From the NCBI RefSeq assembly GCF_026343955.1, contig NZ_JAPKNI010000002.1, positions 186,001 through 250,000 of the forward strand: a DNA stretch of 64,000 nt. Direction: 5' to 3'. Both the position numbers and the translations under genes were made by a program. Below are positions 1-64,000 of the stretch, in pieces (position 1 is the stretch's first letter; each line of letters opens with the position of its first letter). The notes under the pieces are model-generated. The model did no database searches and had not been told where the DNA came from. It saw only the letters and a list, made by a program, of their open reading frames with translations. This DNA is from Kaistia defluvii. GTDB taxonomy: Bacteria > Pseudomonadota > Alphaproteobacteria > Rhizobiales > Kaistiaceae.

Positions 1-1
1 C

Positions 2-1207
2 ACCCCCGAACTGTCGTTTGATGCGCAGAACCTCTACCTCACCCTCGATTTCGCAAACGACGCCTTCCAGGCCGCCGCCGTCACGGCCAACCAGCAGGCG
101 GTGGGCAGCGCCCTCGATCTGGTCGCCGCCACCGGCAGTTCTTCCGCCCTCCTGAACGCGCTCGGCAACGTACCGGTCGGCTACGGCTCCGCCGCGCTGC
201 AGCAGCTCAGCGGCGAGCCCTATGCCGACTTCGCCACGGTGAACCTGCGCGCCAGCCAGTTGTTCATGAACGCCGTGGGACGGCAGATGTCGACCGCGCG
301 CGGTGCCGGCTCGAGCGGTGACCGGGCATCCCTTGCCGGCCCCGGCTCGGACACGCTGGCGGGCTTCTCCGCCTGGATCAGCGGCATCGGCAGCACCGGC
401 AGCGTGAGCGGCGACGCCAACGCCTCGGGCCTGGACTATTCCCTGAGCGGCACCGCCTTCGGCCTCGACTACCGCCTCAATCCGGATTTCCTGCTCGGCG
501 TTGCCGGCGGCTATGTCTCCGGCTCGCCGTCGGTCGACGGTTTTGCCGGCGACACCGATGCCGACACCCTCAGCGCGGTCGCCTACGGCTCCTTCACGCA
601 GGGCGCGTTCTATGCCGATGCGCTGGTCGGCTATGCCCATGCCAGCAACAGCATGGAGCGCATGATCCTGAGCCCTGGCCTGGCCTTCGGCCTCGCCAAC
701 GGCGACACCGAGGCGGGCCAGTTCCTCGGCCAGATCGAGACCGGCTACAAATTCGACCTGGATATCCCCTCGAAGACCTCGATCACGCCGTTCGGCCGGC
801 TGCAGGTGGTCTCGCTCGACCAGAACGGTTTCACCGAGACCGGCTCGAGCCCGTACAACCTGGTCGTGGCCTCGCAATCCGCGACCTCGGTGCGCACCAC
901 CTTCGGCGCCGACTTCACGGCGAGCTTTGACCTCGGCAACGGCGTGCCGCTCGACCTCGGGTCGCGGCTCGGCTGGGTGCACGAGTTTGCCGACACCGCG
1001 CAGTCGATGACGGCGGCGTTCGCCGCGGCTCCCGGTGCCGACTTCACCGTCTGGGGCGCGGGCGTGCCGCGCGACAGCGCGCTGGTCGGCGTCTCCGCTA
1101 CCGCCCGGATCCGTGACAACAGCTCGCTCTTCGTCAGCTATGACGGCGAATTCGGCGGCGGAGACGACAACCATCAGCTATGGGGCGGGTTCAAACTCAC
1201 GTGGTGA
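2..1207 (+). CDS. Autotransporter outer-membrane beta-barrel domain protein, 3' end only
   Basis: The gene begins before the window: the frame is open from base 2 and stops at TGA 1205-1207. The protein is the C-terminal part of a type V secretion autotransporter. The first residues carry the LYLTLD...NQQAVGSALD pattern normally found just before the translocator. About 280 residues of Gly- and aromatic-rich alternating beta strands follow, ending in an aromatic residue (GGFKLTW), the usual signal for outer-membrane insertion. By family knowledge the barrel anchors and exports an N-terminal passenger, which lies outside the window, so the cargo cannot be named. A run of short tandem repeats and a GC-rich hairpin follow the stop. 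The barrel assignment is firm. Confidence 0.9.
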   Translation, partial: TPELSFDAQNLYLTLDFANDAFQAAAVTANQQAVGSALDLVAATGSSSALLNALGNVPVGYGSAALQQLSGEPYADFATVNLRASQLFMNAVGRQMSTARGAGSSGDRASLAGPGSDTLAGFSAWISGIGSTGSVSGDANASGLDYSLSGTAFGLDYRLNPDFLLGVAGGYVSGSPSVDGFAGDTDADTLSAVAYGSFTQGAFYADALVGYAHASNSMERMILSPGLAFGLANGDTEAGQFLGQIETGYKFDLDIPSKTSITPFGRLQVVSLDQNGFTETGSSPYNLVVASQSATSVRTTFGADFTASFDLGNGVPLDLGSRLGWVHEFADTAQSMTAAFAAAPGADFTVWGAGVPRDSALVGVSATARIRDNSSLFVSYDGEFGGGDDNHQLWGGFKLTW

Positions 1208-1237
1208 GAGTTGGCGCGAAGACCGTTCGACGATCCC

Positions 1238-1306
1238 CGGTTCCTGAAGCCCTGGTTTTTTTGAAGCCCGAGCGTTCTTGAGGTCCCGGCGTTCTTGAAG
1301 CCCGAG
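1238..1306. repeat. Four imperfect 17-18 bp tandem repeats
   Basis: Four head-to-tail units start at 1238 (18 bp), 1256, 1273 and 1290 (17 bp each). The shared core is TTCTTGAAGCCCGAG with a few substitutions per unit. They lie directly after the autotransporter stop, and the last unit runs into the stem of the next hairpin. No open frame uses them convincingly. They may be slippage-derived spacer DNA. Confidence 0.6.
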
Positions 1307-1327
1307 GCGCCCCCGGTTGGGGCGCCT
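1305..1327 (+). terminator. GC-rich hairpin after the autotransporter gene
   Basis: A perfect 9-bp inverted repeat AGGCGCCCC / GGGGCGCCT with a 5-base loop lies about 100 bases after the autotransporter stop. The following bases are T-poor (only TT), so it is an atypical intrinsic terminator and could instead protect the 3' end of the mRNA. Confidence 0.5.
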
Positions 1328-1670
1328 TGGGTCAAAAGCCGACGTTGAAGGGAGGCTGATCTCCGCGGCTGCTTCCGCTCCCCAATCCGTCCGTCACGCC
1401 AGGCAGCGCCGTGCGGCCGATCCTCTGCTCTCCCAATCGTTGCCGTGCGCGCCATGATCGGCCCCCGGGTCGGCCTGCCGACAAGCTGGCTTCGCAATCG
1501 GCGCGTGTCTTGCCAAACGTCACCACAATCCCAGGGATGTGACATTTTTGTTCTATTCCGCCCGATCTGGAGGTGTAGGCTAGGCATACTTCGGAATTCG
1601 GGGGGAATGGAGCGGATCTTTCGAGCACACCGGACGCGAATCGACAGGTGCGCCGCACCGAGATTCTGGC
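1328..1670. other. Convergent intergenic stretch with no supported gene
   Basis: This stretch separates the plus-strand autotransporter gene from the minus-strand glucuronyl hydrolase gene. Several open frames exist on both strands but none has a recognisable protein, a good ribosome binding site or consistent codon use. I see no promoter or RNA structure that I would call here. Confidence 0.4.
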
Positions 1671-2855
1671 CTAAACGATCTGCCGGTGCTCGAGGCTGAA
1701 GGCGCCGGGCATGGCGAAGCGCATCAGCGCCTCGACGAAGAAGTAATCGCCGAACATCACCGCCGACTGCACGCCGATCTGGTGCGGCATCGAATAGCAG
1801 GCCTTCCTCAACAGGCCGCGATGGCCGGGTTCGCGGGCGAGATAGTCGCGACAGAGGCCGGCCAGAAGCCGGTCGGCCTCGCCCTGCCACTTGGCGCGCT
1901 CGGCCTCGTCGCGATGCAGGCGGGCGAGATCGATCAGACCCGCTGCCATGATCGCGCTGGCCGATGAATCCTTCGGCGCGTCGGCCGAAATGTCGTTGAA
2001 ATCCCACGGCGGCACGACGTCTTCGCCGAGTTGTTGCAGCCATTTGTCGGCGATCACGCCGCCGCGTGCCAGATACTGGCGATCGCCCGTGGCGCCTGCC
2101 GTTGCCGCGAGGCCATAAACCGACCAGCCGGTGCCGCGCGACCAGGACGATTCGTCGTGCTGGCCCTGATAGGTGTAGCCGCGCAGCCGCGCGCCGCTCG
2201 TCGTGTCGTATTCGACGGCGTGGTAGAGCGTCAGGTCGGGTCGGGTGAAGGCGCGGTCGGTCATCCGGGCATGCGCCTCGGCGGCGAGCAGGAAGCTGGC
2301 ATCGCCGCTCTCGGTCGCGGCCCAGTAGAGCAGGGGGATGTTGGCCATGGTGTCGATCGCCGAACTGGCGCGGCCGCGCGGATCGCTCATCGGTCCCCAG
2401 GACGAGATGTAGGCGCCCTTCCGGGTGACGACGAGGCGATCGCGCAGCCGGGCGGCGGCGCGCAGCGCGATGTCGCGATACCGGCGCTCGCCGGTGATGC
2501 GGTAGAACGGCATCGCCGAGCTCAGGAAGATGAAGCCGATATCGTGCGTATTGCCGTCCTCGGCGCGCTGTTCGACCAGCAGCATCCGCTCGCGCGCCAG
2601 CGTCAGGAATTTTTCATCCCGCGTGTGCAGGTAGGACGCCAGCAGCAGGCCGACCCAGAAGCCGCAGAACCAGTTGCCGTGGCTCCAGTTCGCCCCGGTA
2701 TAGCCGGCCGAGACCGAGGCCGGCATGGTCTGCCAGGCGCCGTCCGGGGCGGTGACATAGGGGAACTCGACGCCGAGGGTCCGCTCGTCCTCGATGAGCT
2801 TGGCGGCAAGAAGATCGAGCGCTTCGTGATAAGGCGCAATCGACATCGGGTTCAT
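1671..2855 (-). CDS. Glycoside hydrolase family 88, unsaturated glucuronyl hydrolase
   Basis: A 394-residue cytoplasmic enzyme with no signal peptide. GH88 enzymes hydrolyse the unsaturated uronic acid that polysaccharide lyases leave at the non-reducing end of pectin- or glycosaminoglycan-type oligosaccharides. The two acidic residues of the family are visible: D105 in HDIGF and D168 in AIDTMANIPLLYWA, matching the catalytic Asp pair of Bacillus UGL. H233, R240 and W244 in QGQHDESSWSRGTGW fit the substrate-binding face. The ATG at 2855 is chosen because AGAGGA lies just upstream and homology begins there; the frame stays open to 3212 but that extension has no family similarity. It precedes no obvious lyase here. 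A DUF1349 gene lies upstream on the same strand. The exact substrate is unknown. Confidence 0.88.
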   Translation of the reverse strand: MNPMSIAPYHEALDLLAAKLIEDERTLGVEFPYVTAPDGAWQTMPASVSAGYTGANWSHGNWFCGFWVGLLLASYLHTRDEKFLTLARERMLLVEQRAEDGNTHDIGFIFLSSAMPFYRITGERRYRDIALRAAARLRDRLVVTRKGAYISSWGPMSDPRGRASSAIDTMANIPLLYWAATESGDASFLLAAEAHARMTDRAFTRPDLTLYHAVEYDTTSGARLRGYTYQGQHDESSWSRGTGWSVYGLAATAGATGDRQYLARGGVIADKWLQQLGEDVVPPWDFNDISADAPKDSSASAIMAAGLIDLARLHRDEAERAKWQGEADRLLAGLCRDYLAREPGHRGLLRKACYSMPHQIGVQSAVMFGDYFFVEALMRFAMPGAFSLEHRQIV

Positions 2856-2938
2856 GGCGTTTCCTCTGGTCGCTTTGTCGCGAGGGCGCGGTTTGCCGCG
2901 CCATGTGTGCGTTGGCAGCTTTGGATGGAGGCGATGTG

Positions 2939-3523
2939 TCAGCCATGCAGCGGGTTGGCGATGGGCGCGCCGACCTCGAGCCGCGTGAAGCGAACCTGGA
3001 ATCCTGCCCGTTGTGGCGAGCAGGTCATGGGGCCGATCCGCAAGCTGGAAGTCTCCGTAAACGGGCACAGCCGCATCAACTGCCAGCCACCTTCGGTGTC
3101 GCGGTAATGCGCGATCGCCGCGCCACCGACGCGGGTCAGGCGCACCGCCTGGGGGCCCGTCAGCAGCGGGCGTGCCGTGACCGACCAGTCCGACACGCCG
3201 TCGCGCGTGCATACGAGGCTGAAATTGGTGACCCCGTCGGAATGCTCGATGCCGAGCTTGATCCAGTTTCGCTCATCGAGCCGCAGCATCAGACCCGCCT
3301 GGTCATAGAGCGTCTCGTATCGGCCCTCGAACTCCACCATCGCGGTGAAGTCGCCCTCGGCCTGTCCATGCAGGAAGTGGCCGCTGTCTCGCCGGAAACC
3401 GTAGAAGGTGGATTGCCAGAAATCAGTCTCCCCCGCCGTCGTGACCTGAAGAGCACCGGATTGAACGGACCATTCCGGCGGCTCGTTCATCCACTCCATC
3501 GCTTCCCATATCCCAATGGTCAT
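2939..3523 (-). CDS. DUF1349 family protein (concanavalin A-like fold)
   Basis: A 194-residue protein with the start typical of DUF1349 (EWMNEPPEW) and conserved stretches DFWQSTFYGFRRDSGHF, YDQAGLMLRLDERNWIKLGIE and LRIGPMTCSPQRAGFQVRF. The family has a jelly-roll, lectin-like fold resembling carbohydrate-binding or laminarinase-like domains; a biochemical activity is not established. The ATG at 3523 has a purine-rich GAAGGGG upstream. It lies 83 bases upstream of the GH88 gene on the same strand, so the two are probably co-transcribed. That context suggests a role in recognising or processing the same sugar. There is no signal peptide. Confidence 0.82.
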   Translation of the reverse strand: MTIGIWEAMEWMNEPPEWSVQSGALQVTTAGETDFWQSTFYGFRRDSGHFLHGQAEGDFTAMVEFEGRYETLYDQAGLMLRLDERNWIKLGIEHSDGVTNFSLVCTRDGVSDWSVTARPLLTGPQAVRLTRVGGAAIAHYRDTEGGWQLMRLCPFTETSSLRIGPMTCSPQRAGFQVRFTRLEVGAPIANPLHG

Positions 3524-3667
3524 GTCCGTTGCCCCTTCTCGTCGCCCAGGCGACGTCGTGGATGGTTGCGCGCTTCAGCATTGTTGGGGGCACCAAGGTT
3601 CCGTCGCTCACGTGTTCCGCGCTCCTGATCGTCTTGTCTGCGCCCTGTGCCGGATCTCAATTGCACG

Positions 3668-4018
3668 TTATGCTCCTTCATGCAGCGGAGCTTCGCCGCG
3701 AACCAGCGCCGCCCCCTTTTCGCCGATCATGATCGCGGGAGCGTTGGTGTTGCCACCGTTAAGATACGCCATGATCGAGTTGTCGATGACGTGGATGCCA
3801 TCCATGCCGTCCAGCTTATCTTCCGGATCGACTACCGCATCCGCGCCCGCGCCCATCCGGCACGTCCCGGCCGGATGATAGTCGACCGATCCATATTGCC
3901 GGACGTAGGACAGGATCTGTTCGTCGGTCCGCAATTCGGCCGGGGGGAAGCGAGGGTCGGCTCTATCTCGAGCGCGTGAAGGCGGAAAGCCGGATGTCGG
4001 CTCCGACGCTTCCTGCAA
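3668..4018 (-). pseudogene. GMC-family oxidoreductase, C-terminal remnant
   Basis: About the last 95 codons of a glucose-methanol-choline oxidoreductase survive, ending in TAA at 3668-3670. Recognisable parts are SVDYHPAGTCRMG (with the active-site His region), IHVIDNSIMAYLNGGNTNAPA and IMIGEKGA, the standard end of the FAD-dependent family. A complete protein is over 500 residues. The FAD-binding N-terminus and substrate domain are absent: upstream of about 3966 homology stops and no other frame continues it. The remnant cannot bind FAD. I read it as a truncated gene left by a deletion next to the sugar-hydrolase genes. Confidence 0.8.
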
Positions 4019-4234
4019 ACTTCCCCTTCCGGATTGATCCCGGCGCGATCGTCGTGCCGCAGACGGCGAAGGTCGGTGACGTCATCGAGATCACGATCCC
4101 GCTGGAGGCATGGCTGCCGCGATCGTCCCTCGGCAAGCGCAGGCACTGGGTGGCGTGAAGCAGGGGGGCGGAACCCACCACGGCCTGTCCTTACGGCGGC
4201 AGGAGCCTGCGGCATCGCGCAAGTCCGGCGAGCT
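4019..4234. other. Degenerate intergenic DNA upstream of the GMC remnant
   Basis: This sits between the broken oxidoreductase and the hairpin that follows the PqqD gene. Short open frames occur on both strands, but none resembles a known family and none extends the GMC homology. It is probably decayed sequence. Confidence 0.35.
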
Positions 4235-4263
4235 GCACGGCCCCGCAGGCAGCGGGGCCGTGC
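4235..4263 (-). terminator. Perfect 12-bp hairpin after the PqqD-family gene
   Basis: GCACGGCCCCGC and GCGGGGCCGTGC pair perfectly around a 5-base loop, starting 11 bases past the stop of the minus-strand PqqD gene. No T-run follows in either direction. Its position and strength suggest transcription termination or 3'-end protection of the operon mRNA. Confidence 0.6.
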
Positions 4264-4274
4264 GTCGCAAGGGC

Positions 4275-4697
4275 CTATCCCTGGTCCTGCGCCTTCGGCC
4301 AGCCCATCTCCTCGTCGACCTCATGCACCGGGTCGAGCAGCAGGAGATCCTGCATGTCGCCAAACGACTCCAGCGCCGGAGCGCTCATCGTTGCAGCCTG
4401 CGCGGCGGTGGCGGCAGGTTCGTTCGGAACTGGCGCCTCGGTGGTCGGGCGCATGAGGCCGCAGCTCACCACTTCGTCGGCGAAGCGCGCGATCCCGGCG
4501 GCCAGTTCGATGTTTTCACCGGCCAGTTCGACGAGTGCCTCGACCGAATGGCCGGCCGTCAGATCGTGCCAGAGCACGGCACCGGAATCCTTAATGCTGT
4601 AGTAGATGCCGGTTTCTAGATTGATCGCGACGATCTCGCCGTCGAAATCATCCGCCGAGCACTGGGGCGATGCGAGTTCAAGGTAATGGGCCGACAC
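4275..4697 (-). CDS. PqqD-family protein with long acidic C-terminal tail
   Basis: A 140-residue protein starting at GTG 4697, with AGGA about 9 bases upstream. Residues 15-80 are a PqqD fold (FDGEIVAINLETGIYYSI, SGAVLWHDL). PqqD domains are small winged-helix modules that bind the leader of a ribosomal peptide and present it to modifying enzymes. The family is usually about 90 residues. Here residues 83-140 form an Ala/Pro-rich linker and an acidic block, DMQDLLLLDPVHEVDEE at 114-130, that could dock a partner or act as a substrate. It is the last gene of a minus-strand operon behind two glycosyltransferases. Together with an HprK-like kinase and an NTP_transf_5 protein nearby, it resembles HPr-rel-A type cassettes. 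No separate precursor peptide is visible. Confidence 0.8.
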   Translation of the reverse strand: MSAHYLELASPQCSADDFDGEIVAINLETGIYYSIKDSGAVLWHDLTAGHSVEALVELAGENIELAAGIARFADEVVSCGLMRPTTEAPVPNEPAATAAQAATMSAPALESFGDMQDLLLLDPVHEVDEEMGWPKAQDQG

Positions 4698-4740
4698 GAG
4701 AATGTCCTAGTGATGGGAGTGGTGGAATGGGAGCGCGCGC

Positions 4741-5478
4741 TCATTCTGAAAGAGCGGCGTCCCGCAGGGGCAGAAAGTCGCGTTCGGGTGGAATCGTCGC
4801 CAACTCCATCCCGGTCTCATCGACGAGATAGTCGTAGCCCTGGGCCTGGTAGCGATTGTCGGGATCCAGGGTGACATAGCGCTGGTGGCGCGCCTGGCGG
4901 TCTTCGGCGCGTATCATGCGCAGGTGATAGAGATTGTGCGGCAGTTGGGCGCCGACGCTTGCCAGGCGCGTGACGATATCGAGCGGCATCCAGTAGCGGT
5001 GGAGCGGGCGCGGATCGAATTTGGTGTGGCGAGGGTCGTTCCGGAACAGGCAGTAGCGCATCTTGCGGCCCCAGATGCCGTCCTTCCGGTAGTGCGCCCG
5101 GTCATCCCACAGCTCGCGGAACCGCAGCGAATAGGCCTCGATACCCTTCGTTTCGGCATCATCGAGAATTTGGCCGATGTCGCCAGCGAACCGTTCCTCC
5201 AGCCGCTCGTCGGCGTCGACGCAGAGAATCCATTCGGCGCCATGCTGGCGGGCCGCCTTGATGAGGGCCATCTGGTTGCCGCGCTCGTTCCATGGCTGCC
5301 CCACGGGATTGCGGATGAGCTGGATCAGTTTTGGGTGCCCGGCGAGGATCTCCGCGGTGGCATCCTCGGAGCCATCATCCAGCGCGAGGACGCCGTCGAC
5401 GGCCGGGGCGACATTCTCGAGCCAGCCGGGCAGGAAACGTTGCTCGTTGCGGGCCTGCAGCAGAACCACCAGCCGCAT
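4741..5478 (-). CDS. Glycosyltransferase family 2
   Basis: A 245-residue GT-A fold protein. The N-terminus VVLLQARNEQRFLPGWL and ALDDGSEDATAEIL form the nucleotide-sugar binding part, and CVDADERLEE carries the metal-binding DxD. Length is short for the family and there is no membrane segment, so it probably works at the inner face of the membrane on a lipid- or protein-linked acceptor. The ATG at 5478 overlaps the stop of the upstream glycosyltransferase (TGATG), which implies translational coupling; the frame stays open further upstream but that part is out of register with the family. The PqqD gene follows after 43 bases. Donor and acceptor sugars cannot be read from the sequence. Confidence 0.85.
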   Translation of the reverse strand: MRLVVLLQARNEQRFLPGWLENVAPAVDGVLALDDGSEDATAEILAGHPKLIQLIRNPVGQPWNERGNQMALIKAARQHGAEWILCVDADERLEERFAGDIGQILDDAETKGIEAYSLRFRELWDDRAHYRKDGIWGRKMRYCLFRNDPRHTKFDPRPLHRYWMPLDIVTRLASVGAQLPHNLYHLRMIRAEDRQARHQRYVTLDPDNRYQAQGYDYLVDETGMELATIPPERDFLPLRDAALSE

Positions 5479-6170
5479 CAGTTGGCCTTCGCGCTGCGTC
5501 GGCGGTCCAGCAGCGCCTTCAGCACGGGCGTGTAGCTTTTCTCGCGCAGGGCCCTGGTGCTCTGGTTGTCGAGATGGACGCGGCGTCGAGACAGGACGGC
5601 GTCGAGCATGATCACCTCGGCGGCGCCATCGCGCGCCCTGCCATACCAATCGAGGAATTCGCCGACCGTGAAGCTTTCGTTCAGCGGGCCGATGGCGCGA
5701 AACGTATCGAGTCGGGTCAGCAGCGTACCGGCCGAAAAGGCGGGCATCGGCTCTGGCGGACACACCAGGCCTGCCGCCTGGACCGGCGTCAGTTCGGGCG
5801 AAACGAAGTGCTGCATATGGCCGAAGACAAGCCGGTTCGGCGCGTCCTGCAGCGCCTGGTGCTGCCACGCGAGCTTGTCCGGGGACCAGATATCGTCCGC
5901 GCTGAGAAACGCGATGCAATCGCCGCTGGCGATACGGGTCCCGTGGTTGAGCGCCGCGGCGACGCCCGCATTGGCCTGACGGACATAGGTCACGCCTTGG
6001 ATGCTGCGGGCGACGTTTCCGGTGCCGTCGCTTGACCCGTCATCGATGACGAGGATCTCGGCGGCAGGCGCTGTCTGTTCGAGGATGCTCGCCACGGCTT
6101 CGGCGAGATAGGCCTCGGCGTTGAAGGCGGGGATCACGACACTGACCCTTCTGCTGGTGGTGCTCGTCAT
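5478..6170 (-). CDS. Glycosyltransferase family 2
   Basis: A 230-residue enzyme of the GT-A superfamily. It starts with RRVSVVIPAFNAEAYL and ILVIDDGSSDGTGNVA, has FLSADDIWSPDKL in the DxD position, and contains GEFLDWYGRARDGA near the acceptor site. The ATG at 6170 is preferred because the conserved strand begins a few residues later; an upstream ATG at 6197 would add nine unconserved residues. The 3' end shares one base with the next glycosyltransferase start, and a gap of about 100 bases separates it from the unknown gene upstream. It probably adds a sugar to a surface glycan or glycoconjugate. Confidence 0.85.
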   Translation of the reverse strand: MTSTTSRRVSVVIPAFNAEAYLAEAVASILEQTAPAAEILVIDDGSSDGTGNVARSIQGVTYVRQANAGVAAALNHGTRIASGDCIAFLSADDIWSPDKLAWQHQALQDAPNRLVFGHMQHFVSPELTPVQAAGLVCPPEPMPAFSAGTLLTRLDTFRAIGPLNESFTVGEFLDWYGRARDGAAEVIMLDAVLSRRRVHLDNQSTRALREKSYTPVLKALLDRRRSAKAN

Positions 6171-6269
6171 GTTCCCCAAACTGTTCCGATACAGCATTAC
6201 CTAAGGTCGAATACCTTACTGCCTGTCTCCATTTCGTAGGGCAAGGGCGGGTAGGTGAAAAGCGGGATT

Positions 6270-7199
6270 TCACCAGCGGGTAAATTTCGGAGGGCAGAGA
6301 TCGAGCAGGGCATTGCCGGTTCGGGTGCTTCGGAGCGCCTCGTAAAGCGCCCGAGGCGTGAAATCCTGCGGGGCCCGGGCCAGGTAGGGTTTGAGGACAC
6401 TCGCCCGCAGCGCGGTGAAGTCGTCCAGGGTCGCGTCTGCGACGAGCCCTCGCAGCGGATAGGCGACGATATCGTCGGGCAAAACGTCCAGACCGGCGGC
6501 AACGGCAAAGTGCCGGGCGGCATGACAGCGGATATTCAGCGTGAACAGCACCTGCATGACCCAGGAGAGCTGCGACATGCTGATCGGGTCCGCCTGATGG
6601 AAAGGGTGCAGATCCTTCAGCAAGTATCGTCCCGCGCTGTCGCGGATCTGGCCGCAATAGCCGATGAGGTCGTGTTCGACGGCAAGCTGCAGCATCGCAG
6701 AGGTCAGGCGGATATTGGCCTCGCCATAGTCTTCGCCGGGGATGAGACCGGACTTCCAGTCGCGGTGCCATTCGAAGATGGAGAACCACGAGACGTGCGT
6801 CTCCGTGTCGATCCTGCCAAAGCCCAGGCATGGGACGACGGGGACACCCCGTTCGGCCAGAAGTCGGCTGACATGGAATTCGGTCGATGCCTGCTGAAAG
6901 GAAGCGCCTCCCAGGAAGGCATTGTCGTGGCCAGACGCCACGTCCTCCATGACCCGCCCGTCAAAATCGAAGCGCCTTGCGGCTGGTCCCGTCTTGCTGA
7001 ACACGCCGAAACGCACGGTGCCGCCATGGAGCCCCGCGCCCTTGATCTTGAGGGCGAAGCCGCGTTTCTCCGGGTGCGGCAGCTGGATGGAGCGACTGCC
7101 GTCGAGGATGCCGATCCGCTTGTCCGACTGAAACCATGCGTGAATTCGTCTGCAGACCGCATCGCTGGCGTGACGGACTTCAATGTTCTTGATCTTCAT
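6270..7199 (-). CDS. Unrecognised protein, possible degenerate kinase-like fold
   Basis: A 309-residue protein I cannot assign to a family. The stretch ALKIKGAGLHGG, then EFHVSRLLAERGVPVVPCLGFG, recalls the KGAG and Glu-containing helix C of SelO/YdiU-type AMPylases and kinase-like folds. A catalytic HRD or DFG-like motif is not apparent, and LLKDLHPFHQAD is the only other candidate. It may be a pseudokinase or a false resemblance. The start is uncertain: ATG 7199 begins the conserved-looking MKIKNIEV, ATG 7211 is also possible, and neither has a clear ribosome binding site. It heads the minus-strand group with two glycosyltransferases and PqqD, and diverges from the HprK-like gene. That placement suggests work in the same modification system. 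Confidence 0.55.
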   Translation of the reverse strand: MKIKNIEVRHASDAVCRRIHAWFQSDKRIGILDGSRSIQLPHPEKRGFALKIKGAGLHGGTVRFGVFSKTGPAARRFDFDGRVMEDVASGHDNAFLGGASFQQASTEFHVSRLLAERGVPVVPCLGFGRIDTETHVSWFSIFEWHRDWKSGLIPGEDYGEANIRLTSAMLQLAVEHDLIGYCGQIRDSAGRYLLKDLHPFHQADPISMSQLSWVMQVLFTLNIRCHAARHFAVAAGLDVLPDDIVAYPLRGLVADATLDDFTALRASVLKPYLARAPQDFTPRALYEALRSTRTGNALLDLCPPKFTRW

Positions 7200-7322
7200 G
7201 AACGGCAGCATGCTAAGGCTTGGATTGTCCGGTGTCGCGAGGCGAAGAGCTAGACAGCAAACGGTCTCGCGCTTCAACTGCCACGAGAATATGCCGGCGC
7301 GCCGGATGGGAGATATCAAGAC

Positions 7323-8414
7323 ATGGAGACCAAGGCCGATCAGGGAGCCGGCGTGGATCGTTGCAATCTGGTCGATTGGATGCGCCAGGTGATCCGCGAG
7401 CTTGAAGCGACGCCGCGTGCGCTTTTCACCACCCATCGCATCACGCCGGCGGGCCTCAACATCGAAACGCATTTCGATGATCCCGATTTCGCCGCGGCCT
7501 ATGCAGGCCGGCTCCGCGATGTCGAGGTGGAGGGGATGCCGGCCGACCGTCTCTATGTGCTGACCGGCAAGGCGGCGGCGTTTCAGGCTGTGCCGGCATG
7601 GCGGGATGCCGAATTTCCACCGCCTGCGTTTCACGCCATGATCAGGGCCGCCGGCCTGCGAGCGGCCTATCCCTTCCAGGCTCGTGTCTGGCGCTTCTTC
7701 GACCCCCGATCCCGGGTCGGCGTGCAATGGACGGCCAGTCCCGACGACCTGCCGCCGTGGGAGGGTTCGGCACCGCTTCGGCAGCATCTGCACTGGCTGT
7801 TGGACGAGAGCGGCCTGCGCCTGGCTCATGCCGCGACGCTTGGCTGGCGGGATCGTGGCGTCGTGCTGTTCGGCAAGGGCGGCGCTGGAAAGTCCGGCAC
7901 CACGCTTGCCGGGCTCGCGGCGGGGCTTTCAACGGTGGGAGACGACTATGTCGCTCTCGCCGGTTCCCCCGGACCGGTGGCGCGCCCGCTCTATCGCGTG
8001 CTCAAGCAGGACCGGGCAGGGCTGGCGCGCACCCCGGAACTCGATGCGAAAACGGCGCATTTGGTTGACAATTGGCGTGGCAAGGTCGAGTTCGACCCGG
8101 ATCAGTTCTTCCGAGGCGCAACCGTCGATAAAATGGACCTGCGCGCTGCCATCCTGCCGCGTATCGCGCATGCGAGCCGGCCGGCCATCGTGGCGGCCCG
8201 GCCCCAGGCGCTGATGCTGGCGCTGATGAGTTCGAACCTGCACCAGTTCGCTGGCGAAGCGGATGACGGCATGTCGTTTTTTGCACGGCTTCTGGCGTGC
8301 CTGCCCTGTTTCGAGATGGAGCTCTCCGACGACGCGGCTGCGAACGGGCGTGTGCTGCGCGACTTCATCGCGGCATTGCCGGCTCAGTTCGATGCACGAG
8401 AGCTGGTTTCGTAA
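7323..8414 (+). CDS. HprK-related P-loop kinase
   Basis: A 363-residue protein with a Walker A motif GKGGAGKSGTT at 184-194 and GDDYVAL at 206-212, the arrangement seen in the C-terminal kinase domain of HPr kinase/phosphorylase relatives. The N-terminal 170 residues are unlike the HPr kinase N-domain. Relatives in other clusters phosphorylate a serine of a small protein or a lasso peptide C-terminus; that is family knowledge, and the substrate here is unknown. GGGAG lies about 10 bases before the ATG. It diverges from the unknown gene at 7199. Its last 31 bases overlap the end of the convergent glycosyltransferase gene. The nearby PqqD and NTP_transf_5 genes support a peptide- or glycan-modifying cassette. 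Confidence 0.78.
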   Translation: METKADQGAGVDRCNLVDWMRQVIRELEATPRALFTTHRITPAGLNIETHFDDPDFAAAYAGRLRDVEVEGMPADRLYVLTGKAAAFQAVPAWRDAEFPPPAFHAMIRAAGLRAAYPFQARVWRFFDPRSRVGVQWTASPDDLPPWEGSAPLRQHLHWLLDESGLRLAHAATLGWRDRGVVLFGKGGAGKSGTTLAGLAAGLSTVGDDYVALAGSPGPVARPLYRVLKQDRAGLARTPELDAKTAHLVDNWRGKVEFDPDQFFRGATVDKMDLRAAILPRIAHASRPAIVAARPQALMLALMSSNLHQFAGEADDGMSFFARLLACLPCFEMELSDDAAANGRVLRDFIAALPAQFDARELVS

Positions 8415-10261
8415 AGCGCATCGAGCCGCGGGCGGATCGGCGCCGCGGCTGGATCGCGCGCCATCGCATCGAATGCCGCGAGTTCGAAGGCGGCGGGATC
8501 GCCGATGGCTTCTGCCGCCCGCGCGAGTCGATCATGGACGAGAAATGCCGAGGGCAGGCTGAAGGTCGCGATTTCGCCGAGCCGCCATGCCTGCTCGATC
8601 AGTTTCCGCTCAATCAGCCAGTCGGCCATCCCGGCCAGCCTCTCGTCGTGAAAGGCCGACTGCCACATTGCGATGTCCAGATGGGCGGCGATGTCCCGAT
8701 GGGCGCTGGCGCTCGCATTGGCACCGTTCCCGCCGCTCGCGCGCAGGAGATCAACCAGTTCAAGGCGAATTGCCAGGTTCGCAGGATCCGCCTGCAGTGC
8801 CCTTTCGGCCTTGCGGAGCGCTGACCGAATGGCGCCCCCGGATCGCCACCGGCGACTTTGCCGGTGCAAGCGTTGGGCGCGGCGGATCGAGAGAAGTCCG
8901 AAATAGTTTCCGGCGCCATAGGCGAGCGAGGCAGGCCAGACGAGCTTCCCGATGGCAGCCTGCCGCGTCGGTTCCAGTTTCAGGAACGCGTCGGCGATGC
9001 GCAGCGCTGTCATGGCGCGCTGACGCGCGGCGGCGAGCAGGTCACCGAGGACCGCAGCGCGTTTTGACGATGGCTGGGTCCGCGCCGGCTGATAGCGGGC
9101 CGCCCGGCGGCCTCGGCCGAACATGTCGCGCCAGAAGCGCAGCCGGCCTTGCGGGCCGCCATGCTCGGTCTGCACCTGCGGAACCCAGGCTGGGTGAATG
9201 TCCCTGCCGAGCCGTCTGGCCAGATCCGTGTCCTCGCTGACCCTCAACGTCGAATTGAAATAGCCGAATTCGGCGAAGACCTGCCGATCATAGGACGCGC
9301 CGTATCGAAGCGCCTGCGTAGGCGGTATCTCCGGAGACCGGGCACCGAACAGGCAGAGATGGGCCGCCAGGGCCAGATCGTCATCATGATCCGCGGGGAT
9401 GATCGCAGAGGCGACCGCCCGGGCTCCCCTGTCATGCGCGGCCAGCCGGGTCCGGATCCAGCCGGGCTTGGCCCTGCAGTCACCGGCGAGGAAAGCTATG
9501 TAGGGGGCGCTGCTCGCGTCGATGCCGATATTGCGCGCCGCCCCGGCATAGAGCGGCGCCTGGATATCGATGAGGCGAATGCGGGCTGCGCAGGATTGCA
9601 GCAGTGCCGCGGGGTCCCCGCCGCCTGAGTTGACGACGACAATTTCGGCCGGCTCGTCCTGTTCGAGCAGGGACTCGACGGCATGGATCAGGCCCGGTTG
9701 GGCCCGAAAGCCGATCACGATGACGGCCATCGCCGCGGTCGCGATGCTGTCGCCCTCCTGCGATGAACCGTCGCCCATGCACCATCGACGCCAGAGGCCG
9801 AAATCCGACCCCGTCGTGGAAGCGGTCACGCGCTTCTCCAGGGTCTGGATGCGGGCATTGTCGGGCGCCTGCGCGACCAGCGTCGTGGCAAGCTCTGCCG
9901 CTTCGAGGGGTTGGCCCCGGTTCAGAAGAACGTCGCAGAGCTTATAGCGAGGATAGATACGTTCCGGCGCCGCCGCCATCATGCGGCGATAGAGCCGTTC
10001 CGATTCGCCGTTGCGAGCTCCGACGCGCTCGAGGATGCGCCCCGCCAGCGCGAGGCTATGCAGGTCGGCGGCCTCGGAGTCCGTGATCTCGCAGGCGAGA
10101 TCAAATGCCGCCTGCCTCTTTCCCTTGCGCAGGCTGGCAAGCATGCGCAGGGCGATATCGCGGCAGGGCGCGTGCTCCGTTGACGCATGCAGGGCCGCTT
10201 CAGAATGGTTCGGCAAGGTAGGATCGCTTGTTCTAGGGGGGCGACGAATCAATCCGTTCAT
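8384..10261 (-). CDS. Large family-2 glycosyltransferase with helical-repeat flanks
   Basis: A 625-residue protein in three parts. Residues about 30-150 are TPR-like helical repeats (LALAGRILERVGARNGESER, APERIYPRYKLCDVLLNRG). Residues about 175-400 are a GT-A glycosyltransferase (VIVIGFRAQPGLIHAVESLL, VVVNSGGGDPAALL, AGAARNIGIDASSAPYIAFL, FNSTLRVSEDTDLARRL). The rest is a further helical region. By analogy the repeats recruit a protein partner or acceptor. The gene stands alone on the minus strand between the HprK-like gene and the polysaccharide deacetylase; its 3' end overlaps the former by 31 bases. No membrane segments are evident. The ATG at 10261 lacks a clear Shine-Dalgarno. Confidence 0.82.
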   Translation of the reverse strand: MNGLIRRPPRTSDPTLPNHSEAALHASTEHAPCRDIALRMLASLRKGKRQAAFDLACEITDSEAADLHSLALAGRILERVGARNGESERLYRRMMAAAPERIYPRYKLCDVLLNRGQPLEAAELATTLVAQAPDNARIQTLEKRVTASTTGSDFGLWRRWCMGDGSSQEGDSIATAAMAVIVIGFRAQPGLIHAVESLLEQDEPAEIVVVNSGGGDPAALLQSCAARIRLIDIQAPLYAGAARNIGIDASSAPYIAFLAGDCRAKPGWIRTRLAAHDRGARAVASAIIPADHDDDLALAAHLCLFGARSPEIPPTQALRYGASYDRQVFAEFGYFNSTLRVSEDTDLARRLGRDIHPAWVPQVQTEHGGPQGRLRFWRDMFGRGRRAARYQPARTQPSSKRAAVLGDLLAAARQRAMTALRIADAFLKLEPTRQAAIGKLVWPASLAYGAGNYFGLLSIRRAQRLHRQSRRWRSGGAIRSALRKAERALQADPANLAIRLELVDLLRASGGNGANASASAHRDIAAHLDIAMWQSAFHDERLAGMADWLIERKLIEQAWRLGEIATFSLPSAFLVHDRLARAAEAIGDPAAFELAAFDAMARDPAAAPIRPRLDALYETSSRASN

Positions 10262-10353
10262 ATCGGCCGGTCCGACAGCCGTAGTTCTGGATCGCGCGCA
10301 TCGCGCATGTCACGATGCCGCAGAGCTGCGCCAGGGGGAAGGTCGAACCGCAC

Positions 10354-11301
10354 GTGACTGAGCAATATGTGCTGATTTCGTTCGATGGCTGCGTCGACAT
10401 CGAGAGCTGGCGCGCCTGGACGGCTTTCGCCGACAAGCATCCCCGTCTTCGGCTCACATTCTTTGTCAGCGGGACCTGTTTCCTCACAGAGGAGCGTCGC
10501 ACCCTCTACCAGGGTCCGGGCAGCGAACCCGGCACGGCCAGGATCCGGTTTGGCGGAACGCAACCCGAGCTGGTCGAGCGCGTCGCCTGCATGAACGCGC
10601 TCTTCCGATCGGGGCACGAAATCGCCTCGCATGCCGTCGGGCATCTGGATGGCGCATCCTGGAGCCCGGCCGAGTGGCTTGCCGAATTCGAGACCTACGA
10701 CCGGCTGCTCGAGGGCTTTGCAGCCAATAATGGTCTCGGCGCCGAGGATGGCCTCGCTTTCGGCCCGAGCGATATCCAGGGGTTTCGCGCGCCCTTCCTG
10801 AGCATAGGCCCGGGGCTCGATGCCGCGCTTGCCGCGCGTCAATACCGCTATGATGCCAGCATGGCCGGCCGGGCCGGCGATTGGCCGATGAAGAACCGTG
10901 ACGGGATCTGGAAGTTCAAGCTGGCCAGTATCCCGCTGAGGGGCTACCGGCGGACGCCGCTTTCGATGGACTACAATCTCTTCATCGTGCAGTCCCAGGA
11001 AAATCCTGAAATCTTCGAGGATCTGGAGGATCTGGAGGAACGCGTGGTGGAGGCGTACCTCCAGTACTTCAAGAGAAACTATGTCACGGATCGCGCTCCC
11101 CTCCACATCGGCCATCACTTCACGAACTATCGCGGGCTGGTTTACCGCAAGGCCCTGATGCGGTTCATCGAGAGTGTCATCGACCGGCCGGACGTGACGT
11201 TCTGCACCTATGCTCAGCTTTCCGACGATCTTGACCGCGTTGGATCGCCGCCTCGCGGCGCGGTGATGCGCGGCGCCTCGTTCGCCCAGGCAGGCCGGTG
11301 A
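10354..11301 (+). CDS. Polysaccharide deacetylase (NodB-type, CE4)
   Basis: A 315-residue protein. The NodB elements are LISFDGCVD (D11 and nearby), FFVSG, GHEIASHAVGH with H93 and H97 as metal ligands, and GFRAPFL. Family members remove N- or O-acetyl groups from chitin-like, peptidoglycan or surface polysaccharides. No signal peptide is seen, so the substrate may be an intracellular glycan intermediate. I chose GTG 10354 because the conserved strand starts at once and GGGGGAAGG lies upstream; ATG 10315 would add 13 unconserved residues. It overlaps the nucleotidyltransferase gene by four bases (GTGA), so the two are translated together. Confidence 0.82.
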   Translation: MTEQYVLISFDGCVDIESWRAWTAFADKHPRLRLTFFVSGTCFLTEERRTLYQGPGSEPGTARIRFGGTQPELVERVACMNALFRSGHEIASHAVGHLDGASWSPAEWLAEFETYDRLLEGFAANNGLGAEDGLAFGPSDIQGFRAPFLSIGPGLDAALAARQYRYDASMAGRAGDWPMKNRDGIWKFKLASIPLRGYRRTPLSMDYNLFIVQSQENPEIFEDLEDLEERVVEAYLQYFKRNYVTDRAPLHIGHHFTNYRGLVYRKALMRFIESVIDRPDVTFCTYAQLSDDLDRVGSPPRGAVMRGASFAQAGR

Positions 11302-12743
11302 TCGCAACCCAGCCGCCAAAGAGCTGGCCGACCGGGCGCGTGGCGCTGCTGGTGCGCGCAGCGCTTTGTCCGTCGGCCGAGGCCGCTCGATCCTGGCAGG
11401 ACTGGAAAGCCAGCCGGAACTTCGATGACATCACGTGGGAGGAGATGCGGCTTCTGGTGCCCGTGGCGGCGCGCCTGGCGGAGATCGATCCCCGCTCGCC
11501 GCTTCGGCCCCGCATCGATGGACTGGCGAAGCAGATCTGGACGCGAACCCAGATCAGGCTGCGCGAATCGTGCCAGGTTTTCGATGGCCTCAACGAGGCG
11601 GGCGTGCCCTTCATCGTGTTCAAGGGCGGTGCGCAATATGCCGAAGGCCTGGCGGTTTCCCCCCGCCGGGTCATGGGCGATATCGATATTCTGATCCAGA
11701 GGCGTGATGTCGTCCCGGCGCTGGATGCCCTCGAGGCCAATGGATGGCGGGCCGTGGGCGGCGAGTCGTTCGCATTGCTGCGGCAGTCCCTTCCGGGCCG
11801 GTTGCGAGTGAATTTCAGGAAAGGCCAGCATGGCGAGATCGATCTCCATGTCAGCCCCTTCCATTTCGCCCGCAGCACCCCGGTCCTCGAGGCGGCGCTC
11901 TGGGCCCGGGCGAAGCCTGCCAATCTGGTGCTTCGGCCCGTTCTGGTGCCCGACCCCACGGATTCGATGCTGTTGATGATGGCGCACGGGGTCGAAGGCG
12001 GTGGGGGCGACTGGGCGATCGACGCGGCCACGCGCATGGCCCGGCAGCCGATCGATTGGGACCGCCTCGTCGCTACGGCAGAACAACGATGCCTCGTGCC
12101 CGGCATCCGCGACGGGATCGCCTATCTTATCCAGGGTGTCGGCCTCGCCGTGCCGGAGCACGTTCCGGCCAGGCTGGCCAGGGCGCGGGTATCGGCGACC
12201 GAACGGCTCAAGCACTGGTCCAATACCCGCCACCCGGACGACCGTAGCCGCATCGAAAATCTGGTGGATGGGCTCGTCGATCGCATCCTGCGTCGTCGGG
12301 GCTTCGACCTGGCGGTCAAGAATGCGAGACTGGTAAGGGCGATGCGGACGCCCGGCGTCTGGATGAACCGGCGCCGCGGCTACGACACCGCCCCCTCCGC
12401 TGCGGCGTTCGATCATCACCTGTCCCTGCGCGATGTGCAGGGCAATGCCACGCTGTTCTTCCGGGTGCGGATGGATCCGCCGGAGAACCCGCGCCGCTTT
12501 CTCTTCGAGGTCAGTGTCGATGGCGTGGCCATCGGCCAGTTGAGGACCCGCGTCGTCGGCGGTCGCTCGCGCGAGCCGGTCGATCGCCTCTTTCGGCTGC
12601 CTCTGCCGGACGGCAGGCGCGGCAGCCTGCAAGTCGTCATCTCGGCCAGCCCGCTCAAGCTGGTCCGACCCGACGCGACGGCTGCCGAGATCGCCCGCTT
12701 CTCCGCCGCGCCGTTCCGCATTGTTGGCATCTGGACGGCGTGA
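11298..12743 (+). CDS. NTP_transf_5 family nucleotidyltransferase
   Basis: A 481-residue protein with a GTG start overlapping the deacetylase stop. Residues 105-135 carry the family signature: FIVFKGGAQY, then RRVMGDIDILI with D128 and D130 as the metal-binding pair, and EIDLH at 180-184 as the third acidic position. The family is annotated as a nucleotidyltransferase and is often found with PqqD proteins and HprK-like kinases, including in lasso peptide clusters. The C-terminal region, about residues 395-480, looks like a separate beta-rich domain. It is the last gene of the cassette. The reaction presumably transfers an NMP to a peptide, lipid or sugar; this is inferred. Confidence 0.82.
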   Translation: MIATQPPKSWPTGRVALLVRAALCPSAEAARSWQDWKASRNFDDITWEEMRLLVPVAARLAEIDPRSPLRPRIDGLAKQIWTRTQIRLRESCQVFDGLNEAGVPFIVFKGGAQYAEGLAVSPRRVMGDIDILIQRRDVVPALDALEANGWRAVGGESFALLRQSLPGRLRVNFRKGQHGEIDLHVSPFHFARSTPVLEAALWARAKPANLVLRPVLVPDPTDSMLLMMAHGVEGGGGDWAIDAATRMARQPIDWDRLVATAEQRCLVPGIRDGIAYLIQGVGLAVPEHVPARLARARVSATERLKHWSNTRHPDDRSRIENLVDGLVDRILRRRGFDLAVKNARLVRAMRTPGVWMNRRRGYDTAPSAAAFDHHLSLRDVQGNATLFFRVRMDPPENPRRFLFEVSVDGVAIGQLRTRVVGGRSREPVDRLFRLPLPDGRRGSLQVVISASPLKLVRPDATAAEIARFSAAPFRIVGIWTA

Positions 12744-12985
12744 GGTCCGATTCAGCGACGCTCGACAGCCGTCATCGCAGGAGATGAGCCGGTATCGAGA
12801 CGGTCGAAGGTGGATAGGGCAACGTCATCCTTCGCGGCGACGACGCGAAAAGCTGCTCTTCCGCTCCCGGTCCCGGCTCAGCCGCGGCTTTGACACCTGC
12901 TGCGTGATGGAAGCGTTGCCGAGGTCCGATGGATATTCCGGCCAACACGGACGGATCCGCGTTGGCCGGCAGGGAGGTTTCGCGA

Positions 12986-13411
12986 CTACTCGACGATGCG
13001 GAGTTCGACGGTGCGGCTCTGGTCGAACCAGGTCTCGAGACCGGTCACCTTGAGCTCGAGGCTGCCCTCGACCACTTCGCCGATATAGGAGATCGGCAGC
13101 GGCTCCTCCGCCGTGTCGTCGCCATAGACGACGCAGAACTGCTGGCGAGGGCTGTAGAAGCAGACCGACCCGGCGCCGCTGCCATACTTGGCGCGGCGTT
13201 CGCGACCGACATCCTCGGTCAGGTACTTGTTCTCCCACGGCGCGACGATCGGCAGCGTGAAGAACACCATGTCGCCGATCAGCTTGCCATGCTGCAGCAT
13301 GGTGGTCATCGGCAGCTTCTTGCGGAACTCCTCGGCGAGCTTGGGAACCTTGTCTTCCCAGACTTCGATGGTGCAGACGTCCTTGCCCGCAACGGCCATC
13401 TTGAGCTTCAT
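12986..13411 (-). CDS. DUF3830 family protein (cyclophilin-like fold)
   Basis: A 141-residue protein, typical of DUF3830: FRKKLPMTTMLQHGKLIGDM, FTLPIVAPWEN, GSVCFYSPRQQFCVVYGDD and PISYIGEVVEG. The fold is a small cyclophilin-like barrel; function is unknown, but the family recurs beside amino acid transport and degradation genes. ATG 13411 is preceded by AAAGGA at about 10 bases; the frame extends further upstream without homology. It is the last gene of the minus-strand amino acid ABC operon, 28 bases after the preceding gene. Confidence 0.8.
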   Translation of the reverse strand: MKLKMAVAGKDVCTIEVWEDKVPKLAEEFRKKLPMTTMLQHGKLIGDMVFFTLPIVAPWENKYLTEDVGRERRAKYGSGAGSVCFYSPRQQFCVVYGDDTAEEPLPISYIGEVVEGSLELKVTGLETWFDQSRTVELRIVE

Positions 13412-13439
13412 TGTCTTGGATCCTTTGATTGTGTTGCGG

Positions 13440-13919
13440 TCAGGCGGTGGTCTTGCGGCGGAAGCCGTCGCCGAGGCCCCAGGGCAGGATGAAGTCGACC
13501 CACATGTGCAGGCGGTTGGCATAGCTGAGCATGGCGTGCGTCAGGCGGACCAGTTCCTCGACGGAGGTGCAGGCGAGCGCGGTCTCGACATAGAGCTTGG
13601 TCAGTTCAGCCGCTTCCGGCAGGCTGACGAAGTCGAAGAAATCGGCCTTGTAGCCGATGATCTGCTTGATGATCGACTGCAGCGTCTTGAGGTCGGCGTT
13701 CGGGTCGTCCTCGCCGACGCGGATGATGCCCCAGAGCATCTCGTCGGCCAGCGTGCGGGTCTCGCCCTCGGCGAAGATGATCGTGCTCAGATACTGCCCG
13801 CGCGAGCCGGTGCCGCGCGGCACCTCGCCGCGACCCAGCGCCGCCACGTCATCGGGGCTCTTCAGCCAGATGCGCTCGCGTTCGCTTTCGAAGCGCTGGA
13901 TGGCTTCATCGACAGTCAT
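13440..13919 (-). CDS. Conserved-looking protein of unknown function in amino acid ABC operon
   Basis: A 159-residue, mostly helical protein that I do not recognise. It has no signal peptide or membrane segment. Visible features are an acidic N-terminus (MTVDEAIQRFESERERIWL), a Gly/Arg-rich loop (GRGEVPRGTGSRGQYLS) and an aromatic C-terminal part (LHMWVDFILPWGLGDGF). It lies 78 bases after the ABC ATPase gene and 28 bases before the DUF3830 gene, all on one strand. It is very likely co-expressed with them and may metabolise the imported compound. AGGAGA precedes the ATG at 13919. Codon use matches its neighbours, so the frame is real. Confidence 0.7.
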   Translation of the reverse strand: MTVDEAIQRFESERERIWLKSPDDVAALGRGEVPRGTGSRGQYLSTIIFAEGETRTLADEMLWGIIRVGEDDPNADLKTLQSIIKQIIGYKADFFDFVSLPEAAELTKLYVETALACTSVEELVRLTHAMLSYANRLHMWVDFILPWGLGDGFRRKTTA

Positions 13920-13997
13920 TGTGTTCTCCTAGGTCGAACAGCTGAAGGATGCCGGGTTGAGCGCGCTGTTCAGACGCCATGCCCGGCAGAGGTGAGA

Positions 13998-14762
13998 TCA
14001 AAGAACGTGCGACAGGAAGTTGCGGGCGCGTTCCGTCTTGGGGGAATCGAACAGCTCCGCCGGGGTCGTGCATTCGACGATGCGTCCCTCGTCCATGAAG
14101 GCGACGCGGTCGCAGACATCGCGAGCGAAGTTCATCTCGTGCGTGACGACGATCATCGTCATGCCGTCGGCGACGAGGCCGCGCATGACTTCCAGGACCT
14201 CGCCCACCAGCTCCGGATCGAGCGCCGAGGTGGGCTCGTCGAACAGCATCAATTTGGGACGCATGGCGAGGGCGCGCGCGATGGCGATGCGCTGCTGCTG
14301 GCCGCCCGAAAGCTCGCTGGGATAGGCGTCCGCCTTGTGGGCGAGACCGACCTTATCCAGCAGGCCGCGGGCATGCTCGGTCGCCGCCTTGCGTTTCTCG
14401 CCCTTTACCTGCACGGGCGCCTCGATGATGTTCTCGATGGCGGTCTTGTGGGCAAACAGGTTGAAGCGCTGGAACACCATGCCGATCTCGGCCCGCTTCG
14501 CAGCCGTCTCGCGCTCGCCAAGTTCGTAGAGCTTGTCGCCCTCGCGCCGGTATCCGACGAGTTCGCCGTCGACCGAGAGATAGCCCCCGGTGATCTTGGT
14601 GAGGTGGTTGATGCAGCGCAGGAAGGTCGACTTGCCGGAGCCGGAGGGCCCGATCAGGCTGACGACCTCACCGCGGGCCACCGTGAAATCGACACCGCGC
14701 AGGATGTCGAGATTGCTGATGCTCTTCCTGACGTCGAGGGCTTCCACCATGAAGGCGCTCAT
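13998..14762 (-). CDS. Polar amino acid ABC transporter ATP-binding protein (GlnQ/HisP type)
   Basis: A 254-residue ATPase of the polar amino acid uptake family. Walker A is GPSGSGKST, the Q-loop is [12 protein letters not shown], the signature is [15 protein letters not shown], Walker B is [14 protein letters not shown], and the switch His is in VVTHEM. The extra insert after Walker A ([16 protein letters not shown]) is common in rhizobial family members. Its start is one base from the end of the permease gene. It powers import with the permease and binding protein encoded upstream. Confidence 0.95.
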
Positions 14763-14763
14763 T

Positions 14764-15654
14764 TCAACCTCCCGCGCGGACGATGCCGCGACCGTAATGC
14801 GCCTCGATGCGGCCCTGGATCACGCTGAGCACGCTGGTGAGCAGCAGATACCAGCAGCAGCAGACCAGCAGCAGCGGAATGGTCTCGAAGGTGCGGGAAT
14901 AGATGGACTGCGCGGTGTAGAGCAGGTCGGACAGGGCTATGACGCTGACGAGCGAGGTCATCTTCAACATGCCGATCGTCTCGTTGCCGGTCGGCGGGAT
15001 GATGACGCGCATGGCCTGGGGCAGAATGATGCGGCGCATGGCCTTGAGACGGGTCATGCCGAGGGCGCGCGCGGCTTCGTTCTGGCCGTCATCGACGGAC
15101 GAGATGCCGGCGCGCACGATCTCCGCCATGTAGGCGCCTTCGTTGAGCGCGAGGCCCAGGATCGCCGCCGTCACCGGCGTGACGATGTGATTGGTGTTGG
15201 CCTGGAAGAAGGTGATGCCCGTGAACGGGATGCCGAAGCCGAGTTCGGGGAAAAGCGCGGCCAGATTGTACCAGAAGATGAGCTGGACGAGGATCGGCGT
15301 GCCGCGGAAGAACCAGATGTAGAGGCGCGCGAAGCCGGAGACGATCGGAATGTCGGACATGCGGCTGACAGCGATGACGATGCCGAGCGCGATGCCCAGC
15401 GTCATGCAGAGCACGGTAAGCCAGACCGTCGTGGCGAGACCATGCAGGATGGCCGGCGAGAAGAAATAGCTGGCGACCAGGGGCCACTCGAAGCGGGGAT
15501 TGAGCAGGACGCTCTCGGTCAGCATCGCGGCGAGGAAGAGCACGATGACGACCGGCACCCAGCGGAAGCGGCCGCTGCGCGGAACGATGGTCAGGCCCGC
15601 GGTGGGAGGTTCTGGCCGCTCGTCCGCAACCGCGCCGACTTTGGTGTTGGACAT
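14764..15654 (-). CDS. Polar amino acid ABC transporter permease (HisM/GlnP type)
   Basis: A 296-residue inner-membrane protein with about six hydrophobic segments. The permease coupling motif is [29 protein letters not shown], here at about 190-220, with [21 protein letters not shown] just before it as in the His/Glu/Gln/Arg family. Only one permease gene is present, so it probably forms a homodimer. The N-terminal 30 residues are a hydrophilic cytoplasmic extension. It lies between the binding-protein gene (72 bases upstream) and the ATPase gene. Confidence 0.93.
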
Positions 15655-15726
15655 TGACTAACCTTCATGAAGGGGAGGCGGGCCACGCCAGGAGGCGGGC
15701 CCGCCTTGGAAAATGAGGGTTGAGGA

Positions 15727-16668
15727 TCAGGGCTTGGGGTATTCGAGCGGGTGGCTCGACGCCAGGTTGATTCCCGGCTCCTCGATGCCGAGGGCGGAGA
15801 TGCCCCATTTGTCCATGATCTTGGCGTAGACGCCTTCCTTCTGGACCGCCTTCAGCGCGGCGAGCAGGGCTTCGGCCAGTTGCTTGTTGTCCTTCTGGAC
15901 GACCATGCCGTTATAGTATTTCGGCAGCAGGCGGTTGGTCTCGAGACGGACGGGGCGCGGAGCCGCGGCTTCGATGGCGCGGGCGGCGGCGAGGTTGTTC
16001 AGCACGAAATCGACGCGGCCGGAATAGAGCGACAGCAGAACGGCGTCGGCGGAGGGATATTCGTTGGCCTTGATCGCGGGCAGGCCGGCGGCCTCGCAAT
16101 GCGGCGTCATCACCTTGTTGACGACGTTGATGAAGTCAAAGCCCTGCTGGACGCCGACGGTCAGGCCGCAGAGCGACTTCGGATCCTCGGTGATCACCTT
16201 GTTGTCGGCCAGGGTGTAGACGGCCCCGGTCGCATAGGCGTGCACGACGAAGGTGACGCGCTTCTCGCGCTCGAGATTGTCGGAGATGCACTCCGATGCC
16301 ATGTTGTAGCGGCCGCTCTCGACGCCCGGAATCAGGCCCGCAAAGGCAATCGATTCCACGCTGTAGGTGATGCCGAGCTTCTGGGAGATGGCGTTCCAGA
16401 GGTCGGGCTCGTAGCCGATGATCGTCTTGTTGTCCGAGGCGAAGGACTGGCAGGGCGGGTAGTTGGCGTCGGTCGCGATGGTCAGGACGCCGGCGTCCTT
16501 GATCGCCTGCGGCAGCATATCGTGCAGCGCCTGGTCCTTCTGCAGGACCGGCAGGCCGGATCCGACGACTTCCTCATATTTCTTGTCTTCGGCGGTCGCC
16601 GCGCCAAGGCCGGCGGCAAGCACCATGCTGGTCGCCGCGGCGGCGAGCATCAGCTTCATCGGGTTCAT
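15727..16668 (-). CDS. Polar amino acid ABC transporter substrate-binding protein
   Basis: A 313-residue periplasmic protein of the SBP_bac_3 family. A signal peptide covers residues 1-26 (LMLAAAATSMVLAAGLGAATA, cleaved before EDKK). The mature part has the family pattern GVLTIATDANYPPCQSF, then a region near SGRYNMASECISDNLEREKRV. AGGAGA lies just before ATG 16668; the frame is open further upstream but lacks homology. It is the first gene of the operon, facing a GntR regulator across an AT-rich divergent region. The ligand is an amino acid or a derivative; the neighbouring hut locus makes histidine-related compounds possible but this is only context. Confidence 0.92.
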   Translation of the reverse strand: MNPMKLMLAAAATSMVLAAGLGAATAEDKKYEEVVGSGLPVLQKDQALHDMLPQAIKDAGVLTIATDANYPPCQSFASDNKTIIGYEPDLWNAISQKLGITYSVESIAFAGLIPGVESGRYNMASECISDNLEREKRVTFVVHAYATGAVYTLADNKVITEDPKSLCGLTVGVQQGFDFINVVNKVMTPHCEAAGLPAIKANEYPSADAVLLSLYSGRVDFVLNNLAAARAIEAAAPRPVRLETNRLLPKYYNGMVVQKDNKQLAEALLAALKAVQKEGVYAKIMDKWGISALGIEEPGINLASSHPLEYPKP

Positions 16669-16720
16669 CGCGTTCTCTCCTGTTGGGCCCCGGGCGGAGA
16701 CCATCTGGTTGGCGCGAAAA

Positions 16721-16730
16721 TGTATGTACA
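16721..16730. promoter_or_regulatory. Candidate GntR/HutC-type operator TGTATGTACA
   Basis: TGTATGTACA is an imperfect palindrome of the GT-N4-AC type that UTRA-domain GntR proteins bind. It lies about 55 bases upstream of the binding-protein start. It differs by one or two bases from the palindrome in the hut divergent gap at 21835. The regulator encoded next door at 17098 is the natural candidate ligand. Confidence 0.45.
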
Positions 16731-17005
16731 AAAGAAAGTTCGCGTCAATCGCGTTGTTCGTAGATTTAAATGCTAATTGGGCAGTTTTTTGTAGAGCCTA
16801 TTTTTTGAGCCAGTCGCACAAAATCATGCCACCCTGTCTCGTTCCTTCGTCCGCGAGCGATGGGCGACCTTATTCCGGCCTTGCGGCAGGCTCTGTACTG
16901 GCGAATATCTAGAAAAGGGCAAGGGCGACCTACGATTGCGCCCCTCCCAAGCCGCGTTCCAGATTCTGTCGCTCTCGGGGGATCTTATGGACAGCCTATT
17001 TTTAT

Positions 17006-17013
17006 GTCTATAC
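17006..17013. promoter_or_regulatory. Candidate GntR operator GTCTATAC
   Basis: GTCTATAC, within TTATGTCTATACGAA, fits the GTnTAnAC core of GntR/HutC operators and lies about 90 bases upstream of the GntR gene. It could serve autoregulation. A single short match, so the call is tentative. Confidence 0.35.
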
Positions 17014-17097
17014 GAAATCAGAAGTTGCGACCTATCCTGATGCTCAGGACGGGCAGAATCGGAGAGGATCATCATTCATGAGGCAAGGGGTATCTCC

Positions 17098-17877
17098 GTG
17101 ACCGTCCGCGAATCCGGAAATGCCACCCGGGTCGAAGGCTCGAGCCTGTCGGAGACGATCCGGCGCGACGTCGAGGCCAACATCATGTCGGGCCTCTGGG
17201 CGCCGGGAGAGCGCATCCCGAGCGAGCAGGAATTCATGGCGCAGTATCACTGCTCGCGCATGACGGTGAACCGGGTGCTGTCGCGCTTGTCCGAGCGCGG
17301 GCTGATCCTGCGCCGCCGCAAGGCGGGATCGTTCGTCGCGCCGCCGCGCCAGGACAGCGCGATGTTCCTGGAAATCCGGGACTTTGCCCGCGAGGCCGCG
17401 GGGCAGGGTCGCCCCTACCGCCACGAGATCCTGCTTCGGCGGATCGAGAAGCTCTCCGAGGTCCGCGCGCTCAGCCTGCGGCTCGTGCCCGGGCTGCCGG
17501 TTCTGCGTGTCCTCTGCCTGCATGTGCTGGACGACCAGCCACAAGCCTATGAGGATCGCGTGATCTCGCTCGAGAAGGTCAAGGCGGTGCGCGAGGAGAC
17601 TTTCGAGGCCGTTCCGCCTGGTACCTGGTTGCTGGGGCATGTTCCCTGGACGGAAGCGCGGCATACCATCCGGGCCATCAATGCCGATGCGACGCTGGCG
17701 GGCATTCTCGGCATTCCCGAGCGCGATGCCTGCCTCGTGCTCAACCGCAGGACGTGGCATCAGGCCGAGTTCGTGACGGATGTCGACATCACCTATCCGG
17801 GCGAGGGGCACGAGTTGACGGGACAGTTCTCGTCAACGACCGGCCAGGTCGTCTCGCTCGACGTGCCGCACCGATAA
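17098..17877 (+). CDS. GntR-family regulator with UTRA domain (HutC subfamily)
   Basis: A 259-residue transcription factor. Residues 17-82 are a winged helix (LSETIRRDVEANIMSGLW, GERIPSEQEFMAQYHCSRMTVNRVL, LSERGLILRRRKAGSFV). The remainder is a UTRA effector domain (LRLVPGLPVLRVLCLHVLDDQ, AYEDRVISLEKV, ACLVLNRRTW, ITYPGEGHELTGQFS). GTG 17098 follows AAGGGG at a proper distance. The gene diverges from the amino acid ABC operon and precedes a dihydroxyacetone kinase gene by 32 bases, so it may control either. It resembles the HutC-like protein encoded at 19649, though they are distinct. Confidence 0.88.
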   Translation: MTVRESGNATRVEGSSLSETIRRDVEANIMSGLWAPGERIPSEQEFMAQYHCSRMTVNRVLSRLSERGLILRRRKAGSFVAPPRQDSAMFLEIRDFAREAAGQGRPYRHEILLRRIEKLSEVRALSLRLVPGLPVLRVLCLHVLDDQPQAYEDRVISLEKVKAVREETFEAVPPGTWLLGHVPWTEARHTIRAINADATLAGILGIPERDACLVLNRRTWHQAEFVTDVDITYPGEGHELTGQFSSTTGQVVSLDVPHR

Positions 17878-17909
17878 GCGGCAGTGAGATATCAAGTGGA
17901 GGAGCTGTC

Positions 17910-19589
17910 TTGAAGAAACTCATCAATGAGATTCCCGTCGTCGTGCGCCAGGCGCTGGAGGGGCTGGTGGCGTTGCATCCGCAACTCGCGCTGCTGGAGG
18001 GCGAGACGACCGTGGTGCGCGCCGATATCGAGGCGTTCCGTCAGAGCGGCAAGGTCGCGATCGTGACGGGCGGCGGCGCCGGTCATGAGCCGGCTCATGC
18101 CGGGTATGTGGGGCGGGGCATGCTGACCGCGGCCGTCAGCGGCGATGTCTTCGCCTCTCCCAGCACGGACGCGGTCTATGCGGCGGTCAAGGCCGTTGCC
18201 GGCCCGGCCGGCGTGCTCGTCATCGTCAAGAATTATACGGGTGATCGGCTGAATTTCGGTCTCGCCGCGGAGATGGCCCGTGCCGATGGCATCCCCGTCG
18301 AGGTGGTTGTGGTCGACGATGATGCGGCGCTCGGCTCGGCCGAGCATACGGCGGGCCGGCGCGGCATTGCCGGCACCGTGCTGGTTCACAAGATCGCCGG
18401 GGCGGCGGCCGACGCGGGCCTGCCGCTCGACGCGGTCGCAGCCGCGGCGCGGCGGGCAATTGCCAGCGTCGCCTCCATGGGCGTGGCACTTTCCGCCTGC
18501 ACGGTGCCGGCCGCCGGCAAGGCCAATTTCACCTTGGCCGACAACGAGATGGAACTCGGCCTCGGCATCCATGGCGAGCCGGGCGTGCGCCGCGCGGAAA
18601 TGGCTCCGGCCCGGGCGATCGTCGTGCAACTCCTCGATACGCTGATCGCCGATCGCGGCATCATGCCCGGCCAGCCGGTCGCCCTGCTGGTGAACAATCT
18701 CGGCGCGACGCCGGTCATGGAGCAGACCATCATCGCCGGCGAGGCGCTGAGCGAACTGGCGTCGCGGGGCATCCCGGTGGAGCGCGCCTATTGCGGGACG
18801 TTCCTGACGGCGATCGACATGGCCGGCATTTCGCTCAGTCTTCTGGCGGCCGATCCGGAAACCCTGGCCGCCCTGGATGCGGGGACCGAGGCGCCCGCCT
18901 GGCCGTCCCAGGGGGGAGCGATCGCTCCGGCGCCGCGCCGCATCGCGGTGGCCGCCAATGCGCAGTCCGATCATGCAGGCACGGGACCGGCGATGCCCGA
19001 CCGGGTCCTGAATCTTCTGAAGGCCGCCTGCGAGGCGCTGATCGCCGCCGAGCCCGAATTGACCGAAATGGATCGGCTGGTGGGCGATGGCGATATCGGC
19101 CACTCCCTGGCGGGCGGGGCCAGCGCGCTTCTGGCCGAGCTCGACGCCTGGCGCGGCAAGCCGGTTGATGCGGTCCTTCAGGCCGTGGGGAGGACGCTCC
19201 GACGCAGCGTGGGCGGCACGTCCGGCCCGCTCTATGCGGCCTTTGCGATAGCGGCCGGCCAGCAGGTGACGAAGGGCGCGGCCGATGCCGGCGCCTTCCA
19301 GCGCGGGTTCGCTGCCGGCACAGAGGCGATCACGCGGCTTGGCGGCGCGTCCGCCGGCGACCGCACGATGGTCGACGCGCTGCTGCCGGCTGCGGCGTCG
19401 CTCGCCCAGCATCCCCGTGATCTCCAAGCCGCGGCCCGGGCGGCGCGGGCCGGCGCCGAAGCGACGAGCGCGATGGCGCCGCGCCGCGGGCGTTCGAGCT
19501 ATCTCGGCGCGCGTGCGATGGGGCATCCCGATCCGGGCGCGGTCGCGGTGGCGATGCTTCTGGAGGCGATCGCAGCGGGCCGGAGCTAG
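17910..19589 (+). CDS. Dihydroxyacetone kinase, fused DhaK-DhaL (ATP-dependent)
   Basis: A 559-residue protein. The DhaK half has TGGGAGHEPAHAGYVGRGML, SGDVFASPS and H221 in LGLGIHGEPG, the histidine that holds dihydroxyacetone covalently. The DhaL half, from about residue 345, has the Mg-ATP aspartates D388, D393 and D395 in DRLVGDGDIGHSL. Such single-chain enzymes phosphorylate dihydroxyacetone (or a related ketotriose or tetrulose) with ATP. The start is TTG 17910 behind GTGGAGGAG; the frame continues upstream inside the GntR gene but without homology. It follows the GntR gene by 32 bases and is probably co-transcribed. Its place next to the hut locus is unexpected; sugar substrates other than dihydroxyacetone are possible. 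Confidence 0.88.
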   Translation: MKKLINEIPVVVRQALEGLVALHPQLALLEGETTVVRADIEAFRQSGKVAIVTGGGAGHEPAHAGYVGRGMLTAAVSGDVFASPSTDAVYAAVKAVAGPAGVLVIVKNYTGDRLNFGLAAEMARADGIPVEVVVVDDDAALGSAEHTAGRRGIAGTVLVHKIAGAAADAGLPLDAVAAAARRAIASVASMGVALSACTVPAAGKANFTLADNEMELGLGIHGEPGVRRAEMAPARAIVVQLLDTLIADRGIMPGQPVALLVNNLGATPVMEQTIIAGEALSELASRGIPVERAYCGTFLTAIDMAGISLSLLAADPETLAALDAGTEAPAWPSQGGAIAPAPRRIAVAANAQSDHAGTGPAMPDRVLNLLKAACEALIAAEPELTEMDRLVGDGDIGHSLAGGASALLAELDAWRGKPVDAVLQAVGRTLRRSVGGTSGPLYAAFAIAAGQQVTKGAADAGAFQRGFAAGTEAITRLGGASAGDRTMVDALLPAAASLAQHPRDLQAAARAARAGAEATSAMAPRRGRSSYLGARAMGHPDPGAVAVAMLLEAIAAGRS

Positions 19590-19648
19590 TCGTTGCGACG
19601 GAGCGCTTTCGAGCGGGGAAGGCCGTCTCGCCTCAGGGCGCGAAGGCT

Positions 19649-20368
19649 CTAGCTCTGCGGCGTGAACCGGGCGACCAGCGTGTGCCGGTCGCCCGGATAG
19701 GTGAAGCGCACATAGGTGACCGGCACTTGCATGCTCCAGGTGCGGCGTTCGATGACGAGGCACGCCGTGCCGGCCGCGACGTCGAGCAGCGCGGCGATCT
19801 CGGCGTTGGCGCCGGTTGCCTGCACGCGATGCTCGGCGCTGCTCCAGGGCACCTGGTCGAGCAGCCATTGTCCTGGCGTATGCGCTTCGAAGCTGGCGTC
19901 CGCCGCCGCCGGCACGGCCTCCAGGTTGATCAGGCGTTCCTCGATGCAGAAGGGCGCTGGGCCGGCGAAGTGCAGCGTGCGTACCTCGAGCAGCCGGCCG
20001 CCCTCCGCGACGTCGATCCATCGTCGGTCGTCCTGGCGGGCCCGGCGGTTGCGGCGGCTTTCGACGTGGAAGCGATAGGGTTGCCCGAGCTGCTCGACCT
20101 CGTTGCGGATGTCCTGGATCTCCAGCACCGCCGATTGCGCCTGCGGCTGGCGCACGAAACTGCCGGACCGCCTGCGGCGCTCCACGAGGCCGGCCTTGGC
20201 GAGCTGCGTCAGCACCTTGTTGACGGTCATCCGCGACACGCCGTACTGCGCGGCGAGATCGATCTCGAAGGGAATGCGGTAGCCGGGCGGCCAGGCGCCG
20301 GAGACGATGTTGCCCTCGATCTCGCCCAATATCCGCTGATGCAGTGTTGGATCCTTGTCCGTCTTCAT
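19649..20368 (-). CDS. hutC: HutC-like histidine utilisation repressor (GntR/UTRA)
   Basis: A 239-residue regulator: a winged-helix domain (LHQRILGEIEGNIVSGAWPP, QYGVSRMTVNKVLTQLAKAGL, RRRSGSFV) and a UTRA domain ending VRFTYPGDRHTLVARFTPQS. HutC represses hut operons and is released by urocanate; that is family knowledge. ATG 20368 is chosen because the helix-turn-helix starts there; the frame is open well upstream but only antisense to hutF. It lies 59 bases downstream of hutF on the same strand, so it is likely co-transcribed and autoregulated through the palindrome at 21835. Confidence 0.88.
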   Translation of the reverse strand: MKTDKDPTLHQRILGEIEGNIVSGAWPPGYRIPFEIDLAAQYGVSRMTVNKVLTQLAKAGLVERRRRSGSFVRQPQAQSAVLEIQDIRNEVEQLGQPYRFHVESRRNRRARQDDRRWIDVAEGGRLLEVRTLHFAGPAPFCIEERLINLEAVPAAADASFEAHTPGQWLLDQVPWSSAEHRVQATGANAEIAALLDVAAGTACLVIERRTWSMQVPVTYVRFTYPGDRHTLVARFTPQS

Positions 20369-20427
20369 CGTCCGCCCCAATGTCCCTAGGGCAGTAGCAC
20401 ACGGCGCGCCGGTGCGGGCAAGGGTTC

Positions 20428-21774
20428 TCAGTCCTCCGACAGGCGCGCCATCGTCGCGCGGTAGTGGGCCTCGATGGCGTCGCGGCGCCGGTGCCGTCCG
20501 CCGGCGACCTGCTTGCTGCCCATGGCCCAGACGCAGTCGACCCGGATGTCGTCGCCGAAGATCCAGCCGTCGAGCAGGGAATCGTCGCGAAGCTGCGGCG
20601 CCGCGCGGCCGTCGAGCGCGACCAGGTCGGCCCGGTTGCCGGGCGCGATGCCGGCCGGGTTGGCCAACGCCCGGGCACCCCCGGCGAGGGCGTCCGAAAA
20701 CAAGGCGCGGCCGGTCGAGCCGTTGGCATCGGCGATGGCGTTGCGGATCCGGAGGCCGAGGCGCTGCGAATATTCGTACTGGCGCAGTTCGCCGGCGAGC
20801 GAAATCGAGACGTTCGAATCGCTGCCGACCGCGAAGCGGCCGCCCGCGGCGCGGAAGGCCGTGCCGGCGAAGATGCCGTCGCCCAGATTGGCCTCGGTGA
20901 TCGGGCAGAGCCCCGCGACCGCGCCGCGCGAGGCCATGTCCCGGATTTCGTCCTCGGTCATGTGGGTCGCATGGATCAGGCACCAGCGTTCGTCGACCGG
21001 GGCGTTGTCGAGCAGCAGGCGCACGGGTCGCGCGCCGTGCCGCCGCTCGCAGGCCTCGACCTCCGCCGTCTGTTCCGCGACATGGATGTGGACCGGACCT
21101 GCGCCGGCGAGCGGCAGGATCGTGCCGATTTCAGCCAGCGTCGCGGCCCGCAGGCTGTGCGGCGCGATCCCGAGCACCGCGCCGGACTGCTGCGCGACGA
21201 TCTCCCCCGAACGCTCCATCAGGCGGGCGAACGTGTCGAGCGAGGAGACGAAGCGGCGCTGCTCGGCGAGGGCGGGGGCGGGGCCGAAACCGGCATGCGC
21301 GTAGAAGACGGGCAAAAGCGTCAGGCCGATGCCGGTGGACGCGCTGGCGGCCGCGATCCGCGCCGCCATCTCGCCGATATCGGCGTAGGCCGAGCCGTCG
21401 CGGTCGTGATGAAGATAGTGGAACTCGCCGACCCTGCCGAAACCCGCCTCGAGCATGCGGACATAGAGCATGGCGGCGACCGCCTCGACATCCTCCGGGC
21501 GCATGCCGAGTGCGAAGCGATACATCGTCTCGCGCCACGTCCAGAAACTGTCGTCGCCGGCGCCGCGCCGTTCCGTCAGTCCCGCCATCGCGTGCTGGAA
21601 GGCGTGGCTGTGGACGTTGCCGGGAGCCGGCACGAGCACGGCGTGGCGCTCGTCTGCGGGGGCGGGCGCCGCGTCGGAAAGGACCGCTCCGATGCGGCCT
21701 TCCGCGATTTCGATACGGACGGCGGAATGCCAGCCATCGGGCAACAGGGCCCGCTCCGCGAATAGGCTCGTCAT
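20428..21774 (-). CDS. hutF: Formimidoylglutamate deiminase (HutF)
   Basis: A 448-residue amidohydrolase. The metal site residues are visible in NVHSHAFQHAMAGL, HIHVAEQTAEVEACE, IHATHMTEDEI and AVGSDSNVSISL. HutF converts N-formimino-L-glutamate to N-formyl-L-glutamate and ammonia; HutG then releases formate and glutamate. The length matches the family. It diverges from hutI across a 133-base gap that contains a perfect operator palindrome. With hutG also present, this organism uses the two-step HutF/HutG ending of histidine breakdown rather than direct formiminoglutamase. Confidence 0.95.
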   Translation of the reverse strand: MTSLFAERALLPDGWHSAVRIEIAEGRIGAVLSDAAPAPADERHAVLVPAPGNVHSHAFQHAMAGLTERRGAGDDSFWTWRETMYRFALGMRPEDVEAVAAMLYVRMLEAGFGRVGEFHYLHHDRDGSAYADIGEMAARIAAASASTGIGLTLLPVFYAHAGFGPAPALAEQRRFVSSLDTFARLMERSGEIVAQQSGAVLGIAPHSLRAATLAEIGTILPLAGAGPVHIHVAEQTAEVEACERRHGARPVRLLLDNAPVDERWCLIHATHMTEDEIRDMASRGAVAGLCPITEANLGDGIFAGTAFRAAGGRFAVGSDSNVSISLAGELRQYEYSQRLGLRIRNAIADANGSTGRALFSDALAGGARALANPAGIAPGNRADLVALDGRAAPQLRDDSLLDGWIFGDDIRVDCVWAMGSKQVAGGRHRRRDAIEAHYRATMARLSED

Positions 21775-21834
21775 GTCGGCCGCTCCTTTCGTCCGTGCCG
21801 GCCGGCGATGATTCCGGCTTGTCAGGGTTCAAAC

Positions 21835-21848
21835 TATGTATATACATA
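21835..21848. promoter_or_regulatory. Perfect 14-bp palindrome, candidate HutC operator
   Basis: TATGTATATACATA reads identically on both strands and lies in the hutF/hutI divergent gap, 61 bases from the hutF start and 60 bases from hutI. It contains the GTnTAnAC core of HutC/UTRA operators. Its central position suggests one site represses both directions. Confidence 0.75.
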
Positions 21849-21907
21849 ATGGCTAGCAAGCACCAGCCGCTCGCGATGGGATCGCGCCGCGGCAAAGGAG
21901 GCGCAGG

Positions 21908-23107
21908 GTGAAAATCTGGCAGGACGCAAACCTCGTCACCGTCGCGGACGGAACGGCGCGCATCATCCCCGACGCGGCGATCGCGGTCAGGGAAGGGCGC
22001 ATCGTCTTCGCCGGTCCGCGTATCGACTGTCCGATTGAGGCCGGCGCCGAGACGGTCCCGCTCGGCGGGCGTTTGGTGACGCCGGCACTGATCGATTGCC
22101 ATACTCATCTCGTGCATGGCGGCCATCGTGCCCGTGAATTCGAGATGCGGTTGGCCGGCGCCAGCTACGAGGAAGTTGCACGCGCGGGCGGTGGCATCGT
22201 CTCGACCGTCTCGGCCACCCGGGCGCTGGATGTCGACGGCATGGTGGCGACAGCGCTGCCGCGCCTCGATGCGCTGCTGGCCGAGGGCGTCGGCACGGTC
22301 GAGATCAAGTCGGGCTACGGGCTCAGCATCGCCAGCGAACTCGACATGCTGCGCGCCGCGCGGCGGCTCGCCACCCTGCGCCCGGTCCGCATCGTCACGA
22401 GCTATCTCGCTGCCCATGCCATCCCGGCGGAATATCGCGGCCGCGGCGACGACTATGTCGCCGAGGTGGTCCTGCCCGGTCTGAGGCAGGGCCACGCCGA
22501 GGGCCTGATCGACGCGGTCGACGGATTCTGCGAAGGGATTGCTTTCTCGCCGGTCCAGATGGCGCGCGTCTTCGATCTCGCGGTCGAACTGGGCCTGCCG
22601 GTCAAGCTTCACGCCGAGCAATTGTCCGATCTCGGCGGCGCGGCGCTGGTCTCGCGCTATGGCGGCCTCTCGGCCGATCATCTCGAATATCTCGATGACG
22701 AAGGCATCGCGGCGATGGCCGGGGCCGGCACGGTCGCCGTGCTGTTGCCCGGCGCGTTCTACACGCTCAAGGAGACCCGGAAGCCCCCGGTATCGGCGCT
22801 GCGCGCCGCCGGCGTTCCGATGGCGGTGGCGACCGACTGCAATCCAGGCACCTCGCCGCTGACCTCGATGCTGCTCGCCATGAACATGGCTGCGACCCTG
22901 TTCGGCCTCACCGTCGACGAATGTCTCGCCGGCGCGACGCGCCATGCGGCCAGGGCGCTCGGGCTCGCCGACGAGACGGGCACGCTGGAGGCCGGCAAGA
23001 GCGCCGATTTCGCTGTCTGGGACGTCGGGTCTCCCGCTGAACTCATCTACCGCCTCGGATTCAACCCTCTCCACGCCCGCATCGCGCGCGGCGAAAGGAC
23101 TTCGTAA
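21908..23107 (+). CDS. hutI: Imidazolonepropionase (HutI)
   Basis: A 399-residue metal-dependent amidohydrolase that hydrolyses imidazolone propionate to N-formiminoglutamate, the third step of histidine degradation. Visible family motifs are [12 protein letters not shown] (metal His pair), [34 protein letters not shown] and [13 protein letters not shown]. It starts at GTG 21908 behind AAGGAGG. Its stop codon shares one base with the hutH start (TAATG). It is the first gene of the rightward hut operon, which is controlled by the palindrome upstream. Confidence 0.96.
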
Positions 23108-24648
23108 TGGCCATCACGCTGCAACCCGGCGCCGTCTCGCTCGCGACGCTGGAGACCATCTACTGGACCGGCGAGCCGGCGCATCTCGACCCTGTCTGCG
23201 ATCCGGCCATTGAGAAGGCAGCCGCGCGCATTGCCGAGATCGCCTCGGGCGACGCGCCCGTCTATGGAATCAACACCGGCTTCGGCAAGCTCGCCTCGAT
23301 CCGGATCGCACCGGCCGATGTCGCGACGCTGCAGCGCAACCTGATCCTGTCGCATTGCTGTGGCGTCGGTGTGCCTCTGGCCGAGAACGTCGTCCGCCTG
23401 ATCCTGTCGCTGAAGCTGATCTCGCTCGGTCGGGGCGCTTCGGGCGTACGGCTCGAGATCGTCCGTCTGATCGAGGCGATGCTCGAAAAAGGCGTGGTCC
23501 CGGTCATTCCCGAGAAGGGCTCCGTCGGCGCTTCCGGCGATCTCGCGCCGCTCGCGCATATGGCGGCCGTGATGATGGGCGAGGGGGAGGCCTTCTATCA
23601 GGGCCAGCGCCTTGCCGGCGCGGCGGCGCTGGCGAAGGCCGGCCTGGCGCCGATCGTGCTGGCGGCCAAGGAAGGGCTGGCGCTGATCAACGGCACGCAG
23701 GCTTCGACCGCCCTGGCGCTGGCCGGCCTGTTCCGCGCTCACCGCGCCGCCCAGTCGGCCGTGATCACGGGCGCGATGTCGACCGACGCGGCGATGGGAT
23801 CGCCCGCTCCGTTCCATGCCGAGATCCATACGCTGCGCGGCCATCGCGGCCAGCAGGACGTCGCGGCGAGCCTCCGGGCGCTACTGGATCGGTCCGAGAT
23901 CCGCGAGAGCCATGTCGAGGGCGACGAACGCGTGCAGGATCCATATTGCATCCGCTGCCAGCCGCAGGTCGACGGCGCCTGCCTCGATCTGCTCCGCAGC
24001 GCCGGAGCCACGCTGGAGATCGAGGCCAACGCCGTCACCGACAATCCTCTGGTGCTCTCGGACGGATCGGTCGTTTCGGGTGGCAATTTCCACGCCGAGC
24101 CGGTTGCCTTCGCCGCCGACCAGATCGCCATCGCCATCTGCGAGATCGGCGCGATCGCGCAGCGGCGCATCGCCTTGCTGGTGGACCCGGCTCTCTCGCA
24201 CGGCCTGCCGGCCTTCCTTGCCAAGTCGCCGGGTCTCAACTCGGGCCTGATGATCGCCGAGGTGACCTCGGCCGCCCTGATGTCCGAGAACAAGCAGATG
24301 TCGCATCCGGCATCCGTGGATTCGACGCCGACCTCGGCCAACCAGGAAGACCACGTCTCCATGGCCTGCCATGGCGCGCGGCGGCTGTTGCAAATGACCG
24401 ACAACCTGTTCTCGATCATCGGCATTGAGCTTCTGACCGCAGCGCAGGGCGTCGAATTCCGCCAGCCGCTGCGGACCGGAACGGAGTTGATCAAGGCGCT
24501 CGCCGCTGTCCGCCGCGTCGTGCCGACGCTCGAAATCGATCGCTACATGGCCCCCGATCTCGAGGCGGCTGCTCATCTCGTTGCCGATGGCGTGCTGGTC
24601 GCCTCGGTCGATCCGGCGATTCTGGCCGGCATGAGGGTGGGCGCGTGA
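23107..24648 (+). CDS. hutH: Histidine ammonia-lyase (HutH)
   Basis: A 513-residue lyase that removes ammonia from L-histidine to give urocanate, the entry step. The triad that cyclises to the MIO cofactor is seen in [14 protein letters not shown]. Other family motifs are [45 protein letters not shown] and NPLVLSDG. Length matches the family. Its start overlaps the hutI stop by one base, and its stop overlaps the hutG start by four bases. Confidence 0.97.
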
Positions 24649-25456
24649 CGGGGATCGTCGCCGTTGCGCGCGGGGAGTCGCCCGTCATCCTCGCCTTTCC
24701 GCACAGCGGCACGGCGATGCCGCCGGCGATCCGGGAGAGGCTGAACGACAATGGCCGCATCCTGTCCGATACGGATTGGCACCTGCCGCGCCTCTATGAC
24801 GGGCTGCTGCCGGAGGCGACGACGGTGCGGGCCGAGCAACACCGCTACGTCATCGACCTGAACCGTGATCCGAGTGGCGCCAGCCTCTATCCCGGCCAAA
24901 ACACGACGGCGCTGGTGCCGCTGACCGATTTCGACAATGTCGCGATCTGGAAGGCGGGGGCCGAGCCGGACGCGGACGAGATCGCGCGCCGCCGCGCGCA
25001 GTATCACGCGCCCTATCACGCGGCGCTTGAGGCCGAGATCGCCCGCGTCAAGGCGCTTCGCGGCATCGCGGTCGTCTATGACTGCCACTCCATTCGCTCG
25101 CACATTCCCTTCCTGTTCGAGGGCCGGCTGCCGGACCTCAATATCGGCACCGACATGGGGCGGACCTGCGCGGCCGAGATCGAGGCCGCGGCGGCGATGA
25201 CCGTCGAAGCGGCGCCGGGCTTCACCAGCGTGCTGAACGGTCGCTTTCGCGGCGGCTGGACCACGCGCCATTACGGCCGTCCGGAGACCGGCGTGCACGC
25301 CATCCAGATGGAACTGGCGCAGGCCACCCATCTCGCCACGGAAACCGCGCCCTTCGGCTATGACGCCGAGCGGGCTGACCGGCTGCGCGCTGTCCTGCGC
25401 GTGGTCCTCGAGCGCGTCGAAACCGCTGCGCTCTCACTCGCATCCCAGAGGACGAC

Positions 25457-25460
<4 letters not shown>
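24645..25460 (+). CDS. hutG: N-formylglutamate deformylase (HutG)
   Basis: A 271-residue enzyme that hydrolyses N-formyl-L-glutamate to formate and glutamate. Family residues are present in [49 protein letters not shown] and [16 protein letters not shown]. It starts at GTG 24645, overlapping the hutH stop by four bases, and ends overlapping hutU by four. It works in the cytoplasm after HutF. The arginase-type formiminoglutamase, an alternative also called HutG, is excluded by sequence. Confidence 0.93.
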
Positions 25461-27126
<1,666 letters not shown>

Positions 27127-27127
<1 letters not shown>

Positions 27128-27705
27128 TGGCCGCGCGGCTGCTGAGGCGGTCTGATCATCGCCGCATGCCGTGGAAGAACGGCGGCGGCGAGACGATCGA
27201 GATCGCCGTCGGCCCCGACGGGGCAGGGCTCGACGATTTCGACTGGCGCGTCAGCCTCGCGCGGGTCGAGCGCGACGGGCCATTCTCCGTCTTTCCGGGC
27301 ATCGACCGTACGTTGAGTATCGTCGAGGGCCGAGGTATCGCGCTCGCCTTCGGCGGCGGCAGAACGGTGACGTTGACGGGCGGCGACGCGCCGTTTGCTT
27401 TCCCCGGGGACGTGGCCGTGGAAGGGCGGTTGATCGACGGGCCGCTCGTCGATCTGAACGTCATGACGCGACGGGGAACGGCCCGGTCCGAGGTGTCGAG
27501 GTTCACGGGCTCCCTGCAGATCGATCAACAGTCGGCCGAGGCCTCGATAGTCTATTGCCATGCCGGGCGATGCAGGGTGGTGACGGAGGACGCCTCCCAC
27601 TGGGTCGGTGCCGGTGACGCGCTGATGGTCGTCGAGCCGCGGCATGTGTCGATCGATGCCGACGCGGAGGCGTATCAGGTCCGGATCCTCCTGGCGGGTG
27701 CCTGA
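27127..27705 (+). CDS. hutD: HutD-family protein (cupin-like)
   Basis: A 192-residue protein with the HutD signature MPWKNGGGETIEIA near its start, then DDFDWRVSLARVERDGPFSVFPGIDRTL, GDAPFAFPGD and PLVDLNVMTRRG. HutD is a double-stranded beta-helix protein of the cupin type, common at the ends of hut operons. It is thought to govern the upper level of hut expression; it has no proven enzyme activity. ATG 27127 overlaps the hutU stop by one base, and the long frame upstream is only a shadow of hutU. Confidence 0.9.
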
Positions 27706-27889
27706 GGGCGCATCGGGTGCTTGTTCAAGCCCGGCCGGGCGATTGCCTCCTCCACGACACGCTATGGCTGCCGGCGGGAACTCCTGCAGGCAGAAACCCA
27801 AGGCCCCCGCGGAAACAAGCGGAACGTCAGCGGCCCCATGGCGGCGAAGATGGCGCTCGCGATGTCTGAAACGCCCCTGGAATTCCTGC

Positions 27890-27917
27890 TTGACAATATG
27901 GCTGGCCGGGATAGTCT
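27890..27917 (+). promoter_or_regulatory. Sigma-70-type promoter of the amide operon
   Basis: A perfect -35 box TTGACA (27890-27895) and a -10 candidate TAGTCT (27912-27917) are 16 bases apart. Transcription would begin near 27924, upstream of the leader hairpins and terminator. Confidence 0.6.
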
Positions 27918-28016
27918 AAAAAACAAGCGCACGGCAGAGCTGCCTATATTTGCGCCATCTGAATTAAACATTTCCAACGGCGCCGCTCGGAAGCGGATGC
28001 TTGGTTGGTGGCACCG

Positions 28017-28054
28017 AAGCCCGCGATCGTTCGATCGGCGGGTTTTTTTGTTTT
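28017..28054 (+). terminator. Intrinsic terminator inside the amide-operon leader
   Basis: CCCGCGATC pairs with GATCGGCGGG (one bulged G) around the loop GTTC, and the flanking AAG can extend the stem. It is followed by seven T, a G and four T. It lies after the operon promoter and just before ATG 28064, so unregulated transcription should stop before the first gene. The AmiR-like protein encoded in the operon is the obvious antiterminator. Confidence 0.85.
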
Positions 28055-28063
28055 GGGCGGGGC

Positions 28064-29215
28064 ATGTCGGCAAAGCACTATCGTATCGGCGTGATGTTTT
28101 CGACGACGGGGTCCTACAACGTCGTCGCTCGCTCCATGCTGAATGGCGCGCTTCTGGCATTTGGCGAGGCGGCGGCGCAGTCCGGCATCACCGTCGAGCC
28201 CGTCGTGGTCAATCCGAACGGGGAATTGGCGCGCTATGCGGAGCTTAGCCAGCAGCTGATCGCCTCCGGAATCCGCCATGTCGTCGGCTGCTACACCTCT
28301 TCGAGCCGCAAGGAGGTCATCCCCTGTTTCGAAAAGCACGATGCCCTGCTCTGGTATCCCTCGCACTATGAGGGATTCGAAAGCTCGGCCAATGTCATCT
28401 ACACCGGCGCCTCGCCCAACCACCACGTCGCGTTGCTGGTCGACCATCTCCTGTCGAGCGGGCGGCGTCGCGCTGTCTGTGTCGGTTCCAACTATATCTG
28501 GGCGTGGGAGAACAACAGGATCCTGCGCGAGGCCCTGATGACCCGGCGCGGCCAGGTCCTGGCGGAGCGTTATTTCGCCATCGGCGACATCGAGTTGCAG
28601 CAGGTCGTCGACGAGATCCTGGAGTTGAGGCCGGATTTCGTCTTCAACACGCTGATCGGCACCAGCGCCTATTCGTTCTTCCGCCTGTTGCGGGCAGCCT
28701 GCGTGGCTCGTGGCATTGATCAGCCGAAGCAGATTCCCGTTGCCAGCTGCTCGCTGTCCGAGCCGGAACTGGAGGAGATCGGCGCGGAGGCTGTCGATGG
28801 GCATCTGAGCTCCAGCGTCTATTTCTCATCGCTCGCGACCCCGGCCAACACGACGTTCACGGAGGGCTATCGCACCGCCTATCCCCACGGGCCCGTGGTT
28901 TCGGCGGACGCCGAGGCCTCCTACAACGCCGTCACGCTCCTGATCCAGTCGCTGGCGGATGCCGGTACGGACGAGGTCCAGTCGGTCAAGGCGGCGGTCA
29001 CGCGCCAGCGCCTCGCTGCGCCGCAGGGAGACGTTTGGATCGATCCGCAGACCCTGCATGCCTGGCTGACGCCGCGCATCGGACGCTCGACCCGCGATGC
29101 CCGGTTCGAAGTCATCGTGGAGTCGGCGGTTCCGACCCGGCCCGACCCCTATCTCGTCCAATCGTCGCCGCGCTACGCGCTTGCGCGCACCCCGGAACTG
29201 AAGGTGGTGAAATGA
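28064..29215 (+). CDS. AmiC-like cytoplasmic amide sensor
   Basis: A 383-residue periplasmic-binding-protein fold with no signal peptide. It aligns by eye with Pseudomonas AmiC: GCYTSSSRKEVIPCFEKHDALLWYP, then YEGFE, VCVGSNYIWAWENN, PDFVFNTLIGT, PQGDVWID and the late RPDPY. AmiC binds short amides and holds AmiR inactive until ligand arrives. ATG 28064 is chosen because family similarity starts at KHYRIGVMFSTTGSYN; the frame is open 63 bases upstream, but that part lies inside the terminator. The ANTAR gene follows with a four-base overlap, as expected for a sensor-effector pair. A simple transport binding protein is less likely, because a secreted one is encoded separately downstream. Confidence 0.83.
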   Translation: MSAKHYRIGVMFSTTGSYNVVARSMLNGALLAFGEAAAQSGITVEPVVVNPNGELARYAELSQQLIASGIRHVVGCYTSSSRKEVIPCFEKHDALLWYPSHYEGFESSANVIYTGASPNHHVALLVDHLLSSGRRRAVCVGSNYIWAWENNRILREALMTRRGQVLAERYFAIGDIELQQVVDEILELRPDFVFNTLIGTSAYSFFRLLRAACVARGIDQPKQIPVASCSLSEPELEEIGAEAVDGHLSSSVYFSSLATPANTTFTEGYRTAYPHGPVVSADAEASYNAVTLLIQSLADAGTDEVQSVKAAVTRQRLAAPQGDVWIDPQTLHAWLTPRIGRSTRDARFEVIVESAVPTRPDPYLVQSSPRYALARTPELKVVK

Positions 29216-29871
29216 CCGCTCCGCGATTGCTTCAGAATTTCAAGGGCAGTCGGGCGTTGATCGTCACGACCAACCGTGTCGCCGTGGAGGCGCTGGAATC
29301 GACATTGGTCAAGCTCGGCGTCGTGTCGGAATTCCCCGAGATCCGCGACGGCCGCGCCGAACTGGATCTCGCTCAGCTCGATCCGGATCGCGACATCCTG
29401 TTCGTCGACGGCGATCTCCACGAGGGTCTCGGCCTGGAGGGCGGGCCGGACGGCCGTCTATCCGCCGTTCCGGTGATCGGCCTCGTCGGCGTTGAGGCGC
29501 CGAGCCGGCTGAAGAGCCTGGTCCAGCTCGGCGCCACGTCGTTTCTGCGCAAGCCCGTGCACGGATCCGCCGTCTATATGGCGCTCTTCCTGGGCGTGAA
29601 CCAGTTCCTGCTGCGCGGCGCCCTGCGCGCGCGGATCGAAGACATGGAGCGTCGCCGTCACGGCCGCCGCTTCGTCATCAAGGCGATCATTCGCCTGATG
29701 AGCCATGCGGGCATCGACGACGATGCCGCCTATGACCTGCTCCGGCGCGAAAGCATGCGATCGCGTCTGAGCCTGGAAGACTACTGCGAGGAATACCTCC
29801 GTAGAGGGGCCAACGAGCCCATACGACTGGCGCAGGGCGAGATGCCTGAAAAACGCGCCAACCGGGACTAG
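29212..29871 (+). CDS. AmiR-like ANTAR antiterminator
   Basis: A 219-residue protein. Residues 1-130 form a receiver-like domain (RALIVTTNRVAVEALESTL, DILFVDGD, SFLRKP) without the usual full phosphorylation site, as in AmiR. Residues about 140-205 are a coiled coil and ANTAR domain (RARIEDMERRRHGRRFVIKA, SHAGIDDDAAYDLLRRESMR, LEDYCEEYL). ANTAR domains bind paired small hairpins in leader RNA and prevent terminator formation. Its start overlaps the AmiC-like gene by four bases (ATGA). The terminator at 28017 in the same operon is the likely target. Confidence 0.83.
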   Translation: MTAPRLLQNFKGSRALIVTTNRVAVEALESTLVKLGVVSEFPEIRDGRAELDLAQLDPDRDILFVDGDLHEGLGLEGGPDGRLSAVPVIGLVGVEAPSRLKSLVQLGATSFLRKPVHGSAVYMALFLGVNQFLLRGALRARIEDMERRRHGRRFVIKAIIRLMSHAGIDDDAAYDLLRRESMRSRLSLEDYCEEYLRRGANEPIRLAQGEMPEKRANRD

Positions 29872-29891
29872 ATCACAGAGGAGAAGCTGAA

Positions 29892-31130
29892 ATGTCAGGG
29901 AATTTTGCAAGGGGGCTGCGAGCCGCGGCCCTCGCAGGGACGGTTTTGCTCGGCGCCGGACCTGCTTCTGCCGCCGATCCGATCAAGCTCGGCGTGCTCG
30001 AGGATCAGTCCGGCGACTTCGCCGCCGCGACGATCGGCAAGGTGCATGCCATCCAGATTGCCGCCGACGAGATCAACAAGGCCGGCGGCATTGACGGCCG
30101 GCCGCTCGAACTCGTCATTTACGACACCCAGTCGGACAACACGCGCTACCAGGAATTCATGCGCCGCGTCTTGCAGCGGGACAAGGTGGACGCCGTCTTC
30201 GCCGGCTTCTCATCGGCCTCGCGCGAGGCCTACCGGCCGATCGTCAACCAGTTCGACGGGCTCGCCTTCTACAACAACCAGTATGAAGGCGGCGTCTGCG
30301 ACGCCAACATGATCGTCACCGGCGCGGTGCCCGAGCAGCAGTTCTCGACGCTCATCCCCTACATGATGGAGACCTACGGCAAGAAGGTCTACACGCTCGC
30401 CGCCGACTACAATTTTGGCCAGATCTCGGCCGAATGGGTGCGCAACATCGTCAAGGAGAATGGTGGCGAGATGGTCGGCGAGGAGTTCATCCCGCTCGGC
30501 GTGTCGCAGTTCTCGCAGTCGATCCAGAATATCCAGAAGGCGAAGCCCGACTTCGTCGTCACGCTGCTGGTCGGCACGCCGCAGGCCTCCTATTACGAGC
30601 AGGCCTCCGCCGCCAACGTCAATCTGCCGATGGCCTCGTCGGTCAATGTCGGCCAGGGCTACGAGCACAAGCGCTTCAAGCCGCCGAGCCTGAAGGACAT
30701 GTACGTCACCACCAACTACATCGAGGAAGTCGATACGCCGGCGAGCAAGGCTTTCGTGGCGAAGTTCAAGGCCGCCTATCCCGACGAGCCCTATGTCAAC
30801 CAGGAAGCCGAGAACTCCTATCTCGCCGTCTATCTCTACAAGCAGATGGTCGAGCGGGCGAAGTCGACCAAGCGCGACGATCTCCGGGCGGAGATCGCCA
30901 AGGGCGACGTCTGCATGGACGCGCCGGAAGGCAAGGTCTGTCTCGACCCGAAGAGCCAGCATATGTCGCACACCATCTACCTGGCGAAGGTCGGCGCCGA
31001 TCACTCGATCACCTTCCCGAAGGTGTGGCAGGACATCAAGCCGTACTGGCTGGGCGAGGCAGGCTGCGATCTGACCAAGAGCGATCCGAGCGAGCAGTAC
31101 ACGCCCTCGAATCCGCCGTCGAAGTCCTGA
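29892..31130 (+). CDS. Amide/urea-type ABC transporter substrate-binding protein
   Basis: A 412-residue secreted protein of the branched-chain amino acid/urea/amide class. A signal peptide (LRAAALAGTVLLGAGPASA) precedes ADPIKLGVLEDQSGDFAAATIGKV. Further family features are EINKAGGIDGRPLELVIYDTQSDN, FAGFSSASREAYRPIV and YNNQYEGGVCD. GAGGAGAAGC lies just before ATG 29892. It is followed by a strong hairpin and the rest of the importer. With the formamidase gene at the end of the operon, short amides or urea-like compounds are the likely ligands. Confidence 0.9.
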   Translation: MSGNFARGLRAAALAGTVLLGAGPASAADPIKLGVLEDQSGDFAAATIGKVHAIQIAADEINKAGGIDGRPLELVIYDTQSDNTRYQEFMRRVLQRDKVDAVFAGFSSASREAYRPIVNQFDGLAFYNNQYEGGVCDANMIVTGAVPEQQFSTLIPYMMETYGKKVYTLAADYNFGQISAEWVRNIVKENGGEMVGEEFIPLGVSQFSQSIQNIQKAKPDFVVTLLVGTPQASYYEQASAANVNLPMASSVNVGQGYEHKRFKPPSLKDMYVTTNYIEEVDTPASKAFVAKFKAAYPDEPYVNQEAENSYLAVYLYKQMVERAKSTKRDDLRAEIAKGDVCMDAPEGKVCLDPKSQHMSHTIYLAKVGADHSITFPKVWQDIKPYWLGEAGCDLTKSDPSEQYTPSNPPSKS

Positions 31131-31156
31131 TCGCGATGCGCTCCGAAGGATGAGAG

Positions 31157-31185
31157 CGGGTGCCCGGCGCTGTGCCGGGCACCCG
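31157..31185 (+). terminator. GC-rich hairpin between binding protein and permease genes
   Basis: A perfect 12-bp stem CGGGTGCCCGGC / GCCGGGCACCCG with a five-base loop lies 26 bases after the binding-protein stop. There is no T-run, so it is more likely an mRNA-stabilising element or partial attenuator that keeps binding-protein expression above that of the membrane parts, a common design. Confidence 0.5.
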
Positions 31186-31325
31186 TCTTCGGCGTGTCCA
31201 CGATCCCGGCTTCGCCGGATCCTCCAGACCTCGCCCGACGCGGCGCCCGCGCGGGACCCATGGCGGGACCTCCGCGACGGGCTGCTTCCTGGCAGCGTAC
31301 TTTCGAACCCAAAGGCCCATTGACG

Positions 31326-32198
31326 ATGGACGCCATCACTGTCGCCTTCGCGGCGCTCTACCAATTTGGCGACGCCTTCGCCTTTCTCGTTCTGTCGGCC
31401 TGCGGCCTGGCGGTGATCTTCGGCATGATGGGCGTGATCAATCTCGCCCATGGCGAATTCATCATGTGCGGCGCCTACGTGACCGTCTCCGGCGCCAATG
31501 CCGGCCTGCCGCTACCGCTGGCGATCCTCCTCGGCGCGCTGGTGTCGGCCGCCGTCGGTGCGCTGGTCGAGCGGCTGGTGGTGCGTCATCTCTATGAACG
31601 CCCGCTCGACACCATCGTCGCCACCTGGGGTCTCAGCCTGATCGCCACCCAGGGCACGCTGATCGTGCTGGGCTCGACGATGGGAGGCATCGGCACGCCG
31701 CTCGGCAGCTTCCAGATCGGCGGCTATTCCTATTCCGTCTATCGCCTCGTCCTCTTCGTCATGGCGATCGCGGTGCTGGCGGGGCTCTATGTGCTGTTCA
31801 ACTGGACGCGCTTCGGCGTGATGGCGCGCGCGACCATCCAGGTGCCGCACATGGCGGCAGCGCTCGGGGTCGACACGCGCATGGTCTACAGCCTGACCTT
31901 CGCGCTCGGTGCCGGCCTCGCCGGACTGACGGGCGGGCTCTATGCGCCGACCATGACGCTGGTCCCGACCATGGGCACCACCTTCATCATGGAGGCCTTC
32001 GTGACCGTGGTCGTCGGCGGCGCCGATGTCTTCCTCGGAACCGCTCCCGCCGCCGTCATCCTCGCCATCGTCAAGTCGGCGATGACCTCCTGGCAGGGCC
32101 AGCTCTTTGGCCAGATCGGCCTGCTGCTCGCCGTCATCGTCGTCATCCGGGTCCTGCCCAAGGGTATTTCCGGCTTCCTGCTGCGCGAACGCACCTGA
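31326..32198 (+). CDS. ABC transporter permease, branched-chain/urea type (LivH/UrtB)
   Basis: A 290-residue inner-membrane permease with about eight hydrophobic segments. The LivH-type signature GVINLAHGEFIMCGAYV sits in the first third, and GRATIQ-like VMARATIQVPHMAAALGVDTRMVYSLTF gives the ATPase-coupling loop. ATG 31326 is chosen because it starts the first amphipathic helix; the frame extends 44 codons upstream with no membrane protein character. It forms a heterodimer with the next gene's product. Confidence 0.9.
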   Translation: MDAITVAFAALYQFGDAFAFLVLSACGLAVIFGMMGVINLAHGEFIMCGAYVTVSGANAGLPLPLAILLGALVSAAVGALVERLVVRHLYERPLDTIVATWGLSLIATQGTLIVLGSTMGGIGTPLGSFQIGGYSYSVYRLVLFVMAIAVLAGLYVLFNWTRFGVMARATIQVPHMAAALGVDTRMVYSLTFALGAGLAGLTGGLYAPTMTLVPTMGTTFIMEAFVTVVVGGADVFLGTAPAAVILAIVKSAMTSWQGQLFGQIGLLLAVIVVIRVLPKGISGFLLRERT

Positions 32199-32215
32199 GC
32201 CGTGGGAGCATCATC

Positions 32216-33277
32216 ATGAACGCATTATCCCGCTTCTTCGCCCGGTTGGAGGGGCCGCAGACGATCGGCAGGGGGCCTGTCTTCTGGGTCGGCTTCCTGA
32301 TCGTTCTGGCTGGCGCCTGCTCCTATCCGATGTTCAGCGACGGCTATACCGTCGGCAACACGGTGTATTTCTTCACCTGGGTCTTCATGGCCCTCGGCCT
32401 CAGCCTGATCTGGGGCTATGGCGGCTCGCTCAGCTTCGGCCAGACCGCGTTCTTCGGCATCGCCGGCTACAGCTACGGCGTGCTGACGCTGAATTTCGGC
32501 GCGGCCTACGGCTTCACCCTGGTTGCCGTGGTGATCGCCCTGGTCATCGCCGCGCTCGCCGCGCTGCTGCTGGGCTACTTCCTGTTCTTCGGCCGCATCT
32601 CGGGCGTGTTCCTCGGCATCGTCACCCTGTCGGTGACCCTGGTGCTCGAACGCTTCATGGCCCAGACGGCCGGGCCCGAATGGGCGATCGGCAAGGCGCG
32701 GCTGAACGGCTTCAACGGTATGAGCAACATGCCGCCGCTGACCATTCCCTGGCCGGGTGGCGACATCATCCTGTATCCGGATGTCCAGCTCTACTATGTC
32801 GTGCTCGGGCTGCTGGTGCTGGTCTATCTCGGCCTGCGCATCCTGGTGAACTCGTCCTTCGGCAACGTCCTGGTCGCGATCCGCGAGAACCCGGAACGGG
32901 CCGAAATGCTCGGTTACGACATCCGCAAATACCAGCTCGGCGCGTTCGTCATCGGCGCTGTCCTCGCTGGTCTGTCCGGCGTGCTCTACACGAGCTGGGG
33001 CCAGTACATCACACCGTCCAGCATGGGCATGACGGCGGCTGCGCTGCCGATCGTCTGGGTCGCCGTCGGCGGGCGCTCCGATCTGACGGCGACGCTGATC
33101 GGCACGCTGGTGGTGCTGTCGGGTTTCCAGGCCCTCACCATCCACGGCGCCCAGTACGCGCTCGTCGTCATGGGCTTCCTGCTGGTGCTGACCGTGCTGC
33201 TGGCGCCGCGCGGCATCATCCTGGCAGCGGCCGGTCTGCTCGGCCGGTTCGGCAAGTCCAAGCAGGGAGGTGCGTGA
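32216..33277 (+). CDS. ABC transporter permease, branched-chain/urea type (LivM/UrtC)
   Basis: A 353-residue membrane protein of the LivM class. Family features are GLSLIWGYGGSLSFGQTAFFGIAGYSYG, then SFGNVLVAIRENPERAEMLGYDIRKYQLGAFVIGAVLAGLSG as the coupling region. GGGAG precedes ATG 32216. Its stop shares one base with the ATPase gene (TGATG), which implies coupled translation. Confidence 0.9.
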   Translation: MNALSRFFARLEGPQTIGRGPVFWVGFLIVLAGACSYPMFSDGYTVGNTVYFFTWVFMALGLSLIWGYGGSLSFGQTAFFGIAGYSYGVLTLNFGAAYGFTLVAVVIALVIAALAALLLGYFLFFGRISGVFLGIVTLSVTLVLERFMAQTAGPEWAIGKARLNGFNGMSNMPPLTIPWPGGDIILYPDVQLYYVVLGLLVLVYLGLRILVNSSFGNVLVAIRENPERAEMLGYDIRKYQLGAFVIGAVLAGLSGVLYTSWGQYITPSSMGMTAAALPIVWVAVGGRSDLTATLIGTLVVLSGFQALTIHGAQYALVVMGFLLVLTVLLAPRGIILAAAGLLGRFGKSKQGGA

Positions 33278-33993
33278 TGGCGCTTCTCCAAACCCGCGCG
33301 CTGAACAAGCGTTTCGGCGGCCTGCATGTCACCAACAATGTCGATCTCTCGCTCGAAGCCGGCGAAGTGCATTGCCTCATCGGCCCGAACGGCGCCGGCA
33401 AGAGCACGCTGTTCCGCCTCGTCCTCGGGGAGCACAGCCCGAGCAGCGGCCAGATCCTGTTCGCCGGCGAGGACATCACCGCGCTGAAATCCTTCCAGCG
33501 CATCCGGCGCGGCATGAGCGTCAAGTTCCAGGTTCCCGGGATCTTCAAGGCGCTCAGCGTCCGCCAGAACCTCGAGACGGCCATGCAGCACCACTATCCC
33601 GCCGCCTCGCTGCATGAGGAGATCGACCGGTTGCTCGAGTTCCTCAAGCTGTCGGGCGAGAGCCGGCAGCTCGCCGGCAATCTGAGTCACGGCCAGAAGC
33701 AGTGGCTGGAGATCGGCATGGCGATCAGTCTGAAGCCGAAGCTGTTGCTGCTGGACGAACCGACAGCCGGCATGTCGCCGGAGGAGACGCACATGACCGG
33801 TGAGATGGTGCGGCGACTGAACGCCGACGGCATGACCGTGCTCGCCGTCGAGCACGACATGGCCTTTGTCCGCCAGGTCGCCGACAAGGTCACCGTCCTC
33901 CATCTCGGCCAGGTCTTCGCGCAAGGGTCGATCGACCAGATCGTCGCCGACGAGCGCGTGGCGGCCATCTATCTGGGGCAAGCCCATGGTTAA
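33277..33993 (+). CDS. ABC transporter ATP-binding protein (LivG/UrtD)
   Basis: A 238-residue ATPase. Walker A is GPNGAGKSTLFRL, the signature is LSHGQKQWLEIGMAI (an LSHGQ variant typical of UrtD rather than LSGGQ), Walker B is LLLLDEPTAGMSPEE, and the switch His is in AVEHDM. The LSHGQ form supports a urea/amide rather than amino acid transporter. ATG 33277 overlaps the permease stop; the 3' end overlaps the next ATPase by eight bases. Confidence 0.92.
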   Translation: MALLQTRALNKRFGGLHVTNNVDLSLEAGEVHCLIGPNGAGKSTLFRLVLGEHSPSSGQILFAGEDITALKSFQRIRRGMSVKFQVPGIFKALSVRQNLETAMQHHYPAASLHEEIDRLLEFLKLSGESRQLAGNLSHGQKQWLEIGMAISLKPKLLLLDEPTAGMSPEETHMTGEMVRRLNADGMTVLAVEHDMAFVRQVADKVTVLHLGQVFAQGSIDQIVADERVAAIYLGQAHG

Positions 33994-34696
33994 GGAAACG
34001 TTGCTTTCGACCAAGGGGCTGCGCGCCGGCTATGGCGGCAAGCCCGTGCTGCAGGGGCTCGACCTCGACGTCCGCCAAGGCGAGATCGTTGCCGTCATCG
34101 GCCGCAACGGCGTCGGCAAGTCCACGCTGATGAAAAGCCTGATCGGTCTCGTGCCGACGATGGACGGATCCATCCTTTATCAGGGCGGGGATATCGGCAG
34201 CCTGCCGACGCACAAGCGCGCCCGCCTCGGTATCGGCTATGTGCCGCAGGGACGCGACGTGTTTCCGCGCCTGACGGTTGCCGAGAACATGGTGGTCGGC
34301 GGCCTGCGAAAGAGTGTCACCGAGGCGGACCGCGAGCGCGTGCTCGGCTATTTCCCGATCCTGCGCGAGCGCTGGTCGCAGCGCGCCGGCACCATGTCGG
34401 GCGGCCAGCAGCAGCAGCTCGCCATTGGACGCGTGCTGATCGCCGATCCCGAGCTGATCCTGCTCGACGAGCCGTCCGAGGGCATCCAGCCCAACATCGT
34501 GCAGGACATCGCCCGCATCATGGTCGAGCTGAACCGGCAAACCGGCGTCACCATCATCCTGGTCGAGCAGAACATCGACATGATCCGGGCCATGGCGCAG
34601 CGCTGCTACGTCATGGACAAGGGCCGCATCGTCGCGGAACTCGACCGGAGCGCGCTCGCCGATGGCGAGACCATGCGCCGCCACCTCGCCGTCTGA
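33986..34696 (+). CDS. ABC transporter ATP-binding protein (LivF/UrtE)
   Basis: A 236-residue ATPase of the LivF/UrtE class. Walker A is GRNGVGKSTLMKSL, the signature is MSGGQQQQLAIGRVL, Walker B is LILLDEPSEGIQPNIV, and the His switch is replaced in the usual UrtE manner by LVEQNI. GYVPQGRDVFPRLTVAENM matches UrtE. It overlaps the previous gene by eight bases and completes the importer of two permeases, two ATPases and a binding protein. Confidence 0.92.
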   Translation: MVKETLLSTKGLRAGYGGKPVLQGLDLDVRQGEIVAVIGRNGVGKSTLMKSLIGLVPTMDGSILYQGGDIGSLPTHKRARLGIGYVPQGRDVFPRLTVAENMVVGGLRKSVTEADRERVLGYFPILRERWSQRAGTMSGGQQQQLAIGRVLIADPELILLDEPSEGIQPNIVQDIARIMVELNRQTGVTIILVEQNIDMIRAMAQRCYVMDKGRIVAELDRSALADGETMRRHLAV

Positions 34697-34721
34697 ACGA
34701 GACAGTAAAAAGGAGAAAACG

Positions 34722-35708
34722 ATGTCCTGGCTCGAAAATTCCATCATGGCTCGCAAAGGCCTCGCCAAGGGCCAGGCGGGCTCGTCCCATTCGATAACGG
34801 AGGCCGATCAGGGCAAGTATCACTATGTCTATGGTCCCTATGTCGAGCCCGTCCTGAAGGTCGATCCCGGCGCCGTCGTCTCGGCCGAGACGCATGACGC
34901 GTTCGAGGGCCAGATCCAGCACGAGACGGACAAGCCGAGCGAGATCCTCAACTTTCCGTTCCTGAACCCGCAGAACGGACCGGTCTTCGTCAACGGCGCC
35001 GAGAAGGGCGATACGCTCGCCGTCTACATCAAGAGCATCGTCCCGCGCGGACCGCAGCCGCGCGGGACCACCGTGATCATGCCGGATTTCGGCGGCCTGG
35101 TGCCGACCGGCGATACCGCCATGCTGAACGCGCCGCTGCCCGAGCGGGTCAAGAAGCTCCACATCGACGAGAACGGCACGAAGTGGAACGACAAGATCAC
35201 GCTGCCCTATGAGCCCTTCATCGGCACGATCGGTACCTCGCCGGAGATCGAGGCGATCTCGGCGCTGCAGCCGGACTATTACGGCGGCAACATGGACCTG
35301 CCGGATGTCGGCGTCGGCGCGGTGATCTACCTGCCGGTCAACACCAAGGGGGCGCTGCTCTATCTCGGTGACTGCCATGCGGCGCAGGGCGACGGCGAAC
35401 TGTGCGGCGTTGCGATCGAGCATCCGACCGTCACCACGGTACAGATCGACCTGATCAAGGGCTGGTCGCTCAAATGGCCGCGGCTGGAGACGGAGAACTT
35501 CATCATGTCGATCGGCTCCAGCCGGCCGATGGAGGACGCCGCCCGCATCGCCTATCGCGACCTGATCCGCTGGATGGCGACCGATTATGGCTTCGACGAG
35601 ATCGAGGCCTACATGCTGCTGACGCAGTGCGGCCGCGTCCGCCTCGGCAACATGGTTGACCCCAAATACACGCTCGGCGCCTCGATCAAGAAATCATTCC
35701 TGGTCTGA
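34722..35708 (+). CDS. Acetamidase/formamidase family amidohydrolase (FmdA-like)
   Basis: A 328-residue enzyme. Features shared with FmdA/AmdA-type amidases are YVEPVLKVDPGAVVSAET, NPQNGPVFVNGAEKGDTLAV, DNKITLPYEPFIGTIG-like NDKITLPYEPFIGTIGTSP, YLPVNTKGALLYLGDCHAAQGDGE and TQCGRVRLGNMVDP. They hydrolyse formamide or acetamide to the acid and ammonia. AAAGGAGAA lies before ATG 34722. As the last gene of the AmiC/AmiR operon it would use the imported amide as a nitrogen source. The exact chain length is not decidable. Confidence 0.9.
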   Translation: MSWLENSIMARKGLAKGQAGSSHSITEADQGKYHYVYGPYVEPVLKVDPGAVVSAETHDAFEGQIQHETDKPSEILNFPFLNPQNGPVFVNGAEKGDTLAVYIKSIVPRGPQPRGTTVIMPDFGGLVPTGDTAMLNAPLPERVKKLHIDENGTKWNDKITLPYEPFIGTIGTSPEIEAISALQPDYYGGNMDLPDVGVGAVIYLPVNTKGALLYLGDCHAAQGDGELCGVAIEHPTVTTVQIDLIKGWSLKWPRLETENFIMSIGSSRPMEDAARIAYRDLIRWMATDYGFDEIEAYMLLTQCGRVRLGNMVDPKYTLGASIKKSFLV

Positions 35709-35728
35709 GCCTGCCAGCCTCGCAACAA

Positions 35729-35754
35729 CCTGACGGCACTTCGGTGGCGTCAGG
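35729..35754 (+). terminator. Hairpin with UUCG loop at end of amide operon
   Basis: CCTGACGGCAC and GTGGCGTCAGG form an 11-bp stem with one G-G mismatch and a TTCG tetraloop, 21 bases after the formamidase stop. It lacks a T-run but the tetraloop makes it very stable, so it probably marks the 3' end of the operon. Confidence 0.6.
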
Positions 35755-35995
35755 ATGCCAATGAAATCGAGCGTTCTTCTCTGGTGCCTTCAGCCGCGGT
35801 CGTGTTCGCTTCCGGCAATCCCAGGGCCAATGGAGGCTGTTCTCGCCAGGCGGCGACCGGACGACGCGGCAACCAATGCCGGACTCGCTCACGCCGAGCC
35901 GCTATTCGTCCCCCGGCGCCCCGCAACTCGTTCGGGAGGCGCTCGTTCGGGCGCCGAAGCCGTCAATCGCGGCGGTCGTCCGAGGCGGTCCGGGT

Positions 35996-36250
35996 TCAGG
36001 GCGCGGTGCCCGTCGGGACCATGCCGTTGGCCACGGCTGCGGCGCGCAATGCGTCATTCATCCGATCCTGCCAGCCGGGGCCGTCCGCCTGGAAGTATTC
36101 CAGCACGTCCCGATCGATCCTGAGCGAGACAAGCTCCCTCACATTCGGGAGCGAAGGCGCCTTGATCTCTGCGACCGGCTTCTTCTTGGCGAACACGGCC
36201 TCCGCTGCCGCGAACGGGTCCTGGGGGCGACGGGGCCTGTCTGATGGCAT
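35996..36250 (-). CDS. BrnA-like antitoxin, without a visible BrnT partner
   Basis: An 84-residue protein with the BrnA pattern VSLRIDRDVLEYFQADGPGWQ then RMNDALRAA, a ribbon-helix-helix-like DNA-binding C-terminus. BrnA normally neutralises and co-represses the BrnT ribonuclease, encoded just upstream. No BrnT-like frame is present on either side (upstream are 222 bases of promoter DNA, downstream the amide operon end). The gene is thus an orphan that may act as a DNA-binding regulator in its own right or be a remnant. Start ATG 36250 has a purine-rich stretch upstream. Confidence 0.75.
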   Translation of the reverse strand: MPSDRPRRPQDPFAAAEAVFAKKKPVAEIKAPSLPNVRELVSLRIDRDVLEYFQADGPGWQDRMNDALRAAAVANGMVPTGTAP

Positions 36251-36395
36251 GGTTGGTCTTCTTCCTTGGTTGCATGGCTGCTGGCATGTGCGGCCACGAC
36301 CGCCGCGCCATGGGGCCAGCCATCAATGCTCAATATGAATGGCGGGCACAAGCAGGCTCCGCGCCGTCCTGCTCATTACATTTGTACATTTGATT

Positions 36396-36407
36396 GGACA
36401 TATGTCC
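36396..36407. promoter_or_regulatory. Perfect 12-bp palindrome upstream of the acyloin dehydrogenase operon
   Basis: GGACATATGTCC is self-complementary and lies 65 bases before the E1 start, in an AT-rich stretch that also has the direct repeat TACATTTG TACATTTG (from 36378). It is a plausible operator for the SorC-family regulator encoded in the same operon at 40032. Confidence 0.5.
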
Positions 36408-36472
36408 AGATGCTGCGATATTGATCCCGAACCGGGCCGCGATGCGGCGGCGCCTGATGTTGGAGGGGATCC

Positions 36473-38932
36473 ATGCCCAAGGAAATCACAGTCGACCCGA
36501 ATATTGTCCGTCAGAGGTCGACGGTTTCTTTCGCGGAGATCCCTGTCAACGCCTATGCGACCCCCTTTTCCGAGGAGCGGGCGCGGCGGGGCGATGCGGC
36601 GCTGACGGAAGTCCTCCGCCACATGCTGATCATCCGGGAGTTCGAATCCATGCTGGGTTCGTTCAAGGCGACCGGCGCCTATGCGGGCATCCCCTTCAAC
36701 TACAAGGGGCCGGCGCACCTTTCGATCGGGCAGGAGGGCGCGGCGGTTGGCGCGGCGCTTGCGCTCGAGCCGGAAGATCACATCTTCGGAAGCCATCGCA
36801 GCCATGGTGAATTCATCGCCAAGGGCCTGTCGGCGATCGCGAGGCTGGAGGCGCCTGCGCTTCGGGCCATCATGGCCGGTCACCAGGATGGCGGCCTGCT
36901 GCGGGCGGTGGAGACCCATCTGGGCGGCGATGGCAAGGTTCTGGCGGAGAATTTCCTGCTGTTTGGCCTGCTATCGGAAATCTTCATGCGCGCCAACGGC
37001 TTCAATGGCGGCATGGGGGGCAGCATGCATGCCTTCTTCCCGCCGTTCGGCGCCTATCCGAACAATGCGATCGTCGGCGCATCCGGCGGGATCGCGACCG
37101 GCGCGGCGCTGCGGCGGAAGCTGAGTGGGGCCAAGGGCATCACCGTCGCCAATAGCGGCGATGGCTCGACCGGCTGCGGACCCGTCTGGGAAGCGATGAA
37201 TTTCGCCTCGATGGCGCAGTTCGAAACGCTCTGGGGCGAGAAGCACGGCGGCCTGCCGGTGCTGTTCTTCTTCAACAACAATTTCTACGCCATGGGCGGC
37301 CAGACGATCGGCGAGACGATGGGCTGGGATCGGCTGTCGCGCATCGGCGCGGCGATCAATCCGGCCTCGATGCATGCCGAGACCGTCGATGGCTCCAATC
37401 CGCTCGCCGTCGCCGACGCCGTGGCGCGCAAGCGTGCGCTGCTGCTCGAAGGGAAGGGCCCGGCGCTTCTCGATGTCGAGTGCTATCGCATCAGTGGCCA
37501 CTCGACGACGGATGCCAGCGTCTATCGCTCGCGAGAGGAAATGCAGCTTTGGGAGCCGCATGATCCGATCGTCCTGTTCCAGAGCCAGTTGCTCGCCGAG
37601 GGCATCCTGACCGACGAGAGTCTGGCGGCGATGCGGGCTCAGGTCGTCGCGCAGGTCACCGCGGTCACGGCGGCCGCCGTCAATCCCGAGGCGGCGCCGA
37701 TCGTCGACGTGCGCGCCGATCCGACCCTGATCGGCAAGCTGATGTTCAGCCATCACGAGATCCCGGTTCCGGCGACCCCGGCGCCGCTGCTGGCCGCGCC
37801 GGAGACATCGGCCCGCATTCGCCAGAACGCCAAGAAGGCTCGCTTCGGCTTGTCGGAGACGGGCGAAAAGCTGTCCTCGATGCGCGCCATCACCCTTCGG
37901 GACGGCCTTTTCGAGGCGGTCCTGCATCACATGACCCAGGATCCGAGCCTGATCGCCTATGGCGAGGAATGCCGCGAATGGGGCGGCGCCTTCGGCGTCT
38001 ATCGCGGGCTCTCCGAAATCCTGCCCTATGATCGTCTGTTCAACTCGCCGATCTCCGAGGCTGCCATTGTCGCCACGGCGGTTGGATATGCGCTCGAGGG
38101 CGGCCGGTCTCTCGTCGAGCTGATGTATGGCGATTTCATCGGCCGCGCCGGCGACGAAATCTTCAACCAGATGGCGAAATGGCACGCAATGTCGGCCGGG
38201 GCGCTGAAGGTTCCTGTCGTGCTGCGCTGCTCCGTCGGCAGCAAGTACGGAGCCCAGCATTCGCAGGATTGGTCGTCGCTGGTCGCCCATATTCCTGGCC
38301 TCAAGGTGATCTACCCGGCGACGCCCTATGATGCGAAGGGGCTCTTGGCCTCGGCGCTGTCCAGCGACGATCCGGTCGTGTTTTTCGAGAGCCAGCGGCT
38401 TTACGACACCGTCGAGCCGTTCCGTACCGAAGGCGTGCCGACCGAGTACTACCGCATCCCGATCGGCGAGCCGGACATCAAGCGGGCCGGGTCGGACCTG
38501 ACCATACTGACCATCGGACCTTCGCTCTATTCGGCGATGGCGGCCGCGGACGAATTGCAGGCCAATTACGGCATCTCGGCCGAAATCATCGACGCCCGCA
38601 CGCTGGTGCCGTTCAACTACGACACGGTGCTGGAATCGGTGAAGAAGACCGGGCGGCTCCTGCTGGTTTCCGAAGCGTCCGAGCGCGGCAGCTTCGCCAT
38701 GACGCTGTCGAGCAACATCACGCGCTTCGCCTATGGCGACCTGAAGGCCGCGCCGCGCGTCCTTGGTTCGCCGAACTGGATCGTGCCGGGGGCCGAGATG
38801 GAATCGACCTACTTCCCGCAGGTGGACGACATTCTCGATGCCGTCACCAGCGATTTCTTCCCGGAGAAGCGCGTCAATCGTCGCGGTGTGCGCGATTGGA
38901 ACGACCTCGATCTTGCCCGCCTCGCGCTCTAG
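36473..38932 (+). CDS. Fused alpha-beta E1 of a thiamine-dependent 2-oxo-acid/acyloin dehydrogenase
   Basis: An 819-residue protein that joins both E1 subunits. The alpha half (about 1-450) has YKGPAHLSIGQEGAAVG, SHRSHGEFIAKG and the thiamine diphosphate motif with G229-S232 (NSGDGSTG) and N268-N270. The beta half (from about 475) has LRDGLFEAVLHHM, AYGEECREWGGAFGVYRGL, PISEAAIVATAVGYAL and FFESQRLYD. Acetoin-type E1 enzymes cleave an alpha-hydroxyketone or oxo acid and pass the acyl group to a lipoyl domain. A free lipoyl-domain gene and an alpha/beta hydrolase gene follow, as in acetoin dehydrogenase systems. The locus also has a SorC regulator and xylulokinase, so a sugar-derived acyloin substrate is likely. 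E3 is not in the window. Confidence 0.85.
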   Translation: MPKEITVDPNIVRQRSTVSFAEIPVNAYATPFSEERARRGDAALTEVLRHMLIIREFESMLGSFKATGAYAGIPFNYKGPAHLSIGQEGAAVGAALALEPEDHIFGSHRSHGEFIAKGLSAIARLEAPALRAIMAGHQDGGLLRAVETHLGGDGKVLAENFLLFGLLSEIFMRANGFNGGMGGSMHAFFPPFGAYPNNAIVGASGGIATGAALRRKLSGAKGITVANSGDGSTGCGPVWEAMNFASMAQFETLWGEKHGGLPVLFFFNNNFYAMGGQTIGETMGWDRLSRIGAAINPASMHAETVDGSNPLAVADAVARKRALLLEGKGPALLDVECYRISGHSTTDASVYRSREEMQLWEPHDPIVLFQSQLLAEGILTDESLAAMRAQVVAQVTAVTAAAVNPEAAPIVDVRADPTLIGKLMFSHHEIPVPATPAPLLAAPETSARIRQNAKKARFGLSETGEKLSSMRAITLRDGLFEAVLHHMTQDPSLIAYGEECREWGGAFGVYRGLSEILPYDRLFNSPISEAAIVATAVGYALEGGRSLVELMYGDFIGRAGDEIFNQMAKWHAMSAGALKVPVVLRCSVGSKYGAQHSQDWSSLVAHIPGLKVIYPATPYDAKGLLASALSSDDPVVFFESQRLYDTVEPFRTEGVPTEYYRIPIGEPDIKRAGSDLTILTIGPSLYSAMAAADELQANYGISAEIIDARTLVPFNYDTVLESVKKTGRLLLVSEASERGSFAMTLSSNITRFAYGDLKAAPRVLGSPNWIVPGAEMESTYFPQVDDILDAVTSDFFPEKRVNRRGVRDWNDLDLARLAL

Positions 38933-38959
38933 CCGCGTCCCCTGAACCTGGAGGAAACG

Positions 38960-39199
38960 ATGAACATTCCACTGCTGATGCCGCAACTGGGCAATGAGAC
39001 GACCGAGGCCGAACTGACGGAGTGGCTGAAGGCGGTGGGAGATCCCGTCCGCGAGGGCGAGCAGATCCTGATCGTCACGACGACCAAGCTCAGCATGGAG
39101 ATCGAGGCCCCGGCGACGGGCGTCCTCAAGGACATTGTCGTGCCGGAGGGCGATATCGCCGAAATCGGCGCGACGCTTGCCATCATCGCGACTGAATAG
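38960..39199 (+). CDS. Free-standing lipoyl-domain protein
   Basis: A 79-residue protein that is nothing but one lipoyl/biotinyl domain. The lysine to be lipoylated is in the hairpin TTTKLSMEIEAPATG. In dehydrogenase complexes this domain is normally the N-terminus of E2; here it stands alone and the neighbouring gene encodes an alpha/beta hydrolase. It would carry the acyl group produced by the E1 gene 27 bases upstream. GGAGGAAACG precedes ATG 38960. The hydrolase gene begins 11 bases after its stop. The catalytic acyltransferase domain (HxxxDG) of ordinary E2 proteins is absent. Confidence 0.88.
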   Translation: MNIPLLMPQLGNETTEAELTEWLKAVGDPVREGEQILIVTTTKLSMEIEAPATGVLKDIVVPEGDIAEIGATLAIIATE

Positions 39200-39210
39200 G
39201 CGCTGCCGGC

Positions 39211-39999
39211 ATGGCGGAGACCAACAAGGCGGCCGCCGTGGCAGTGCCGCATCGGCTCGGCGGAAGCGACGGTCGGCCGGAGGTCGTGTTCGTGCATGGC
39301 TTCGGATCGGACCGCTTGGCCTGGCTCGCCAACGCGCCCGCCCTGGCTGGCGCGTTCAAGGTCTGGGGTGTCGACCTGCCGGGGCATGGTGACGCGGAGC
39401 CCGGACAGGATAATAGCCTGGATGGTCTTGCCGATGCGGTGCTGGCAGGCCTGGCCCCCCATCTGACCGGCAAGGTGCATCTGGTCGGCCATTCGCTTGG
39501 CGGCGCCCTTGCGCTTCGCCTGGCCCATCGCGCGCCGGATCGGGTGCGGTCGATCGTGCTCATTGCGCCGGCTGGCCTCGGCAGGGGCATCGACGGCGAT
39601 TTCACGGCCGGCCTCGCGCGGCTGGAGGAGCCGGATCCGGCGTTGGCCCTGCTGCAGCGGCTGGTGGCGCGCCCGCGCCTGATCAACAAGGCGATGGCGC
39701 TGCATGTGCTGGCGCATCTGGACCGGCCGGGACGGCGCCAGGCCCTGTCGGCTCTGGCCGAAAATCTGCCTGCCATCGAGGAGATGGTGCAGCCCGCCAT
39801 CGCCGCGATCCGGCAAGGCGATTTGCCGCGAATGGTCATCTGGGGGGAGAATGACGCCATCAATCCGCTCGATCCGGAGCGGCTGGCGAATTTTGGCGGT
39901 GAACGGCACATCGTGCCGGGTGCCGGCCATCTGCCCCAGATCGAGGAAATCACGCGGGTCAACGGATGGATCCAGGGCTTCCTGACCGCGCATAGCTGA
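39211..39999 (+). CDS. Alpha/beta hydrolase, AcoC-like partner of the lipoyl protein
   Basis: A 262-residue alpha/beta hydrolase. The oxyanion region is VFVHGFGSDRLAW, the nucleophile elbow is GHSLGGALAL, and the late His is in GAGHLPQIE, with Asp near VIWGENDAINP. In acetoin dehydrogenases of Pseudomonas and Ralstonia (AcoC), an E2-like chain is a lipoyl domain followed by this kind of hydrolase domain; here the two halves are separate genes. It may transfer or release the acyl group. It lies 11 bases after the lipoyl gene and 32 bases before the regulator. Confidence 0.83.
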   Translation: MAETNKAAAVAVPHRLGGSDGRPEVVFVHGFGSDRLAWLANAPALAGAFKVWGVDLPGHGDAEPGQDNSLDGLADAVLAGLAPHLTGKVHLVGHSLGGALALRLAHRAPDRVRSIVLIAPAGLGRGIDGDFTAGLARLEEPDPALALLQRLVARPRLINKAMALHVLAHLDRPGRRQALSALAENLPAIEEMVQPAIAAIRQGDLPRMVIWGENDAINPLDPERLANFGGERHIVPGAGHLPQIEEITRVNGWIQGFLTAHS

Positions 40000-40031
40000 C
40001 CGCTGCGCTCGCCGCAGAATTGAGGATTGTA

Positions 40032-41003
40032 TTGGCCAGACTCCAACGAGCCGGACAGAAGCTGCTTTCCGAGACATCGTCGCTCCGCTTGCGCGCGGCG
40101 TGGCTCTATTACAATCAGGGCCTGACGCAGAAGGCTGTCGCCGAGAGGCTCGGCGTCAGCCGGACGACGATCATTCGCGTGCTCGACGAGGCCGTGAAAC
40201 GTGGCGAGGTGCAGATCTGGATCAATGAGGGCATCCAGGAGTGCGTCGAACTCGGTCTGCAGCTCGAAAAGGCGTTCGGCCTGGATGAGGCGATCGTCGT
40301 GCCGGGAGCCGACGACGTCGAGGGGACGGCCAAGGCCGTCGGGCTCGCCCTCGGCCAGTTTCTGTCGGACGCCATTCCCGACGATTGCACGATCGGCGTC
40401 GGCTGGGGACGCACGCTGACCGCTTCGCTCGCCAGCTTCCGCCCGGCCCGGCGCGACCGCGTTCGTGTCGTTTCCCTGCTTGGCGGCGTGCTCGAGGCGC
40501 ATCAGGTCAATCCGATCGAGTTTTCCTGGCGGCTGGCCAGCCAGATCGGGGCGGAGTGCTATCTCTTCCTGTCGCCGCTTCTGGTCGATTCCATCGAGAC
40601 CAAGCGTCATCTGATCGAACGGTGCGGTCTGGATCGCCTCTACCGGCTGGCCGAAGAGCTCGATATCGCCGTCATCAGCGTCGGCGACATCAGCCCGGAC
40701 GCGACGTCGCTCTCCCAGACCCTGATCTCGGCGCAGGAACTGAAGGAACTGGTCGAGGCCGGCTGCGTCGGCGACGCCATCTGCAATTTCCTGGATGCGG
40801 AAGGGCGTTCCGTCCCCCACGCGCTGAACGACCGGGTGATGTCGGTCGATCTCGACAAGATCAGCAAGGCGCGCCACGTCGTCCTGGCGACGGGCGGCGC
40901 CAAGCGCGCCGTCGCCATCCACGCGACGATTCAGCGCGTCGGCTGCAATACGCTGATCACCGACGAGGCCGCGGCGCAGGCCCTTCTCGCCATGGCGCGG
41001 TGA
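40032..41003 (+). CDS. SorC/DeoR-type sugar-binding transcriptional regulator
   Basis: A 323-residue regulator. An N-terminal helix-turn-helix (LRAAWLYYNQGLTQKAVAER, VSRTTIIRVLDEAVKRGEV) precedes a sugar-phosphate-binding domain of the SorC family (CTIGVGWGRTLTASL, VVSLLGGVLEA, VGDICNFLDAEGR-like DAICNFLDAEGR, ATGGAKRAVAIHATI). TTG 40032 is chosen because GAGGA sits six bases before it; an in-frame TTG at 40020 would place the start in the spacer. It lies between the hydrolase and kinase genes and should respond to a phosphorylated sugar, probably the kinase product. Confidence 0.85.
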   Translation: MARLQRAGQKLLSETSSLRLRAAWLYYNQGLTQKAVAERLGVSRTTIIRVLDEAVKRGEVQIWINEGIQECVELGLQLEKAFGLDEAIVVPGADDVEGTAKAVGLALGQFLSDAIPDDCTIGVGWGRTLTASLASFRPARRDRVRVVSLLGGVLEAHQVNPIEFSWRLASQIGAECYLFLSPLLVDSIETKRHLIERCGLDRLYRLAEELDIAVISVGDISPDATSLSQTLISAQELKELVEAGCVGDAICNFLDAEGRSVPHALNDRVMSVDLDKISKARHVVLATGGAKRAVAIHATIQRVGCNTLITDEAAAQALLAMAR

Positions 41004-41023
41004 CGCAAAGCATAATCGGGGGG

Positions 41024-42496
41024 ATGATGTATCTCGGAATCGATGTCGGCACGACGGCGACCAAGGCCATCCTGGTCGACGAGCAGCAACGTACGCTGGC
41101 GCGGGCCACGCAGGACTATGCGACAGCCCGGCCTGGACCCGGGCGCAGCGAGCAGGATCCGGCGCTATGGATCCAGGCCGTTCAGTCCTGCCTTGCGGTC
41201 CTGCGCCAGTCATGCCCCGACGCCTTCGCGGCGGTTCGGGCGCTGGGGCTTTCGGGACAGATGCACTCGCTGGTAACGCTGGACGCCGATCATGATGTCG
41301 TGCGGCCGGCCATTCTCTGGAACGACGGCCGCGGCGCCGACCAGTGCGTGGAGATGGCGGCCAGCGTGCCGGATCTCGCCGAGATATCGGGCGTTCTCCC
41401 CATGACGAGCTTCACGGCTGCCAAGCTGTTGTGGCTCCGGCAGAACGAGCCGCAGGCCTATGACCGAGTGGCCCATGTCCTGCTGGCGAAGGACTATGTG
41501 CGCTTTTGGCTCACGGGCGAGATTGCCAGCGACATGTCCGATGCGGGCGGCACGCAATTGTTCGATCAGGCGCGACGGCAGTGGTCGCCCGCCATCCTGG
41601 ACGGGCTGGGGATCGACCATGCCCTGATGCCGCCGCTCCTGGAGGGGTTCGAAATCGCCGGCCGTTTGCGCCCGACGGTGGCGGCGTCACTGGGCCTGAG
41701 GGCCGGGCTGCCCGTCGCCTGCGGCGGCGCGGATGTCGGCACCGGCGCGATCGGCCTCGGCTGCGCCGCGCCCGGATCGGGCTTCATTTCGCTTGGCACC
41801 GGCGTCGTCTATTTCGTGGCGCAGGATCGCTACGCCCCCAAGCCCGAGCTCGTCCTGCACAATTTCGCCCATTGCACGCCCGGCTGGTACCAGATGGCCG
41901 CCATGCTGAACGGCGCCAGCGCCCTGAACTGGGCCAGGAAGCTGATGGGCGTCGACGATATCGGCGCGCTGGTGTCGAGGGTGGAGGCCCGATATGCGGG
42001 CCCGTCTTCCCTGATGTTCCTGCCCTATCTGAGCGGCGAGAGGACGCCGCATGGAGACAGCGACATTCGCGGCGCCTTTTTCGGGCTGAGCCCGGCTTCC
42101 GACCCCCTCGATATCGCCCAGGCCGTGATGGAGGGAGTGGCCTTTTCGATACGCCAGGCGGATGAACTCCTGACGCAGGCCGGCAGTCCCTGTGCCGTTC
42201 CCGGTCTCATCGGCGGCGGCGCGCAGAGCCTGCTCTGGTGCCGCATCCTGTCGACCGTGCTGGGCCGAAATCTGGCGCGCTACGACGATGCCGATCTCGG
42301 GCCGTCGCTGGGTGCGGCCCGCCTGGCCATGATGGGCGAGAGCGGCTGTGGCATTGCGGAGATTGCGACGCCGCCGGACCACGAGGTGGTGATCGCTCCC
42401 TTTCCGGAGCAGGTCGAGCGCTATGACCGGCGATACGAGGCCTTCAAGGCGATGTTCCCGGCCGTCGCCACCTATTCGTCCCATGCGGATCGCTAG
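41024..42496 (+). CDS. xylB: Xylulokinase-type FGGY carbohydrate kinase
   Basis: A 490-residue FGGY kinase, close to xylulokinase in length and motifs: YLGIDVGTTATKAILVDEQQ, GLSGQMHSLV, RPAILWNDGR, GLPVACGGADVGTGAIG with the catalytic Asp, and GVAFSIRQADELL, then GGGAQSLLWCRILSTVL. FGGY enzymes phosphorylate ketoses; some act on 1-deoxy-D-xylulose or other xylulose analogues. ATG 41024 has GGGGGG upstream; the next ATG (41027) is possible. It follows the SorC gene by 20 bases and converges with the second SorC gene at 25 bases. The acyloin dehydrogenase in the same operon suggests an atypical ketose. Confidence 0.85.
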   Translation: MMYLGIDVGTTATKAILVDEQQRTLARATQDYATARPGPGRSEQDPALWIQAVQSCLAVLRQSCPDAFAAVRALGLSGQMHSLVTLDADHDVVRPAILWNDGRGADQCVEMAASVPDLAEISGVLPMTSFTAAKLLWLRQNEPQAYDRVAHVLLAKDYVRFWLTGEIASDMSDAGGTQLFDQARRQWSPAILDGLGIDHALMPPLLEGFEIAGRLRPTVAASLGLRAGLPVACGGADVGTGAIGLGCAAPGSGFISLGTGVVYFVAQDRYAPKPELVLHNFAHCTPGWYQMAAMLNGASALNWARKLMGVDDIGALVSRVEARYAGPSSLMFLPYLSGERTPHGDSDIRGAFFGLSPASDPLDIAQAVMEGVAFSIRQADELLTQAGSPCAVPGLIGGGAQSLLWCRILSTVLGRNLARYDDADLGPSLGAARLAMMGESGCGIAEIATPPDHEVVIAPFPEQVERYDRRYEAFKAMFPAVATYSSHADR

Positions 42497-42521
42497 CGGG
42501 CTCGGGGGAGGCGAGGGCGGC

Positions 42522-43466
42522 TCAGCCGTCGCAGAGCAGCGCGGCTGTCTCCGCATCCGTGCCCAGCGCATTGATCATGCGCCCGCGCATCGCGGCGCGG
42601 ATGGCGGGCACCTTCTCGGGTCCCGTGGCCACGGCAATGCTGTGTGTGACGCTCGGCAGGGCATCCAGCGGTAGCGAAAGCGTCCGTGCGTCGATGTCGG
42701 AATGCACCACCTGACCGTCCGCATTGTAGAAGCGGGCGCAGATCGAGCCGACGGCGCCGTCCGCGATGATCGCCTGCACGCGCGACGGCGGAAACAGCCC
42801 GTTGCGGAACGTCGACGCGCCTTCGGTCATGGCGCCGATGCCGACGATGGCAATCGATACGCGGTCGATCAACTGGAAGACGTCGCTGACGCCCGAGGTG
42901 GAACGCAGCGCTTCGGCCGCCTCCATCGAGTCGACCACGGCAGGGACCGGCAGAACCCAGGCCCGAGCGCCGATCCGCCGCGCCAGCGTCCGGCAGATTT
43001 CGCCGGTGTGGCTGGCCTCCTCGGCGCGGCCGACACCGCCGATCAGCGTTACGACCGACAGATTGTCGGCGCGGATCAGCCGGCCGGCAGCCGCGACACT
43101 GGCCACCGTCTCGCCATTGGAGACGCCGATTACCGCATCGTCGACAACGAGGTCCTCGATGCCGCGAAACACCGCGTTGCCGAGCAGTTGCAGCCGGTCG
43201 ACATCGGAGGAGCGCCGATCGACCACGATCGCGAAGGAAAGGCCGAAGCGCTGCGTCAGACGCGCTTCGAGTGCGGCGTTGCGAAACGCCCTGGTCGCCA
43301 CGCGGATCTCGACGATGCCGAGTTCCATGGCAAGCTTCAGATACCGGCTGACGGTCGCCTCCGAGATCTGGAGGTTTCGGGCAATCTCGTTCTGGGGGAC
43401 CCCGTCCTCATAGCGGAGCCGGGCGACGTTGATCAGCGCCTGTTCGTCCGGTTTAGGGCGTGCCAT
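42522..43466 (-). CDS. SorC-family sugar-binding transcriptional regulator (second)
   Basis: A 314-residue regulator distinct from the one at 40032. The N-terminal HTH (ALINVARLRYEDGVPQNEIA, LQISEATVSRYLKLAMELGI) is followed by the SorC domain (VIGVSNGETVASVAAAGRL, VVTLIGGVGR, ICRTLARRIGARAWVLPVPA, VGIGAMTEGAS). It ends next to xylB in a convergent arrangement and lies downstream of the sugar ABC genes on the same strand, separated by 157 bases. It probably controls that importer. Confidence 0.87.
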   Translation of the reverse strand: MARPKPDEQALINVARLRYEDGVPQNEIARNLQISEATVSRYLKLAMELGIVEIRVATRAFRNAALEARLTQRFGLSFAIVVDRRSSDVDRLQLLGNAVFRGIEDLVVDDAVIGVSNGETVASVAAAGRLIRADNLSVVTLIGGVGRAEEASHTGEICRTLARRIGARAWVLPVPAVVDSMEAAEALRSTSGVSDVFQLIDRVSIAIVGIGAMTEGASTFRNGLFPPSRVQAIIADGAVGSICARFYNADGQVVHSDIDARTLSLPLDALPSVTHSIAVATGPEKVPAIRAAMRGRMINALGTDAETAALLCDG

Positions 43467-43623
43467 GGGGCTCCTTGATCGCTGCCGGCTGGGCGAGGTC
43501 CGAGCCTCTTCGTGCTGACGACGCTATATCAGATATTCCTGCAATCGCTTTCTCTAAGCGCCTTTGTCGAGACTTTTTTCCCAAGCGGCCACAAGGCTCG
43601 CCCGGGCCCGGCCGATGCCTCCT

Positions 43624-44442
43624 CTACTTGATGCCCGATCCGATGGCGCTATCGATGAAATAGCGCTGCAGGAAGATGAACAGCAACGCCATCGGGATCG
43701 TCCCGAAGGTCGATACCGCCATGATTTCACTATACTTCGTATTCAGCGTCATCTGGAACGCAGCCATGCCGAGAGGCAGGGTGCGCAGCGTGTCGGTGCT
43801 GGTGATGATGAGGGGCCAGAGATAGTTGTTCCAGCTCAGGCTGAAGGTCAGGACCGCGACGACCACGATGCTGGGCGCCAGAAGCGGAACCACGATCCGG
43901 CGCAGAATGGTGAACTCGCTGGCGCCATCGATCCGTCCCGCCTCGAGCAATTCATTCGGGATTCCCTGGATCGCCTGCCGCAGGATGAAGATTCCCGCCG
44001 CATTCAGGGCGGTGGGGAGCACGATGCCGGCATAGCTGTCGTGCCAGCCAAAGGCGTGCACCTGCAGGAAGAGCGGGATCACGATCGCCTCGATCGGGAT
44101 CATGATCGAGGCCAGCACGGCGATCCAGATCATCTCCGAGTAACGGTTGCGCATCTTGGCGAAACCATAGGCGGCGAGCACGCCCAGGAAGAGGGTGATC
44201 AGCACGGATACGCCTGCCGCCAGCAGCGAATTCACCAGATAGCGGAGAAACGGCCGTGCCTGGAACGCCTTCACATAATTGCTGATTCCGGCGCTGCCGA
44301 AATCCCACAGGCTGCCGTCCAGCAGTTCCTTGTCCGTCTTGAAGGAGGCGGCCAGCATCCACAGGATCGGAAACAGGGCGATGGCGGCAAAGATCGCGAT
44401 GAACAGGATAATCGCGATGCGTTCGACCTGGGACCTATGCAT
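43624..44442 (-). CDS. Carbohydrate ABC transporter permease (MalG type)
   Basis: A 272-residue inner-membrane permease with about six hydrophobic segments. The EAA loop of the family is seen in NELLEAGRIDGASEFTILRRIVVPLLAPSI. The C-terminus FLQRYFIDSAIGSGIK is standard for MalG-like proteins. Its start overlaps the end of the other permease gene by eight bases. Confidence 0.92.
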   Translation of the reverse strand: MHRSQVERIAIILFIAIFAAIALFPILWMLAASFKTDKELLDGSLWDFGSAGISNYVKAFQARPFLRYLVNSLLAAGVSVLITLFLGVLAAYGFAKMRNRYSEMIWIAVLASIMIPIEAIVIPLFLQVHAFGWHDSYAGIVLPTALNAAGIFILRQAIQGIPNELLEAGRIDGASEFTILRRIVVPLLAPSIVVVAVLTFSLSWNNYLWPLIITSTDTLRTLPLGMAAFQMTLNTKYSEIMAVSTFGTIPMALLFIFLQRYFIDSAIGSGIK

Positions 44443-45355
44443 CTCTTCGTCCTGAAATCAGCCAGATCTGAATGAGGCTCAGCAGCATGATGCAGCCGAA
44501 GAGCACGATCGAGTAGGTACTGGCCCGGCCCATGTCGAGATAGCTGAACGCTGTCTTGTAGATGAGAATCGTCAGGATCTGCGTCGCATTGGCGGGGCCA
44601 CCATCCGTCAGCACCTGCTGGAAGACAAAGGCCTTGAGGCCGTTCACCGTCGCCAGCACGACCACCAGCGCGATGGTCGGACGCATCAGCGGCAGGGTGA
44701 TGTGCCGGATCATCGGAAACAGCTTGGCGCCGTCGAGCCGGGCGGCTTCGAAGCAGTCGCGCGGCAGGGTCAGGAATCCGGCCAGGAAGATGATGGTGTA
44801 GTAGCTTGTCGCGTGCCACCAGCTCATGAAGATCAGCGCCCACGGCGCATAGGCGCCATTGGTGAGCCACGGAATCGACGCCATGCCAGCGGTATTGAGC
44901 GCGTCGTTGATCGGGCCGCGCTGGTTGAACATCAGCTTCCAGACCAGGGCGACGGAGACGAACGGCAGGATGGACGGCAGATAGAGCAGGAACCGCCAGA
45001 CGCTTCGGCTGCGGCCCAGCGTGCTGAGAAGCCCGCCCAGCACGAAGGACAATCCGATCACCGGCACGATCGTCCAGAAGACGTAGAATGCGGTCACCCA
45101 GAGCGAGCGAAGAAACTGCTCGTCCGAGGCCAGCCGGATGTAGTTGGAAAGCCCGGTGAATACGGGCGGCGACATCAGGTCGTATTTATGGAAGCTGATA
45201 TAGACGGCGTATAATACGGGGTAGAGCTGAAAGATCGCCAAATACAAAAGGGCGGGCGCTATGAATACAAGAGATAAGCGTTTTCTGGATTGAAACACGC
45301 GTCGGTACCTTTCGGCCGGCGTAGTGTCCATCCGGTTTTCATGCCGGATGGACAA
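44435..45355 (-). CDS. Carbohydrate ABC transporter permease (MalF type)
   Basis: A 306-residue permease with six membrane segments, the first at RLSLVFIAPALLYLAIFQLYP. The coupling loop is PRDCFEAARLDGAKLFPMIRHITLPLM. An N-terminal basic tail precedes the first segment. It lies 17 bases after the binding-protein gene. No ATPase gene belongs to this operon; a shared MsmK/UgpC-like ATPase elsewhere would have to serve it. Confidence 0.92.
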   Translation of the reverse strand: MSIRHENRMDTTPAERYRRVFQSRKRLSLVFIAPALLYLAIFQLYPVLYAVYISFHKYDLMSPPVFTGLSNYIRLASDEQFLRSLWVTAFYVFWTIVPVIGLSFVLGGLLSTLGRSRSVWRFLLYLPSILPFVSVALVWKLMFNQRGPINDALNTAGMASIPWLTNGAYAPWALIFMSWWHATSYYTIIFLAGFLTLPRDCFEAARLDGAKLFPMIRHITLPLMRPTIALVVVLATVNGLKAFVFQQVLTDGGPANATQILTILIYKTAFSYLDMGRASTYSIVLFGCIMLLSLIQIWLISGRRDA

Positions 45356-45372
45356 TAGACTGCGACGGATAG

Positions 45373-46653
45373 TTAGTTCTGGCTACGCACGAAGTCGATC
45401 TGCTTGGCAGCCTGATCGAGCGCCTCCTGCACCGAAGTACCCTGCATCATCTGCTCGATGGCGTCCTTGATCGCCTTGCCTTCCTCGTTCCAGGTCAGCG
45501 AACGCCAGAAATAGGTGCCGTACTGGAGCTGGTCGGCAAAGATGTCGGCGCCGATCGTATCCTTGGCGGCTTCCGACTTCTCCCAGCCCTTCAGGCCGGT
45601 CACGTAGCCGGTGTGGCGCAGATAGCCATCGCCATCGGAGGTCAGGAAACGAAGGAAGCGCCAGGCTTCTTCCTGATTCTTGGATGCCTGGGTGACCGTC
45701 ATCGAGTAGTTGTAGAGCAACGTCTTGGGATTGGCGGGATCCTTCTGCGGGATCGGCGCCACGACGTAGTTCTTCTTGACGTCCTCGCCGAACAGCGGGG
45801 GCGACCAGATGCCGGCCATCATCATCGACTGCCGGCCATCGGAGAAGTCCTGCAGCGCATTGACCGGATTGACCGTGGCGTAGTCGGGGCCGCCGATGCC
45901 ATCCTTGACCAAGCGCTGCCAGGTGTCGGTGAAGGCCGCGACGCATTGCGGCGAATTGATCGTTGCCTTGCCGGCGCTGTCGAGCACCTCGCAGCCATAC
46001 TGGTTGAGGATCGGCCAATACTCCATGGCATACCAGAAGCCATCCAGGCCGAAGACCCAATTGAAGCCGAGGCGGGTGAAGTTGCCGCTCTCATCCTTCT
46101 TCTGGACCTTCTTGGCCATAGTGAAGAGATCATCCCAACTCTTCGGCCAGTTGGCCTTGTCGGTCACGTCGATGCCGACTTCCGCGAAATGTTCCTTGTT
46201 CATGAACAGCGCGAATGTATTCAGTTCCTCCGGAAGACCGTAGATCTTGTCATCGATCATCAGGCCCTTCAGGGCGCCGGGCGAATAGAGCGCTTCCAGC
46301 TCCTCATTGGTCTTGACGCCCATCGCCGGCAGGTTGGCTTCCGCCAGAATGCCCTTGCTGACGAATTTCGGATACAGGTAGTCGAGCACGTTGATCAGAT
46401 CGGGCGCCTCGCCGGCCGCGATCGCTGCCAGCAGCTTGACCTCGTAGTCGCCGTGTGGATCCGACTGGAACGTGAACGTCACATCCGGATGAAGCTTGCT
46501 GTACTCGGCAGCCTTCTGCTTGATGAATTCTTCGGCCGGCGGGTAAGTGTGGTGCCAGATCTTCAACTCGGCGGCGCTGGCTAGGCTTGCCGACATTCCG
46601 ATGGCAGCAACTGAAGCTGCGGCCAGAAAATTGATAGCTTTAAAAGGTCGCAT
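45373..46653 (-). CDS. Carbohydrate ABC transporter substrate-binding protein
   Basis: A 426-residue secreted binding protein of the extracellular solute-binding family 1. A signal peptide (INFLAAASVAAIGMSASLASA) precedes AELKIWHHTYPPAEEFI. The mature protein has typical features VTFTFQSDPHGDYEVKLLAA, GEAPDLINVLDYLYP, YGLPEELNTFALFMNKEHF and TVTQASKNQEEAWRFLRFL. It is the first gene of a minus-strand operon with two permeases and possibly the SorC regulator. GGAGGAGAACC precedes the ATG. The ligand is probably a sugar or polyol. Confidence 0.93.
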   Translation of the reverse strand: MRPFKAINFLAAASVAAIGMSASLASAAELKIWHHTYPPAEEFIKQKAAEYSKLHPDVTFTFQSDPHGDYEVKLLAAIAAGEAPDLINVLDYLYPKFVSKGILAEANLPAMGVKTNEELEALYSPGALKGLMIDDKIYGLPEELNTFALFMNKEHFAEVGIDVTDKANWPKSWDDLFTMAKKVQKKDESGNFTRLGFNWVFGLDGFWYAMEYWPILNQYGCEVLDSAGKATINSPQCVAAFTDTWQRLVKDGIGGPDYATVNPVNALQDFSDGRQSMMMAGIWSPPLFGEDVKKNYVVAPIPQKDPANPKTLLYNYSMTVTQASKNQEEAWRFLRFLTSDGDGYLRHTGYVTGLKGWEKSEAAKDTIGADIFADQLQYGTYFWRSLTWNEEGKAIKDAIEQMMQGTSVQEALDQAAKQIDFVRSQN

Positions 46654-47000
46654 TCTGGTTCTCCTCCATAGGTACTATTTTTATAGCTTTGTTATTGCTG
46701 GGCCGTTCGGGTCTTCATGTTGGCGATAACGCCGACATCTACGGGGACATCAATTCGGTAATCGAAAATATCCCAACACGAGCACTATCGATAAATAGAG
46801 ACGATCTCGACGCTTATTGCAATAATTTATTATAAAGAAGGAAATTCAATTAAAATCGGACCTCTGCTTAAATGACCTTTCGTGAAGGTGCCGTGGCCTG
46901 ATGCCTTGCGCCGAGCCGGGCCGACCGGCGGGCCCTGCGAGGCTGGGTGCGAAGACGGATGTCGACAGGCATGGATGGTCTTCCCGATGCTGGAAGGGGA
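46654..47000 (-). promoter_or_regulatory. AT-rich promoter region of the sugar ABC operon
   Basis: A 347-base gap upstream of the binding-protein gene. Bases 46740-46870 are strikingly AT-rich compared with the rest of the window. A TATAAT -10-like box on the minus strand lies at 46834-46829, with no convincing -35 box. It is followed on the other side by the end of the transketolase gene. No gene is supported. Confidence 0.4.
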
Positions 47001-49004
47001 TCAGCCCAACAGGCCGTTCGCCTCGGCCACGACCCGTTCGGCGGTGATGTTGAGAAGGCGGTAGAGTTCCGGCCCGGTCGCGGACTCGCCGAAGCGGTCC
47101 ACGCCGATCACCGTGCCGGGGCCCTTGAGGAACTGATACCAGTAGAGCGGCGAGGCGGCTTCGACGAACACGGCCGGCGTCCCGAATGCGAGGACCTCGT
47201 CCTGGTAGGCCCGGTCCTGCGCGGCGAAGAGATTGCCGTTGGGAATGGACACCAGCCGCACCGACTTGCCCTGTTGCTCGAGCTGCTCGCCGGCCGCGAG
47301 GATCTGGGCCAATTCCGAGCCGGTGCCGACCAGCACGATGTCGGGCTTCCCGCCGGCGGACTGGCGCAGCACATAACCGCCCTTGCGGATGCCCGCGAGA
47401 TGGTCGGGCTCATGGGCGAACACCGCGCCATCCTGCCGCGCGGCGACGATGGCCGTCGGCCCCTTTCGCTTGAATGCGGCCTCCCAGGCCACGAGCGCTT
47501 CCAGTTCGCTGCCGGGGCGCCAGAGCGACATGCCGGGGATCGCCCGCAGCGCCAGCATCTGCTCGCAGGGCTGATGCGTGGGGCCGTCCTCGCCGACGCC
47601 GATCGAGTCGTGCGTATAGAGGAAGACGGCGCGCAGCCCCATCAGCGAGGCCAGGCGCACCGCGTTGCGGCTGTAGTCGCTGAACACCAGATAGCAGGAG
47701 CCGTAGGGGAGCAGGCCGCCATGCGCGGCCATGCCGTTCATCATGGCCGACATGCCGAATTCGCGCACGCCGTAATGGACGAAATTGCCGGTGAAATCGT
47801 TCTTCGTGATCGAGCGGGAGGCCGACGTCCAGGCCAGCGTCGAGACCGAGACGTCGGCGGAGCCGCCGACGACTTCCGGCATTGCCTCGATGAGCCGGGT
47901 GGCGACCCGGTTCGATCCCTTGCGAAGCGGCTGCTTCGCCGGATCCGAGCCAAGGATCCGTGCGGCTTCCGCGGCGACCACGGCGTCGAATTCCTTCGGC
48001 AGTTCGCCCGCATTGCGGCGGCTGAATTCGGCGGCCAGCTCCGGGTAGCGCTTCGAGTAGCCGGCGAACAATTCGTTCCAATGATTCTCCGCGGCCGCGC
48101 CCTTCGCCAGGGCATTCCAACCCTGCAGGATCTCGGCGGGCACGAAGAATGCCGGATGATCCCAGCCGAGGTTCTTGCGCGTCAGCGCCACTTCCTCCAC
48201 CCCCAGCGGGGATCCGTGGACCTCTTCCTTGCCCTGCTTGTTGGGCGAGCCGAAGCCGATGATCGTCTTGCAGCAGATCAGGGTGGGCTTGTCCTGCGAC
48301 CGCTGCGCCGCCGCGAACGCGCTGGCAATGGCTGCGCTGTCGTGGCCATCGACATCGGCCACGACGTTCCAGCCCAGCGCGCGGAAGCGGGCGGCCGTGT
48401 CGTCGGCGAACCAAGCTCCGACTTCGCCGTCGATGGAAATGTTGTTGTCGTCATAGACGGCGATGAGCTTGTTCAGCCCCAGCGAACCCGCCAGCGATGC
48501 GGCTTCCTGGGCCACGCCCTCCATGAGGCAGCCATCGCCGACGAAGACATAGGTGAAGTGGTCGACGATCGGGAAGCCGTCGCGGTTGAACTCGGCGGCA
48601 AGCTTCCTTTCCGCGAACGCCATGCCGACCGCATTGGCGAAGCCTTGGCCAAGCGGGCCGGTGGTCGTCTCCACGCCATCCGTGATGCCCAGTTCCGGAT
48701 GGCCCGGGGTCTTCGAATGCAGTTTGCGATGATCGCGAAGGTCCTGCACCGTCAGATCGTAGCCGGACAGGTGAAGGAGCGAATAGATCAGCATCGAGCC
48801 GTGTCCGTTGGATTGGACGAACCGGTCGCGATTGCTCCATTTCGGATTCGCGGGATTGTGCTTCAGGAAGCCGTTCCAGAGAACCTCGGCGATATCGGCC
48901 ATTCCCATGGCCGTGCCAGGGTGGCCGGAGCTCGCCTGCTGGACAACATCGGCGGTCAGGAACCGGATGGCGTTGGCAAGGTCGCGGCGGCTGGGGGATG
49001 TCAT
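47001..49004 (-). CDS. tkt: Transketolase
   Basis: A 667-residue thiamine enzyme of standard transketolase length. The thiamine motif is GDGCLMEGVAQEAASLAG with VYDDNNISIDGE. Other markers are SSGHPGTAMGMADI, GPLGQGFANAVGMA, GFGSPNKQGKEEVHGSPLG, HYGVREFGMSAMMNGMAAHG and GEDGPTHQPCEQ. It moves two-carbon units between pentose and triose/tetrose phosphates. It lies downstream of an RbsABC-type importer on the same strand, separated by 234 bases that hold a candidate operator. A role in using the imported pentose, tetrose or branched sugar is likely; it may be a second copy of a housekeeping enzyme. Confidence 0.93.
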   Translation of the reverse strand: MTSPSRRDLANAIRFLTADVVQQASSGHPGTAMGMADIAEVLWNGFLKHNPANPKWSNRDRFVQSNGHGSMLIYSLLHLSGYDLTVQDLRDHRKLHSKTPGHPELGITDGVETTTGPLGQGFANAVGMAFAERKLAAEFNRDGFPIVDHFTYVFVGDGCLMEGVAQEAASLAGSLGLNKLIAVYDDNNISIDGEVGAWFADDTAARFRALGWNVVADVDGHDSAAIASAFAAAQRSQDKPTLICCKTIIGFGSPNKQGKEEVHGSPLGVEEVALTRKNLGWDHPAFFVPAEILQGWNALAKGAAAENHWNELFAGYSKRYPELAAEFSRRNAGELPKEFDAVVAAEAARILGSDPAKQPLRKGSNRVATRLIEAMPEVVGGSADVSVSTLAWTSASRSITKNDFTGNFVHYGVREFGMSAMMNGMAAHGGLLPYGSCYLVFSDYSRNAVRLASLMGLRAVFLYTHDSIGVGEDGPTHQPCEQMLALRAIPGMSLWRPGSELEALVAWEAAFKRKGPTAIVAARQDGAVFAHEPDHLAGIRKGGYVLRQSAGGKPDIVLVGTGSELAQILAAGEQLEQQGKSVRLVSIPNGNLFAAQDRAYQDEVLAFGTPAVFVEAASPLYWYQFLKGPGTVIGVDRFGESATGPELYRLLNITAERVVAEANGLLG

Positions 49005-49040
49005 CGTCGGTTCCTATGAATGGATGCATGCATGTCATTA

Positions 49041-49058
49041 TGTAAGGTTGACCGTACA
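49041..49058. promoter_or_regulatory. Imperfect 18-bp palindrome upstream of transketolase
   Basis: TGTAAGGTTGACCGTACA has TGTA/TACA outer and GGT/ACC inner half-sites, with 14 of 18 positions symmetrical. It lies 37 bases upstream of the transketolase start. The spacing is similar to sites bound by GntR or LacI regulators, but it does not match the 53117 motif beyond the TGTA ends. Confidence 0.45.
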
Positions 49059-49238
49059 ACTTATATCGACCCTCCTGTCAACTGCTTTGGCGAGGCGGGC
49101 CGAAATTCCGTCGGCGCTCCGGCGCCTTGCCGGTGCGCCAAGACGGACTTGGGCGGCTCGCGCGTGCCCACCGGGAACCACGGCGGATGCGGGGGCGGCC
49201 GGGGAGGTGGATCCCGGCGCGCCTCGTAAACGGGGCTG

Positions 49239-50285
49239 CTATTTCTTGTTCAGGCTGCGGCGGCGCCACTGGTCGAAGATGACGACCAGCACCACGACCA
49301 CGCCCTGCGCGATGCGCTGGTAGAAGGGGCTCACCCCGAGCAGATTGAGACCGTTGCCCAGCACGCCGACGAGCATGGCGCCGATGAGCGAGCCGATGAC
49401 GCCGCCTTCCCCACCAAACAGATTGGTGCCGCCGATCACCACCGACGCGATCGAGCGTAGCTCCTCGCCCTCGGCCAGCAGGGCGTTTGCGGCACTGAGC
49501 CGGGCCACGAGCAGGATGCCCGCGATCGAGGCGAGCAGGCCCGAAATGGCATAGACATAGATCTTTGTCCGGCCGACGGAGATACCGCAGACGCGCGCCG
49601 CCTCCCGATTGCCGCCGACGGCATAGACCGCTCGCCCGAGGGCGGTGAATTTGAGCACGTAGATGGCAATGCCCGCGCAGATCAGCGCGATGAAGATGCT
49701 CGCTGGAATGCCCGCGACATTGGCCGTTCCAAGCCAGGTGAAGGCGGGCGGCATTTCACGGGTCGAGGAGGGTCCGGGCACGGACTGTCCCTGGGTGGTC
49801 AGCAGCGCGACGCCGCGAAATACCTGCATCGTCCCCAGCGTGGCAATGAAATCGGGGATCTTGAAGGTCGCGATGATCCATCCGTTCAGCAGTCCTGCGA
49901 GCAGTCCGACCATCAGGCCGGCCGCCAGGCAGACCGGGATCGGGAGGTAGCCGAGGTCGACCCCGAACAGGACCAGCGGCGACGTCATCAGGACGGCCGT
50001 CGTCGCGGAAGCGAAGGCGGCGATGGCAGCGACGGACAGATCGATGCCGCCCGTCAGGATGGCGAAGGTCTGCCCGATCGCCAGGATCGCCAGGGGGGCG
50101 GTCTGGCGGCCGATATTGGCGAAATTGGTATGGGTGGCGAACTTCGGAGAGGCGAAGGACAGATAGGCGATCAGCGCAATCAGGGCGATCAGCGGGCCTG
50201 CCTTGAAGAGAATGTCCCGCAGGGCCAGCCGCGACCGGTCAGCCTTGGTCGAGGCGGGGCTCGAGGTGGTCATTTCATGTGCCAT
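49239..50285 (-). CDS. Sugar ABC transporter permease (RbsC family)
   Basis: A 348-residue permease with nine or so hydrophobic segments. The family features are LAIGQTFAILTGGIDLSVAAI and GRAVYAVGGNREAARVCGISVGRTKIYVYAISG, then SVVIGGTNLFGGEGGVIGSLIGAML. It has a short hydrophilic N-terminus. It follows the RbsA-type ATPase gene by 11 bases and belongs to the same operon. Confidence 0.93.
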   Translation of the reverse strand: MAHEMTTSSPASTKADRSRLALRDILFKAGPLIALIALIAYLSFASPKFATHTNFANIGRQTAPLAILAIGQTFAILTGGIDLSVAAIAAFASATTAVLMTSPLVLFGVDLGYLPIPVCLAAGLMVGLLAGLLNGWIIATFKIPDFIATLGTMQVFRGVALLTTQGQSVPGPSSTREMPPAFTWLGTANVAGIPASIFIALICAGIAIYVLKFTALGRAVYAVGGNREAARVCGISVGRTKIYVYAISGLLASIAGILLVARLSAANALLAEGEELRSIASVVIGGTNLFGGEGGVIGSLIGAMLVGVLGNGLNLLGVSPFYQRIAQGVVVVLVVIFDQWRRRSLNKK

Positions 50286-50296
50286 CGTAACGCCTG

Positions 50297-51817
50297 TCAG
50301 TGAGAATGGAGCAGCAGCGCTTCCTGGGAGAGCTGTTCTCGCGTCAGTTCCACCTTGATGAGGCCGCTGCGCATGACGAGAACCCGGTCGGCCAAGGCGA
50401 CCAGCTCGTTGATTTCCGACGAGATCATCAGGATGGAGGTTCCCGCCTCGACCAGCCGGCTCATGATCGCGAAGACTTCGGCCTTGGCGCCGACGTCGAT
50501 GCCGCGGGTTGGTTCGTCAAAGATGAGGATTTTCGAGCCGCTCGACATCCAGCGGGCGAGGATGACCTTCTGCTGGTTGCCGCCGCTATAGTGCAGGAGC
50601 TTCTGGGTCATGGAGGGCGGCCGGATCCGCATCATCTTGATATAGTCGGCGCTCTCGCGCTTCTCGCGGCCGACCTCCAGCTTCGAGAGCATGGCGCGAT
50701 CCGAGAGCCAGGCAAGGCTCAGATTGGGAGCGATCGGCTGCATCGGGATCAGGCTCTGCCGTCGATCCCGCGACAGAAGGCCGATCCGCGCGGCAATGGC
50801 ATCGGCCGCGCTGTGATCCTTCAGGGGCGTCTCGCCGGCGTGTATTTCGCCGCTGTCGAAGGGCGTCAGTCCGAAGATGGCGCCAGCCAGTTCCGCCTGT
50901 CCCGCGCCCATCAGTCCATAGACGCCCAGGATCTCGCCCTGGCGCAGCGAGAAGGAGACGCCCTTGAGCGCCGTGCCTGAAACCAGATTTTCGACGCGCA
51001 GGACAGGCTGGCCGATGTCGCTTTCGAATTTGGGGAATTGCTGCGCCAGCGCCTGGCCGACCATCAGTCCGACGATCTTCGCCTCGCTCGCCTCGGCGAT
51101 GGGCAGGGATGCCGCGAGCTGCCCATCGCGCAGCACCGTGACGCGATCCGAGATCGCCATGATCTCCGAAAGATTGTGCGAGATGTAGACGATGCCGTGT
51201 CCTTCCTCCTTGAGGAGGCGGATCACGTCGAAGAGGCGGCTTCGCTCGCTGTCGGACAGGGCGGATGTCGGCTCGTCGAACAGCACGATTTTCGGCGCGC
51301 GCTCCAGCACGCGAGCGATCTCGACCAGTTGCTGCTCGGCCACCTCCAGCCTGCCGACGGGCGCGCGCGGGTCGAGGTCGACGCCCAGGCGCTGCAGGAT
51401 CGCCCGTGCGTTCCGCTCGGCCGCCCGCCAGTCTATGGAGCCGAAGCGCCGTGGCAGCCGGCCGAGATAGATGTTCTCGGCCACGGAGAGCGCCGGAACG
51501 AGGCTCAGTTCCTGATGGACGAGGCCGATGCCGTAGCGTGCCGCGTCGAAATTCGCCGGCAGGCTCTTGCCGTCGACAAGGATGTCGCCCGACGTCGCCG
51601 AATACTCGCCGGCGATGATCTTCATCAGGGTCGACTTGCCCGCCCCATTCTCGCCCATCAGGGCGTGAATTTCTCCGGCGCGGATGTCCAGCGAGACGTC
51701 GCAAAGCGCGACGTTGCCAGGAAATACCTTGCCAATGTTCCGGAGGCGCAGAAGAACCTTCGCTTCCGGAACCGTGTCAGGCAGAGCATGGGCGGGCGAG
51801 GTAGCCACCGGATGCAA
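50297..51817 (-). CDS. Sugar ABC transporter ATP-binding protein (RbsA family)
   Basis: A 506-residue ATPase with two fused nucleotide-binding domains. The first has GENGAGKSTLMKII, a signature region EVAEQQLVEIARVLE and [16 protein letters not shown]. The second has the degenerate Walker A GLMGAGQAELAGAI, the signature YSGGNQQKVILARWM and LIFDEPTRGIDVGAKAE, as is typical for RbsA/MglA. It energises the permease encoded next. It lies 69 bases after the binding-protein gene. Confidence 0.94.
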   Translation of the reverse strand: MHPVATSPAHALPDTVPEAKVLLRLRNIGKVFPGNVALCDVSLDIRAGEIHALMGENGAGKSTLMKIIAGEYSATSGDILVDGKSLPANFDAARYGIGLVHQELSLVPALSVAENIYLGRLPRRFGSIDWRAAERNARAILQRLGVDLDPRAPVGRLEVAEQQLVEIARVLERAPKIVLFDEPTSALSDSERSRLFDVIRLLKEEGHGIVYISHNLSEIMAISDRVTVLRDGQLAASLPIAEASEAKIVGLMVGQALAQQFPKFESDIGQPVLRVENLVSGTALKGVSFSLRQGEILGVYGLMGAGQAELAGAIFGLTPFDSGEIHAGETPLKDHSAADAIAARIGLLSRDRRQSLIPMQPIAPNLSLAWLSDRAMLSKLEVGREKRESADYIKMMRIRPPSMTQKLLHYSGGNQQKVILARWMSSGSKILIFDEPTRGIDVGAKAEVFAIMSRLVEAGTSILMISSEINELVALADRVLVMRSGLIKVELTREQLSQEALLLHSH

Positions 51818-51886
51818 CTCCGTCAGGTATGTCCAGTCTCGGGCGGACCGACGGCGTTGCGCCGAGGTCCGACCGGCCCGGGACCG

Positions 51887-53047
51887 TTACTTCTTGCAGT
51901 TGGCGCGAAGCGTCTGCCAGTCGATCTGCTCAAGCTTCGGATCGGGATAGAAAAGACGGGCGTTGTTGATCTCGACGGTGCGCGGGCGGATGTCGAAGAT
52001 TTTCGCGACCTCTTCCTTGCAGGCGATCTCGACGGCAATCTTGGTGCCGTACCAGCCCCAGTCGGCAAAACCATGCGTGGTTTCCCCGATCAGCTTGCCT
52101 TCCGCGATGCGATCGACCGATTCCGGCGTCACGTCATTGGTGAAGATGGCAACCTTTCCGTCGCCGACCTTGACGCCGTCGGAGGCTGTCTCCAGCCGGC
52201 CGGCATTCTGCGCCGCCAGCATCGCACCGAGGCCCATCTCGTTCGAGGCGGCCCAGATGAAGTCAATGTCGTCATGGGCCTGCAGGAAGTCCTCGGCGCA
52301 GTTGGTGCCCTTCTCGCGCTTCCAGTCGCCGGCGCAGGGCGCTCCAACGATCTCGATGCCCGGAAATTCCTTCAGGACGTTCCGGAAGCCGGTCAGGCGG
52401 GTATTCGAGTAGAAGTTGCCCGAGACGCCTTCGATGATGACGCCCTTCGCCTTGATGGCGGCCTTCTGCTCTGGGGTGAGCTTGTCGAACGTCTCTTTCC
52501 AGAACGCGCGATCGAGATAGATTTCCGGCTTCACATCCAGCTTGTCGCCGGCCCCGAGCACGCCCGGCGCGCCAAAGTAATCCGCCACCGCCGACGCGCT
52601 GACCTCAGCCGCGACGGTGTTGTCGTAGCCGATATAGCTATCGACCTCGAGACCCTCGATCGGCTCGAGCAGGTTCACGACAATGACGCCGATGCCCGCT
52701 TCCTTGGCGCGACGCAGGGCCGGCTTCACCGAATTCACATCAGCCGGAGAGACGGCGATGACGTCGACCTGCTGCTGGATCAGGTCGTCGATCGCATTGA
52801 CTTGTTGAGCAATGTCATGGCCTTGGCCGGTAGAGGTAATGATCTTGATGTCAAAGCCTTTGCCTTTGGCATCCGCGGCCGATTTTTCAAAGAAATCGGT
52901 CGCTGTCTTGAAGACACCAGATACGTCCGGAGGCGCCCATCCGATTGTTATGTCTATCGGAGCATCCTGCGCATGCACTCCAGATACGCTGGCTATAATG
53001 GCCAGAGGCGCAATGGCGCTCGCCAGTACTTGCCTCAACCCTCGCAT
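51887..53047 (-). CDS. Sugar ABC transporter substrate-binding protein (RbsB-like)
   Basis: A 386-residue periplasmic protein of the Peripla_BP_4 family. Its signal peptide ends at HAQ (VLASAIAPLAIIASVSGVHA). The mature part has ITIGWAPPDVSGVFKTATDFF, QVNAIDDLIQQQVDVIAVSPAD and FIWAASNEMGLGAMLAAQ. It is the first structural gene of the operon with the RbsA and RbsC genes. Its promoter contains a GntR-like operator at 53117. The ligand is a sugar or sugar alcohol, not determined. Confidence 0.92.
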   Translation of the reverse strand: MRGLRQVLASAIAPLAIIASVSGVHAQDAPIDITIGWAPPDVSGVFKTATDFFEKSAADAKGKGFDIKIITSTGQGHDIAQQVNAIDDLIQQQVDVIAVSPADVNSVKPALRRAKEAGIGVIVVNLLEPIEGLEVDSYIGYDNTVAAEVSASAVADYFGAPGVLGAGDKLDVKPEIYLDRAFWKETFDKLTPEQKAAIKAKGVIIEGVSGNFYSNTRLTGFRNVLKEFPGIEIVGAPCAGDWKREKGTNCAEDFLQAHDDIDFIWAASNEMGLGAMLAAQNAGRLETASDGVKVGDGKVAIFTNDVTPESVDRIAEGKLIGETTHGFADWGWYGTKIAVEIACKEEVAKIFDIRPRTVEINNARLFYPDPKLEQIDWQTLRANCKK

Positions 53048-53116
53048 ATTTTTCTCCTCCCAAAGACCAACATGACCCGGGGAGGCTGACAGCGCAAAAT
53101 ACGTATGTCAAGATAG

Positions 53117-53132
53117 ACGCCTGTAATTACAA
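53117..53132 (-). promoter_or_regulatory. Candidate operator TTGTAATTACAGGCGT
   Basis: Read on the minus strand this 16-base motif contains the palindrome TTGTAATTACA and matches 14 of 16 positions of the motif at 54297, upstream of the GntR gene. It lies 70 bases upstream of the RbsB-like gene start. Two near-identical copies around one regulator gene make it a strong operator candidate. Confidence 0.7.
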
Positions 53133-53377
53133 GTTGGTTGTTGCGTCCGGCTTGACCCTGCCCCCGCAGGCCGGGAGGGGCAGCGGGCGTGCTCAGCGCT
53201 CAGGCCAAGGAGAGGCAAGGCAAGAGGAGGGTGTCGGCGCGATGGGGGCGCTATGGCGAAATGGGGCTCACGCCGCGCGAGCAGGCGGAAACGCGAACCA
53301 TGGCGGTCCGCCTAAGGCCCGCCCGCAGGGGGAGGCGGATCTTCCGCACCCGTGAAGTCCGGCTTCGACGTTCGCGT
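53133..53377. other. Non-coding stretch after the GntR gene
   Basis: This interval lies between the promoter of the sugar importer and the end of the GntR gene. It holds a GC-rich inverted repeat CTGCCCC / GGGGCAG (53158-53183) that may terminate the GntR transcript. No convincing gene is present. Confidence 0.4.
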
Positions 53378-54127
53378 CTAAAGGCTTCGATACAGGTCGA
53401 TCGTCAGCCGCGTGCGGTCGGGATGGTGCCAGGACTCGTAGTATTCGACGGCTCTGCCGCCTTCGTCAAAGGTGGTCTCGCGATTGAAAAGCGCCTGCGC
53501 GCCGGCTTCCAGTCCAAGAAGTCCGGCGACATGGCTGTCGACCTTGCCGATTTCGATCAGCCGCTTGCCGGTGGAGACGATGATGCCGAGCTCGCTGCGC
53601 AGGTAGTTGTAGAGCGAGGTGGTCTCGAGCTCCTTGTAGTGCAGCAGGTCGGGTACGCGGCTATAGGGCAGGTAGTTCTGCACCAGCAGAAGGACCTCGC
53701 CATCGGCAAGGCGCAGCCGCTCCAGGAAGACCGCCTTCTTGTCCCCGATCTGCTCGGCAACATGGGGCGGCGCGTCGATCAGGCGTTGCTGCAAAACCCG
53801 CGTCGTCAGTTTGAAGCCGGCTTTCGCCATGCCTTCCTGCAAGGGGTCGAGCTTCTGGATGAGCGTGATCGGGACCTTGCGGTCGCGCACGAACGCGCCA
53901 CGACCGCGCTCGGTCGCGATCAGTCCGTCCTGCGCCAGCGACAGCAAGGCCTGGCGGACGACGCTTCGGGACACGTCATATTCGGCGCAAAGCTCGTGTT
54001 CCGAGGGCAAGCGGTCGCCCACCGCGAACTGGCCGGAGCGGATCTGCTCTTTGAGCAGCCCTGCGAGTTGGAAGTACAGGGGTATGGGGGTCGTGCGATC
54101 TATCAACATCTTGCCCTGGCCGTGCAT
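53378..54127 (-). CDS. GntR-family transcriptional regulator with UTRA domain
   Basis: A 249-residue regulator: winged helix at about 14-80 (IPLYFQLAGLLKEQIRSGQF, RLPSEHELCAEYDVSRSVVR, ALLSLAQDGLIATERGRGAF) and a UTRA effector domain ending in YYESWHHPDRTRLTIDLYRSL. ATG 54127 is used; ATG 54109 (MLIDRTTPIPLYFQ) is equally close to the family start. It precedes the sugar importer operon on the same strand. The matching motifs at 53117 and 54297 imply that it controls the importer and itself. Confidence 0.88.
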   Translation of the reverse strand: MHGQGKMLIDRTTPIPLYFQLAGLLKEQIRSGQFAVGDRLPSEHELCAEYDVSRSVVRQALLSLAQDGLIATERGRGAFVRDRKVPITLIQKLDPLQEGMAKAGFKLTTRVLQQRLIDAPPHVAEQIGDKKAVFLERLRLADGEVLLLVQNYLPYSRVPDLLHYKELETTSLYNYLRSELGIIVSTGKRLIEIGKVDSHVAGLLGLEAGAQALFNRETTFDEGGRAVEYYESWHHPDRTRLTIDLYRSL

Positions 54128-54479
54128 CCTGTACGCCTATCATACATGGCGCAGTTTGTGGTGTTTCAATCTGCCGGGTGGAGATGCTGAGCGGTACCTT
54201 TCCACCGAAAGGCAACGCTGGGGGAAGCTTGGCGGAGCCGAGCTTTCCGGGCTTCCGCGCCGAAGCCTGTCGGAGGGGCAGCCAAAATCGAGGATTTTGT
54301 ACGTACAGGCGTATTCAGTAATGGCGGCCTGGTGGCGACGGCCAACCTCCCGAAACCGGCTTCAGGATGGGGATGCGGCACGACGCATTTCCCCGAAGCC
54401 GGGTCCGCGGGACCCTCGCCTGACGCGCACCCTCTCTCGCCTGGCCGCGCGTGGGCGGGCGCTGCCAGATGTCTTTCAG
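54128..54479. promoter_or_regulatory. Promoter region of gntR and 3' end of the two-component operon
   Basis: A 352-base gap. It contains the operator candidate at 54297, a weaker related motif (ACGCCTATCATACA, 54133-54146) directly before the GntR start, an inverted repeat AAAATC/GATTTT at 54284-54298, and a hairpin GGGTCC/GGACCC at 54401-54415 that may terminate the response-regulator transcript. No gene is supported. Confidence 0.5.
54297..54312 (+). promoter_or_regulatory. Candidate operator TTGTACGTACAGGCGT
   Basis: This motif has the perfect palindrome TTGTACGTACA-type core and matches the 53117 site at 14 of 16 positions, including the asymmetric GGCGT tail. It lies 170 bases upstream of the GntR start. 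It is probably the autoregulatory site of that protein. Confidence 0.7.
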
Positions 54480-54857
54480 CTAGATCGGCAAGCCGTCTTC
54501 AAGCGTCCGGATGACCGATTTCGCGTCATAGGGCTTGGGAAAATAATGCGCGCCCGGCGGAAGTTGTACCTCGGAAACGTGCCGCTTGCCCGAGGCAACG
54601 AGGATCACGATCCCCGGCCATTGCTCGCGGACGACATTGGCCAGGGCCACCCCATCGATCGAGCCCGGCATGTCGATGTCGGTGAAGACGCCGTGGATCG
54701 GCTCACCGCTCTGAAGGATTGCCAGCGCCTGATCCGCATTATCGGCCTCGACTGCCTTGAAGCCCGCTTCCTCGACAAGGTCGACGGCGGACATGCGGAT
54801 GAGGGGCTCGTCCTCGACCACAAGAACGGCGGCGACTGGTTTTTGCGCTGATGCCAC
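54480..54857 (-). CDS. Single-domain response regulator
   Basis: A 125-residue CheY-like receiver with no output domain. The acidic pocket is VVEDEPLIRMS, the phosphoacceptor is D60 in FTDIDMPG, and the conserved Lys is in YFPKPYD. It is encoded 11 bases downstream of an HWE-family kinase gene on the same strand. By family knowledge such stand-alone receivers relay phosphate or modulate the kinase, rather than bind DNA. Confidence 0.9.
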   Translation of the reverse strand: MASAQKPVAAVLVVEDEPLIRMSAVDLVEEAGFKAVEADNADQALAILQSGEPIHGVFTDIDMPGSIDGVALANVVREQWPGIVILVASGKRHVSEVQLPPGAHYFPKPYDAKSVIRTLEDGLPI

Positions 54858-54868
54858 GTCTGCTCTCT

Positions 54869-56911
54869 CTATCCGACTTCCCGGACCAGCCCCAGTGGGG
54901 CACGGAAGACCGCCACAAGGCCCGTGGGAAAGTAACTTTTATCGACGTCGGCGGTTCCGATAATTCCCATCCGGATCAGCCGCGAGCCAAACCCCCTGCG
55001 CGAGGGTTCGGTGACAGGTGGGCCAAGCCTCTCGGCCCAGATGAAGACGAGCCGGCTTTCGGCTGCCTCGCCCTGGATCTCCCAGGAGATATCCACATGG
55101 CCCTCGCTGTTGGAAAGCGAGCCATATTTGAGCGCATTGGTCGCCAGCTCATGCAGGATGAGCGAGATCGAAAGGCCCGCCTTCGGTCCGATCTTGAGCT
55201 CTGGACCCGAAATGGAAAATCGCGCCGGCTCGGCATGAGGACGCAGCACCGCCTGAACGATTTCCCGCATGTCGGCGGCGGTCCAGGATTGCTGCAGCAG
55301 GACGTCGTGAGCCGTGCTCAGCGATTGGAGCCGGCTCGTGAACGCCCGCACGGCTTCCTGCTCCGTGACATTCTTCAGCGTCTGCCCGGCGATGGCCTGG
55401 ACCATGGCCAGCGTATTTTTCAACCGGTGGCTCAATTCCTCGTTGAGCAGCCGCTGCTGCGCCTCGGCCTGCAGCTTTCCAAGCGCGGCGTAGGTGCGGT
55501 CGGCGACGCCCCAGGCGAACGCCATCTCGTCATTGGTCCAGAAGCGGGGCGTATCGTCATGGGCGAACAGAACGCCGATCAGCGTGCCCGCTTCGAGAAT
55601 GGGGACCTTGATGAACGAGCGGATGCCCGCCGCCTCATAGGCGTGGGCGTCCGCGCCCAGCCACGGCGCTGCCGGAATATTGGGCACGGCGAGGGTTTCG
55701 CCGCTTGCCAGCCGCGCGGTGGTGGCCTGGAAAGCGGTGAGCGGGTGGCGCCCCTCCATCGAGCTTGCGCCGGGCTCAAGCCAGTCGAACTCGACGAGGA
55801 AGGCATTGGCAGGCAGGTCGATCGTCGCATAGCCGGCCCGGTTCACGCCGAGGCCTTCGCCCAGGGTTTCGGCAGCGGTGCGCGCCGCTTCCTGCGCCGA
55901 TCGGGCAACGCGAAGCCGGTCGCCGAGCGAGAGTAGCGCCTGGGTCCGGACGTCCTTCTGCTTGCTCTCCGTGATATCGAGGATGATGCCGATCATCCGG
56001 TCGACGCCGGTCTCGCCAACCGTGAAGCGGGCGCGGCGCGATATCCAGCGAAGGCTCTGATCGTTCTCCCGGCGGATGCGATATTCGACATCCAGTTCGG
56101 CGGTGCCCTCGCGCCGGCTGTCATCGCTGGAAATCGCCCGCCGGTCTTCCGGCAACACGATGTTCTCGAAGGTCGAGGCCGGATAGTGCCGGCGCACCGG
56201 CACGCCAAAAATGCGGCAGAACTCTTCGGAGACCGTCATCTGCCCGGTCGGCACGTCGATCTCGAACACGCCGACGCGGCCGGCCCCATGCGCCGCCCGG
56301 TAGCGCTCCTCCTCCTGCCGTGCCTGATCGCTGACCCGGCCGAGCTTGGACGCCTGGGCCTGGCGGCGCGCGCTAAGCCGCCGTTCGATGGCGAGTTCGC
56401 GCGCCTGCACTTGCAGGACCTTGCGCAATTCGAGCTGGGCCATCACCTGGCTGGCGAGCACGCGCAAGGTTCGCTGCTGCAGTTCGGTCAGCGTCTTGGG
56501 CTGGTAGTCGAGCACGCAGATCGTGCCGAGGGGAAAGCCATCGGCGGTCTTCAGCAACGCGCCGGCATAGAAGCGAAGATGCGGTTCGCCGGTGACCAGC
56601 GGATTGCCGTCAAAGCGACAGTCCTTCGTCGCGTCGGGGACGAGAAGAAACTCGTCTTCCAAAATGGCCTTGGCGCAGAAGGAGCTTTCGAACGGTGTCT
56701 CTCGGACGCCAAGCCCCACCTCGGCCTTGAAGAACTGGCGGGACGCGCCGATCAGGTTGACCACGGCGATGGGAGTTTCGCAGATATCCGACGCCAGGCG
56801 GGCGATTTCATCGAATTCGCGTTCGCGCGGCGTATCGAGAACGTCATAGCTGGCAAGCGCCGCGAGCCGGCGCTCTTCAAGGTCCAGGGTCCCGATCGGA
56901 TGTTCGTTCAT
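54869..56911 (-). CDS. HWE-family sensor histidine kinase (GAF-PAS-GAF)
   Basis: A 680-residue soluble kinase. Domains in order: GAF about 20-165 (AVVNLIGASRQFFKAEVGLG, LGTICVLDYQPK), a coiled linker, PAS about 205-320 (GRVGVFEIDVPTGQMTVSEE, MIGIILDITESKQ), a second GAF about 330-480 (SFIKVPILEAGTLIGVLFAH) and the HWE kinase domain with H495 in ELSHRLKNTLAMVQAIAG, N-box ILHELATNALKYGSLS and the WAE of IWAERLGPPV. There are no membrane segments, so it senses a cytoplasmic cue. It is operonic with the single-domain response regulator. Confidence 0.92.
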   Translation of the reverse strand: MNEHPIGTLDLEERRLAALASYDVLDTPREREFDEIARLASDICETPIAVVNLIGASRQFFKAEVGLGVRETPFESSFCAKAILEDEFLLVPDATKDCRFDGNPLVTGEPHLRFYAGALLKTADGFPLGTICVLDYQPKTLTELQQRTLRVLASQVMAQLELRKVLQVQARELAIERRLSARRQAQASKLGRVSDQARQEEERYRAAHGAGRVGVFEIDVPTGQMTVSEEFCRIFGVPVRRHYPASTFENIVLPEDRRAISSDDSRREGTAELDVEYRIRRENDQSLRWISRRARFTVGETGVDRMIGIILDITESKQKDVRTQALLSLGDRLRVARSAQEAARTAAETLGEGLGVNRAGYATIDLPANAFLVEFDWLEPGASSMEGRHPLTAFQATTARLASGETLAVPNIPAAPWLGADAHAYEAAGIRSFIKVPILEAGTLIGVLFAHDDTPRFWTNDEMAFAWGVADRTYAALGKLQAEAQQRLLNEELSHRLKNTLAMVQAIAGQTLKNVTEQEAVRAFTSRLQSLSTAHDVLLQQSWTAADMREIVQAVLRPHAEPARFSISGPELKIGPKAGLSISLILHELATNALKYGSLSNSEGHVDISWEIQGEAAESRLVFIWAERLGPPVTEPSRRGFGSRLIRMGIIGTADVDKSYFPTGLVAVFRAPLGLVREVG

Positions 56912-57083
56912 TCAGTGTGAACCTTGCCATTCGGTCATCGCGATTGGCCGGTGGGCAGGCGTCCAACGGCACATCATAGTCATCACAAGAGGAGTTTGAC
57001 GAGAGACGCCGACAACCGGCTGGGCTCGGACGATAAAAGCGCGCCATCCCGAAAGTGGCGGTCCCGAACCGATCCCGCCCTGT

Positions 57084-57314
57084 CTAGGCGTCGGAATTGG
57101 TCTTTTGAAGGCGCTCCGCTTCCTCGATTTCCCGACGCACCGTGTCTGCGACAGGCTCGCCGTCGAGATCGTCAGCCCCCACTTGCTCGCCCTTTTCGAG
57201 CCGGTCGATGCGTTCGGCTTCGTTGCGCGCTTCGGCTTCGCTACCAGGCTCGGGCTTGTTCGCGTCATCCTCCACCAGGGGCAGAATGGGCGGTACCAGC
57301 GGCATATTGGACAT
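57084..57314 (-). CDS. Small acidic protein of unknown function
   Basis: A 76-residue protein with no recognised domain. It is rich in Glu, Asp and Ala after a Pro-rich start (MSNMPLVPPILPLVEDDA) and is likely disordered or helical. A perfect AAAGGAGG precedes ATG 57314 by six bases, which argues that it is really translated and well expressed. The start at 57347 is possible but places the ribosome site inside the gene. It diverges from the PPC-domain gene and lies downstream of no obvious operon partner. Confidence 0.6.
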   Translation of the reverse strand: MSNMPLVPPILPLVEDDANKPEPGSEAEARNEAERIDRLEKGEQVGADDLDGEPVADTVRREIEEAERLQKTNSDA

Positions 57315-57464
57315 GATGGCCTCCTTTGCGAGGGTTATGGGAGGCAACGGAGAGCGCGGGGCTGGGTTCCGCGCACCGTCCCGCGATCTTTATCGCGGCA
57401 ACGTTTCCGACACGCTGGCGTTGCCGGAACGAGGGCGTGCGCTGCGCCGGAAAAGGAGGCAAGC

Positions 57465-57938
57465 TTGCAAAGCAAACTGATCCACGAGGTGGACGGCCAG
57501 AAGACCTTTGCCGTCATCCTTTCGGCAGGCGACGAGGTGATGGCCTGCCTTCAGGCTTTCGCTGCCGAAACCGGTCTATCCGCTGCGAGCCTTAAGGCGA
57601 TCGGTGCGTTCGAGCGCGCGGAGCTCGCTTTTCTCGACTGGCAGACCAAGGAATATTCGACCATTCCGGTGAACGAGCAGGTCGAGGTCGCCTCGCTGAT
57701 CGGCGATATCGCGCTGGGGCCGGACGGACAGCCGGCCCTGCATCTTCACGCGGTGCTCGGGCGCGCCGACGGATCCGCTCTGGCGGGCCACCTGAAGAGC
57801 GGCGTCGTGCGCCCCACGCTCGAGGTGATCCTGACGGAGTCCCCGGCCCACCTGCGCAAGCGCGAGGATCCGGAAAGCGGGCTGACCCTGATTTCGCTCG
57901 CCGCCAGCAGCGGGCAGGGCGGACGGATGTCGAGTTGA
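57465..57938 (+). CDS. PPC-domain (DUF296) protein
   Basis: A 157-residue protein that is a single plants-and-prokaryotes conserved domain. Visible parts are FAVILSAGDEVMACLQAFAAE, SAASLKAIGAFERAEL, GDIALGPDGQPALHLHAVLGR and LSGHLKSG-like LAGHLKSGVVRPTLEVIL. Such proteins form trimers and are annotated as DNA-binding-like, function unproven. The start is TTG 57465, six bases after AAAGGAGG; the open frame upstream has no homology. It converges with the aldehyde dehydrogenase gene over a shared terminator. Confidence 0.83.
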   Translation: MQSKLIHEVDGQKTFAVILSAGDEVMACLQAFAAETGLSAASLKAIGAFERAELAFLDWQTKEYSTIPVNEQVEVASLIGDIALGPDGQPALHLHAVLGRADGSALAGHLKSGVVRPTLEVILTESPAHLRKREDPESGLTLISLAASSGQGGRMSS

Positions 57939-57950
57939 GAATGCGAATCA

Positions 57951-57976
57951 GGGGGAGCCGAACGATCGGCTCCCCC
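57951..57976. terminator. Bidirectional terminator between PPC and aldehyde dehydrogenase genes
   Basis: An 11-bp perfect stem GGGGGAGCCGA / TCGGCTCCCCC with loop ACGA. It is followed on the plus strand by GGTTTTGATT and lies between two convergent stops (57938 and 57985), so it can serve both. Confidence 0.75.
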
Positions 57977-57984
57977 GGTTTTGA

Positions 57985-59415
57985 TTAGGCCGCCTCGTAG
58001 CCGAGGATACCCTTGGTCTCCAGGAAGTCCTCGAGGCCATACTCGGCATATTCGCGGCCATTGCCGGACTGCTTGTAGCCGCCGAACGGAATGCCCGAAT
58101 CCCACGCCGGATAGTTGATGTGGACGGCGCCCGCCCGCATCTTCGCGGCGGCGTCGCGGGCCGTCTGCAGATCGGCCGACTGGATATAGGCGGCGAGGCC
58201 GTACACCGTGTTGTTGGCCTCCTCGATCGCTTCCTCCACGCTGTCATAGGGCAGGATCGACAGCACCGGTCCGAAGATCTCCTCCTTGGCGATGCGCATG
58301 TCCGGCGTCACGTCGGCGAAGACGGTCGGGCGGATATAATAGCCGCGATTGAGATCGGCCGGGCGGCCGGGGCCGCCTGTGACCAGCGTCGCGCCCTCGG
58401 CGATGCCGCTTTCGATCAGGTTCTGGATCTTGTCGTACTGCACCTGGCTGACCACCGGGCCGAGCTTGGTGTTCGGCGCATCCGCCGGGCCGACGATGAA
58501 CTTTTCCGCCGCTTCCCGAGCGTAGCCGATCACCTCGTCCTGGCGCTCGCGCGGCACGAACATCCGCGTCGGCGCGTTGCAGGACTGGCCGCTATTGCCG
58601 AAGCAATTGGCGACGCCCTTCGGCACGGCGACGGAGAAATCGACGTCCGGGAACAGGATGTTGGCCGATTTGCCGCCAAGCTCCTGCGCCACGCGCTTCA
58701 CCGTGTCGGCGGCGGCCTTGGCCACCAGGATGCCGGCGCGGGTCGACCCGGTGAACGACATCATGTCGATGTCGGGATGGCTGGAAAGCGCCTCGCCGAC
58801 GGTCGGGCCGTCGCCATTGACCAGGTTGAACACGCCCGGCGGAACGCCGGCCTCGTCGAGGATCTCCGCGAAGATGATGGCGTCGAGCGGCGCGATCTCG
58901 CTTGGCTTCAGGATCATCGTGCAGCCGGCGGCGAGCGCGGGCCCGACCTTGCAGGTGATCTGGTTGAGCGGCCAGTTCCAGGGCGTGATCAGGCCGACGA
59001 CCCCGATCGGCTCCTTGACCACCAGCGAGGTGCCCTTGGGATGCTGGAACTGGAAATCCCCAAGAACCTCGATGATCTTTTCGAGATGGGCGCGGCCGAT
59101 GCCGACCTGGCTGTCGAGCGCGAAGGGACGGGGCGCGCCCATTTCGCGCGAGATCGCATCGGCGAGATCGTTGGCGCGCTTGTTGTAAACGGCGAGGATG
59201 CTGCGCAGCAGCTCCAGCCGCTCGGCCGGCTTGGTGAAGCCGAAGGTGGCAAAGGCCCGCTTGGCGGCGGCGACGGCCTTGTCGACATCCGCCTTCGAGC
59301 CCAGCGAGATCTGCGCGAAGGCATCCTCGTTGGAGGGATCGATTACGTCGATGACCTTCGGGACCACCGGGTCCACCCAGGCACCGTCTATATAGAACTG
59401 CAGATTATGCGACAT
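57985..59415 (-). CDS. NAD(P)-dependent aldehyde dehydrogenase
   Basis: A 476-residue aldehyde dehydrogenase of the common superfamily. Catalytic Cys is in FGNSGQSCNAPTRM, the general-base Glu in AQELGGKSANILF, the cofactor loop in MMSFTGSTRAGILVAKAA and the anchoring Asn in GVVGLITPWNWPLNQITCKV. The C-terminus has INYPAWDSGIPFGGYKQSGNGRE. The substrate cannot be named; related enzymes oxidise aliphatic or aromatic aldehydes. It stands alone on its strand between the PPC gene and the long gap before kdp. Confidence 0.93.
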   Translation of the reverse strand: MSHNLQFYIDGAWVDPVVPKVIDVIDPSNEDAFAQISLGSKADVDKAVAAAKRAFATFGFTKPAERLELLRSILAVYNKRANDLADAISREMGAPRPFALDSQVGIGRAHLEKIIEVLGDFQFQHPKGTSLVVKEPIGVVGLITPWNWPLNQITCKVGPALAAGCTMILKPSEIAPLDAIIFAEILDEAGVPPGVFNLVNGDGPTVGEALSSHPDIDMMSFTGSTRAGILVAKAAADTVKRVAQELGGKSANILFPDVDFSVAVPKGVANCFGNSGQSCNAPTRMFVPRERQDEVIGYAREAAEKFIVGPADAPNTKLGPVVSQVQYDKIQNLIESGIAEGATLVTGGPGRPADLNRGYYIRPTVFADVTPDMRIAKEEIFGPVLSILPYDSVEEAIEEANNTVYGLAAYIQSADLQTARDAAAKMRAGAVHINYPAWDSGIPFGGYKQSGNGREYAEYGLEDFLETKGILGYEAA

Positions 59416-59817
59416 CCAAAATCCTCCCGTTGATCCGGCTCGCTTATAGTTTGGCGATGGACCCTGCCATGTTCAACCAGATATCCGCCACGCGTGAGAG
59501 GACGCGCTTCGCGGTGAACCATGCTGCCGGCTTGGCAAGATCGTCCTGCCTCGAGATTTTGCCTCTACAAGATGTGATCCGGGCTTGTTGTGGCGATATC
59601 AAGTCGATGCGCAATTCCGGGATGTAAAATTAACAAAGCCGGATCTTTTTCCTATGATATTTTTATAGAGTTGCTGCGCCAGCCCGATCGAGAAACTATG
59701 CGGGTCGATCCACCTTTTTCGGGTCGCAGCGACGCGCCGTGGATGTCGGGTCCCGGTCCTACGGGCCGCCTTCGGCGCGAAGCGCGTTGGCATGCCGACC
59801 GGACAAGGATTGGAATC
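59416..59817. other. Intergenic stretch upstream of the aldehyde dehydrogenase gene
   Basis: A 402-base gap with an AT-rich patch at 59625-59680 that probably holds promoters for one or both flanking genes. I see no gene, tRNA or clear operator in it. Confidence 0.4.
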
Positions 59818-60024
59818 ATGCAGCTTCGCAGCCCCTTTGACGTCTTGCCCTCCAGCCACGATTGGCGCGGTTCAGCCGCTTCGTCGCCGCGTCCCGGCCA
59901 TCGCTCCAGGGCGGTTGCGCTGGCGCGTCAGCATTCCGAGGAACTTGGCCTCGTTCTTCGCCTCCTCGCGGTCATGGCCTTCTTCGGCGGCATGGCCTTG
60001 CTGATGCTCTGCCTCACCGGCTGA
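59818..60024 (+). CDS. Small predicted single-pass membrane protein
   Basis: A 68-residue frame with AAGGA eight bases before ATG 59818. Residues 43-67 are hydrophobic (LVLRLLAVMAFFGGMALLML) and would form one membrane helix, after a basic N-terminus. I do not recognise a family. It lies 276 bases upstream of the kdp microprotein and could be unrelated to it. The codon pattern is acceptable but the evidence is limited to the start site and hydrophobic segment. Confidence 0.45.
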   Translation: MQLRSPFDVLPSSHDWRGSAASSPRPGHRSRAVALARQHSEELGLVLRLLAVMAFFGGMALLMLCLTG

Positions 60025-60300
60025 GCGCCGGCTCGACTCGCCAAGGTTGAGCGACGCCGCGGCGGCGGCTCACGCCAATGCGGCTGGAGCGGCCGTGCCG
60101 AGGGGCCGGATTCATATGGGATCTTTATATCTTGGCTCCCCGGCCTCTCTCGAACGCCTATGCGGTTCGGGGCCATATTCCTGTCGTCCTTCGATCCAGC
60201 CGAACGACCCCGCAAACGTGGATTCGCGGGCGTCGCCTGTCGTTGCACGGCATCGATATTCGAAATTGGCAGCGGGACGGACTGAACACTGCAAGGAGTC
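60025..60300 (+). promoter_or_regulatory. Upstream region of the kdp operon
   Basis: A 276-base gap before the first small kdp frame. An AT-rich patch CATATGGGATCTTTATATCTTG lies at about 60114-60135 and is the best promoter candidate. No KdpE-type operator can be identified by eye, and no kdpD/kdpE genes are in the window (they may follow kdpC beyond the end). Confidence 0.35.
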
Positions 60301-60387
60301 ATGACCATGGATTTCATCGTCGTCGGGATGGGCGTCCTGTTCTTCGCCGCGTCCCTCGCTTACGTGAAACTCTGCCAGAAATTGTAG
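60301..60387 (+). CDS. 28-residue membrane microprotein upstream of kdpF
   Basis: A frame of 28 codons, MTMDFIVVGMGVLFF then AASLAYVKLCQKL, starting 14 bases before the kdpF start, after the RBS AAGGAGTC. It is one membrane helix with a short positive end. It is too short for usual gene finding. Position and ribosome binding site resemble the leading small frame seen before kdpF in some related operons, so a role in Kdp assembly or regulation is possible but unproven. ATG 60307 is an alternative start. Confidence 0.6.
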   Translation: MTMDFIVVGMGVLFFAASLAYVKLCQKL

Positions 60388-60401
60388 AGCCGGAGCCGAC
60401 C

Positions 60402-60491
60402 ATGCTTGTCGATTACATTCTGGGCGGCGCCGTGACGGTGTTCCTGCTCGTCTACCTCACCTACGCGCTGGTGCGCCCGGAACGGTTCTGA
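60402..60491 (+). CDS. kdpF: KdpF, small subunit of the potassium ATPase
   Basis: A 29-residue single-helix protein: [20 protein letters not shown] followed by YALVRPERF. The pattern and the C-terminal RPERF are characteristic of KdpF, which stabilises the KdpABC complex in the inner membrane. CCGGAGCCG lies before ATG 60402. It precedes kdpA by 49 bases. Confidence 0.9.
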
Positions 60492-60540
60492 TCGCCAGCG
60501 CGATCCCCGTTCGAGGCGCCATTCTCGGAAAGCACGTCCC

Positions 60541-62244
60541 ATGACCGTCAACGGTTGGTTACAGATCCTGCTCTTTTGCGGGATTATCCTCGCGCTCGTG
60601 AAGCCGCTCGGCGGCTACATGACCCGCGTCTTCAACGGCGAGCGCACGATCCTCTCCTTCGTCTTCGGGCCGCTCGAGCGCGGGCTTTACCGGCTTGCCG
60701 GCACCAGCGACCGCGAGGAGCAGCACTGGACGACCTATACCGGCGCGTTCCTGCTATTCAACTTAGCCGGCTTGCTGTTGCTCTATGCGATGCAACGGCT
60801 GCAGGGCGGGCTGCCCTACAATCCCGCCGGCATGGGCGCCGTGCCGCCGGAACTCGCCTTCAACGCCGCCGCCAGTTTCGTCACCAACACCAACTGGCAG
60901 AACTATGGCGGTGAAAGCACCATGTCCTATTTCGTGCAGATGGCGGGGCTGAACGTCCAGAACTTCGTCTCGGCCGCATCGGGCATCGCCATCGCGGTGG
61001 CGCTGATCCGCGCCTTCTCGCGCAAGTCGGCGAAGACGCTCGGCAATTTCTGGGCCGATCTTTTCCGCGCCACGCTCTATATCCTGCTGCCGATCTGCGT
61101 CGTCGGCACATTGGTGCTGGTCTGGCAGGGCGTGCCGCAGAACCTCAACCCCTACACCGTCGCGACGACGCTGGAAGGCGCGCAGCAGACCATCGCCCAG
61201 GGCCCCGTCGCCTCGCAGATGATGATCAAGCATCTCGGCACCAATGGCGGCGGCTTCTTCAACGCCAATGCCGCGCATCCCTTCGAGAACCCGACCGCGC
61301 TCGTCAACCTGATCCACATGGTGATGATCTTCGCCATCGGCGCGGCGCTGACCGACGTGTTTGGCCGCATGGTCGGCAGCGAGAGGCAGGGCTGGGCGAT
61401 CCTGGCCGCCATGGGCGTGCTGTTCCTGGCCGGCGTCGTCGTCTGCTACGGGGCGGAAGCGTCTGGCAATCCGCTGGTCCATGCGCTCGGCATCGAGGGC
61501 GGCAACATGGAGGGCAAGGAGACGCGCTTCGGCATCGTTCTCTCCGCGCTGTTCGCCGTGGTGACGACTGCCGCTTCCTGCGGCGCGGTCAACGCCATGC
61601 ATGACAGCTTCATGGCGCTCGGCGGCATGATCCCGATGATCAACATGATGCTTGGCGAGATCATCGTCGGCGGCGTCGGCGCCGGATTCTACGGCATCCT
61701 GCTGTTCATCGTCATCGCAATCTTCGTCGCCGGCCTGATGGTCGGCCGCACGCCGGAATATCTCGGCAAGAAGATCGAGGCCAAGGAGGTCAAGATGGCG
61801 ATGCTTGCCGTGCTTTGCCTGCCCTTGACCATGCTCGGCTTCACCGCCATTGCCATCGTGCTGCCGACGGGCCTCGGTTCGATCGCCAATCCCGGCCCGC
61901 ATGGCTTCTCCGAGGTTCTCTATGCCTATACCTCGGCGGCAGCCAATAACGGCTCGGCCTTTGGCGGCCTGTCGGGCAACACGCCCTGGTACAACCTCAC
62001 CCTCGGCATGGCGATGCTGATGGGCCGCTTCCTGGTCATCATCCCGGCCATGGCGATCGCCGGTTCGCTGGTGACCAAGAAGGTCTCGCCCGCTTCGGCC
62101 GGCACTTTCCCGACGCATGGGCCGCTCTTCGTCGGCCTGCTGGTCGGCGTCATCCTGATCGTCGGCGGCCTGACCTTCTTCCCGGCGCTGGCGCTTGGTC
62201 CGATCGTCGAGCATCTCGCCATGATCCGGGCGCCGGGGCTGTGA
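60541..62244 (+). CDS. kdpA: KdpA, potassium-binding subunit of the Kdp ATPase
   Basis: A 567-residue membrane protein with about ten helices, homologous to K+ channels. Selectivity-filter-like segments are visible, including [16 protein letters not shown] and [26 protein letters not shown], plus [14 protein letters not shown]. It forms the high-affinity K+ pathway of the KdpFABC pump. Length and start match the family ([16 protein letters not shown]). It lies between kdpF and a small extra frame before kdpB. Confidence 0.96.
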
Positions 62245-62253
62245 GGAAGCATC

Positions 62254-62439
62254 ATGAGCTACCGTTTCTGGCTGGCCAGCCCGGACCTCGCCCTCTCGCT
62301 CCAATCTCCTCGCGCCGGTTTGGCGCGGGGGAAGCGGGGGGCTCCCCGCGTGTCGTCCCTCATCCTGGGGCTGACCGTTTCGATGTTCCTGCTCGCGCTG
62401 GTCGTTGACCTTTTCAACCGGTGGATCGCGGCGACCTGA
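62254..62439 (+). CDS. Small membrane protein encoded between kdpA and kdpB
   Basis: A 61-residue frame, nine bases after the kdpA stop and 41 bases before kdpB. It starts [17 protein letters not shown], has a basic Pro/Arg/Gly-rich middle ([15 protein letters not shown]) encoded by a GC-rich palindrome, and ends in a hydrophobic helix ([20 protein letters not shown]). GAGGAAGC precedes ATG 62254. kdpA and kdpB are usually adjacent, so this may be an extra subunit or a degenerate insert. The middle looks like an inserted repeat element. Confidence 0.55.
62308..62330. repeat. GC-rich palindromic element inside the small kdp frame
   Basis: CCTCGCGCC and GGCGCGGGG pair over 9 bp (one G-T) around the loop GGTTT, followed by a second complementary segment CCCCGCG at 62344-62350. 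It sits in frame in the middle of the small gene and encodes the basic [12 protein letters not shown] part. It resembles mobile palindromic repeats known to insert into coding frames. Confidence 0.6.
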
Positions 62440-62480
62440 GGTCCAACCGCCTGTCCCGGAACTTCATGCTGGAGTCTCTG

Positions 62481-64000
62481 ATGAGCCAGTCCAAATCCGC
62501 GAGCATAATGGACGCTCGCATCCTCGTTCCCGCCATAGGCGGCGCGTTCCGCAAGCTGGATCCGCGCAGCCTGGCGCGCAATCCGGTGATGTTCGTCGTC
62601 GCCGTCGTCTCGGCGCTGACCACGGTGCTGTTCCTGCGCGATCTCGCCACCGGCGGCGCCAATCTCGGCTTCTCGCTGCAGATCGTCATCTGGCTGTGGT
62701 TCACGGTGCTGTTCGCCAATTTCGCGGAAGCCGTCGCCGAAGGGCGCGGCAAGGCACAGGCGGAATCGCTCCGTCGCACCCGCACCGAGACGCAGGCCAA
62801 GCTGCTTTCGGGCAACGACCCCGCCAACTTCAAGCTCGTGCCGGGCACCAGCCTCCGGGTTGGTGACGTCGTGCTGGTGGAGGCGGGGGATATCATTCCG
62901 TCCGATGGGGAAGTCATTGAGGGCGTCGCCTCGGTCAACGAGGCGGCGATCACGGGTGAATCCGCGCCGGTGATCCGCGAATCCGGCGGCGACCGTTCGG
63001 CCGTCACCGGCGGCACGCAGGTGCTGTCCGACTGGATCCGGGTCCGCATCACGGCCGCCGCCGGATCGACCTTCATCGACCGCATGATCGCCCTGGTCGA
63101 GGGCGCCGAACGGCAGAAGACGCCCAACGAGATCGCGCTCAACATCCTGCTCGCCGGCATGACGCTGATCTTCGTGCTCGCCGTCGTCACCATCCCGAGC
63201 TTTGCGAACTACGCCGGCGGCTACATTCCGGTCGTCGTGCTGGTGGCGCTGTTCGTCACCCTGATCCCGACGACGATCGGCGCGCTGCTTTCAGCCATCG
63301 GCATCGCCGGCATGGACCGGCTGGTGCGATTCAACGTGCTCGCCATGTCGGGTCGCGCTGTCGAGGCGGCCGGCGATGTTGATACGCTGCTGCTCGACAA
63401 GACCGGCACGATCACCCTCGGCAACCGCCAGGCGACCGAGCTTCGCCCGGTGCGCGGCGTCACCGAGCCGGAACTGGCCGACGCGGCGCAACTCGCCTCG
63501 CTCGCCGACGAGACCCCCGAAGGCCGCTCGATCGTCGTGCTCGCCAAGGAGAAATACGGCATCCGTGCCCGCGACATGCAGAGCCTGCATGCCACCTTCG
63601 TGCCCTTCACGGCACAGACCCGGATGAGCGGGGTCGATTTCGACGGCTCGTCGATCCGCAAGGGCGCGGTCGATGCCGTGCTGAAGCATGTCGAGCAGGC
63701 CGGCGTGGCGGCCGGCGGCAGTCGGGCCATCACCGGCACGATCCGCGAACTGCAGACCATCGCCGACGAGATCGCCAAGACCGGCGGCACGCCGCTGGCC
63801 GTGGTCAAGGATGGCCGCCTGCTGGGCGTCGTCCATCTCAAGGACATCGTCAAGGGGGGCATCCGCGAGCGTTTCGCGGAGCTTCGCCGGATGGGCATCC
63901 GGACGGTGATGATCACCGGCGACAACCCGATGACGGCGGCGGCCATTGCGGCCGAGGCGGGCGTCGATGACTTCCTGGCCCAGGCGACGCCCGAGATGAA
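62481..64000 (+). CDS. kdpB: KdpB, catalytic subunit of the potassium ATPase, 5' part
   Basis: The first 506 codons; the gene runs beyond the window. It is a P-type ATPase: ITGESAPV at 157-164 (with the regulatory Ser161 position), the phosphorylation motif DKTGT with D306, the K/NTP region [12 protein letters not shown], and the [15 protein letters not shown] hinge. Membrane helices at 34-54, 65-85, 222-240 and 248-275 fit KdpB. ATG 62481 is preceded by GGAG. KdpB drives K+ uptake with KdpA and KdpC; kdpC and possibly kdpD/kdpE should follow. Confidence 0.96.

Follow-up and report, generated by a model that had tools for sequence, protein, structure and literature searches.

The stretch of the Kaistia defluvii genome analysed here (64,000 nucleotides of contig NZ_JAPKNI010000002.1; hereafter, the window) contains, at positions 4275-12743, a block of genes that combines a PqqD-type protein, an HprK-like kinase and an NTP_transf_5 nucleotidyltransferase with surface-sugar enzymes, and thus raises the question of whether these genes belong together and on what substrate their products act. 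The gene content proposed by an earlier sequence-only reading was recovered in full, since all eight open reading frames (8/8) were found where it had placed them, clean and with coding-like codon usage. The PqqD-type protein, which ends in a C-terminal tail (140 aa; 4275..4697, minus strand), is followed by the GT2 glycosyltransferases GTa (245 aa, PF13704/PF00535; 4741..5478, minus strand) and GTb (239 aa, PF00535 at 110 bits; 5478..6197, minus strand), and then by a protein of 309-313 aa without a family match (6270..7211, minus strand). The HprK-like kinase (363 aa; 7323..8414, plus strand), a TPR and GT2 protein (586-625 aa, PF00535 and TPR_19; 8384..10261, minus strand), a NodB-like polysaccharide deacetylase (328 aa; 10315..11301, plus strand) and the NTP_transf_5 nucleotidyltransferase (481 aa, PF14907 at 82.4 bits; 11298..12743, plus strand) complete the block. 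Family matches are clear for the three GT2 genes, and the deacetylase scores 22.0 bits against a PF01522 cut-off of 23.1.

These genes differ in their distribution. The kinase, the nucleotidyltransferase and GTb are of the core type, and nearly all cassettes carry a GTb-like GT2. GTa, which shares 86-91% identity with its counterparts in K. adipata and K. terrae, is an accessory of the Kaistia sub-type, as are the deacetylase, the TPR-GT2 protein and the 6270-7211 protein, all of which stand outside the core. The last of these had been labelled kinase-like, a label that could not be established: the protein matched no Pfam or NCBIfam family, a PDB profile search returned chance matches only, and its AlphaFold2 model, built on an alignment of three close sequences, was too poor for use (mean pLDDT 46). 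Its homologues are limited to three Kaistia and one other genome, the latter lacking the cassette.

The whole block is intact in Kaistia terrae, with order and orientations kept and different flanks, and is largely kept in K. adipata, where the flanks also differ and the NodB gene is missing. Because order and orientations are retained in two other Kaistia between different flanks, the grouping is not a matter of chance. Compact operons of the minimal core, consisting of PqqD, HprK, GT2s and mostly NTP_transf_5, were also found outside this block in the same genome, in further Alphaproteobacteria and on a plasmid of a cyanobacterium, with flanks unrelated among loci. The intergenic gaps of collinear core loci are mostly shorter than 60 bp (192 bp at most). 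The four core proteins have correlated pairwise distances (r 0.74-0.86, exceeding all 5000 permutations), a correlation to which species phylogeny could contribute in part. Most genomes with an HprK-like gene carry PqqD, NTP_transf_5 and GT2s within a few kilobases of it, which supports the functional link suggested earlier among the three core families and speaks against the concern that genes failing to recur together in other genomes would be mere neighbours. That the surface-sugar genes simply happen to lie beside the PqqD and HprK-like genes might be argued from the mixed strands of the window version and from the variation of accessory genes among genomes, but the preservation of the entire block in three Kaistia with differing flanks, the many independent core loci, their translationally coupled operons and the correlated protein distances make this highly improbable and, for the core genes, refute it. 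The cassette genes form a unit.

What this unit acts on is addressed most directly by a feature of the PqqD protein that the sequence-only reading had not mentioned, namely its tail. The protein scores 23.3 bits against the PF05402 cut-off of 23.4, and the PqqD domain is confirmed despite this marginal score because its profile matches the lasso B1 protein TbiB1 (5v1u, E 8.5e-13). In alignment A1, the RRE domain (residues 1-84; 4446..4697, minus strand) has a mean column entropy of 1.84 bits, and the variable linker that follows it (residues 85-104; 4386..4445, minus strand) has one of 2.54 bits. The conserved leader-like tail, SAPALESFGDMQDLLLLDPVHEVDEEMGWP (residues 105-134; 4296..4385, minus strand), conforms to the C-terminal consensus [FY]xDMxxLLxxDP[IV]H[DE]VxxxGWP, with D114, D122, P123, H125, V127, G132, W133 and P134 invariant in the alignment and a mean entropy of 0.65 bits over residues 122-134. 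Tail conservation thus exceeds that of the RRE domain, and the linker drifts among homologues whereas the tail stays invariant. An AlphaFold2 model based on a three-sequence alignment placed parts of the RRE core at a pLDDT of approximately 70-80 and left the tail disordered.

In a pair of second copies (L028/L037), 18 of the 19 changed tail codons are silent. A tail profile run across 318 genomes matched PqqD proteins only and found no tail on any other protein; in plasmid searches, the sole tail-bearing match was on a Crinalium plasmid. The recognition motif of lasso leaders, YxxPxL, in the form [YF]xxPx[LIV], opens 10 of the 24 homologous tails at an identical offset (shuffle mean 0.035, maximum 2); the full motif is missing from the other 14, including the window tail, which has only its PxL portion. 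In lasso leaders YxxPxL spans positions -17 to -12 (PMC10368454), and the motif stands in the same register in the tails as in a real lasso precursor, YEAPELVLVGNVGDLT, which adjoins a PqqD gene and a cyclase-like gene. These similarities suggest that the tail resembles the peptides that RRE proteins normally bind.

The two enzymes that accompany the PqqD protein appear catalytically intact in the aligned families. By family models the HprK-like protein is a weak match (Hpr_kinase_C, E 0.017), but a profile built from it finds HPr kinases of known structure (E 1.8e-6). Its residues H169, K190, D207 and D208 are invariant in 15 sequences and, judged by position, probably correspond to the conserved His-Lys-Asp-Asp motif of lasso kinases (PMC9266682). 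D128 and D130 of the nucleotidyltransferase are invariant, and D182 and H184 are nearly so; no PDB match was found for this protein.

The closest parallel is the lasso-peptide trio B1-K-N, as in bsf of Bradymonas and psm of Bacillus pseudomycoides. There, the RRE BsfB1 speeds up phosphorylation by BsfK, phosphorylation and glycosylation of pseudomycoidin require PsmK and PsmN, and the pseudomycoidin-type phosphoglycosylated peptide bears a phosphate plus a hexose; the reported target of lasso HprK-like kinases is Ser (C-terminal Ser or Ser3). The cassette shares with this trio a discrete PqqD-type RRE, an HprK-like kinase with the invariant His-Lys-Asp-Asp, a nucleotidyltransferase and, in the 10 of 24 PqqD tails that have it in full, a leader-type motif. 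It differs in having no B2 peptidase, cyclase or separate precursor, in the fusion of the leader-like sequence to the RRE, in its several GT2s, and in a candidate target segment that is near-invariant and has no conserved Ser. As the earlier reading had maintained, the cassette encodes neither a lasso cyclase nor a leader peptidase nor a radical SAM enzyme. The single B2 copy in genome G000 lies on another contig, the lasso cyclase model NF033535 gave no match there at 1e-20, and four cassette-bearing genomes (G005, G013, G014 and G017) have neither a B2 nor a cyclase match. Classification of the cassette as a lasso cluster was therefore rejected, both genes being absent from it.

A precursor encoded elsewhere in the genome might instead be delivered by the RRE, the tail then regulating or blocking that domain. 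Discrete RRE proteins are described in PMC7470986 as partners of leader peptides encoded by separate genes, and Kaistia genomes contain a second, lasso-like RRE cluster with separate YxxPxL peptides. That cluster, however, is equipped with its own RRE, kinase and NTP_transf_5 from the same three families, the window cassette yields no convincing small ORF for a precursor or leader-bearing peptide, and the genes of the core operons follow one another almost without gaps, which leaves little room for a precursor gene, and none was called there. We regard such a substrate in trans as unlikely.

Other known systems were compared as well. HPr-rel-A loci have a PqqD-like protein, an HprK-related kinase and a nucleotidyltransferase side by side, as in the cassette, and the cassette had previously been linked to them. 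This assignment was rejected on family cut-offs and on the tail: the kinase reaches 24.4 bits against the TIGR04352 cut-off of 200 (no match in G000 at 1e-20), the window PqqD does not match TIGR04353 at E <= 1, and the HPr-rel-A loci fetched lack the tail motif that the cassette PqqD carries. With the mycofactocin genes (MftA/MftB/MftF) the cassette has in common an RRE, a peptide whose end is conserved and a glycosyltransferase of the GT2 type, and the best NCBIfam match of the window TPR-GT2 protein is MftF (62 bits, far below cut-off). Unlike mycofactocin, the cassette has a kinase and a nucleotidyltransferase and a peptide fused to the RRE, and no radical SAM enzyme (MftC) is found among its eight genes. 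Genome mining with RRE-Finder revealed unusual RRE fusions with sugar enzymes, e.g., RRE-glycosyltransferase; the part of that report considered here describes none in which an RRE is joined to its own leader-like tail. A search covering the open-access literature and few subscription journals found no link of PqqD, HprK-like kinase and glycosyltransferase outside lasso peptides.

At a probability somewhat below even, we favour the explanation that the cassette is a lasso-type B1-K-N tailoring module that no longer takes part in making lasso peptides and whose RRE is fused to both leader and target. Such a peptide-guided phosphorylation and glycosylation module, kin of the lasso B1 (RRE), K and N genes, would have lost its association with the leader peptidase and the cyclase and acquired one with GT2 glycosyltransferases. 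A single PqqD chain would combine the recognition element with the leader: the leader-like tail, either of the same molecule or of a sister molecule, would be held by the RRE, and its DP[IV]H[DE]VxxxGWP end would be offered to the kinase, to NTP_transf_5 and to the GT2s. These enzymes may build a phospho-sugar or glycan on the PqqD protein or use it as a scaffold. Several observations count against this explanation. At one locus (L077) no HprK adjoins the tailed PqqD and the GT2s, another (L032) has HprK and NTP_transf_5 with no PqqD called, and NTP_transf_5 is not adjacent in all cassettes. The disorder of the tail in the three-sequence model and the lack of the full leader motif in the window tail and in 14 of 24 tails overall weigh in the same direction. 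Moreover, the tails contain no conserved Ser, Thr or Tyr, and the IHDV...GWP end of the tail has been lost in a clade (L081, L082) that retains the cassette.

The last two observations favour a tail that stays unmodified and serves as a docking tag, gathering HprK, NTP_transf_5 and GT2s through recognition or assembly contacts (RRE-tail, tail-kinase or tail-GT) into a complex that would act on a glycan, a lipid-linked sugar or a small molecule. Cassettes differ in how many glycosyltransferases they carry and of which kind, whereas the tail is constant; the NTP_transf_5 gene of G023/G025 belongs to a large cluster of glycosyltransferase genes that also includes a carbamoyltransferase; and an MsbA-type ABC exporter is fused to the core GT2 in two Kaistia cassettes. 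Docking alone, however, leaves both the lasso-leader register of the tail and the use of the peptide-acting K and N families unexplained; we consider it a serious contender, only slightly less probable than the favoured explanation. Within the favoured tailoring module, it is possible, if less likely than not, that recognition element, leader and target all reside in one protein whose own tail would become phospho-glycosylated, a conserved product of Proteobacteria and Cyanobacteria that could act as primer or carrier or be cofactor-like.

RREs serve to find new ribosomal peptide pathways through a nearby precursor gene. Where the leader, as is likely here, forms part of the RRE protein itself, such pathways would be scored as precursor-less and passed over. 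The evidence suggests a system not described before, one that uses a tag of its own either as a foundation to build on or as a guide. Should the tail prove to be the substrate, the fact that it hardly varies between Proteobacteria and a cyanobacterium would point to a conserved product and not to a variable antibiotic, and the cassette would offer a compact four-gene system for direct tests of HprK-like kinase and NTP_transf_5 chemistry.

The eight-gene cassette of the window belongs to a module that is conserved yet patchily distributed, and its PqqD-type protein combines a peptide-recognition domain (RRE) with a near-invariant, leader-like C-terminal tail. Positions 4275-12743 (contig C12 of genome G000) are occupied by eight clean genes, encoding the PqqD-type protein, two small GT2 enzymes, an unknown protein, an HprK-like kinase, a TPR-GT2 protein, a NodB-like deacetylase, and an NTP_transf_5 protein. 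The gene list of the sequence-only reading is correct, with two soft labels: the NodB-like deacetylase scores slightly under its family cut-off, and no match backs the term "kinase-like" for the 6270-7211 protein. The block is a unit, all eight genes being found in K. terrae in the same order and orientations and seven of eight (NodB absent) in K. adipata, with different flanking genes in each of the three genomes. Only 3 of 14 genus genomes searched, the window genome included, carry this full form. Directly outside the cassette, a short ORF (3668-4018, minus strand) corresponds to the C-terminal part of a GMC oxidoreductase, probably a remnant at the left edge.

The core (PqqD, HprK, GT2s, and mostly NTP_transf_5) is smaller and more widely distributed. 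G000 contains a second, collinear copy (locus L028, PqqD-HprK-GT2x4-NTP_transf_5), and further copies occur in other Kaistia and Kaistiaceae (L031, L033-L041) and in other Alphaproteobacterial families (L074-L079, L081, L082, L085-L087). The evidence from G494, listed under this phylum but not under Alphaproteobacteria, consists of a PqqD tail. Outside the Proteobacteria, a copy on the Crinalium (cyanobacterium) plasmid pCRI9333.04, L089, encodes PqqD, a nucleotidyltransferase, an HPr kinase, an FkbM methyltransferase, and a glycosyltransferase. Intergenic gaps in collinear core operons are mostly below 60 bp (maximum 192 bp), and 4-bp overlaps are frequent. Protein distances, taken pairwise for PqqD, HprK, NTP_transf_5, and the core GT2, correlate at r = 0.74-0.86 (17 loci), exceeding all 5000 permutations; this supports the core being a unit but does not prove it, since shared species history adds to the correlation.

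In core PqqD proteins the RRE domain is followed by a variable linker and the conserved tail, whose invariant residues in alignment A1 include D114, D122, P123, H125, V127, G132, W133, and P134. Residues 122-134 have a mean column entropy of 0.65 bits, lower than that of the RRE (1.84) and of the linker (2.54). Among 36 tail codons compared between L028 and L037, 17 are identical, 18 differ silently, and one changes the amino acid; the tail is therefore selected at the protein level. The full DP[IV]H[DE]V...GWP end is found in 21 of 24 distinct tails; the G386 tail has a variant end, and those of L081 and L082, from one family, finish with DPPLPAAPR. Matches to a tail-only profile across 318 Alphaproteobacterial genomes are confined to PqqD proteins.

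The closest solved relatives of the RRE are the lasso B1 proteins TbiB1 and TfuB1. In lasso leaders, positions -17 to -12 are occupied by YxxPxL (PMC10368454). A [YF]xxPx[LIV] motif occurs in 10 of 24 tails, each time equally far from the [FYH]xD[ML] anchor (shuffle control: mean 0.035, maximum 2, with related sequences each counted singly, so that it yields no probability); the window tail retains just PxL. The tail of L039 (YEAPSVERFDDMQELL) can be set alongside the lasso precursor of L084 (YEAPELVLVGNVGDLT), which neighbours PqqD, lasso-cyclase-like, and HprK-like genes. In this register, the DP[IV]H... end would fall at the expected start of the core peptide. We infer that the RRE binds the tail and that the cassette enzymes either modify it or are assembled by it. 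Docking, in which the tail gathers the enzymes and itself stays unmodified, is nearly as likely as modification, because the tail lacks a conserved Ser/Thr and one clade has lost the tail end.

The HprK-like proteins have invariant H169, P-loop K190, and D207-D208, consistent with the His-Lys-Asp-Asp residues described for lasso kinases (PMC9266682). D128 and D130 are retained throughout the NTP_transf_5 proteins, and D182 almost throughout. In lasso systems the kinase K phosphorylates the precursor, and phosphorylation by BsfK can be accelerated by the RRE protein BsfB1. The pseudomycoidin K and N pair adds a phosphate and one or two hexoses, N being a candidate sugar transferase only (PMC9266682). 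In G023 and G025 the NTP_transf_5 gene lies inside a glycosyltransferase cluster. An MsbA-type ABC exporter and the core GT2 form a single chain in two Kaistia cassettes (L039, 10129-12495; L040, 9937-12312), a fusion suggesting that the product is exported. A tailed-PqqD cassette of G023 also includes a full-length asparagine synthase with a glutamine amidotransferase domain (L041:11487-13286).

As read earlier, 4275-12743 contains no lasso cyclase or protease: neither the leader peptidase B2 nor a cyclase is among the cassette genes, and G000 gives no lasso-cyclase match at 1e-20. Identity with a lasso cluster was rejected on these grounds; B2 and cyclase matches are likewise absent from the cassette carriers G005, G013, G014, and G017. 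The suggested HPr-rel-A membership did not hold either, as the cassette falls outside both TIGR04352 and TIGR04353 and the tail motif is absent from loci fetched by the TIGR04352 search. Two such loci (L106, L109) have pilin- or secreted-protein-like reading frames upstream of the tail-less PqqD gene, possible substrates of that orphan HPr-rel-A system. A different, second RRE cluster of Kaistia and relatives (L119, 4901-8062 of G000:C16:220000-234000; L120, L121, L043, L042) encodes NTP_transf_5 and an HprK-like kinase together with a tail-less PqqD and a lasso B2-type peptidase. Some of these loci also contain candidate precursors, short and bearing YxxPxL (three in L042, one in L120). Despite this cluster, neither G000 nor K. 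terrae (G012) has a lasso cyclase match at 1e-20, and it may produce phosphorylated linear peptides.

That the tailed cassette represents a distinct kind of system is a tentative proposal, which we consider less likely than not; we rate the cassette as a variant of the already known RRE-guided peptide tailoring.
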